Positions 1-33,432 of a DNA stretch of 33,432 nucleotides are shown here, piece after piece. Both the position numbers and the translations under genes were made by a program. The stretch's first letter is position 1, and each line of letters begins with the position of its first letter. The notes below the pieces were generated by a model. That model was given only the letters and a program-made list of their open reading frames with translations. It searched no databases and was not told the DNA's origin. Source of the DNA: a virus; the IMG/VR virus record IMGVR_UViG_3300043437_000652, positions 1-33,432 of that record. One strand, written 5' to 3'.

Positions 1-146
1 GTCTTTGAAATTCCAGTCAGTTCAATTTCTTTTCCGCTAAAACTAAATTCCATTATTGCATCGAACACGTCGCTTTTCATTTTCGGTTCCAGTTCTTTCA
101 TTGCTTCGAAGAACGAGCGATAGAATACTATTGAATTTCTTTCCAT
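1..146 (-). CDS. DUF6291-type replication protein, N-terminal part (partial at window edge)
   Basis: This is the first 48 or so codons of the gene seen in full at 32871-33419; here it runs off the left edge. The start ATG (minus strand, 144-146) is preceded by the A-rich leader CAAAACAAAAACAAA. The only difference from the right-hand copy is T33 versus G33306, a GGA/GGC glycine change that leaves the protein unaltered. It is counted separately only because the window opens a circular genome inside this gene. Confidence 0.85.
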   Translation of the reverse strand, partial: MERNSIVFYRSFFEAMKELEPKMKSDVFDAIMEFSFSGKEIELTGISK

Positions 147-159
147 TTTGTTTTTGTTT
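1..159. repeat. Terminal duplication, left copy
   Basis: Bases 1-159 match 33274-33432 at 158 of 159 positions. A duplication of this kind at the two ends of a contig normally marks a circular or circularly permuted genome assembled past its start. A true direct terminal repeat cannot be excluded from sequence alone, but the repeat cuts through the 5' part of a gene, which favours the assembly explanation. Confidence 0.9.
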
Positions 160-165
160 TGTAAA

Positions 166-194
166 GAAGTGGCACGCATTACACGCGCCACTTC
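166..194. terminator. Hairpin between exonuclease and replication genes
   Basis: GAAGTGGC at 166-173 pairs perfectly with GCCACTTC at 187-194 (8 bp), around a 13-nt loop. It lies in the 57-base gap after the stop of the YqaJ gene and the start of the DUF6291 gene on the minus strand. The following run on the minus strand is only TTTA, so it is a weak intrinsic terminator at best. It may instead be a processing or attenuation site between recombination and replication genes. Confidence 0.5.
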
Positions 195-203
195 TGTTTT
201 GTT

Positions 204-911
204 TTATTGTTGTAACCACTGCGCAACTATTGCGCGCTTCATTTCATTGGCACGCTCCATGCGCTTGCACATTTCTTCCATGTCTTCTGCGTGCGCGTGT
301 ATTAACGCAACGTGTAACATTCGATGTTCTGGTTGGCGTGGGTCGAATGAGCAGAACAACCAGCACGTTTTGCCAAAAGTTAGCATGTTCATTTGCACTT
401 GCCAATAGTAATCTTCGTTGACTTCTTTTAATGTTTCGCCATTCACAACTTGCGTATGCATGTAATGGTTGACGGAATTAAAAGGACACTTGACTTCGAC
501 GCCAACTTCTAAATTGTAACGCGCGTCAAACATTATTGCGTCTGGACTTGCTCCGCTATATTCATTGAATAATTTAAACGAAGGCTTGAGTTGTGTCTGT
601 TCTTCTGTACTTCCAATGAACTGCGCAACTTTCTGCAACGCGTGTTCTTCCCATTCGTTGCCCCAATCAATAGCACGTCCATACGCGTCATCGTTTGACA
701 AGCCAGTAACTTCTTCCATCGCTTTCAAGAAAACGTATTTCTGCGCGGTCTGTGAAAGTTTTCCAGCATCTTTGTCCGCCTTTGTTCTTGGCTCGGTAAA
801 TAGTGAACTCACTTGACTTCCAGTAAAACGACCAAGTCTCATTTTATCCCACGCAATTGTATTTTGTGCTGCGTGTTGCAGCGCGTCCAGTACGAACTTA
901 TTTGTTTCCAT
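204..911 (-). CDS. YqaJ-type recombination exonuclease
   Basis: A 235-aa lambda-exonuclease-like nuclease of the YqaJ family, expected to resect double-stranded DNA ends 5' to 3' and leave 3' strands for annealing. Visible family features are the RFTGS segment at residues 28-32, the WGNEWEEHAL helix (83-92, with candidate acidic E88/E89), SPDAI with D124, the catalytic VEVKCPF stretch (E139, K141) and a Q-rich QVQMNM helix near 171-176. The length is usual for the family. The start ATG lies 14 bases inside the upstream annealing-protein gene, so the two are translationally coupled and form an exonuclease/annealase pair, as in many phages. It works in recombination-dependent replication or repair in the infected cytoplasm. 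Family assignment is confident; the substrate is inferred from the family. Confidence 0.85.
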   Translation of the reverse strand: METNKFVLDALQHAAQNTIAWDKMRLGRFTGSQVSSLFTEPRTKADKDAGKLSQTAQKYVFLKAMEEVTGLSNDDAYGRAIDWGNEWEEHALQKVAQFIGSTEEQTQLKPSFKLFNEYSGASPDAIMFDARYNLEVGVEVKCPFNSVNHYMHTQVVNGETLKEVNEDYYWQVQMNMLTFGKTCWLFCSFDPRQPEHRMLHVALIHAHAEDMEEMCKRMERANEMKRAIVAQWLQQ

Positions 912-1590
912 AGTTTGCTTCGATTAAATTTTCGAGAGTTTGTTTTTGTTCTTTTGACATTACTTCTGCAAGCGCATCAATTGCTTCACGCACTTCGAAT
1001 TCGTCTTGTTTATTTTCAATTGCAATGCGCAACTTGTCGAATGTAGTTGGTGGCAACTGGTTCATATTGTCAGCGGTCTTCAACTTGAAAGGTCGGTATT
1101 CGTCTTTGTTCTTTCTGTTTAAGTCGCGTCCAAATAATTTACCAAGTGACAACGCAGCGTTCTTCAAGCATTCTGTTTTTAGTTTTGGGAACGCAAGGTC
1201 AAGTGCGTTTGGTTTCTTATTGTCAGCATTCAGCGCCCAACGGTTGCGTTCGCGCAAGTCGTCTTTCAATTCGTCTGGAACTTTGTCAACTGTAATGACA
1301 ATTGACGCAGCACCAATGCGACGAATTTCGAAACCTGTAATTGGATGCAAGCAAACCAATTCAAGCGAACCTTGCACTTCGTTTGCGATTGCCGACCACT
1401 GAAAATTTTCTGTACGCCAATGACCAAAAAACATTTCGTCCAAAGTCATTTCTACATGCGACACAACAAGCGTTGATGCTTTCTTATCTGGAGTGCTTTC
1501 AATGCCGCGTTCATCTGGTTGCGAATTCAAGCGTGCTTGGAATTTCTGCAACGCGTCAAGTGTTTCATTCTGGAAGTGCATCGCTGTCAA
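898..1590 (-). CDS. Rad52-like single-strand annealing protein
   Basis: A 230-aa protein that I read as a phage single-strand annealing protein of the Rad52/Erf-like group. It would pair complementary strands exposed by the downstream YqaJ exonuclease. Supporting signs are the predicted beta-rich core at about 48-102 (MTLDEMFFGHW, then EVQGSLELVC and a GFEIRRIGAASIVI strand) followed by an alanine-rich helix at 132-160 containing AFPKLKTECLKNAALSLGK and FGRDL, which resembles the helix of Rad52-type annealases. The C-terminal 60 residues are charged and probably flexible. A second ATG at residue 4 could equally be the start. Position, directly overlapping the exonuclease gene by 14 bases, supports the role. 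A RecT-type alternative seems less likely from the motif pattern. Confidence 0.72.
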   Translation of the reverse strand: MTAMHFQNETLDALQKFQARLNSQPDERGIESTPDKKASTLVVSHVEMTLDEMFFGHWRTENFQWSAIANEVQGSLELVCLHPITGFEIRRIGAASIVITVDKVPDELKDDLRERNRWALNADNKKPNALDLAFPKLKTECLKNAALSLGKLFGRDLNRKNKDEYRPFKLKTADNMNQLPPTTFDKLRIAIENKQDEFEVREAIDALAEVMSKEQKQTLENLIEANYGNK

Positions 1591-1915
1591 GTTTATTAAA
1601 TTGTATTGAAACTAATTTGCGGGCGTTGAAATAGAACGCGTCAAATTCTTCTGGAGTTATTTGCTTGGACTTGCCACTGAAAAATTCTTCAAGCAGTTTG
1701 TTCACTTCGTACTTGTCTGGCGAACAATTAACGTACACAGAATGTTGAATTTCTGTGTCTTCAATGGCGCGGTACTTTTCATAAATGCTGCATTTTATAT
1801 GCATTTCTTCGTCAAGTATTGCAGCGCAAGTGTAGTTGTTAGGCCGCAAGTAAAGTGGAAACTTGAAGTCAACTTCAATTTCTTCTTCGCGTTTAATTGT
1901 GAAAAGTTTTTTCAT
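1565..1915 (-). CDS. Small early protein of unknown function (116 aa)
   Basis: I do not recognise this protein. It is 116 residues, rich in charged residues, begins MKKLFTIKREEEIEVDF and has no membrane segment or clear domain motif. The start is supported by the leader AAATACAAAAACAAA directly before the ATG, a motif shared with several other genes on this strand. The 3' end overlaps the annealing-protein gene by 26 bases, so it is cotranscribed with the recombination pair. An accessory role in recombination is possible but rests only on position. Confidence 0.75.
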   Translation of the reverse strand: MKKLFTIKREEEIEVDFKFPLYLRPNNYTCAAILDEEMHIKCSIYEKYRAIEDTEIQHSVYVNCSPDKYEVNKLLEEFFSGKSKQITPEEFDAFYFNARKLVSIQFNKLDSDALPE

Positions 1916-1936
1916 TTTGTTTTTGTATTTGTGTTT

Positions 1937-2137
1937 TTAGAAATTACTGTTTAATTCAATGCGCCATTCTTCGCTAACGCCACCAGCGACAAAGTTGCCA
2001 TCGTTATCTGGTGTAACATTGAAGCCGTACGTTTCGCAACGCGCATATAATTCTTGCAATGCATTTGCAATATTTGTGAACTGAAGAACTTCAACCGTTT
2101 CTGTTTTGAAGTTTTGAATTGTTAGCGTATAACTCAT
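1937..2137 (-). CDS. Small early protein, paralogue of the 2576-2815 product
   Basis: A 66-residue acidic protein starting MSYTLTIQNF. It shares a spaced pattern with the 79-aa product of 2576-2815: a beta-strand-like start, VL-x-FT at 17-21, then about 25 helical residues with several leucines, then DGNFVA at 46-51, and a final arginine/leucine strand. The two look like diverged duplicates. The leader AAACAAAAACAAA sits directly before the ATG. The function is unknown. Small early proteins of phages often act on host processes or defence, but nothing in the sequence shows that here. Confidence 0.7.
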   Translation of the reverse strand: MSYTLTIQNFKTETVEVLQFTNIANALQELYARCETYGFNVTPDNDGNFVAGGVSEEWRIELNSNF

Positions 2138-2148
2138 TTTGTTTTTGT

Positions 2149-2367
2149 TTAAATTATTTCTTGCGTAATGAAGTGAACTGTGTAATGTTCTGGTCGAATT
2201 CGTGCCAAGTAAACAGAACTATGTTGGCAAGGGAAGGAACGACCACTGTCATTCCAAATTTCCTCGTTTGTTCTTTCCTGTATTCCAGAATAAAACAAAC
2301 CGTCTGTTTTTCTTTCAATGAATGCACGTACTTCGTACATACCTGTTTTGGTGTTTTGGCGTATCAT
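2149..2367 (-). CDS. Small early protein of unknown function (72 aa)
   Basis: A 72-residue basic protein starting MIRQNTKTGMYEVRAFIERK. The pattern of short strands (YEVRAFIERKTDG, then LFYSGIQERT) suggests a compact beta-rich fold. No cysteine pairs, membrane segment or recognised motif are present. It sits between genes for two small related proteins and is separated from the next gene upstream by only three bases, so it belongs to the same leftward transcript. I do not recognise a family. Confidence 0.65.
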   Translation of the reverse strand: MIRQNTKTGMYEVRAFIERKTDGLFYSGIQERTNEEIWNDSGRSFPCQHSSVYLARIRPEHYTVHFITQEII

Positions 2368-2370
2368 TTT

Positions 2371-2610
2371 TTAATTGAATTTGGTTTGAAGTATTTCAGT
2401 GCGCAAATAGGCAATGATGCGTTCTATTCGTTTGGCTTCGCTTCTGGTCAAGCCTTCCCAAGTTGCACGTAGTTCGTGTTTGTGTTCTGTGTAATTGACT
2501 GGAAGGTTTGGCATGCATCGCAATAAAAACAAACGCGTTTCTATGTCGCTGCGTAACGCAACGTAGTTGTTATTTTCAGAATTGAGTATTTCCATTTTCT
2601 TGTATTTCAT
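2371..2610 (-). CDS. Small early protein of unknown function (79 aa)
   Basis: The reading frame is open to 2721, but I place the start at 2610 (MKYKKMEIL) because the leader AAATACAAACACAAA lies immediately before that ATG, as at other genes on this strand. The next ATG, at 2595, is a possible alternative. The 79-residue product has a predicted helix pair (RSDIETRLFLLRCM and LTRSEAKRIERIIAYL) and no recognised domain. It overlaps the upstream gene by 35 bases. Function unknown. Confidence 0.62.
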   Translation of the reverse strand: MKYKKMEILNSENNNYVALRSDIETRLFLLRCMPNLPVNYTEHKHELRATWEGLTRSEAKRIERIIAYLRTEILQTKFN

Positions 2611-2815
2611 TTTGTGTTTGTATTTCTTCCAGAAGAAAGCGGTGCGTTTTGTTTTCGGCAACGAATGAGCCGTCTTGCAGTTCTGTAAATTCTGGCAGTT
2701 TGTAGGTAACGCGCAAAACATTTAGTTGAAGTTCTGCTTCCAGCATGTCAACGCTTGTGAATGTAAGTACGTGCGTTCGCTTGTGTTGTTTGTCTGTGAA
2801 TGTGAATTTGTACAT
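2576..2815 (-). CDS. Small early protein, paralogue of the 1937-2137 product
   Basis: A 79-residue protein starting MYKFTFTDKQ. It shows the same layout as the 66-aa product of 1937-2137: VLTFT at 16-20, a leucine-rich helix, DGSFVA at 48-53 and a final arginine/leucine strand, followed here by an extra polar tail rich in Gln, Asn and Glu. That similarity suggests an old local duplication, with two unrelated small genes now between the copies. The ATG is preceded by CACAAAAAACAAT. I know of no function for this type of protein. Confidence 0.7.
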   Translation of the reverse strand: MYKFTFTDKQHKRTHVLTFTSVDMLEAELQLNVLRVTYKLPEFTELQDGSFVAENKTHRFLLEEIQTQNEIQENGNTQF

Positions 2816-2842
2816 ATTGTTTTTTGTGTTTGTTTAGAAGAA

Positions 2843-2864
2843 GCGCGTGCCGTATTGCACGCGC
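2843..2864. terminator. Strong GC hairpin after the DUF932 gene
   Basis: GCGCGTGC (2843-2850) and GCACGCGC (2857-2864) form a perfect 8-bp stem with the 6-nt loop CGTATT. It lies in the 67-base gap after the DUF932 stop codon. On the minus strand it is followed by TTCTTCT rather than a pure U tract, so it may be a partial terminator or an RNA-stabilising end between the DUF932 gene and the small-protein genes. Confidence 0.6.
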
Positions 2865-2882
2865 CTGTTATTTCTGTTTGTT

Positions 2883-3809
2883 TTATGCAATAACCTTTTC
2901 CAGATAGTTAAAAGCAACTGCGTCCATGTTTTGTGCCTGTCCTGTTAACTTACTTTCGATACGTCCGTTTTCGCGTTTTGGTGCGCTTTGAATGTGCGAT
3001 GTGTAGTGCGTTACTCCAGACATCAAGCCCCATAGCGTCATGCCTTTGTAAGACGTCTCACGCTGAATGCTTGCAAGTAAACTTTCTGCAATATTCAACT
3101 TGCGTGTTGAATGCATGTCTTTATTGCTGGCGATGCTTGCGAAAATGTCAACGTCTGTTGTCTTCTGAACTACTTGTCGAATATGTTCTGGAGTCGCTTG
3201 CACGCTTGCCATATTAAAGAACTTTGAATAAAGCGTTTCTTCTTCTGCACGCACATACTCAACTTGTCTCATTGCGCTTTCTATACGCTCTCGCATATTG
3301 CTGGTGTGTTTGATACGAGTCATATTTGCGTGACGTGCTGCGGCAAAGAATGTGTTCTGACAACTAATGGTGAAACCAAGTGAACCAAAGGCAACTGCGG
3401 TTGAGCCATCGAAAGAATTTACTGCGGTGATATAGCGGTTAACAGTATCGTTGTTTTCGCCAATACCATGTACACTGTCTGTTTCCAGTTGCACGTAAAC
3501 CTTGCGACCGCCATTCAGCGCACCGCCCTTATGAACTTTGTAGTCAAATGTCTTTGCTACGGTTTCGCATAGTTCAACCAGTTCTTCGTTTTGGAGTACC
3601 GAATAACCTTCTGAAACAACGTGCAAGACTTCTTTGTTATCGCTGCGTTGGTTTGCGTAATGGTTGACTGGTGTGCCGTCTGGAAGGCACAATTGAACTT
3701 TGTCCACTGTCCAGTCCAGACCAATTTTTTGTAGCGTTTCAACTGAACGCGCACCGTTAATTTCAATGTTGTTGAGGAATGCCTCGAATGTGTTTGTGTT
3801 GTTTGACAT
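2883..3809 (-). CDS. DUF932 family phage/plasmid-like protein
   Basis: A 308-aa protein of the DUF932 family, a group found in phages and plasmids and often near recombination or replication genes; its molecular role is not established. Family-like features are the GLDWTVDKVQL start near residue 28, SEGYSVLQNEELVEL in the middle of the first half, the NSFDGSTAVAFG segment and the following TISCQNTFFAA, then a long charged helix region (about 180-215). The length is typical. The C-terminus carries a GLMSGVTHYTSH stretch. The product could bind DNA or protect DNA ends, but I have no direct evidence. It is the largest gene of the second leftward transcription unit and ends just before a strong hairpin. 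Confidence 0.75.
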   Translation of the reverse strand: MSNNTNTFEAFLNNIEINGARSVETLQKIGLDWTVDKVQLCLPDGTPVNHYANQRSDNKEVLHVVSEGYSVLQNEELVELCETVAKTFDYKVHKGGALNGGRKVYVQLETDSVHGIGENNDTVNRYITAVNSFDGSTAVAFGSLGFTISCQNTFFAAARHANMTRIKHTSNMRERIESAMRQVEYVRAEEETLYSKFFNMASVQATPEHIRQVVQKTTDVDIFASIASNKDMHSTRKLNIAESLLASIQRETSYKGMTLWGLMSGVTHYTSHIQSAPKRENGRIESKLTGQAQNMDAVAFNYLEKVIA

Positions 3810-3881
3810 AAAATTAAAATTTAAAATTGTTTTGTTTTGATGATACGCGTTGGAAGTATGCGCGCCCCACTGTTGTTTTGT

Positions 3882-4079
3882 TTAGTCTTCTATGTAAAAT
3901 TCGAGAAGGTCGTTTGCAAGTTCTTCTGCATTCTTTGCGTTTTCCAGTGTATCCAATAACATTGCACGCAGTTTGTAAACGTCCGTTGTTTCACGTATGC
4001 GGGCTCGTACATAGTCATACGTTTCTGCCCTGTCGTTCATCATCATTTCCAGAACTTCTTTGCTTGTCTTGTTATTCAT
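3882..4079 (-). CDS. Small helical early protein (65 aa)
   Basis: A 65-residue, strongly acidic and probably all-helical protein (MNNKTSKEVLEMMMNDRAE at the start; ENAKNAEELANDLLEFYIED at the end). No recognised motif. The start is preceded by ATACAAAACAAC, a variant of the leader used by neighbours. A 72-base gap separates it from the DUF932 gene downstream. Function unknown. Confidence 0.65.
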   Translation of the reverse strand: MNNKTSKEVLEMMMNDRAETYDYVRARIRETTDVYKLRAMLLDTLENAKNAEELANDLLEFYIED

Positions 4080-4109
4080 GTTGTTTTGTATTTTGTGGTT
4101 TGTATTTAA

Positions 4110-4487
4110 TTAGCGTGCAATGTTTTCCAGAAGTTCAATAAGTTCTAACTGGCATTGAAATTTCCAAGTTGACGTTTCGCGATGTAACGCACCAGTTGAG
4201 TCAGTACGCACGTTATAAGAACGCATGCAAATTTCTTTGAGTTGTTTTATTGTTCTGGTCAAATAGTCGTTAGCTGCATCCGTGTCTTCTGGTAAATTCG
4301 TAGCGTAGTATTGATAGTGCTCCAGCATGAATTGGTTCTTCCATAAACCTTCACCGCACCAAGGCAAATAGTAAACATAGTTTTCTTGAAGTTTTTTCAT
4401 GTCTTCTTCTACTTTTAATGCAGTCCATTTTATTTTGCTGTTGAAAATTGTCTGAATGTCTGCGTGTGTCTTTACTGTTGTTTCCAT
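4110..4487 (-). CDS. Early protein of unknown function (125 aa)
   Basis: A 125-residue protein with predicted helices throughout (VEEDMKKLQENYVYYLPW and AANDYLTRTIKQLKEICMR among them), rich in aromatic residues in its first half. I do not recognise a family. The ATG follows the leader AAATACAAAAAACA. The gene lies between two small early genes with short gaps and is probably on the transcript that starts near 4757. Confidence 0.7.
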   Translation of the reverse strand: METTVKTHADIQTIFNSKIKWTALKVEEDMKKLQENYVYYLPWCGEGLWKNQFMLEHYQYYATNLPEDTDAANDYLTRTIKQLKEICMRSYNVRTDSTGALHRETSTWKFQCQLELIELLENIAR

Positions 4488-4532
4488 TGTTTTTTGTATT
4501 TATTATTTATATTATGTTTTGCTTGTTGTATA

Positions 4533-4703
4533 TTATTTCGCAAGCCATGTGTTAACCTGTGCACATGCCGAATCAATGTTTCTATAAGTGTAAGAACCTT
4601 TGTATTTACCGTTCTTGTAAATTTTAACCAGCACAGGTGTCACTAAGTCAATTACGTAAATGATTGCTTTTTTAGTTCCGTCGTTGTTTGTTAGTATTCT
4701 CAT
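4533..4703 (-). CDS. Small early protein (56 aa), first gene of second leftward unit
   Basis: I start this gene at 4703 (MRILTNNDGTKKA), not at the farther upstream ATG at 4805, because a promoter -7 box at 4764-4771 would lie inside the longer version and because the extra N-terminus is low-complexity. The 56-residue product is beta-rich at first (KAIIYVIDLVTPVLVKIYKNGKY) with a short C-terminal helix (SACAQVNTWLAK), and is basic. It is the leading gene of a probable transcription unit, a position where phages often place proteins made first after infection. Function unknown. Confidence 0.65.
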   Translation of the reverse strand: MRILTNNDGTKKAIIYVIDLVTPVLVKIYKNGKYKGSYTYRNIDSACAQVNTWLAK

Positions 4704-4763
4704 CGCTTTGTTTTTTAAATTGTTTGCTTGCTGTTTGCTTGCGTTTTGCTTTGTTTGATGGTG

Positions 4764-4794
4764 CAAATATAGAACGACTTTTGAAATAAAAAAA
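4764..4794 (-). promoter_or_regulatory. Putative Bacteroidetes-type promoter, leftward
   Basis: On the minus strand TATATTTG (4771-4764) fits the Bacteroidetes -7 consensus TAnnTTTG exactly. Nineteen bases upstream lies TTTT in place of the -33 TTTG, so the upstream element is a partial match. It is in an intergenic stretch about 60 bases before the 56-aa gene and would drive the second leftward unit. Confidence 0.55.
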
Positions 4795-4844
4795 CTTTTT
4801 TTCATTTTTGTAAAAATAAATTGCTAACTCGTTGAAAGTCAACA

Positions 4845-4880
4845 AGAAAAAAAAGAAAAAAAAAATAAAGAAAAAATAAA
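4845..4880 (-). terminator. U-rich tract after the large terminase gene
   Basis: Directly after the large terminase stop codon the minus strand is almost pure T (runs of 6, 10 and 8 broken by single C or A bases). There is no good hairpin just upstream, only a 5-bp GTTGA/TCAAC stem beyond it, so this is not a classic intrinsic terminator. Together with the new promoter next to it, it plausibly marks the end of the first leftward unit. Confidence 0.35.
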
Positions 4881-4883
4881 TTG

Positions 4884-6176
4884 TTATATGTACTGAATTT
4901 TTCCGTATGGGATTAACTCATAATACATGCGCAGCATAATTGCATCGGCAATGTCTGGACTCATTCCATGCATACGATGCATTTCTTCTTTGGAAATAAC
5001 AGAAAGTTTGTTGTCGCTGTCAATGTTTCTTCTACGTATCATGTCAAGTTCTTTGACAATGTCTTCTTTGTGCTTCGACAAAAAAATAATTTTGTTTTGC
5101 TCAACGAGTTCTGCAAGTTTAAAATAACATTCCGCTTTTAAGTTGACGAAGCGTTCTGGTTTCTTTGCGCGCGAGCCATTCAAGAAACCTTTGCAACGAA
5201 GCGCGTCAACCGCACCACCGCCAACGCCATCTTCGTCACAGATAACATTTTGCAAACGCACATTATTTTTTATTGCAAGCGCACGAATAAAGTCAACCGT
5301 TTCTGTTATGCGCTGTTTCTTCATTACATGCAATTCAAGCAACTGCAAACCGCGCCACAGGCAAACAGTTGTTCGGTCCTTTCCGAGTCGCGCAATGTCA
5401 GCAGAAATAAAAAATTCACCAGTATATGTTTCGTCACGAAAGCAACGAAGTAAGTCATCGTAATTAAAAAGCGCGTCTGCGCTTTCGTCGTACTCCCAAG
5501 AACCAACCAGCAAGCGCAAACGTTCTTGTTCTGGAAGAAGTTCGAGCGTTTCAATGTATGAACTTGGAAGGTATGGATTGTCGTGTGAGGTTGCTGAAAT
5601 AAAAGCGTAGTGCGATGGAAGTTTTTCTTCTTTCCATTTCGAATAAAATTCATTGTACAGCCAACCCTTGCTTGGATTGCATGTCAACAAACCTTTTGGC
5701 GGTATGTTGTAGTGCTTTAATTTAAAACGAACGCGCGAACGCAACACGTCAATTGCACGCTTGCTAACTTGACTGGCTTCGTCAACAAAGAAGTCCGTTA
5801 ATTCATAGCCACCAAGTTGGTCGAACATAACATCGGACGGATACGCGAACAAGTCTTTCAGAATTATTTCACTTCCATTCGAGAAAAAAATAATATTTGA
5901 CTGCGCGTTAAAAATGTAGTCAACGTTTGCACGCAGTCCATATAACGCAGCAACTTCAAAGAATGTACGTAACGTTGTCTTCTTTAACGTATCGAGTTTG
6001 CTGCGCCCAATTAACCCGCGCGTTCCAGCATACTTCAAACGTCTTTCAATTTGCCAAGCGCAACCAGTGAAAGACTTGCTTCCACCAGCTGCGCCACCAA
6101 ACAAAACAACTTTCGCTGGTGCGTCTATTGCAAGCGCACGCAAACATTCAAGTTGCTTTGGTAGAAATTCAACCAT
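4884..6176 (-). CDS. terL: Terminase large subunit
   Basis: The 430-aa ATPase-nuclease that drives DNA into the prohead and cuts the concatemer. The N-terminal ATPase has the Walker A GGAAGGSKS at 27-35 and Walker B with catalytic acid DFFVDEASQ near 128-136. The C-terminal RNase H-like nuclease shows its expected acidic residues in SADIARLGKDRT (about 255-268), VICDEDGVGGGAVDAL (about 310-325) and MSPDIADAIMLRMYY (about 405-420). Length and domain order are normal. What is odd is its place: it is transcribed leftward among early genes, three bases after an SSB-like gene, while the small-terminase-like gene lies 5 kb away on the other strand. It ends at a U-rich tract. Confidence 0.95.
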   Translation of the reverse strand: MVEFLPKQLECLRALAIDAPAKVVLFGGAAGGSKSFTGCAWQIERRLKYAGTRGLIGRSKLDTLKKTTLRTFFEVAALYGLRANVDYIFNAQSNIIFFSNGSEIILKDLFAYPSDVMFDQLGGYELTDFFVDEASQVSKRAIDVLRSRVRFKLKHYNIPPKGLLTCNPSKGWLYNEFYSKWKEEKLPSHYAFISATSHDNPYLPSSYIETLELLPEQERLRLLVGSWEYDESADALFNYDDLLRCFRDETYTGEFFISADIARLGKDRTTVCLWRGLQLLELHVMKKQRITETVDFIRALAIKNNVRLQNVICDEDGVGGGAVDALRCKGFLNGSRAKKPERFVNLKAECYFKLAELVEQNKIIFLSKHKEDIVKELDMIRRRNIDSDNKLSVISKEEMHRMHGMSPDIADAIMLRMYYELIPYGKIQYI

Positions 6177-6178
6177 TT

Positions 6179-6409
6179 CTAAAACGGCATGTCATCGCCG
6201 TCGTTCGTTGAAGTTGTTTCTGTTTTTGAATTTGGTTCTGAAAGTTTAATGCTCATAAACTTTCCATTCTTTCCTTCTTTTATCCATGCCGCCAATTGCA
6301 TTTCTGTTGTACCTACAAGCATGTTGCCTGTGTAGTCTGGTTGCTTGTCAGTTGTCTTCTTGTTGTTCTTAAAAAGAACTCCAGTATTTGGTTGTGGTGT
6401 ATATGCCAT
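6179..6409 (-). CDS. DUF736-like, SSB-like small protein
   Basis: A 76-residue protein. Residues 28-58 (GNMLVGTTEMQLAAWIKEGK, then NGKFMSIKLSEP) resemble the DUF736 pattern of a short strand, an AAW motif and a KFMSIKL strand. The tail is polar and ends DDMPF, like the acidic tip by which bacterial SSB proteins recruit partners. It could be a minimal single-strand DNA binder or a partner of replication proteins; that is inference from tail and family resemblance. The gene starts two bases after the stop of the 54-aa gene and ends just before the large terminase start, so it is tightly linked to both. Confidence 0.6.
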   Translation of the reverse strand: MAYTPQPNTGVLFKNNKKTTDKQPDYTGNMLVGTTEMQLAAWIKEGKNGKFMSIKLSEPNSKTETTSTNDGDDMPF

Positions 6410-6411
6410 TT

Positions 6412-6576
6412 TTATAAAAGGTATTTTTTGTCGCCAGTAAGTTCATACAATTCAGAAAAAATTTGATACATGCGACGACTGTCTTCTACGCTTGGTTTCA
6501 TTAGTCTGCGCGCTGCAAGAAAATTCATTTCTTTTGTTAGTCTTCTGACTTCGGTTTTTATTTCTATTTCCGTCAT
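6412..6576 (-). CDS. Small early protein (54 aa)
   Basis: A short frame of 54 codons starting MTEIEIKTEVRRLTKEMNFL and ending DKKYLL. Its ATG overlaps the stop of the upstream gene (ATGA at 6573-6576) and its stop is two bases before the next start, so the spacing argues for a real gene. The product is basic and helical, possibly a small DNA-binding or adaptor protein; no family recognised. Confidence 0.65.
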   Translation of the reverse strand: MTEIEIKTEVRRLTKEMNFLAARRLMKPSVEDSRRMYQIFSELYELTGDKKYLL

Positions 6577-6794
6577 CGTATTGTATTTGAATTTTCACCC
6601 AACTTGCAAAGCGTCATCATGTATTCTTCGTGGTCTTGGCCTATGACAACGCTTACATGCTTCGCAATATTTTCACCCTTGCGATGACGCTTCACAAGTT
6701 CGTCAATGACTGCTTGCATTGTCTTGAATTTTGTTTTCTTCAAGTAAAGTTGCAAACGTTCGTGGTGGTATTCGTCAATGTTGTTTGACTTCAT
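6573..6794 (-). CDS. Small early protein (73 aa)
   Basis: A 73-residue protein with a basic helical middle (LQLYLKKTKFKTMQAVIDELVKRHRK cut here into two helices) that resembles a short ribbon or helix DNA-binding region in character only. The start lies 20 bases inside the preceding DnaA-like gene, and the stop overlaps the following start. No recognised family. Coupled translation suggests it works with its neighbours in replication or control. Confidence 0.6.
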   Translation of the reverse strand: MKSNNIDEYHHERLQLYLKKTKFKTMQAVIDELVKRHRKGENIAKHVSVVIGQDHEEYMMTLCKLGENSNTIR

Positions 6795-7305
6795 TTGGTG
6801 TGCTTGCTGTTCTTGCTTTCAATGTAACCAGTCTTTGCCAAACGCAACCAAATTGTTTATGAACCAATGCTTCTGCAAAAGGTAAAAGCAAACTAAAAAG
6901 TTTTTCGTTTCCAATTTTATTTTCAATAGCGTGTATCGCATAAAGAATTTGCGAATGCTTCAGCCAAGGCATGTACTGTGTACAGAGTTCTTTCAATGTA
7001 ATTTTTTTCGTTACTACAAACTCATAATACAAAGCATACGAAGCAAGAAATTGTGCAAATGAAACGTCCTTGTTTTTGTTTCTATTCGTACGAATGTCAA
7101 TGCCTGTTTTTTCTTGAACAATGTCGCAAACAGTATTAAAGACTTCTGGTGACAAAGTTCTTCCGCTGTCTTTCCAAACTTCTTTTGCTTGCTTCTTTCC
7201 TTTTAAGTTTAGTAATGGGTACAGCAAGCGCGTTGCTTCTTCTCGGTGGTCTTCATTTACAAACGCACCCAGTACGTCATGCAAATTGTGTTGTGTTTTT
7301 TTCAT
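6775..7305 (-). CDS. DnaA domain-IV-like DNA-binding protein
   Basis: A 176-residue protein, the first gene of the leftward block. Residues about 58-135 follow the layout of the DnaA C-terminal DNA-binding domain: an entry helix with TGID (VCDIVQEKTGID), a basic loop RTNRNKNKD, the helix FAQFLASYALYYEF, then TLKELCTQY and a signature-like segment HSQILYAIHAIENKI (117-131), matching the DnaA HTTVLHA(CR)KI pattern in spacing. No AAA+ ATPase domain is present; the N-terminal 50 residues and the C-terminus are of unknown fold. It could bind a phage origin or the adjacent palindromic promoter. The match is by pattern, without alignment. Standing next to the divergent promoter, it is a good candidate for an early regulator or origin binder. 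Confidence 0.65.
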   Translation of the reverse strand: MKKTQHNLHDVLGAFVNEDHREEATRLLYPLLNLKGKKQAKEVWKDSGRTLSPEVFNTVCDIVQEKTGIDIRTNRNKNKDVSFAQFLASYALYYEFVVTKKITLKELCTQYMPWLKHSQILYAIHAIENKIGNEKLFSLLLPFAEALVHKQFGCVWQRLVTLKARTASTPNEVKQH

Positions 7306-7366
7306 TTGTAAAATAATTTTATTCGATTACATTTGCAAATGTAGTGAAAACAAAAGCCAACACAAG
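7305..7366. promoter_or_regulatory. Divergent promoter pair sharing a 16-bp palindrome
   Basis: TACATTTGCAAATGTA at 7328-7343 is a perfect palindrome. Read either way it begins with TACATTTG, an exact TAnnTTTG -7 box. Rightward, TTTG at 7305-7308 lies exactly 19 bases upstream, giving an ideal TTTG-N19-TACATTTG promoter. Leftward, CTTG (7366-7363) lies 19 bases upstream of the other box. Transcription would start about 25 bases before each first gene. Because the two -7 boxes abut, two polymerases could not open them at once. Confidence 0.75.
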
Positions 7367-7926
7367 TGAAAAATTGTTTGGACATTGAAGTCGAAAAGCA
7401 TTACAAAACTTGGTTGCGTTTTGCACGCGGTCTTGTAAAAAGCAATGTGAATGGACAAGACTTGCTTGGCGAAGTTCTATTAAATGTCATAAGCAAACAG
7501 AAAGCAAAAGCGGAACAACTTGCATGCGAAGAAAAACTTTTTTGGTATGTCAACAAAGCAATTTATTTGACTGCGCGAAATTCAACCAGTCGTTATTCAA
7601 TACAGTACACACGCTATGCAAACAACTGGAATGAAAATTCAAATAAGCACAATGAAGAACGCGAAGAAGTTTGGCTTGGCTCACGACTTGACAACGAATA
7701 CTTGGACGCATACATTTCACTCATGCCACAACTTGACGCAATTGTTTTACGTTTGTATATGCTGGACGACTTCGATTACCAAGACGTAAGCACACAAACT
7801 GGAATACCTATCAAAGACCTTTACAAATTAGTTGAAAACGCAATAAATAAAATACGACGCAATGCAAACGCTTACCGTTCCACTTCAAGTACAACAGACA
7901 CGAATGCAAATTTGCCAGACGTGTAA
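7366..7926 (+). CDS. ECF-like RNA polymerase sigma factor
   Basis: A 186-residue protein that reads as a small sigma-70-family (ECF-type) factor. Residues about 10-80 fit region 2 (HYKTWLRFARGLVKS, then GQDLLGEVLLNVIS and a WYVNKAIYLTARN helix). Residues about 112-165 fit region 4 (LMPQLDAIVLRLYMLDDF, then YQDVSTQTGIPIKDLYKLVENAINKIRR, split here to show the helix-turn-helix). The start is GTG at 7366, about 25 bases after the predicted transcription start. As the first rightward gene it probably reprograms host polymerase to phage late genes, though it could also be a divergent DNA-binding protein. The C-terminal 18 residues are polar, and the gene's end overlaps the next gene. Confidence 0.7.
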   Translation: MKNCLDIEVEKHYKTWLRFARGLVKSNVNGQDLLGEVLLNVISKQKAKAEQLACEEKLFWYVNKAIYLTARNSTSRYSIQYTRYANNWNENSNKHNEEREEVWLGSRLDNEYLDAYISLMPQLDAIVLRLYMLDDFDYQDVSTQTGIPIKDLYKLVENAINKIRRNANAYRSTSSTTDTNANLPDV

Positions 7927-8377
7927 ACATTACAAGAAACATACGCGCAGTTGTGGGACACTTGTCTTTGGTCGCACGCTGAAACCAGAAGAAATTGAAG
8001 AAGCCAAAAAAGAAAACAACATAAAGCATTACAAAAAGAAAGTTCGCTTGTGTGGTTGCTTCTTACCAGCAAAAACATTTGGCATATTTGAAGCCTGTCC
8101 AATTAGTAAATGGGGCGTGCATGCATTAAGCGAAGAAGAACTAAAACAAATTGTTTCTTTCGTTGATACGCTTCCCATAGTTGGAACATACAACGGAGAA
8201 ACAGTAAGGCAGTTGAATGTCTGGTATAAACTATTGACTGGCTCACGCAAAAATATTTCTACTTGTCCAAACTGTGTGCGCGAAACCGTTCGCACCTTTC
8301 GACGTGAAATAAAGAAATACAAACAAGAACTTTTAAACGAAGAAAATAATGCCGATACCAACACCGAAACCGAATGA
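7862..8377 (+). CDS. Cysteine-rich, probably zinc-binding protein
   Basis: A protein of up to 171 residues whose cysteines are paired like zinc ligands: CQTCKHY near 18-21, a CG at 31, CGCF near 64-66, CPIS at 80, and CPNC at 137-140. It may bind one or two zinc ions. The frame overlaps the sigma-like gene by 65 bases; a start at ATG 7901 (MQICQTC) would cut the overlap to 26 bases and is quite possible. The C-terminus is helical and charged. Similar cysteine-patterned proteins occur near terminase genes in Bacteroidetes phages, but I know of no function. Being coupled to the sigma gene, it may help in late control. Confidence 0.65.
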   Translation: MQTLTVPLQVQQTRMQICQTCKHYKKHTRSCGTLVFGRTLKPEEIEEAKKENNIKHYKKKVRLCGCFLPAKTFGIFEACPISKWGVHALSEEELKQIVSFVDTLPIVGTYNGETVRQLNVWYKLLTGSRKNISTCPNCVRETVRTFRREIKKYKQELLNEENNADTNTETE

Positions 8378-8495
8378 AGAAAAGAACGCGTTTATTGCGC
8401 GTTGTATGTCAGATGAAAAAATGTTGCAAGAATTTCCAGAAGCAGCACAACGTCTCGCAGTTTGTCAAACACAATTAAAACAAAATAAAAAATGA
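8349..8495 (+). CDS. Small phage protein (48 aa) with RCM-FP-AVC pattern
   Basis: A 48-codon frame beginning MPIPTPKPNEEKNAFIARC. The spaced pattern P-x-P, then FIARCM, then a lysine/methionine segment, EFPEAAQRLAVC and a short basic tail is one that recurs in Bacteroidetes phage proteins, often as a short gene or fused to a head-maturation protein. Here it stands alone. Its start overlaps the previous gene by 29 bases and its stop overlaps the next start (ATGA), so it is clearly in the operon. Role unknown; it may bind a capsid protein or metal through the two cysteines. Confidence 0.65.
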   Translation: MPIPTPKPNEEKNAFIARCMSDEKMLQEFPEAAQRLAVCQTQLKQNKK

Positions 8496-9049
8496 ATACA
8501 ACAGTAATGAAGTTGAAGGAAATAAAATTAAACCCTTCAAACCCACGCGTCATTAAAGATGAAAAATTTCAGCAACTCGTAAAGTCAATTAAAGACTTTC
8601 CGCAAATGCTTTCTATTCGACCTATTGTAGTCAACGAAGACATGGTTGTTCTTGGTGGCAATATGCGATTACGTGCTTGCCAAGAAGCAAGGTTGAAAGA
8701 AGTTCCAGTCATTATCGCAAACGAACTAACGCCAGAACAACAACGCGAGTTTATCATTAAAGACAATATTGGTTTTGGTCAATGGGATTGGGACATGCTG
8801 GCGAACGAATGGGATGCAACAGAACTTGAAGAATGGGGCTTGGAAACAAATTTTATGAACGAAGACTTGCCGCTTGAAGAAGTGCAAGAAAGTGATACGC
8901 TGGAAGCAGTTGTTGTAATTGGCGTAAACAGCATTCAGGACATTGACAAACTTACTGACTTTTATAGTTTAGAAGAAACCACACTATCAACTGAAATGCG
9001 AAACAAATTAGCAAAACAACGCAAGGTCTATGTCTTCAAACCAGAATAA
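8492..9049 (+). CDS. ParB/Srx-fold (ParB-like nuclease domain) protein
   Basis: A 185-residue protein whose first 115 residues are a ParB-like (sulfiredoxin-fold) domain: KLKEIKLNPSNPR (7-19), RPIVVNEDMVVLGG (43-56), then GGNMRLRACQ (55-64), which stands where ParB proteins have GERRxRA and is the expected nucleotide-binding loop. The chain then runs through VPVIIANELT and a WDWD/WDATELEEWGL region that phage relatives share, often next to DNA modification enzymes. The last 60 residues are unrecognised. Such proteins can bind CTP or ATP, cleave DNA or guide a modification enzyme; which applies is not visible. It overlaps the glycosyltransferase gene by 20 bases. Plausible as the DNA-targeting partner of that enzyme. 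Confidence 0.75.
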   Translation: MNTTVMKLKEIKLNPSNPRVIKDEKFQQLVKSIKDFPQMLSIRPIVVNEDMVVLGGNMRLRACQEARLKEVPVIIANELTPEQQREFIIKDNIGFGQWDWDMLANEWDATELEEWGLETNFMNEDLPLEEVQESDTLEAVVVIGVNSIQDIDKLTDFYSLEETTLSTEMRNKLAKQRKVYVFKPE

Positions 9050-9977
9050 AAAACTCGTCGCAATACTTGGTGGCAGACTATATGAAAACAGTCTAACGCT
9101 TCGTCAATTTTTAATACCGAGCATTCGCAAAAAACTTCAAGAAGAAAATATTGACTTTGTAATTGCAACAAATAATAAGAAGGCGGCAAGTCAATTTAAA
9201 CAATTGAATGAAGTCAAAGTATTGGAATGTTCAGACGAATTTCACCAGTCGTTTATAAATAGACAACGCGAAGAAAAACCAAACTTGGGTGCCGAAACTC
9301 GCGAAATAATTAACCAATATGCCATCGAAAACAATTACGAATATGTGTTGTATTTGGATGACAACATAACAAAACTATTGTATACAAAGAATGGCAAAAG
9401 ACTTCTGTTCAAAAGACATCGGCACTTATCATTTTATCATACAATGATGCTATTGTTTTCGTTAGCTGAAAACACTAACGCTGGTGCAGTCGGTATGGAA
9501 ATGGGTGCGTTCGCTCCAAAAAATGGTGCAACACCAAGGCTGTCAGTTGGTTTTGCATATAGTTTTTTTGTGCAAAAAGTTGATAAGAATTTTGTTTTTG
9601 AAAACGCAACAGAAGAAGACATTTTGATGAACATATACAATGGCAATAACAAGAAACCAAGTTTGTTATTGCGCAACTTGACAACGTATTCGAAGACTGG
9701 TAAAAAAAATGCTGGTGGTGGAAACAGAAAACTATACAACGAGATGCTGAAAGAAAACAAGCGCGGCACTTACATAAACAAAATGTTCCCACACATATAC
9801 ACTATGAAAGTTAGTTACAATGTTATAAGTAGCACAAACCAGAAGACGCCTTTTCTTCAGCACAAACACACGCTAAAAAAACCAAAAGAGTGGGACGGCT
9901 ATGCTCAATATGATAAAGCAAAAGTGTACAACATCATAAGAGAATACCAAAAAACAATTGAAACAAACTTTTTATGA
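9030..9977 (+). CDS. Putative glycosyltransferase, possibly TAGT/GREB1-like
   Basis: A 315-residue protein with a GT-A-like layout: an N-terminal nucleotide-sugar strand (KLVAILGG at 8-15), a conserved GAETREIINQYA helix (87-98), the metal-binding-like YVLYLDDNI (105-113, LDD at 109-111), and an EEDILM acidic motif near 195-200 where GT-A enzymes place the acceptor base. The helix-then-DD arrangement is what I recall of the TET-associated glycosyltransferase (TAGT) family, whose phage members are proposed to glycosylate modified DNA bases. The C-terminal third is basic (KKNAGGGNRK). It overlaps both neighbours, a ParB-like gene and a sugar mutase. No hydroxylase or modified-nucleotide synthase is in the genome, so its acceptor is unknown; protein or glycan decoration remains possible. 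Membership of the glycosyltransferase class is more certain than TAGT. Confidence 0.58.
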   Translation: MSSNQNKKLVAILGGRLYENSLTLRQFLIPSIRKKLQEENIDFVIATNNKKAASQFKQLNEVKVLECSDEFHQSFINRQREEKPNLGAETREIINQYAIENNYEYVLYLDDNITKLLYTKNGKRLLFKRHRHLSFYHTMMLLFSLAENTNAGAVGMEMGAFAPKNGATPRLSVGFAYSFFVQKVDKNFVFENATEEDILMNIYNGNNKKPSLLLRNLTTYSKTGKKNAGGGNRKLYNEMLKENKRGTYINKMFPHIYTMKVSYNVISSTNQKTPFLQHKHTLKKPKEWDGYAQYDKAKVYNIIREYQKTIETNFL

Positions 9978-11077
9978 AAATACTAATTGTTGGCAGCGGT
10001 TTGTCTGGTGCAACTATTGCACGCCTCGCAGCAGAAGACGGACACGAAATTACTGTAATTGATAAACGAGAACATATTGGTGGAAATGTATACGACTACG
10101 TTGACGAAGAAACCAAAATACGAATAAGCAAATATGGCGTTCACATTTTTCATACGTCAAAGGAAAAGGTATGGGAGTTCGTAAACAAATACGAAGAATG
10201 GATTCCATACAAGCACAAAGTTTTGAGTTATGTTTTTGGCCGCTATTTGCAAATACCAGTAAACATTAGTACGCTGAACGAAGTCTACAACAAGGAAATA
10301 AAAACAGAAGCAGATGCAAAAAAATTCTACGACATAATACAGTACAAAGGCGAAATAAAAAATAGCGAGGACGCAGCTAAGGCGAGAGTTGGTTCACACC
10401 TTTATGAATTGCTTTTTAAAAACTACACAATAAAACAATGGGATAAACACCCAAGCCAGTTAGAGGCGTCCGTATTGGAGCGTATACCGTATCGAACAGA
10501 CTTCAATGACAGATACTTCAATGACACATACGAAGGTCTTCCAAAGAACGGTTACACCACATTCGTTACAAATATATTGCAGCATGAAAACATAAATGTA
10601 TTGTTGAATACAGAGTACGTAAGCGAAATGCAAAACGAATACGACGTTGTATTTTTTACTGGAAAAATTGACACGTACTTCAAAGAAAAATTTGGCAAAC
10701 TCGAATACAGGTCTTTGCGTTTTGAGTTTGAGAAACTGGAAATGAAACAATACCAACCATACGCACAAATAAACTATCCAGAGAAAAGACACGAATGGAC
10801 GCGAATAATTGAATACAAACACTTGTACCCTTTTGACAGTAGGCAAACAATAATTGCACGCGAATACAGTACGTCAGAAGGCGAAGAATATTATCCAGTG
10901 CCAACGGCAGAAAATAGAAACACATATTTGCAATACCAAAAGGAAGCAGAAGAAACCGAAAAAAACAATAACGTGTATTTCGTAGGACGACTTGCAAACT
11001 ACAAGTACATGAATATGGACGAAGCAATAGAAAACGCCATGAATGCTTACGATAGGTTCAAAACAAAAATTAATTAA
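9974..11077 (+). CDS. glf: UDP-galactopyranose mutase
   Basis: A 367-residue flavoenzyme that interconverts UDP-galactopyranose and UDP-galactofuranose. Motifs follow the family closely: FAD-binding ILIVGSGLSGATIA (3-16), IDKREHIGGNVYDY (29-42), the active-site KYGVHIFHT (53-61), YTIKQWDKHPSQL (151-163), RIPYRTDFNDRYFNDTYEG (170-188) with the YFND segment, and a C-terminal GRLANYKYMNMDEAIENAM in the substrate-closing region. Length and order are normal and no key motif appears broken. The ATG overlaps the glycosyltransferase stop (ATGA), so the two are made together; the transferase would then use a furanose sugar. UDP-arabinopyranose could be an alternative substrate. The enzyme is rare in phages, which makes the pairing notable. 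Confidence 0.9.
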   Translation: MKILIVGSGLSGATIARLAAEDGHEITVIDKREHIGGNVYDYVDEETKIRISKYGVHIFHTSKEKVWEFVNKYEEWIPYKHKVLSYVFGRYLQIPVNISTLNEVYNKEIKTEADAKKFYDIIQYKGEIKNSEDAAKARVGSHLYELLFKNYTIKQWDKHPSQLEASVLERIPYRTDFNDRYFNDTYEGLPKNGYTTFVTNILQHENINVLLNTEYVSEMQNEYDVVFFTGKIDTYFKEKFGKLEYRSLRFEFEKLEMKQYQPYAQINYPEKRHEWTRIIEYKHLYPFDSRQTIIAREYSTSEGEEYYPVPTAENRNTYLQYQKEAEETEKNNNVYFVGRLANYKYMNMDEAIENAMNAYDRFKTKIN

Positions 11078-11102
11078 CTACAAAATTCAACACAATAAAA
11101 AA

Positions 11103-11438
11103 ATGAGCGCAACAGAAACCAGAAAAAAAGCAATGATACAAGCGTTAGAAAAGTCGCTTGGAGTTGTAACTACTGCCGCACGTCAAGTTGGAATTGAGCG
11201 TACGACTCATTATGTCTGGATGAAAGAAGACGCAGAATACAAAGAAGCAGTGCAAAGTATAGAAGACATTGCGCTTGACTTTGTAGAAACAAAATTGCAT
11301 ACGCTTATTCAAAACGAAGATACTGCCGCAACAATTTTCTACCTAAAAACAAAAGGAAAGAAACGCGGTTACATTGAGCGTCAAGAATTAACTGGAAGCG
11401 AAGGCGCACCAATAATTCATATTGCTGGAAATTTGTAA
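11103..11438 (+). CDS. Terminase small subunit-like HTH protein
   Basis: A 111-residue helix-turn-helix protein of the kind used as small terminase in many phages. The N-terminal part (ETRKKAMIQALEKSLGVV, then TTAARQVGIERTTHYVWMKED) is a clear HTH with a tryptophan in the recognition region, followed by an oligomerisation-like helix (YKEAVQSIEDIALDFVETKL) and NEDTAATIFYLKTKGKKRGY, which is common in phage small terminases. I start at 11103, where the ATG follows a CAATAAAAAA leader; the frame is open farther upstream but that part overlaps the mutase gene. It would mark phage DNA for packaging. The large subunit is on the opposite strand 5 kb away. Confidence 0.72.
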   Translation: MSATETRKKAMIQALEKSLGVVTTAARQVGIERTTHYVWMKEDAEYKEAVQSIEDIALDFVETKLHTLIQNEDTAATIFYLKTKGKKRGYIERQELTGSEGAPIIHIAGNL

Positions 11439-11460
11439 GACCAAACACATTCTAAATAAA

Positions 11461-12057
11461 ATGGAAAGAACGTATTCAATACCACAAAGAATTTCCGACG
11501 TAACAGTACAACAGTTCGTTGCGTTTCATACATTAAAGACAGACGTTGCGCGTGCCGCAGTTGCAACAGGAAAGAAGACAAGCGAAGTTGAAGGTTTGAC
11601 GTTCCATGCAATTGACACAATTGTAACTTTGTTTGAAGAAGTCTGCGAACAAAAGACTGCCAAGCACGAACAAACATTTACGATTGGTGCAATGCGTTTG
11701 GGTTTCATTCCAGACTTAAATTCAATGACGTTCCGCGAATACGTCGACCTTGAAATGTTATCGCAAGCCGTGTGGACCAAGGACGGAATAAATTACAAAG
11801 AACTTCCGCGCTTGCTTGCAATTCTGTTTCGACCAGTCAAAAGAAAACTTGGCGTGCATTACGAACTGGAAGAATACGACGCTGGAAAAATTGAGCGTTA
11901 CATTTATTTTATAAACCAAATGACACTTGACCGCGTGAATGGCGCACTTGTTTTTTTTTCGAATGTCGTAAAGGAATTGTACAACAGTTCGCAAGTTTAT
12001 TTAATGCAACAGATGAAAGCGAAGATGACGGAAGCAGCGCAGTTGCAAGTGGACTAA
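11461..12057 (+). CDS. Tail assembly chaperone, short form (gpG-like)
   Basis: A 198-residue protein read as the unshifted tail-assembly chaperone. It starts MERTYSIPQRISDVTVQQF and has a long helical body with the EYVDLEMLSQAVW and ELPRLLAILFRPVKRK segments seen in Bacteroidetes phage chaperones. Such proteins coat the tape measure and guide tail tube growth. The ATG follows a TTCTAAATAAA leader. The gene contains a T9 run at codons 164-167, and the -1 frame beyond it stays open into the next segment (see the longer product). Assignment rests on position, size and the frameshift layout rather than on sequence motifs alone. Confidence 0.72.
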   Translation: MERTYSIPQRISDVTVQQFVAFHTLKTDVARAAVATGKKTSEVEGLTFHAIDTIVTLFEEVCEQKTAKHEQTFTIGAMRLGFIPDLNSMTFREYVDLEMLSQAVWTKDGINYKELPRLLAILFRPVKRKLGVHYELEEYDAGKIERYIYFINQMTLDRVNGALVFFSNVVKELYNSSQVYLMQQMKAKMTEAAQLQVD

Positions 12058-12227
12058 ACAAATGGGGCTGGTACAATGTACTTGAAACAATTGCCGAACG
12101 TGACATAACAAAGTTCAAAAACATTCTTGACTTGCCAGTCAAAGAAGTATTGGTTCATATGGCATACATACGTGACTACAACGCAGAACAAAAACAACTT
12201 TTAAAACGCAGTTACAAAAATGTTTAA
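11461..12227 (+). CDS. Tail assembly chaperone, frameshifted long form (gpGT-like)
   Basis: A -1 frameshift at the T9 run (11951-11959) extends the chaperone to about 255 residues. After the shift, the frame is open through ECRKGIVQQFASLFNATDES, an acidic/serine linker, and then KWGWYNVLETIAERDITKF with LDLPVKEVLVHMAYIRDYN, which is the usual second-half (gpT-type) module of Bacteroidetes phage chaperones. This module has no start codon of its own, since the frame runs back to a TGA just before the T run. The stop at 12225-12227 overlaps the next ATG by 8 bases. The T domain is expected to bind the tail tube protein. Frameshift efficiency cannot be read from the sequence. Confidence 0.8.
11950..11959 (+). 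other. Programmed -1 frameshift site (G-T9)
   Basis: GTT TTT TTT T in the chaperone frame lets both tRNAs re-pair after a one-base slip backward. An upstream TGA in the -1 frame lies about 20 bases before, and the zero-frame stop lies about 96 bases after, so the shift must occur in this interval and the T run is the only slippery sequence in it. Confidence 0.78.
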
Positions 12228-14550
12228 CCAAGTCACATACAATGTATTGATAGAACGCTTCAAGGCATTCGCTTCTGGTCATTACAAAATAGAACGTTTT
12301 TCGCATGGGCAAATTGACGTGACCGATATTGACAAGGAACAAAAGTTCCCTTGGATGCACGTCGTACCAGTAAGTATGCAACCGTCAAATGGTTCTCGTT
12401 CATTTACTTTGGACATTGTGTTTGCAGACATGCCGCGTGACATTGAGAACAAAACAGAATACCAACGCGAAAGTCTTTCGGACTGCATGCAACTTGCAGA
12501 AGACTTGCTTGCGGAAATAAAAAATGGCGGTGTCATATTTGGCGAAGACGTAACGCTGGAAGAAGGTTCGGCGGTTCAACCTTTTATGGAAGAATACACG
12601 CACGTATTGACTGGCGTTACGCTCTCGCTTACAATGACGTTCCCTTGGAATTGGAATGCGTGCGACATACCAGCAGACTGGACAACGGGCGGTTCTTCTT
12701 CTGGTGGTGGTGGCGGTTATGTTCCAGCACTTGTGTTGAAAGTAAACAACGTCGACAACATTAACCAAAGCATTTTGAATTTAGTTAACGGAACGAATGT
12801 TACTGTTGAAGACCTTGGTGATGGACGCGTTCGAATAAATTCAACTGGCGGCATTGCTTCTGTTTCTTGGGGCGAGATAGTTGGAAATATTGCAGACCAA
12901 CTTGACCTTGCAATTTGGTTTAATGAAAAAGCAGACGTGACAAGTCTTGCAGAGGTTGCGTTTACTGGTGACTACAATGACCTTGAAAACTTGCCACCGT
13001 TAAACAGTGGAACTGTCACAAGTGTTGGTTTGTCGTTACCACAACCAGCAAACAACGCATTCACAGTAAGCAATTCACCAGTCACTACTTCTGGAACACT
13101 TAACGTTACCGCGAACGGAACACAATTACAATACATTGACGGTACTGCTGCATTGCAAGCATTTCCAACAATACCAAAAACGCTTGCCGACTTAATAGGT
13201 AATGGTATCAAGCCGCAAGACTTAATTCAATGGGACGGTACGCAATGGGTTGTTGTTTCATTGCTTCAATTAAGTGAACTTGCAAATGTTGATGCACCAG
13301 CACCAAGCAATGGACAGTTAATTCAATACAATTCAACAACTCAAAAGTGGGAAGCAGTTACCGTTTCATTCACGCAAGTCAATTCAGACTGGAACGCAAC
13401 CAGTGGCGTTGCTGAAATACTAAACAAACCAACGTTGCCACCAGTAATTGGTGACATGCTCAAAAGTGTTTACGACACAGACAACGACGGCATTGTTGAC
13501 GCGGCAGAATGCATTCAAGTAATTGTTCGCAATTCAACTGGCGTTACATTGAACAAAGGTCAAGTTGTTTATTTGTCTGGCGCAACTGGCAACAGACCAA
13601 ACGCACTTCTTGCAGACGCTTCAACAGAAGCGACAAGTTCAAAAACAATTGGTTTTGTAATTCAAGACATTCCAAACAATTCAGACGGTAGCATTGCAGT
13701 CAACGGCACGTTGCACGACTTGGACACTTCTGCGTTTGCCGCTGGCGACACACTTTGGTTGTCTGAAACCGCTGGCGCATGGCAAGCAAACACACCGCCA
13801 GCAGAACCAGCACACGCAGTGTTTCTTGGTTACGTCGCGCGTTCGCATCCAAACTTGGGACGCGTAGTAATTCAAATTCAAAACGGTTATGAATTGAATG
13901 AATTGCACGGCGTGCAAATTTCAAGTGAAGCAAACAACGAAACAATTTTGTTTGAAAGTTCAACTGGTCTTTGGAAGAATAAACCAATTGCTTCTTCTGT
14001 TATCAGTGACGCAACAGACGTTGGAAAAAATTTGTTGACGCTTCCCAACCCTTCTGCAATTCGTTACTTGCGTGTCAATGCAGACAATTCCATTTCTGCA
14101 TTAACGCTTGCGCAATTGAAAACGGACCTTTCTGTTGGCACAAACATTTCTGTTGTGCTTGCTTCAAACATAAATAATGTAGGAACTAACTTCGAAGACA
14201 TTACTGGTCTTTCATTCGCGGTGACTGCTGGAAAAACATACAGGTGGCGTGCGACAATTAGTTTTGCCATGCCAACAGGAACGTATGCGTTTTCAACGAA
14301 TGGGCCGACAGCAACACTTATTACCAACCGTTTTACAATAGCAACGGGAGGCGGTACAACAACGCCAAGCAACCAAGGTCTTTATAACACAGGTACAAAC
14401 GTCACAGGTTCAAGCAGCGGTCTTGCAATTGGTGAAGGCATTTTTGCAGTTAGCGCAAGCGGAACATTTGTAATGCGCTTCCGTGCTTCTGTCGCTGGAA
14501 ATTTAACCATTCGCGCTGGAAGCGTTATTGAATACCAAGAAGTTTTGTAA
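12220..14550 (+). CDS. Chimeric tail protein: tail-completion-like head fused to fibre repeats
   Basis: A 776-residue structural protein of two parts. Residues 1-150 (MFNQVTYNVLIERFKAFASG, then FPWMHVVPVSM and SFTLDIVFADM) resemble the small tail-completion or terminator proteins of Bacteroidetes phages. A Gly/Ser linker (TTGGSSSGGGGG at about 155-166) leads to fibre-type modules: TVTSVGLSLPQPANN near 265, SELANVDAPAPSNGQLIQYN near 355, the VRNSTGVTLNKGQVVYLSG module (about 435-560, ending NGYELNELHGV), and a C-terminal VTAGKTYRWRATISF beta domain. It likely carries a receptor-binding or adhesion function at the tail. The fusion is unusual and is worth checking as possibly two proteins. The linker is in frame with no stop. 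Confidence 0.7.
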   Translation: MFNQVTYNVLIERFKAFASGHYKIERFSHGQIDVTDIDKEQKFPWMHVVPVSMQPSNGSRSFTLDIVFADMPRDIENKTEYQRESLSDCMQLAEDLLAEIKNGGVIFGEDVTLEEGSAVQPFMEEYTHVLTGVTLSLTMTFPWNWNACDIPADWTTGGSSSGGGGGYVPALVLKVNNVDNINQSILNLVNGTNVTVEDLGDGRVRINSTGGIASVSWGEIVGNIADQLDLAIWFNEKADVTSLAEVAFTGDYNDLENLPPLNSGTVTSVGLSLPQPANNAFTVSNSPVTTSGTLNVTANGTQLQYIDGTAALQAFPTIPKTLADLIGNGIKPQDLIQWDGTQWVVVSLLQLSELANVDAPAPSNGQLIQYNSTTQKWEAVTVSFTQVNSDWNATSGVAEILNKPTLPPVIGDMLKSVYDTDNDGIVDAAECIQVIVRNSTGVTLNKGQVVYLSGATGNRPNALLADASTEATSSKTIGFVIQDIPNNSDGSIAVNGTLHDLDTSAFAAGDTLWLSETAGAWQANTPPAEPAHAVFLGYVARSHPNLGRVVIQIQNGYELNELHGVQISSEANNETILFESSTGLWKNKPIASSVISDATDVGKNLLTLPNPSAIRYLRVNADNSISALTLAQLKTDLSVGTNISVVLASNINNVGTNFEDITGLSFAVTAGKTYRWRATISFAMPTGTYAFSTNGPTATLITNRFTIATGGGTTTPSNQGLYNTGTNVTGSSSGLAIGEGIFAVSASGTFVMRFRASVAGNLTIRAGSVIEYQEVL

Positions 14551-14568
14551 ACACAAAAAAATATAGAC

Positions 14569-14829
14569 ATGAAAACAATACACCCATTGGACATTTGGAA
14601 AGACGGTGCAACACAAACAGCAACGTGCTTGAAGTTGTATATTTCTTATGACGACTTGGAAACAAAAGCGGCACTTATTTACCAACTGTGCGACGTGAAC
14701 GACGTTGTAATTTATGAAGGACAAATTTTTATTTCTGGTCAAACATATTTGGATTGGGGCGCAAGCGGTGACAGTAATGAAGAAGCATATTTCATTGCGG
14801 CAACTCAATTGAACTTATCAATTTTGTAA
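14569..14829 (+). CDS. Small structural protein of unknown function (86 aa)
   Basis: An 86-residue protein starting MKTIHPLDIWKDG, with a beta-rich sequence (LKLYISYDDLETKAALIYQL and VVIYEGQIFISGQTYLDW). Its position between the fibre-like gene and the neck-like gene suggests a tail or neck component. Its stop shares a base with the next start. No known family recognised. Confidence 0.65.
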   Translation: MKTIHPLDIWKDGATQTATCLKLYISYDDLETKAALIYQLCDVNDVVIYEGQIFISGQTYLDWGASGDSNEEAYFIAATQLNLSIL

Positions 14830-15371
14830 TGGCAGAACTTGAAAACATTCGTGCAATTCTGGAAGCATTCGGTGACGAAGTGGTTCAACTTGCAAAAGAA
14901 AATTTGGAACGACCGCGCATAATACGTGGCAAGAAAGCACGACGTGTTGCAAGTGGTAAGTTGAAGAATGACTTGACGTATACGTTCTGGAAGCGTGGAA
15001 AAAAAGACGTGTTAATTTTTACAACACGCACAAAGCAAACACGCGAATACGCAGACGTAATTGAGCAAGGTCGAAGACCGTACCCGAACAACCCAAAAAA
15101 AACACCACCGCTTCAACCAATAATGAATTGGCTGCGTATTAAAGGCATTGCAATACGCGGAAGCAATGGAAAGTTCATTGAGCGTAATGAAGACAATTAC
15201 AGAAATGTAGCGCGTGTTATTGCACGCTCAATTCGCATTCGTGGTATTCAAGGCATTTTTTATTTTAAAGAAGCATTCGAAAAAACATTTGACCAGTACG
15301 ACCCACAAATTTTGAATGCTGCAATTGCAGACTTTGAAATGCGTTTGAAGTCAAACAAATACATAAAGTAA
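14829..15371 (+). CDS. HK97 gp10-like neck or tail-completion protein
   Basis: A 180-residue basic protein. The start (MAELENIRAILEAFGDEVVQ) followed by the arginine-rich loop KKARRVASGKLKNDLTYTF, then YADVIEQGRRPYP and QPIMNWLRIKGIA fits the HK97 gp10-like group, which joins the tail to the head. That family is named from the pattern only. It abuts the previous gene by one base and the next ATG lies two bases after its stop, so all three genes are one run. Confidence 0.6.
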   Translation: MAELENIRAILEAFGDEVVQLAKENLERPRIIRGKKARRVASGKLKNDLTYTFWKRGKKDVLIFTTRTKQTREYADVIEQGRRPYPNNPKKTPPLQPIMNWLRIKGIAIRGSNGKFIERNEDNYRNVARVIARSIRIRGIQGIFYFKEAFEKTFDQYDPQILNAAIADFEMRLKSNKYIK

Positions 15372-15373
15372 AA

Positions 15374-16666
15374 ATGGCAATTTCAATTACTCAACAACCA
15401 TACGCATTCGCACCACGTGGACAAAAGTTATTGTTCTATGCGTTGAGCAGCAACTTTCTTCAACCACAATTTAAATATGGCGTTTCAGTTTCTATTCAAA
15501 GCACAGGACAAACATTGCAGTTCTTCGTTACACCAGACATAAACAACTATTTGGTTTTTGACCTTGCGTCAATTGTAAAACTTCGCAATGAAGACACAAC
15601 AACAAATTGGCATGCAATAGAATTTTCTACACCGCAAGTCGAACCAAGCGGAACAGGGTATGAATTTTATTCTGTGACAATTCAAGAATGGTGGATTGTT
15701 GGTGGTGTTTTTACACACAATACGGAAGCCGACGAATTAACTGAACACGTTGTTTGCAACGGTGTACTGCAACCTTCGTATGGCTTCAAGCCAGATACAA
15801 ACACTGGTACAATTCCATTTGGTTACAAACTTGCAAGCAATACAAGTCGTGCAATGTCAGACCGCTTTCACGACACGCATGACTGGTGGCGTGCTTCTTC
15901 ATTTGCAATTGCAAGTCTTCCAGAAGCGCAACGCACTTTTATTCCAGTTCTTCCAACAGATTATGGCTTGCTGACAATTCCAACCTCATCACTTATTACT
16001 GGAAACAATATTAACTTCGTTGAATATTCAATTGTTAATGCTACGGGAGGAACGTACGTATACCAAACAAATTTTTCACCAGAAGAAATAACGCACATTG
16101 GAGTTTATCCAATGAATATAAATAACGATGCAGCGATAGACCAAAGACCAGCCAATACACCAAACTGGCGTTACTATCAAATACGTATTAAAGAAGGAAG
16201 CGCACAACGTTCTATGCTATACATTTTCTACAATGCAGAATTGTATGGGCAAAGCGACTGTCGTCACGACTACGTTCGTCTTGGTTGGATAAATTCTCGT
16301 GGTGGTTGGGATTACTTCAATTTTATAAAACGAAATGAATTTACCAATAACGCGGAACGAAAACAATACAGACAAGTGTTGTACAGACAAGCACCAAATA
16401 CATTCTTGGCAAGTGACCGACAACTTACAGACCGCGAAACAATAATTCGAAGAACGTTGCTAATTGTTTCTGACTGGATACAAGAAAATGAATTTGTTTT
16501 TCTGCGCAATTTGTTTGCGAGCAACCAAGTTCAAATAATTAAAGAAGATGGAACACAAATTCCAGTTTCAATTTCTGACAGTTCATTTGTCGAAAAGCGT
16601 GAACGCAATGGAAAACTTTTTAATGTTACAATGAACGTTACACTTTCACAAGATTACTGGACATGA
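15374..16666 (+). CDS. Tail structural protein, unknown type (430 aa)
   Basis: A 430-residue protein with beta-rich sequence and many aromatic residues (ITIQEWWIVGGVFTHN among them; a late segment around LGWINSRGGWDYFNFIKR). The WINSRGGWDYFNF segment is common in tail proteins of this phage group. Its last bases overlap the following large tail gene by 4. It likely sits at the tail tip or baseplate. No enzymatic motif is visible, and the exact role is inferred only from the neighbours. Confidence 0.6.
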   Translation: MAISITQQPYAFAPRGQKLLFYALSSNFLQPQFKYGVSVSIQSTGQTLQFFVTPDINNYLVFDLASIVKLRNEDTTTNWHAIEFSTPQVEPSGTGYEFYSVTIQEWWIVGGVFTHNTEADELTEHVVCNGVLQPSYGFKPDTNTGTIPFGYKLASNTSRAMSDRFHDTHDWWRASSFAIASLPEAQRTFIPVLPTDYGLLTIPTSSLITGNNINFVEYSIVNATGGTYVYQTNFSPEEITHIGVYPMNINNDAAIDQRPANTPNWRYYQIRIKEGSAQRSMLYIFYNAELYGQSDCRHDYVRLGWINSRGGWDYFNFIKRNEFTNNAERKQYRQVLYRQAPNTFLASDRQLTDRETIIRRTLLIVSDWIQENEFVFLRNLFASNQVQIIKEDGTQIPVSISDSSFVEKRERNGKLFNVTMNVTLSQDYWT

Positions 16667-19600
16667 AAAACGAAGTTCAACTTATTGTCGTCAAAGGTGA
16701 TGCAACCACTTACACAAGCGGGTTGTTTGGCATTAGCACTGCGGACCAAAAAATATACATTGACGAAGAAACATTTCTTGACTGTGATGCATACGAACAA
16801 CTAATTGCACAAAACGGTTTTGTGAATGTGTACGGTGAAAGTGGTTTGCTTGGGACTGTGCAAATTGATGGTAGTGCTTCTGACCTTTCATGCGAAACAG
16901 AAGTGGCAACATTTGTATACATTTCAGAAAACCCAACTGCAATTGCTGCTGGTGCTTACTTCACATTCACACTTGGTTCGCCAAAAGAAGTTTATCTTGA
17001 CCTATACGAAAACGAAAGTATTTCGCAGAACTGGAACTTCACAGACATAAGTGAATTCAAAGTTGTTGGAAGTTATTCAAGACAATTCAGAATTCCATTG
17101 ACGCAACGCAACCAAGAAATTCTTGGCGCAGTAAGTGAAGTGAATTATTTGTCAAATGAAAATGCAGACACGTTGTTCAATACGAAAGTGCCAGCAGAAA
17201 TTCGTGTGAACTCACTTCCAATAATTAAAGGTCACCTTCGAATTATTCGTGCATACAAACAACTTGACCGTTTAACAGACGTTGAAGTTTCATTCTATTC
17301 TGAAACACCAGACTTGTTTCGTGCAATTGGTGACAAGAAACTTCGTGACATAACTGCGCTTGCAGACTTGAACCACGTGTGCGATTACGCAACAGTTCTG
17401 GACGACACTCAGCCATACCGCTATACATTTCTTGACCGTGGTCAGAAGTGGGACAACACTGGCACGTTAAACACACGACCAGTTTTGAATTCTTCCAACC
17501 CTGTTTTTCCAGCAGACCTTACGCCGTCTGTAAAGTGGTCTTGGTTATTTGAAAAAATAATGAATGACGCTGGCTTCACATTTGACGCAGACGACTTGCT
17601 TGCTACGTTGGAAACTTATTACATGCCATTCATTACACGGCCAACATTAAATGACCCAAGTGCATTTTTGTTTGCTGCACAACTACAAACATTGCAAAGT
17701 TTTTCTAGCGGTGGCTTCTTAACTGGCACAACAGAATGGCAAGACAATTCAAACCTTTACGCAAGCGATACTTTTACTGCACCAGTTACAAGCGTTTACT
17801 ATTTTAATATTTGGACAAGTGTATTTGTTGCAAGTCCAATTTCCAATGGACGCATCATAGAAATTTATGTAACCGACATTACAACTGGCGTAGACTATCT
17901 TGCTGGAACTATTTCAAATGGCAATACTGGTGCGCAATTCATAGAAGGCTTTACGCCAACTTTTTTGACTTGTATTGAAACGCATCAATATAGAATAAAA
18001 TACAAAGTGTACAATTTGGCAATGCTGGAAATTCCAGTGCCGCAAGTGTTCAATGGTTACTCGCAACAATACACTGGTTGTGGTTGGCAGTTAGTACAAG
18101 TTGGAGACGTAACGACAAACGTTCCAGTATTTATGTCACCGCTTGCACCAGACATAAAACAAATTGACTTTGTGCGTGACGTTATTGCAATGCACAACTG
18201 CGCAATAATTCCAGACCGCACACAACCAAACCGTTTTATCATGCAGTCAATGAATGACTATCTTGGAAGCGGAAACAAAATTGACTGGACAAATAAACTT
18301 GACATTTCCAAAGACATAATTGTTGAAAGCACAACAGACTACCAAAAACAAAATATTGTTTTCACTTATTCACTTGGTGGTGACGTAGCAAGTAAATTTT
18401 TTAATGACGTAGGCCAAAGAACTTACGGCGACTACAAAATAAACGGTTACACAATTGACGCAACCACACCTTCAAACCAATTTGCAACTGGTGACAATAC
18501 AGTAAAACTTACAACGCAGTCAACACCAGCACAAGAAGTCGAGGGAACTTCTATTGTTATACCAAAATTCATAAATGATAAGGGTGAATTCGTTAACCCA
18601 GCAATGCGTTGCTTATTTATTGGCGGTACTGCTGACATTCAATTAACGGACGGCATAACGTCAACCTTAACAAGCGTTCCAGTTCTTTCGCATTATTCTG
18701 TTATCAATGCAGACTACACAGACAACGACTTAAATTTTGCACCAGAAACTCCGTTGCATGCAATTATTTCCAGTCCGTTCAATAACCTTTTCAATTTGTA
18801 TTGGCGCAATTATTTAAATGGAATTTATTCGCCACAGTCAAGACTAATGACTGCGCACTTTGCACTTGACCTTGTTGACATTCTTACATTTTCATTCGCT
18901 GACTTAATTTGGATTAAAGACAGTTGGTGGCGCATACTTGAAATAAATGACTACAAAGTTGGTGGCGCAGAAACAACAAGCGTGCAACTTCTGAAAGTAG
19001 TTGAGACAACTGCACCGTGCGAAATTATTCCAGTTGGTTCGCTTGTTAACGGACAAGTAATTTGGCAAGACGGCAACGGCAACCCAGTCGACGGCACAGA
19101 AATATGTTGCAATGAGTATAACTGGTTTTGGTCGGAAGCAAAAAACGCTTGTTATTCAAATATAATTCGCAGAACAAATTTGACGCAAGCACAACAGTCA
19201 AGAACATTAAATGAAATTCAAGCACCAGTGAATTCTTTGAAAAGCGCAGTTGGTTTAGACGCAGACTTGTCTTCACAATACAGTGCATTTGTTGGTTCTT
19301 CAATTCAAATTTCCGCTAACAACCTTGGCACACTTGCAGTTGGAAGAAACTTAAAATTGGATGCAGACAAACGTGGTGCAGTTCTTCTTGGTAAAAACGT
19401 TCTTGCAAAAACTGGTGGCATTCATTTGGGCGGTGGATGGATAAATGACACGGCAACAAATGCAGACGGTGGCCAACAGTTTGGTGTGGTAATGTTTTCA
19501 GCAAAAGACAATATTGCTGCAAGCATGGATACGTTACCACTTTTTATTGAAGGCATAAACAACGAACACATTGAATTGGCAAATGACACGCTACAAGCCT

Positions 19601-19866
19601 GTACGTTGACGCTAAATATTATTTATGGAACGTTTACTGGTTACGCAATAATTTTATTTCAATTACAGAAAGACAGCGCTGGCGTTTGTACTGCAAGCGC
19701 ACCTGTTCTTATTTATCAAGAAAGCACTGGCACTGCAAGTCCTTCTTTAATTATTGATACGACAACAAACCCAAACCAACACAGACTTTTGTTTCAAGCA
19801 TACGGCACTGGTTTTCCATATAGTTACATTGTCGTTGGCTCACTTCAATACACACAACTACGATGA
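16663..19866 (+). CDS. Large tail tip/baseplate protein with fibre-like C-terminus
   Basis: At 1067 residues, the largest gene of the genome. The first two thirds are beta-rich with segments such as FTDISEFKVVGSYSRQFRIP and EVSFYSETPDLFRAIGDKK, a pattern seen in baseplate hub-type proteins of Bacteroidetes phages. From about residue 845 (LTQAQQSRTLNEIQAPVNSLK) it becomes repetitive and Gly/Ala-rich (LGTLAVGRNLKLDADKRGAV, then LLGKNVLAKTGGIHLGGGW), like the beta-helical heads of fibres. This suggests a tip protein that also touches the host. The start overlaps the stop of the 430-aa tail gene. No lytic domain is visible. Confidence 0.65.
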   Translation: MKNEVQLIVVKGDATTYTSGLFGISTADQKIYIDEETFLDCDAYEQLIAQNGFVNVYGESGLLGTVQIDGSASDLSCETEVATFVYISENPTAIAAGAYFTFTLGSPKEVYLDLYENESISQNWNFTDISEFKVVGSYSRQFRIPLTQRNQEILGAVSEVNYLSNENADTLFNTKVPAEIRVNSLPIIKGHLRIIRAYKQLDRLTDVEVSFYSETPDLFRAIGDKKLRDITALADLNHVCDYATVLDDTQPYRYTFLDRGQKWDNTGTLNTRPVLNSSNPVFPADLTPSVKWSWLFEKIMNDAGFTFDADDLLATLETYYMPFITRPTLNDPSAFLFAAQLQTLQSFSSGGFLTGTTEWQDNSNLYASDTFTAPVTSVYYFNIWTSVFVASPISNGRIIEIYVTDITTGVDYLAGTISNGNTGAQFIEGFTPTFLTCIETHQYRIKYKVYNLAMLEIPVPQVFNGYSQQYTGCGWQLVQVGDVTTNVPVFMSPLAPDIKQIDFVRDVIAMHNCAIIPDRTQPNRFIMQSMNDYLGSGNKIDWTNKLDISKDIIVESTTDYQKQNIVFTYSLGGDVASKFFNDVGQRTYGDYKINGYTIDATTPSNQFATGDNTVKLTTQSTPAQEVEGTSIVIPKFINDKGEFVNPAMRCLFIGGTADIQLTDGITSTLTSVPVLSHYSVINADYTDNDLNFAPETPLHAIISSPFNNLFNLYWRNYLNGIYSPQSRLMTAHFALDLVDILTFSFADLIWIKDSWWRILEINDYKVGGAETTSVQLLKVVETTAPCEIIPVGSLVNGQVIWQDGNGNPVDGTEICCNEYNWFWSEAKNACYSNIIRRTNLTQAQQSRTLNEIQAPVNSLKSAVGLDADLSSQYSAFVGSSIQISANNLGTLAVGRNLKLDADKRGAVLLGKNVLAKTGGIHLGGGWINDTATNADGGQQFGVVMFSAKDNIAASMDTLPLFIEGINNEHIELANDTLQACTLTLNIIYGTFTGYAIILFQLQKDSAGVCTASAPVLIYQESTGTASPSLIIDTTTNPNQHRLLFQAYGTGFPYSYIVVGSLQYTQLR

Positions 19867-20042
19867 GAAAAGGAAACGACATACTTCCAACAATTCATTT
19901 AATGCGACGCGGCAATAAAGTCGACCGCTTCAACTATACGCTACGAGGAAAGAAACGAATGTTGTTTTTCTTTCTACAACTGCTTTCAATTGTTTTCGGT
20001 TGGGGCGTTCTTATTTACGTTGCATACAAATTATTTTTTTAA
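19863..20042 (+). CDS. Small single-pass membrane protein (59 aa)
   Basis: A short frame of 59 codons whose first 32 residues are basic (MRKGNDILPTIHLMRRGNK at the start) and whose last 27 are hydrophobic (MLFFFLQLLSIVFGWGVLIY). Overlapping stop and start (ATGA) with the tail tip gene and three bases before the tape measure make it a true gene. It could be a small tail or membrane-targeting peptide or a late membrane protein; no family recognised. Confidence 0.6.
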   Translation: MRKGNDILPTIHLMRRGNKVDRFNYTLRGKKRMLFFFLQLLSIVFGWGVLIYVAYKLFF

Positions 20043-20045
20043 GAC

Positions 20046-22685
20046 ATGGCCGAAAAAGATTACCAAATAAAAATAAGCGTTGACTCGTCTGGTGCGGTCA
20101 AAGGTATTGACGGTGTTACCGAAGCGTTGACTGGTGTAGAAAAAGAAACAGACCAAACAACGCAACGCATTTCTGAATTGCAAAAAACGTTGCAGACGTT
20201 TGACCCAAAGACGAAGCAATGGCAAGACGCTGCAAAAGAATTTAAAGAACTTGGTGGAAATACAAGCAAATTAAAGTCTGGATTGAAAGACTTGCAGACA
20301 ACGCTTGCAGCGACCACACCAGATACGCAAGAATGGAATGAATTGAACCAAGTGTATATTGACCTTGGTGGTAGCGTGCAAGAACTCACAGACGTGCGTC
20401 TGGCGAAGTTAGAAGAAGACTTGAATACGTTAAACCCAAATACGGACAAGTGGAAAGAAGCGAGCGCAGAATTTACACGACTTGGCGGTACGCTTCCAGT
20501 TGAACCAACAAAAAGTTTGAAAGCGCAAATTCGCGAACTCACAAACTTGTTAACGTCTGGAAAAATTGCAGAAGGCACCGCAGAATACCAAGCACTCAAA
20601 GACCAAATTTCCGACCTCAAAGACAAGTCACAAGACTTAAACCAAGAAATTGGTGCTGGTGCTGGTAACGCAATTGAGAAAACAAAAGGAAATTTTGCAT
20701 TGCTGCAAGAACGTCTTTTGAATTTAGACTTTGAAGGAGTTGGCGAAAGTGTAAAAGGTTTTGCAAGTACAATTAAAAACTTTTCATTCAAGTCAATTAC
20801 AGACGGAGTCAAGGGTGTTATTTCTTCATTTCGTACATTGACTGCTGCGTTATTGTCAAACCCAGTTACTGCAATTCTGGTCGGCATTACAGTTGCCGTT
20901 GCTGGAATTGTTGCAGCGTTTTCATTCATGCAAGACAAGGCGCGTGAAAACACACAGAAGGCAAACACTGAAATTGACAAGCAAGCAGAATACAGAAAAC
21001 AACAAGAAAAGAAAGTTCTTGCAGAAGTTGGTAATGACGCAAGAAAACAGTACGAACTAAAAAGACAATTTGCACAAAATGAAATAAACGACACAAAAAC
21101 TAAAATTGACAACCTTGAAAGACTACAACGCAGCAACTACGGTATAACAGAAGACCAAGAAAAAGAACTGGACACACTTCGCAAACAGTATTCGCAGCAA
21201 CGCGTCGACTATGAAATTCTTGCTATCGATAGAATAAACGCACTGAACCAAGCGCGTGTTGACCTTGACAGACAGTTCAACCAAATTGGTTTGACAGAAA
21301 GACAGAAGGCAAACCAAGACTTGGAAAATGCTTACCAAGACGAAAAGAAACGTCTGGAAGGTTTGGGTGCAAGTCAAGTTGACCTTGCGAAAAACGATGC
21401 AATATTTGCAGAAAGAAAACGTTTATTAAACGAAGGTTTTGCGAAGCAAGATAGAAGCGAAGCAAAGTCAAAAGCAGACGCACAGAAGTCAGCAAATGAA
21501 CAACAGGCAAATGACTTACAAGCATACCGTGATAAGGTGCTTGCAGTGCAACGTGAACTTTCTGCCAGCGGTCAAACAGAACAACAGAAAGAACTCGAAG
21601 CAGTTCGTTTGAAATATGCAGACCTTGAAAACGAGGCGAAGAAAGTTGGCGCAAATTTAAATGAAGTTCGCGAATTACAAAAGCAAGAAGAACTTGCAAT
21701 TGAAGTAAAGTACAACCAACTTCTTTTGGAAGAAGTACGCAAGGCAGAAGAAGAAATTCAACAAGAACTTGACGCGTATGCATTAGAAAACGAAGAAGCG
21801 TTAAAGTCAGAACAACAACGCGAACTGGAAAAAATTGGCGAATACTATTTTGAAAGAATTGAAACGTTGCGTGCTGCTGGACAAGACGCGTCTGGTTTAA
21901 TTGCAGAGCAAGCAACAAAGGAACAAGAAGTTCGTGACAAGTTCGCACAAGAACGTCTGGCGAAAGAACGTGAAATTGAAGACGTGCGTTTGATGGCAAA
22001 TACTGCTGGACTTCCAATGTTGCAAGCGCAGTACGAAATTGAAAAGGTTGAATTGCAAAGACAGTACGAAGACAAAATTGCACTTGCAAGAAAGAATGGC
22101 GAAGACATTACTGGACTGGAAGCAGAATACCAACAGAAACAACTTGACGCTGCCGCAGCATTTCAAGAAGCGCGAATAAATAATTCACTGGATGCTGCAA
22201 GCGGTTGGCTCACTTCTTTAAGTCAATTAAATACTACGTTTGAAGGAAAGACAGAAGAAGAAAGAAAACGAGCATTCAATAGAAACAAAGCATTACAAAT
22301 TGCACAAACGCTTATTGAAACTTACAAGGCAGCGCAAGGTGCATATACTTCACAACTTTCAATTCCAACTCCAGACGCACCAATTCGTGGCGCGGTTGCT
22401 GCTACTGCTGCAATTGCCGTTGGTCTTGCAAACGTTGCTAAAATTAAAGCGACGCAATACACTTCAAGCACCTCACCACCACCACCACCAAGCACAGATA
22501 CGGGCGGTGGCAATTTGTCTGTTGGCGGAAACACAAATACGCAAGCACCACAATTTAATGCATTAAACCTTGACTTTTTACAAAACAGACAAGCACAAGT
22601 TCAGCCTACATACGTTCTTGCAAGCGACGTAACAAACGCACAAGAAGCACGCGAACGTGTCGCAAACCTTGCACGTTTAGGATAA
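20046..22685 (+). CDS. Tail tape measure protein
   Basis: An 879-residue protein that sets tail length and likely helps DNA pass into the host. The sequence is mostly helical and coiled-coil (repeats of Glu/Lys/Gln with LQKTLQTFDPKTKQW and LKDLQTTLAATTPDTQEW early, and EEIQQELDAYALENEEALK late). A hydrophobic stretch near residues 273-294 (AILVGITVAVAGIVAAFSF) is typical for tape measure proteins. The last 60 residues are Pro/Gly/Ser/Thr-rich (SSTSPPPPPSTDTGGGN). By the 0.15 nm per residue rule, a tail of about 130 nm would be expected. It follows the tail tip gene and is followed by a hairpin. Confidence 0.88.
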   Translation: MAEKDYQIKISVDSSGAVKGIDGVTEALTGVEKETDQTTQRISELQKTLQTFDPKTKQWQDAAKEFKELGGNTSKLKSGLKDLQTTLAATTPDTQEWNELNQVYIDLGGSVQELTDVRLAKLEEDLNTLNPNTDKWKEASAEFTRLGGTLPVEPTKSLKAQIRELTNLLTSGKIAEGTAEYQALKDQISDLKDKSQDLNQEIGAGAGNAIEKTKGNFALLQERLLNLDFEGVGESVKGFASTIKNFSFKSITDGVKGVISSFRTLTAALLSNPVTAILVGITVAVAGIVAAFSFMQDKARENTQKANTEIDKQAEYRKQQEKKVLAEVGNDARKQYELKRQFAQNEINDTKTKIDNLERLQRSNYGITEDQEKELDTLRKQYSQQRVDYEILAIDRINALNQARVDLDRQFNQIGLTERQKANQDLENAYQDEKKRLEGLGASQVDLAKNDAIFAERKRLLNEGFAKQDRSEAKSKADAQKSANEQQANDLQAYRDKVLAVQRELSASGQTEQQKELEAVRLKYADLENEAKKVGANLNEVRELQKQEELAIEVKYNQLLLEEVRKAEEEIQQELDAYALENEEALKSEQQRELEKIGEYYFERIETLRAAGQDASGLIAEQATKEQEVRDKFAQERLAKEREIEDVRLMANTAGLPMLQAQYEIEKVELQRQYEDKIALARKNGEDITGLEAEYQQKQLDAAAAFQEARINNSLDAASGWLTSLSQLNTTFEGKTEEERKRAFNRNKALQIAQTLIETYKAAQGAYTSQLSIPTPDAPIRGAVAATAAIAVGLANVAKIKATQYTSSTSPPPPPSTDTGGGNLSVGGNTNTQAPQFNALNLDFLQNRQAQVQPTYVLASDVTNAQEARERVANLARLG

Positions 22686-22690
22686 AAAAA

Positions 22691-22710
22691 GTGCAACACG
22701 TTTGCTGCAC
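22691..22710 (+). terminator. Hairpin after the tape measure gene
   Basis: GTGCA pairs with TGCAC (22691-22695, 22706-22710) and, past one mismatch, CA with TG around a CGTT loop. It begins just five bases after the tape measure stop codon. The base run before it is A7 and after it CTTT, so it may work on both strands. It separates tail genes from head genes. Confidence 0.5.
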
Positions 22711-22785
22711 CTTTCGACTTAAACCAAATACTGAAAACTCATAATTGAGTATGACAAAGAAATAACAATTCAAACAAAAAACAAA

Positions 22786-23361
22786 ATGGAAAAGAAGAAA
22801 ATTTTGAAGTGCGTTATTGACGCAGAAGGAAAACTTGGCGTGTTTGCAATTGGACTTGTTGAAAGTCCAGCGATTCAAGAAAACTGGATTGCATTAAGCG
22901 AACACAAGTTTAGTGAAGCAATTGAAGAACGTCGTATGCTATACGGTGCAGCAATGGTACCGAACAAATATATTTATCGAATTGACGAAAAGACAATGGA
23001 AGAATTTTATGTTGTCTTTGACGAAGAAACAATAATGCAATGCGCGCAAATGTTTTTGAAACAGGACATGCAACACAACCACACTTTCGAGCACCAGTTT
23101 GAAATTGAAGGTTGCACAGTTGTCGAAAGTTGGATAGTCGAAAGCGAGCAAGATAAGTCACGTCACTTCGGAATGAATGTGCCAAAAGGAACTTGGATGC
23201 TTGGTGTAAAAGTTGACGACGACAAAGTTTGGAGCGAAGTCAAGCAAGGCAACATAAAAGGCTTTTCAATTGAAGGACGTTTCAGCGAACTGCAATTAAA
23301 TGCTGCCGCTGCAAGTATTGAAGAACGTATGCTCAAAGAAATAGAATTGTTATTTCAATAA
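22786..23361 (+). CDS. Prohead protease, XkdF/Peptidase_S78_2-like
   Basis: A 191-residue protein that fits the phage serine protease group of XkdF (Peptidase_S78_2). Seen features are YGAAMVPNKYIYRID (53-67), EEFYVVFDEETI (72-83), the His of HTFEHQ (H103), VVESWIVES (112-120), GTWMLGVKVDDDKVW (135-149) and the catalytic serine segment KGFSIEG (158-164, S161). Such proteases cut the scaffold during head maturation. The start is preceded by CAAACAAAAAACAAA, the leader motif also seen for early genes. The gene has its own hairpin on either side, so it may be expressed separately. Confidence 0.85.
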   Translation: MEKKKILKCVIDAEGKLGVFAIGLVESPAIQENWIALSEHKFSEAIEERRMLYGAAMVPNKYIYRIDEKTMEEFYVVFDEETIMQCAQMFLKQDMQHNHTFEHQFEIEGCTVVESWIVESEQDKSRHFGMNVPKGTWMLGVKVDDDKVWSEVKQGNIKGFSIEGRFSELQLNAAAASIEERMLKEIELLFQ

Positions 23362-23400
23362 CGTTTCTGTGTTTTGTTCAATTTGTTTTTTGTGTTTGTG

Positions 23401-23432
23401 AAGCGCGTCTGGAAACGGACGCGTTTCCTTTT
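23401..23432 (+). terminator. Intrinsic terminator after the protease gene
   Basis: AAGCGCGTC (23401-23409) pairs with GACGCGTTT (23418-23426) through nine base pairs with one G-T, closing the 8-nt loop TGGAAACG. The stem is followed by CCTTTT. It stands in a 139-base gap between the protease and the scaffold-like gene and so likely sets their relative expression. I see no clear promoter in the rest of the gap. Confidence 0.7.
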
Positions 23433-23500
23433 ATACAAGAATTTTTTTTTATTGGTGTGGGAAAATTGTTTGCTCGCACATTCTACATAAAAGCAATTTC

Positions 23501-24118
23501 ATGGACAAGAAAAATTTCAAAGAACAACTGAAGGCAATTTTCACAAAGTTCAATACAGACCCAACCGTACACGGTGTAAAGTTCGAAGAAGAATTAAAGT
23601 TTGAAGCAGAAGCAAAACTGCAAGACGGTTCTTCAATTTACACAACTGGTTCAGCATTCGAAGCTGGCGCTGACTGTTACACAATGGATGAAGACGGCAA
23701 CCCAGTTGCGTGCATGGCTGGCACATATACAATGGAAAATGGAATGAGCATTGTCGTTGGCGACGACGGTAAAATTTCCGAAGTAATGGAAGCGAAAGAA
23801 GAAGAAGAAGAAATGTCAAAAGAAGACTTGCTTTCTGTAATTGAAAATTTGACACAACGCTTGTCTGTTTTAGAAACAGAACGCGCAGAAGCAACAACCA
23901 AACTTGCAAGCGAAGCAGAAAAAGCATTGAAGTTTTCGAAAGAAGTTACTGCATTAAAAGTTGAATTGTCAGCATTAAAGAAGCAACCAGCAACCGCTTC
24001 TGTAAAGGACAAGACAACTGAACATGCATTCGCAAAACAAAACAAGCAAGCAGAAAAGTCTTTCGGACAAATGACTTTGAAAGAAAGAATTCTTGCAAAT
24101 ATGCCAAAGAACAATTAA
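23501..24118 (+). CDS. Putative head scaffold protein
   Basis: A 205-residue protein, acidic in the middle (MEAKEEEEEMSKEDLL) and followed by a long coiled-coil helix (LSVIENLTQRLSVLETERAE and KFSKEVTALKVELSALKKQ). The N-terminal third has a beta pattern (GSSIYTTGSAFEAGADCYTM). The C-terminus ends in a basic tail. The layout and position between protease and capsid gene suit a scaffold that is removed by the protease. Family identification is by character only. Confidence 0.7.
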   Translation: MDKKNFKEQLKAIFTKFNTDPTVHGVKFEEELKFEAEAKLQDGSSIYTTGSAFEAGADCYTMDEDGNPVACMAGTYTMENGMSIVVGDDGKISEVMEAKEEEEEMSKEDLLSVIENLTQRLSVLETERAEATTKLASEAEKALKFSKEVTALKVELSALKKQPATASVKDKTTEHAFAKQNKQAEKSFGQMTLKERILANMPKNN

Positions 24119-24145
24119 CCAATAACGAATAAAAAAAAGACCAAT

Positions 24146-25042
24146 ATGGCAACAGGATTAACACTTGACACTTCTTATGCTGGTAAATATGCGGGCGAAT
24201 ACATTCGCGCTGCGTTCCTCGCAAATGAAAGTTTGCAGTACGTAACAGTAAAAGAAAACATTGACTGGCGACAAGTTGTAAAGCGTCTCACAGACGACAT
24301 TGCATTTGAAGCACCTACATGTGACTTCACTCCGCTTGGCGACATTCAAATTGAAGAACGTTGGTTGACGTTGAAGAAATTCCAAATTCAACGCAATATT
24401 TGCAAGAACGACTTCTTGAATGACTGGCCAGCTGGCGACTACCAGCGCGGTAATGTAGAAGCGGCATTGTCTGAAAACATTATTGCAAATATGCTTGAAG
24501 GTATGGCGCAATATAACGAAACAACTTTGTGGACTGGTAACGGTGCGCTTGCTACACAGTACAGTGGTTTGTTGCCGCTTATGGATGCAGACGCAACTGT
24601 AATTAAACCAGCTGCCGTTGCGATTACAACTGCAAACGTTTTTGCTCAACTGCAAGTTGTTGTTGACGCACTTCCAATTGCAGTGAAGAACGCAAACGAA
24701 AAACCAATGTTGTACATGTCGCAAGACGTGTGGGAAAAATTCATGTTTGCTTCTGCTGCTGCTGGCAATGGTTGGTACACGCTTGGTGGTCCAGAAGTTC
24801 CACGTACGTATTTGGGTATGTATCAAATTGCAGTGTGCGGTGGTCTTCCAGCAAACACAATTTTGTTCATGCGCAAGTCAAACGTATGGTTTGGAACTAA
24901 CGTATTGTCTGACTGGAACAATATTCAAGTTGTAGACATGGGGCAATTCGCAGAAGACAACGTTCGTTTCAGCGCGAAGTTCTTTGCCGCTGCACAGTTC
25001 GGAATTGGTTCTGAAATTGTTGCGTATTCAACTTGGTTCTAA
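24146..25042 (+). CDS. Major capsid protein
   Basis: A 298-residue protein beginning MATGLTLDTSYAGKYAGEYI. It has the features of major capsid proteins in this phage group: a helix with EGMAQYNETTLWTGNGALAT (about 114-133), LPLMDADATVIKPAAV, the PMLYMSQDVWEKFM segment (about 190-203), and VRFSAKFFAAAQFGIGSEI near the end. No signal peptide or transmembrane segment is present. It is preceded by the scaffold-like gene and followed by a small structural gene, as expected in a head module. The start follows an AAAAAAAAGACCAAT leader. Confidence 0.85.
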   Translation: MATGLTLDTSYAGKYAGEYIRAAFLANESLQYVTVKENIDWRQVVKRLTDDIAFEAPTCDFTPLGDIQIEERWLTLKKFQIQRNICKNDFLNDWPAGDYQRGNVEAALSENIIANMLEGMAQYNETTLWTGNGALATQYSGLLPLMDADATVIKPAAVAITTANVFAQLQVVVDALPIAVKNANEKPMLYMSQDVWEKFMFASAAAGNGWYTLGGPEVPRTYLGMYQIAVCGGLPANTILFMRKSNVWFGTNVLSDWNNIQVVDMGQFAEDNVRFSAKFFAAAQFGIGSEIVAYSTWF

Positions 25043-25062
25043 ACATTAAAAAATAAATTGAT

Positions 25063-25626
25063 ATGGCTGAATGCTTATTGACCACGGGCTTCTTGCTCGA
25101 ATGTAACGAGGGTGTTGGTGGAGTGAAGGAAATTTTCATTGGCAATTGGGAACAGTTTCAAAGTGGAATTGTCTTCACAACCGACCCTGTTACAAACTTG
25201 ACAATAATTACTGGACTGCCAACTGCTGAATTGTTTCGCTATCAACCAAACCGCAACACTGGTGCAGTGACCGTAACGCCAACACCAAACTTGGAAAACG
25301 GAACTTTGTACTATGTGCAAGCAGTTGAAATGACACTTGGAAAACTTGCAGTTGACAAGAAACAAGAACTTGAATTATTGTCAAAAGCAAAGGTTGCAGT
25401 TTTCGTTCGTTTGTACGATGACCAAATAATGATGGTTGGAAGAACCGACGGTGCGTTCTTGACCGCTGGAACATACCAGTCGGGAAAAGCAAAAGGTGAC
25501 TTGAATGGTTACACGCTTACATTGACTGCGGAAGAACCAAACCAACCAGACTTCTTGGAAGATTACGGAACGTATCCGTTCGACAACTTCACACCAGACA
25601 TTACTGTTGAACCTTCATACGTTTAA
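25063..25626 (+). CDS. Structural protein, possibly major tail or head decoration protein
   Basis: A 187-residue protein with repeated beta-strand character (VKEIFIGNWEQFQSGIVF and LYYVQAVEMTLGKLAVDKK, and later YTLTLTAEEPNQPDF). Such a fold suits either the major tail tube or a capsid decoration protein. It sits just after the capsid gene and before the strongest terminator of the genome, which points to an abundant product. The sequence does not allow a choice between tail tube and decoration. Confidence 0.55.
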   Translation: MAECLLTTGFLLECNEGVGGVKEIFIGNWEQFQSGIVFTTDPVTNLTIITGLPTAELFRYQPNRNTGAVTVTPTPNLENGTLYYVQAVEMTLGKLAVDKKQELELLSKAKVAVFVRLYDDQIMMVGRTDGAFLTAGTYQSGKAKGDLNGYTLTLTAEEPNQPDFLEDYGTYPFDNFTPDITVEPSYV

Positions 25627-25650
25627 CAAAAACACCTAACTATAAAAATG

Positions 25651-25679
25651 GGCGGGCATTGCGCTCGCCTTTTTTTTTT
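25651..25679 (+). terminator. Strong intrinsic terminator after capsid and structural genes
   Basis: GGCGGGC (25651-25657) pairs with GCTCGCC (25663-25669) over seven base pairs (one G-T), with the 5-nt loop ATTGC, followed by a run of nine or ten T. This is the best intrinsic terminator in the window. It lies six bases before the start of the 128-aa gene, so part of the transcripts must read through to reach the portal genes. Confidence 0.9.
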
Positions 25680-25685
25680 ACAATT

Positions 25686-26072
25686 ATGTTGTACCTACAA
25701 ACAAATACTGCAAACCAATTTGTGCGCTTGACGCTGGATGAAGCGCGTCAATTTTTGCCAACGTTTACAAATTATCTTGTTGTAATTACACATGAAGAAA
25801 ATAGTTCTGTCGGTGATGAAATTCGTCAAGTTGCTGTTGTCATTGCTGAAACGCAACGCATAACAACTTTGCAAATTAGCACAGTTGGTTTAACTTTGAA
25901 CGGACGTTATAGGTACGTTGTGTACGGTCAAAACAGTTCAATGAATATTGATATAGACAACGCAGTTGTCGTTGGTATATGCGAGCAAGGTTTGGTTGAA
26001 TTGAAAGATAACACAATTTATTTCGACGTTCCAAATGTTACAATACAAGACGACATAATTTACAATGGATAA
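25686..26072 (+). CDS. Structural protein of unknown function (128 aa)
   Basis: I start at 25686 (MLYLQTNTANQFVRLTLDEA) because an earlier in-frame ATG falls inside the terminator stem. The 128-residue product is beta-rich (NYLVVITHEENSSVGDEI, then QVAVVIAETQRITTLQISTV and RYRYVVYGQNSSMNID). It overlaps the portal gene by 8 bases. Similar small beta proteins occur in head-tail modules of Bacteroidetes phages; the role is unknown. Confidence 0.6.
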   Translation: MLYLQTNTANQFVRLTLDEARQFLPTFTNYLVVITHEENSSVGDEIRQVAVVIAETQRITTLQISTVGLTLNGRYRYVVYGQNSSMNIDIDNAVVVGICEQGLVELKDNTIYFDVPNVTIQDDIIYNG

Positions 26073-28455
26073 GACACCAAATGTTTTGAACTTGCAGTTC
26101 GCGGATTACACACCAGTAAGTGCGAATGAAAAACTTGACCGCGCTGGTTGGGTAAACTTTGGCGTGAACAATTTGTTTCCGCAATACTTACGCGAACTTG
26201 CAGAAACGTCACCAGTTCACGGCTCACTTTGCATTTCTATTGCAGACATGATTGCTGGCAAAGGTGTTGATGCTGGCGCAAACCAAGCACGCGTTGACTC
26301 GCTTGACGTGTCGCATTCTTTCTACGGTTGCGCGCATGACTGGAAACAATTTGGTGGTTATTATTTGGAAGTAATTTATTCAACAGACAGAACTACAATT
26401 GCGAAAATAAACCACTTGCCATTTGAAGAATGTCGCATTGCAGTTGAAGCAGAAACAGAAGACGTTCTTGGAATTTACCACAGCGCAGACTGGTCTGCAA
26501 TAAAAAAGAAAAGAAATAAGCCAGTATTCATTCCGCAGTTTAATTCATTAAAGTCTGTTGAACAACCGCGTCAAATTTATTGGTGCTTTAATTACACCAG
26601 CGGTCAAGTTTATCCACGTCCTGACTATTGGAGCGCGGTGAATTACATTGAACTGTCAAAGCAAATTGGAATTTACCACGTCAATAACATTATGAATGGT
26701 CTGTTTCCTTCGTTCATTGTTTCGTTCTTTCAAGGCTCACAAGAACCAGATGCACAAAGAAAAATTGCAAACGATTGGGAAAACAAATTGTCTGGCGCGC
26801 GCAACGCTGGCAAGTTCATTATGACATTTAATGAACCAGAACACACGAAGCCAGAAATAACTGCGTTCCCAATTTCAGACGCAGACAAGCAATATGAATT
26901 TCTTTCTGAAACAAGCAGAAAAGAAATAATGATTGCGCATAGAATTACAACACCTTTGTTGTTTGGTATTCGTGACACGACTGGTTTCGGAAGTAATAAA
27001 GACGAAATGGTTGCTGGTCTGAAAATTTTCTTGAACCAAGTAATTGAGCCAGCACAAAGAAAACTGACAGACGGCTTCGAAGAAATTCTTTCTTTTGAAA
27101 TACCAAACATTGAATTGACTGTTGTACAAAATACACCAATTTCAATTGAAGAAGCCAACACAGAAATTGCACCAGCAACAAGTCAAGCAACAACTGCAAC
27201 AGATAGTGCTGCACCAGTAGAAGAAACCAACGTTGCGGCAACGGCATTAAATGGCGCACAGATAACTTCGCTTGTAGAAATACTTATTCAAACTGCAACT
27301 GGTATCATTCCGAAAGATAGTGCAAGGGGCGTTGTGGCTGCGGCATTCCCAACACTTACACCGCAACAGATAGACGCAATTTTCAATTCCATTATTGTTG
27401 GTTCTGTCAACCCAACAGAAGTTGCAATGGACGCTTTGAAGTTGACAATGTCAGAACTTCAAAAAAAAAAAGTAGTTGCGAATGTTGCTGAACTTGCAGA
27501 AGAAAGTTTTGAGCCAACAGATGAAATGGCTGGCGAAGCGGAACTTGGTTTGAAGTGGCGCAAAGAATTTGGTCGCGGTGGAACAATGGTTGGTGTTGCG
27601 CGTGCACGTGACATTTCAAACAAAAAGAATTTGTCGCTTGACACAGTAAAGCGAATGCACAGTTATTTTTCAAGGCATGAAGTAGACAAAAAAGCAAGCG
27701 GTTGGAAACAAGGTGAAGAAGGTTTTCCAACTGCTGGTCGTGTTGCGTGGCAGTTATGGGGCGGTGACGCTGGTCAAGCATGGGCAGCACGCATTGTTGC
27801 ACGCGTGAAGAAAGAAGAAATGAAAGACAACGACGTTGCTGAATTCTTAATTGAATGCGGTGATGTTATTCCAGAAAATTACATTTTGGTTGACGCATTC
27901 GAAGTTGACTATGACATGGATGACCAACACGAAGCAGAAGTTGAAAGCATTGTTTTGCATGAATTCGCAACGCGCATTGTACCAGCGACAAGTCCAAACC
28001 AAATAAGCGAACAGGACAAGCGCATTGACGACAAACTTTTTTTGACGCGTTACCGTTATCGTGGTGCGAAAGAAGCGCAACGTGCGTTCTGTAAAAAAAT
28101 GATTGCAGCAGACATGTTGTATCGCAAAGAAGACATTGTTGCCGCAGAAAATAAAGTTGTCAATTCTGGATGGGGGCCATTTGGTGAAGACACATATAGT
28201 ATTTGGAAATACAAAGGCGGCGGCAACTGTTATCATTTCTGGCAAAAGGAAGTGTACATGTCAACACTAAAAACAAAAGTCAGTTTGACCAGCAAACAGA
28301 CAAGACAAGTTGCAGTAAAGACAGCAGAAAAATATGGATACAAAGTGCGCAACGAAGAAGAAGTTGCGAAGTTGCCAATTGACATGAATTGGAATGGTTT
28401 TCTTGCAAGCAACCCAACGTGGGGAAGAAATGGAACTGCACGTAAAAAAAAATAA
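26065..28455 (+). CDS. Portal protein with C-terminal extension
   Basis: A 796-residue protein. Residues 1 to about 355 fit a phage portal (GWVNFGVNNLFPQYLRELAE, then SPVHGSLCISIADMIAGKG, a DWKQFGGYYLEVIYS region and TPLLFGIRDTTGFGSNKDEM). An Ala/Thr-rich linker (about 365-395) leads to a helical region, then a 70-residue module VGVARARDISNKKNLSLDTV, later HEVDKKASGWKQGEEGFP and RVAWQLWGGDAGQAW (about 510-580), and a last module from about 650 with FLTRYRYRGAKEAQRAFC, then GGGNCYHFWQKEVYM. The extra modules are found fused to head genes in several Bacteroidetes phages. The role may be in head maturation; that is inference. An A11 run at 27461-27471 (codons 466-469) is notable, see findings. 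Confidence 0.75.
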   Translation: MDKTPNVLNLQFADYTPVSANEKLDRAGWVNFGVNNLFPQYLRELAETSPVHGSLCISIADMIAGKGVDAGANQARVDSLDVSHSFYGCAHDWKQFGGYYLEVIYSTDRTTIAKINHLPFEECRIAVEAETEDVLGIYHSADWSAIKKKRNKPVFIPQFNSLKSVEQPRQIYWCFNYTSGQVYPRPDYWSAVNYIELSKQIGIYHVNNIMNGLFPSFIVSFFQGSQEPDAQRKIANDWENKLSGARNAGKFIMTFNEPEHTKPEITAFPISDADKQYEFLSETSRKEIMIAHRITTPLLFGIRDTTGFGSNKDEMVAGLKIFLNQVIEPAQRKLTDGFEEILSFEIPNIELTVVQNTPISIEEANTEIAPATSQATTATDSAAPVEETNVAATALNGAQITSLVEILIQTATGIIPKDSARGVVAAAFPTLTPQQIDAIFNSIIVGSVNPTEVAMDALKLTMSELQKKKVVANVAELAEESFEPTDEMAGEAELGLKWRKEFGRGGTMVGVARARDISNKKNLSLDTVKRMHSYFSRHEVDKKASGWKQGEEGFPTAGRVAWQLWGGDAGQAWAARIVARVKKEEMKDNDVAEFLIECGDVIPENYILVDAFEVDYDMDDQHEAEVESIVLHEFATRIVPATSPNQISEQDKRIDDKLFLTRYRYRGAKEAQRAFCKKMIAADMLYRKEDIVAAENKVVNSGWGPFGEDTYSIWKYKGGGNCYHFWQKEVYMSTLKTKVSLTSKQTRQVAVKTAEKYGYKVRNEEEVAKLPIDMNWNGFLASNPTWGRNGTARKKK

Positions 28456-28461
28456 AACAAT

Positions 28462-29028
28462 ATGGCTGAAATTCTTTTTATCAATGACGCATACATAAAA
28501 AAGTACACGCAAGTCAATGGAGCAGTTGATAGCAACTTGTTGTACCCTTCTGTGTACTTGGCACAAGACAAATATTTGCAACCGTATCTTGGAACAAACT
28601 TATTTGAAAAATTGAAGGACGACGTTGCCAACAACACGTTGTCTGGAAATTATTCGATACTCGTTAACGACTACGTGCAACGCGTTGTACTTTGGTGGAC
28701 AATGGTGGAAGTCATGCCGTTCTTGACATACAAACTTGACAACGGTACGCTGGTGCAGAGAACAAGCGAAGACGCTCAACCAGTTTCGGACCGAGTGTTT
28801 AAAGACATGCTGGAACGCGCAGCAAACAACGCGAATTACTACACAGGTTTGATGTATGACTTTCTTTGCGCGAACAGTTCTTTGTTTCCAGAATACAACA
28901 ACAATGTGTTTCCGCAGCGTGCGCCACTTATGCTACGAAAAGGAAGCAACGCTTTCATTTTTTCGCAAGGCAATACCACAACCAGTCGCACATTCTACGG
29001 TGACCGCAGAATAAGTCAAATACCATGA
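28462..29028 (+). CDS. Head-tail connector-like protein (DUF6712-like)
   Basis: A 188-residue protein starting MAEILFINDAYIKKYTQVNG. The helical layout (YLAQDKYLQPYLGTNLFEKL, then YVQRVVLWWTMVEVMPFLTY) and the C-terminal QRAPLMLRKGSNAFIFSQG match a connector-type protein, DUF6712 in my recall. It follows the portal at a gap of six bases and overlaps the next small gene, consistent with a role in closing the head-to-tail joint. Confidence 0.7.
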   Translation: MAEILFINDAYIKKYTQVNGAVDSNLLYPSVYLAQDKYLQPYLGTNLFEKLKDDVANNTLSGNYSILVNDYVQRVVLWWTMVEVMPFLTYKLDNGTLVQRTSEDAQPVSDRVFKDMLERAANNANYYTGLMYDFLCANSSLFPEYNNNVFPQRAPLMLRKGSNAFIFSQGNTTTSRTFYGDRRISQIP

Positions 29029-29141
29029 AGAAACAAACACAAGAAAAGCGCGAATTGTATTTGGTGAAGTTGAAGAAATACGAAAACGAACTACTGAAAA
29101 AACTATTTACTAAAAAAGAAAATGGAAAACGTTTGGAATGA
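29025..29141 (+). CDS. Very small basic helical protein (38 aa)
   Basis: A 38-codon frame (MKKQTQEKRELYLVKLKKYE at the start) that is coupled by ATGA to the connector gene and overlaps the holin-like gene by 20 bases. The sequence is a single charged helix. It may be a short accessory head protein or a lysis regulator. Evidence is from spacing and composition only. Confidence 0.5.
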   Translation: MKKQTQEKRELYLVKLKKYENELLKKLFTKKENGKRLE

Positions 29142-29466
29142 CTTCGTGCTGCTATTCGGAAAATTCAGCACATACATTTTTGGAATTGCAATTGGTTTGC
29201 TTGGAAAAATTTCTTTCGAACTATATATGAAACGCACAATGAACTTCTTTCAATGGACTGCAATTATCGGCATGTCTGTTTTCACTGGTTATGTTACCAG
29301 CGTTTATTGCAACTCGCAAGGTTTAGTTACACAGGCGCAATTTATTGTGCCGCTTGCGACGCTTATGGGCGAAAAGTTTTTTATATACTTAATTGAGAAC
29401 CACAAACAAATATTGGACATGTTGTTTGGCTGGTTAAAACAGAACAAAACAAACAAAAAAAAATAA
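29122..29466 (+). CDS. Putative holin
   Basis: A 114-residue membrane protein with two or three hydrophobic segments (IFGIAIGLLGKISFEL near 19-34, FQWTAIIGMSVFTGYVT near 43-59, and FIVPLATLMGEKFFIYL near 74-90) and a basic tail KQNKTNKKK. Two frames before the endolysin is a usual place for a holin, which makes holes in the inner membrane at a timed moment. No family motif is required for holins, so the call rests on topology and position. Confidence 0.7.
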   Translation: MENVWNDFVLLFGKFSTYIFGIAIGLLGKISFELYMKRTMNFFQWTAIIGMSVFTGYVTSVYCNSQGLVTQAQFIVPLATLMGEKFFIYLIENHKQILDMLFGWLKQNKTNKKK

Positions 29467-29469
29467 ACG

Positions 29470-29595
29470 ATGGAAGAATTATTGCCAACAACAACGAGCG
29501 ACGGAGTGCGCGAACTTGTAATTATTTTAATTGGTTTAATTGTACGCATGATTGAAAAGCGTAAACTAAAAAAAGAAGCAGATGCCAAGTCGTAA
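29470..29595 (+). CDS. Small single-pass membrane protein, lysis-associated (41 aa)
   Basis: A 41-codon frame with a short polar start (MEELLPTTTSDG), one hydrophobic segment (LVIILIGLIVRMI) and a basic tail. It lies between the holin-like and endolysin genes, overlapping the latter by 14 bases. It could be a second holin component, an antiholin or a small spanin-like partner; there is no lipobox to support a spanin. Confidence 0.55.
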   Translation: MEELLPTTTSDGVRELVIILIGLIVRMIEKRKLKKEADAKS

Positions 29596-29983
29596 CATAA
29601 AAGATTGCGTTCCGCAACTACAAGAAGCGTGGACGAAAGCAAGCGCAGCGTTTATTGCGAAGCATCCAACTCTTCCCAAGCCGTTCTTGACTTGCACACA
29701 CAGAACCGAAGAAGAACAAGCGGCATTGTATGCGCAAGGCAGAACAACAAAAGGAAAAGTTGTTACTCAATTGAAGTCTGGAAGCAAGCACAATTTTTTT
29801 CCAGCACAAGCATTCGACATTGCGTTTGTTCGCAAGGACCGTGCGCTTGACTGGTCGCCACAATACTTTAAAATGTTTGCTGACATTCTAAAAGAAGTTG
29901 CACCAGAAGTAAAATGGGGCGGTGACTGGAAGAAGTTCAAAGACTTTCCACACTTCGAAATAAAAATTGAAGTCGAAATTTAA
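29582..29983 (+). CDS. Endolysin, M15 D-Ala-D-Ala carboxypeptidase/L-Ala-D-Glu type
   Basis: A 133-residue peptidase of the VanY-like M15 family, expected to cut the peptide part of peptidoglycan for lysis. Zinc-ligand motifs are SKHNFFPAQAFD (H70 and D79) and DFPHFEI (H124), with the GGDW segment (D115 region) before the last ligand. The opening CTHRTEEEQAALYAQGR region fits the family's N-terminal helix. The size is typical of a single-domain enzyme with no signal sequence, so it would need the nearby holin for access. The stop codon lies inside the convergent hairpin. Confidence 0.9.
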   Translation: MPSRNIKDCVPQLQEAWTKASAAFIAKHPTLPKPFLTCTHRTEEEQAALYAQGRTTKGKVVTQLKSGSKHNFFPAQAFDIAFVRKDRALDWSPQYFKMFADILKEVAPEVKWGGDWKKFKDFPHFEIKIEVEI

Positions 29984-30001
29984 ATTGACTTTGCAATTTC
30001 G
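29974..30001. terminator. Convergent hairpin holding both stop codons
   Basis: CGAAATT (29974-29980) and AATTTCG (29995-30001) form a 7-bp stem around a 14-nt loop. The rightward endolysin stop and the leftward stop of the next gene both fall at the stem-loop edge (29980-29983). This may end both opposed transcripts. It is AT-rich and has a large loop, so it would be weak. Confidence 0.4.
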
Positions 30002-30390
30002 TAAGGCGCAAGCGTGTCAAGTGAAACGAACACTTGCAGTTCGAAGCCACCGTTGTTTTTGAAGTGCATAAACTTGCCATGCTCAAGCATTGTTGTGCGT
30101 GGTATGCGCCAGCGTGCGTGTTCATCTTCAATTACAACAGTGTCAAATAACTTTGCGTTGTCTAAAATGTAATGGTTGAAACCGTATTGACGCGTGCGAT
30201 GCATAAAGTGTTTCGTACGGTCACGTTTCACATGAAATTCGCGTTCTGGAATTAGTATTACGCCAATTTTTCTTTGAAAATTTTCTTCTTTCAAATGCAA
30301 ATGAATTGTCGCGAACGTACCGTGATGCGTAGAAATAATTTTGTTGCCTTCTGCGTCAACTATTTTCAGCACATTTGTAGGCGCGCTCAT
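29980..30390 (-). CDS. Leftward-most early protein of unknown function (136 aa)
   Basis: The frame is open to 30483, but the likely start is ATG 30390 (MSAPTNVLKIVDAEG), with a second candidate at 30423 (MNKAKK). The earlier part overlaps a membrane-protein gene and is low-complexity. From 30390 the product is 136 residues, beta-rich, with basic segments (FHVKRDRTKHFMHRTRQYG). It has histidines but no recognised catalytic motif. It is the last gene of the leftward transcription unit. Confidence 0.6.
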   Translation of the reverse strand: MSAPTNVLKIVDAEGNKIISTHHGTFATIHLHLKEENFQRKIGVILIPEREFHVKRDRTKHFMHRTRQYGFNHYILDNAKLFDTVVIEDEHARWRIPRTTMLEHGKFMHFKNNGGFELQVFVSLDTLAPYEIAKSI

Positions 30391-30541
30391 TGGTTTTCTT
30401 GTTGTCTTCTTTGCTTTGTTCATATAGCTTTGTGATAAGTAGCATTGTAAAAAGTATTGCAGCAATAACGACCGCAACAACAAACTGTTTGTCCGTAATT
30501 ATTGGCTTCGGTTCTGGCCAGCCGTCGTGTTCTTCATTCAT
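30356..30541 (-). CDS. Small single-pass membrane protein (61 aa)
   Basis: A 61-residue protein with a hydrophobic segment (FVVAVVIAAILFTMLLI, about residues 20-36), an acidic N-terminus and a basic C-terminus ending CAENS. It could sit in the inner membrane early in infection, for example to block superinfection; that is a guess from topology only. It overlaps both neighbours. Confidence 0.55.
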   Translation of the reverse strand: MNEEHDGWPEPKPIITDKQFVVAVVIAAILFTMLLITKLYEQSKEDNKKTNERAYKCAENS

Positions 30542-30761
30542 GGTTTTCGTGTGTATATGTTTTACCAGTTATTTGGTCAACTATTATGACGCGTTTTATA
30601 TTCTCATCCATAGGTTTGCAGTTACATAAACTCATTTGCTCAAGTTCCTTTGCCTTCGCTTCTTCAAATAGTTTAAGACCTACCGTTGTGTGTTTAATGT
30701 CAACATGTAGTTGCTTTCGAATTTCCTTTTCCAACCATTCTACTGCTGTTTGTTTTTTCAT
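30534..30761 (-). CDS. Small early protein of unknown function (75 aa)
   Basis: A 75-residue charged protein starting MKKQTAVEWLEKEIRKQL, probably with two or three helices and a late beta stretch (VIIVDQITGKTY). Cysteines at CNC (46-48) might hold metal. It overlaps the NinG gene by 4 bases and the membrane gene by 8. No known family. Confidence 0.65.
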   Translation of the reverse strand: MKKQTAVEWLEKEIRKQLHVDIKHTTVGLKLFEEAKAKELEQMSLCNCKPMDENIKRVIIVDQITGKTYTHENHE

Positions 30762-31306
30762 TTTTTCAAAGACTTAATTTTGTTTTTGTAGTATTGAATT
30801 TTTTCTTTAATTTCTGGAAGCGTCAAGCGCAGTGGCAAGTCTTTCTTCGCAACCAGTTCTTCAAGTTCTTCTTGTGAAATTCTTTCAAGTATGCGTTCTC
30901 GGTATTCTAGCAAGTTGCCGTGCTTGTGTTGGTTGCATTCAACACATTGACCAAAACAATTCGTTTCTGTGAAGCGTAGGTTTGGGTATGAACCAACAGA
31001 ATAAAAATGTCCAGCATCAAACTTTGTATTTAATAACTTGCCACACGAAACACAACCTTTGTGTTGGTCGCGCATGCGAATGAACTGGTTAAAGACTTGC
31101 TGCAAGTCACGTCGCCAACTGCTAATTGACTTCACGTGTTCGCGCATTGCTTTCAATTCGCGCTTTTCTTTTTTGTGTTTATTCAACTTCGCAAACTCCA
31201 GTACGCAGTGAACGTTTGCACAAACTGGTTGCAGCGTACTGTAAAGCGGAACAAAGCGCGTACGACATACTTTACACGTCTTCGGTTTCTGTTTCATCGT
31301 ATTCAT
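30758..31306 (-). CDS. ninG: NinG-like recombination endonuclease
   Basis: A 182-residue protein of the lambda NinG (Rap) family. It has an N-terminal zinc-type CKVC...VCANVHC pattern (11-14 and 29-34), then FNQFIRMRDQHKGCVSCGK (72-90), AGHFYSVGSYPNLRF (98-112) and CFGQCVECNQHKHGN (117-131), which form the conserved core with HNH-like character. NinG resolves branched recombination intermediates in phage DNA. Two in-frame starts (31306 and ATG at residue 4) are possible. It is at the far end of the early block with helicase and replication genes, and complements the annealase/exonuclease pair. Confidence 0.9.
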   Translation of the reverse strand: MNTMKQKPKTCKVCRTRFVPLYSTLQPVCANVHCVLEFAKLNKHKKEKRELKAMREHVKSISSWRRDLQQVFNQFIRMRDQHKGCVSCGKLLNTKFDAGHFYSVGSYPNLRFTETNCFGQCVECNQHKHGNLLEYRERILERISQEELEELVAKKDLPLRLTLPEIKEKIQYYKNKIKSLKK

Positions 31307-31556
31307 TTATAAATGGACACATTTGCACGCAGTGTTCTTCTGTTTGTGCAAGATAGTAATGACCTTCGGACATTATCATTCCGCCAGCAAAAACCGCTTC
31401 CATGTCTTCAACCAGTTCCGTGAACATTTCCCACGCTTCTGCAAATGTGAAATGCAACCAACTGCAATATTCGTCTTGTTCCCAATCGAACACACGTACA
31501 ATATAAATTTCAGAAAGCGAAATTGACTTTGGTTTCTTCTTCATTCCAATCGACAT
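31272..31556 (-). CDS. Small acidic early protein of unknown function (94 aa)
   Basis: A 94-residue acidic protein starting MSIGMKKKPKS, with an EEHCVQMCPFINEYDE C-terminal stretch that has two nearby cysteines. A start at residue 5 (31544) is also possible. It overlaps the helicase gene by 47 bases and NinG by 35, so it is embedded in the replication block. No known family recognised. Confidence 0.6.
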   Translation of the reverse strand: MSIGMKKKPKSISLSEIYIVRVFDWEQDEYCSWLHFTFAEAWEMFTELVEDMEAVFAGGMIMSEGHYYLAQTEEHCVQMCPFINEYDETETEDV

Positions 31557-32874
31557 ATTGCATGACTTCGTGTTTAAATTTCATTGGCACAATTCCAGTT
31601 CCACCGTTGCGTTGTTTTGCAACAATATATTCAGCAAGTCCAACCGTGCTTCCACCGTTTTCTGTTTGCTCAATGCCGTAGTATTCTGGACGATAAAGAA
31701 ATACGACAACGTCTGCGTCTTGTTCCAAACTTCCACTTTCGCGCAAGTCGGAAAGCATCGGTCGTTTGTCTTGTCTTGCTTCCACTTGTCTGGACAGTTG
31801 CGACATTACAACAATTGGAATGTTGCATTCTTTCGCTACTTGTTTCAGCGTTCGGCTTATCGAAGAAAGTTCTTGTTCGCGGCTCATATTATTGCGCTTG
31901 TTACTGCCACCAAAGTTCATCAATTGTATGTAGTCAATATAGGCAATTTCTACATTGTGTCTGTATTGAAGTTGCTTGAGTTTTGCACGGAAGTCAAAAA
32001 CAGAAAGTGAAGAACTGTCGTCAATGTAAATTGGCAATGCGTTTAATATGTCAACGGTCTGGTAGTACGTTCGCAGTTCGTCAGTATCAAGTTTGTACTT
32101 CATTAACTGCTCCGCAGAAATACCACATTCCATTGACGCAAGTCTGTACACCAGTTGCACGTTTGACATTTCCAGTGAAAAAAATGCAACTGGAATTTGC
32201 TTCTTTGAAAGTGCAAGAACTTCTGAAAGTGCCATTGCAGTTTTGCCCATTGCTGGACGGCCAGCCATGTATGTCAAGTCGGACTTCTGGTGACCGCCAA
32301 GAATTCTGTCTACGGCACGTACGCTTGTCGAATACCCGCTGACTTCAACATTCATATTGTAACGCGCAACAATATTTTGTGTTGCTTCTGCTACAATATC
32401 TTTCATTTGTTTTGCGCCTTGCTTCAAGTTATTCTGAAATACAGAATTCATTTCGTCCATGAAGCGCGTGTAAATTTCTAGCGCATCGTGTTCTTCTGCC
32501 GAACTTTCATTTGATACAGTTGAACCAATGCGCACGAACGCACGCTTCATTGCAAGTTGTTTTAGCACTGCGCACCAGTGTCCAATGTTTGCCGTTCCAG
32601 CAACTCGGTTTGTCAATTGCGAAACGTACATTGGTCCACCTACTTCTTCGAGCATTTTATTTTCACGAAGTTTTCGTGTAACGGTCAACAAGTCCACTGC
32701 GCTTCCAGCGTTGTACAATTGTTGAATTGCTTCGAATACTTTTTTATTTTCAAGCGAATAAAAAATTTCTTCGTTTAATTCATCCATATACAAAACGCAC
32801 GACTTCGGCTCCAGTAAGAACGCACCAAGAACTGCACATTCAAGTTCTTTATCGTTTATGAATTCCGTCTTCAT
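31510..32874 (-). CDS. dnaB: Replicative DNA helicase, DnaB type
   Basis: A 454-residue helicase that unwinds the fork for phage replication. The N-terminal domain (ECAVLGAFLLEPKSCVLYMD, then GGPMYVSQLTNRV) is normal. The RecA-type motor has Walker A AGRPAMGKTAMA at about 204-215, FFSLEMSNVQL, Walker B IAYIDYIQLM at about 310-319, and a RESGSLEQDADVVVFLYRPE arginine segment near the end of the motor. The length fits a full DnaB. The start overlaps the stop of the DUF6291 gene by 4 bases, supporting a loader/helicase pair. Confidence 0.95.
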   Translation of the reverse strand: MKTEFINDKELECAVLGAFLLEPKSCVLYMDELNEEIFYSLENKKVFEAIQQLYNAGSAVDLLTVTRKLRENKMLEEVGGPMYVSQLTNRVAGTANIGHWCAVLKQLAMKRAFVRIGSTVSNESSAEEHDALEIYTRFMDEMNSVFQNNLKQGAKQMKDIVAEATQNIVARYNMNVEVSGYSTSVRAVDRILGGHQKSDLTYMAGRPAMGKTAMALSEVLALSKKQIPVAFFSLEMSNVQLVYRLASMECGISAEQLMKYKLDTDELRTYYQTVDILNALPIYIDDSSSLSVFDFRAKLKQLQYRHNVEIAYIDYIQLMNFGGSNKRNNMSREQELSSISRTLKQVAKECNIPIVVMSQLSRQVEARQDKRPMLSDLRESGSLEQDADVVVFLYRPEYYGIEQTENGGSTVGLAEYIVAKQRNGGTGIVPMKFKHEVMQYVDWNEEETKVNFAF

Positions 32875-33419
32875 GCTGGTCTGTATTTCTTCGGTGCGGT
32901 GTAAACTTGTTGCGTTGACGAAGGTACATTTTTGTTGTCGTCCTTAAACCAGACACCGCGCATTTTTTGTTTCCAGTTTTGTATTGACTTGCCTCGGCTG
33001 TCTTTCCAGTTGGCTTCGTTGTAGTAATGAAATGCGTTACGTGCAACTTCAAGTTTAAAATTGTTTTCAGCAAAAAATGTTTCTACTTCTTGCAAAGAAG
33101 GTGCAACAAATTTATCATTTGTATTTTCATTTTTATTCTTATTCTTATTCTTATTAGTTTCCGTTTCGCTTTCTTCTTGCTTTTCTTCTGCTTCGCGTTT
33201 GCGTTTTGGTTTCATTCCATTTTCATAGCGTCGCATGTTTGCTTGCAGTTGTGGTTTGATAAGAATGAAAACAGTCTTTGAAATTCCAGTCAGTTCAATT
33301 TCTTTGCCGCTAAAACTAAATTCCATTATTGCATCGAACACGTCGCTTTTCATTTTCGGTTCCAGTTCTTTCATTGCTTCGAAGAACGAGCGATAGAATA
33401 CTATTGAATTTCTTTCCAT
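32871..33419 (-). CDS. DUF6291 domain protein, putative replication initiator or helicase loader
   Basis: A 182-residue protein. The N-terminal 65 residues (IVFYRSFFEAMKELEPKMKS, then AIMEFSFSGKEIELTG, KTVFILIKPQLQAN) match DUF6291, common next to DnaB in phages. A charged linker contains a KN-repeat (about 93-101). The C-terminal part (APSLQEVETFFAENNFKLEVA, then FHYYNEANWKDSRGKSIQNWK) is like the DnaD or replisome-organiser end. It likely brings the helicase to the origin. Its first 48 codons are repeated at the left edge of the window. The leader AAAACAAAAACAAA before the start is also repeated there. Confidence 0.8.
   Translation of the reverse strand: MERNSIVFYRSFFEAMKELEPKMKSDVFDAIMEFSFSGKEIELTGISKTVFILIKPQLQANMRRYENGMKPKRKREAEEKQEESETETNKNKNKNKNENTNDKFVAPSLQEVETFFAENNFKLEVARNAFHYYNEANWKDSRGKSIQNWKQKMRGVWFKDDNKNVPSSTQQVYTAPKKYRPA
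33131..33155 (-). repeat. Short 6-bp tandem repeat coding for Lys-Asn
   Basis: Three to four copies of ATTCTT run through this part of the DUF6291 gene and on the minus strand give Lys-Asn pairs in the linker of the protein. A change of copy number would stay in frame, so the linker length could vary between phages. Confidence 0.6.
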
Positions 33420-33432
33420 TTTGTTTTTGTTT
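33274..33432. repeat. Terminal duplication, right copy
   Basis: The match to bases 1-159, with one mismatch (G33306 against T33), means the unique genome is about 33,273 bp. Removing either copy gives a circular map in which the DUF6291 gene is complete. Confidence 0.9.

Follow-up and report, generated by a model that had tools for sequence, protein, structure and literature searches.

Genes and proteins of the cassette

The window analyzed here is the whole of a 33,432-base IMG/VR record, a siphovirus-like genome in which genes for the tape measure, portal, protease, DnaB helicase, YqaJ exonuclease, and NinG were identified. Three genes on its plus strand overlap one another by 20 and 4 bases, in the arrangement described in an earlier note on this DNA, and encode a ParB-like protein of 185 amino acids (8492..9049), a TAGT-family glycosyltransferase of 315 amino acids (9030..9977), and a UDP-galactopyranose mutase (UGM) of 367 amino acids (9974..11077). 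The linked block also takes in a fourth gene beyond the three noted earlier, that of the terminase small subunit (TerS; 11103..11438, plus strand), which matches phrog_4102 (1.7e-7) and others and forms the right border of the cassette. The TerS reading frame is listed from 11043, and its real start is probably 11103, matching that of a related contig, L002, whose TerS is 93% identical. The large terminase gene (4884-6176, minus strand) lies on the opposite strand, away from the small subunit. Scans of the cassette region for promoters and terminators gave no more signal than expected by chance. Because the record is metagenomic and classed as linear, the possibility that it lacks a gene cannot be fully ruled out. 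The virus is probably a siphovirus infecting Bacteroidota, a host suggested by the ParB-relative loci in genome bins, which are mostly from Bacteroidota and Chlorobi, and by the window gene at 7366, which has a Bacteroidota-type sigma match.

The ParB-like protein matches PF02195 above the cut-off (1.2e-8), and its profile also matches the PDB chains 7bnk (ParB family, 9.4e-6) and 4umk. It comprises an N-terminal ParB/Noc-type domain (aa 1-118) and a C-terminal tail (aa ~119-185). The ParB match ends at ~aa 92, and the AlphaFold model is likewise confident only for ~aa 1-92, with linker and tail at low confidence; a central HTH domain was not seen beyond this point, either by the profile or in the low-confidence part of the model.

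The second gene exceeds the cut-off of the Pfam TAGT profile PF20691 over residues 89-230 (5.3e-10, 40 bits against a cut-off of 27.5), as do the homologues of its product, and it matches phrog_842, beta-glucosyl-HMC-alpha-glucosyltransferase, at 2.6e-11. The PF20691 alignment covers profile positions 65-205 of 205, the N-terminal part aligning poorly by sequence. An LDDN motif spans residues 109-112, with the LDD at 109-111 exactly where it had been placed before, and is accompanied by a conserved D197 and GG region; D110, D111, D197, and G231 are invariant between the window enzyme and six other TAGTs found between ParB and terminase genes. The predicted structure (mean pLDDT 75, pTM 0.81) has the GT-A fold that had been proposed from the layout of the protein, and the viral models closest to it carry the name TAGT (top E 8.8e-16). 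TAGT membership, offered in the earlier note only as a possibility, is therefore borne out by the profile search recommended there, and the outcome that would have refuted it, a profile match to a glycan or protein glycosyltransferase without any TAGT relation, did not arise. The T6 TAGT, which belongs to the same Pfam family, acts on DNA (PMC13216743).

Sequence searches of the PDB with the glycosyltransferase returned nothing, or chance-level matches only. The enzyme was matched neither in a tblastn search of 50,697 phage records nor in a profile search of genome contigs, and these searches leave exactly this TAGT without a named host or cultured phage. The closest solved folds to the model are protein, teichoic-acid, and polysaccharide transferases (collagen galactosyltransferase, TarP, and RmlT), and because these belong to other GT-A families, a DNA substrate is unproven by fold alone. 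On that evidence, the target of the glycosyltransferase and mutase could instead be a host glycan or a structural protein of the phage, galactofuranose being normally a surface sugar, yet the enzyme matches TAGT and not a glycan family. The second gene is best described as a putative DNA galactofuranosyltransferase, for which the TAGT family is identified and the reaction is inferred without biochemical data.

The third gene passes the equivalog cut-off of the UGM model TIGR00031 (4.5e-94, 315.5 bits against 303.75), matches PF03275 (2.4e-69), and aligns along its entire length with the Deinococcus radiodurans UGM 3hdq. Window residues H60, Y151, W156, R170, R277, Y307, R339, and Y345 align with residues of 3hdq that we take to be those of the active site. 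The equivalog match and the aligned catalytic-region residues confirm the identity first read from motifs, and the gene appears to encode an intact UGM, a function inferred from its family without an assay. UDP-galactofuranose made by this enzyme is the presumed donor, and galactofuranose on phage DNA is the likely product, although no biochemical or mass-spectrometric data support the inference. UGMs can also use other UDP-pyranoses, so the attached sugar could differ from galactofuranose. The DNA might carry another sugar if the TAGT used an ordinary host sugar or if the mutase acted on another UDP-sugar, for example by converting UDP-arabinopyranose, which some bacterial UGMs accept, to UDP-arabinofuranose. 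Such a substitution is favored by the arabinosylated cytosines of phages RB69 and NP (PMC13390438), but it is considered unlikely for a mutase that passes the UGM equivalog cut-off and aligns with a solved UGM in its catalytic region, in a window where arabinose-activation genes were not recognized.

Recurrence and co-conservation

The order ParB-TAGT-UGM-TerS was found by glycosyltransferase and UGM profile searches in 22 viral contigs including the window, and the same three-gene set, which the earlier note had proposed to look for, is thus present in other phages. All four genes can be seen in 17 of these contigs, counting L094, in which TerS is cut off at the contig end, and L100, in which the glycosyltransferase looks frameshifted and the gene in the TerS position has no match; the remaining five (L101, L142, L145, L147, and L160) are cut by the contig end. 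As many of the 22 are near-identical samplings, they represent about six lineages, across which TAGT is 53-89% identical to that of the window, with UGM adjacent wherever the neighbor is visible. UGM relatives of at least 55% identity all lie within this arrangement, and those read at 48% identity or less lie elsewhere; in no case was this TAGT seen separated from this UGM subfamily. Identity matrices over ten contigs correlate strongly for TAGT and UGM (r=0.93) and less so for TAGT and TerS (0.35), and dN/dS values of 0.07-0.09 for all three genes between the window and L002 indicate purifying selection. The recurrence in 22 contigs and the low dN/dS argue that the arrangement is not due to chance.

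The block that the window has in common with L002 extends from 8552 to 11395 on the plus strand at 86% nucleotide identity, with no nucleotide similarity detected by blastn in the flanks. Apart from the cassette and TerS, the window and four other cassette contigs have only structural or unknown genes in common.

One TAGT-UGM lineage carries two weak glycosyltransferase matches and a Methyltransf_24 gene upstream of ParB (L093, 2181-4158), and these might extend or methylate the sugar. Two fecal records with UGM (L104 and L106) were set aside because they look like bacterial DNA, and L005 and L006, in which UGM lies beside other glycosyltransferases without TAGT matches, were set aside because they look like glycan clusters.

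Occupants of the ParB-terminase slot and the ParB tails

To survey the content of the slot, 78 loci were collected with the ParB protein as the only criterion, and the genes downstream of it were then read. ParB is fused to an N6/N4 methylase in 42 loci, every one of which matches PF01555, and is short in the other 36, one of them (L033) cut by the contig end. The readable short-ParB slots hold Mom, ABC-ATPase/GNAT, Tet_JBP sets, deazaguanine genes (QueC, QueD, QueE, and FolE), a C5-cytosine methylase, TAGT alone, or TAGT-UGM, and the partner of Tet_JBP may be TAGT (L052 and L077, as well as the genomic locus L128), an FkbM methyltransferase, a P-loop protein, or TAGT with a sulfotransferase (L061). 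ParB is a component common to many other modification cassettes, and similar patterns occur in the cultured phages Leptospira LE3 (ParB-GNAT), Bacteroides BS-TP3 (ParB-methyltransferase-TerS-TerL), and Lactobacillus c5 (ParB-TAGT before the terminase). No PDB chain was matched by c19, a putative DpdA-like protein.

A fused ABC-ATPase/GNAT protein occupies the slot of L023, L029, L035, L039, L060, L065, L066, and L075. It is counted as a likely modifier, its role being inferred from the slot and from an acyltransferase fold class in common with Mom, and is possibly an unknown base acyltransferase. The ParB slot of L061 (6575-8723) contains, in order, TAGT (6575-7315), Sulfotransfer_2 (7312-7875), and Tet_JBP (7878-8723) genes, and the position of the sulfotransferase between the other two suggests that phage DNA carries a sugar that is sulfated.

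Exchange of the slot content is evident in three loci that are ~90% identical on both flanks and hold TAGT-UGM (L002), a ParB-methylase fusion (L040), or an FkbM methyltransferase with TET (L076); their similarity is lost within ParB at ~aa 118, where its domain gives way to the tail, and returns where TerS starts. L025, related to the window across the whole genome (terminase large subunit 65%), has Mom in the slot. These patterns bear on decoration of a host glycan or structural protein, which could still be read into the more distant UGMs of viral contigs that lie outside the ParB slot. The close UGM subfamily, however, is confined to a slot that otherwise holds DNA-modification enzymes, and TAGT-UGM is swapped for such enzymes at the same position, which makes a surface or virion target quite improbable. 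The DNA-decoration module suggested in the earlier note gains support from the TAGT family, the slot context, and this exchange with modification enzymes; the sugar and the site on DNA remain inferences.

In a comparison of tail classes, the ParB tail of aa ~119-185 was specific to TAGT-UGM cassettes. Across the ParB relatives L008-L087, the tails, that is the residues after ~118, track the class of the downstream enzyme (mean local score 156 within classes vs 28 between; permutation p=0.0002), and identity of the ParB domain hardly depends on that class (0.72 within vs 0.71 between). Leave-one-out assignment of tails to enzyme classes was correct in 36 of 37 cases and failed in one, and the tails of L123 (Mom) and L128 (TET), genomic loci that had been held out, also gave the right class. 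The TET-class tail is identical in kind regardless of the partner of TET. The ParB tails of the TAGT-only loci L034, L019, and L082 resemble no class, and the C5-methylase locus L015, with a tail nearest the deazaguanine class, is an exception to the rule. Because the classes were defined by the downstream enzyme and kinship of the loci was only partly controlled, by excluding pairs above 85% domain identity, this evidence is strong but is not proof. Class-specific tails are a possible general docking rule for modification enzymes, and an adaptor role for ParB may be inferred from the gene arrangement together with the tail specificity.

ParB lies directly upstream of terminase genes in nearly all loci, as would an ordinary packaging or partition protein whose adjoining enzyme genes were unrelated cargo. 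Very little credence is given to this explanation, given the methylase fused in all 42 long forms, the match of tails to downstream enzyme class, and the many ParB-domain genes that other authors found beside phage base-modification genes, describing their role there in 2025 as unknown (PMC12783734). With the tail-class rule, the pairing of ParB domains with phage DNA-modification enzymes gains a specific explanation that can be tested, and reading the genes between this ParB and terminase is a route to new modification enzymes.

Proposed mechanism, acceptor base, and related systems

The three genes are considered probably to form an interchangeable cassette in which UGM makes the donor, the TAGT enzyme puts a furanose on phage DNA, and the ParB tail recruits the enzyme. 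UGM, judging by its family, would convert host UDP-galactopyranose to UDP-galactofuranose, and the TAGT enzyme would attach this furanose to a base of the phage DNA, a reaction that is itself inferred. The ParB-like protein is presumed to load on DNA via the common ParB domain, and its cassette-specific tail would then dock the matching enzyme on phage DNA before packaging; where ParB is fused to a methylase, its domain would serve the same purpose with the enzyme attached directly. Decorated DNA could resist host restriction or other nucleases, as a form of camouflage.

The absence of a recognized hydroxylase or hydroxymethylase, already apparent from the reading frames, was confirmed by profile searches. 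PF12851 (Tet_JBP) had no match in the window or in the L002, L004, L008, L093, L096, L099, L145, L146, L148, L149, and L151 records, the thymidylate-synthase family (PF00303) had none in the window, the related contigs searched, or Lactobacillus phage c5, and a C5-methylase had none where searched, phage c5 included. To our knowledge, known TAGT-type enzymes act on 5-hydroxymethyl pyrimidines or on sugars already attached to them. It stands against DNA decoration that no enzyme for a 5-hydroxymethyl pyrimidine was found, unlike in known TAGT settings. With no TET oxygenase or hydroxymethylase found, the acceptor could be an unmodified base. The complete 31.8-kb genome of phage c5 contains a TAGT (PF20691 4.5e-54) and no TET was found in it, so TET-free TAGTs are not an artifact of broken contigs. 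Either these enzymes use a standard base or the host supplies the acceptor, and they pose a sharp chemical question as to which acceptor is glycosylated. A bolder proposal, held only tentatively and open to considerable doubt, is that galactofuranose is placed directly on an unmodified base without prior hydroxylation and that ParB is a general plug-in adaptor with an enzyme-selecting tail.

Phage hypermodification by TET/JBP and TAGT employs the same glycosyltransferase family and occupies the same ParB-terminase slot in the TET-TAGT loci named above, whereas the window has no detected TET/JBP and has a furanose-donor mutase in its place. The TAGT family is also common to the window and to T-even glucosylation, which involves alpha-GT, beta-GT, and the T6 TAGT that adds a second glucose. 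T-even phages make 5-hydroxymethyl-dCMP via a thymidylate-synthase-family enzyme and use host UDP-glucose as the sugar donor; in contrast, neither a dCMP hydroxymethylase nor a GT-B glucosyltransferase was found in the window. The ParB-N6/N4 methyltransferase fusions have the same ParB domain at the same site before terminase but carry the enzyme in cis and add a methyl group rather than a sugar. Mosigvirus cytosine arabinosylation, as in RB69 and NP, likewise modifies DNA bases with an unusual sugar from a phage-made donor, and genes for activating the sugar lie close to that of the transferase (PMC13390438). It differs in its donor pathway and in its synthesis of a 5-hydroxy-dCMP acceptor, and no UGM has been described there.

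No literature linking UGM or galactofuranose to phage DNA was found in searches that left subscription journals mostly uncovered, and novelty is provisional. If true, furanose-hexose DNA would add a new kind to the modified genomes and would put restriction, Cas, and glycosylase-based defenses to a new test.

By analogy, independent support for pairing UGM with DNA glycosylation may come from the cultured L. brevis phage ATCCB (MK504445; L121 4037-7092), in which genes for thymidylate synthase, a T4-type beta-glucosyltransferase (PF09198, 9e-22), and UGM stand in a row. UGM lies directly beside a DNA glycosyltransferase, as in the window, but that enzyme is of the GT-B beta-GT family, the thymidylate-synthase homologue may make the acceptor, and the trio is outside the ParB slot. 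No report on the DNA chemistry of ATCCB was found, and its genome paper mentions no DNA modification.

In Erwinia phage FBB1 (L105 5001-7126) and Aeromonas phage Aes012 (L102 5001-8275), UGM is followed by an unidentified protein of 353-358 amino acids, ~69% identical between the two phages, and motA and topoisomerase genes adjoin. As this protein matches no Pfam family or PDB chain, a third pairing of UGM with DNA is not claimed. Phage c5 has ParB-TAGT followed by terminase (L112 90-1713), and in phage Ld25A (L120 90-515) the start of ParB is joined to the end of TAGT, a junction that looks like a natural deletion.
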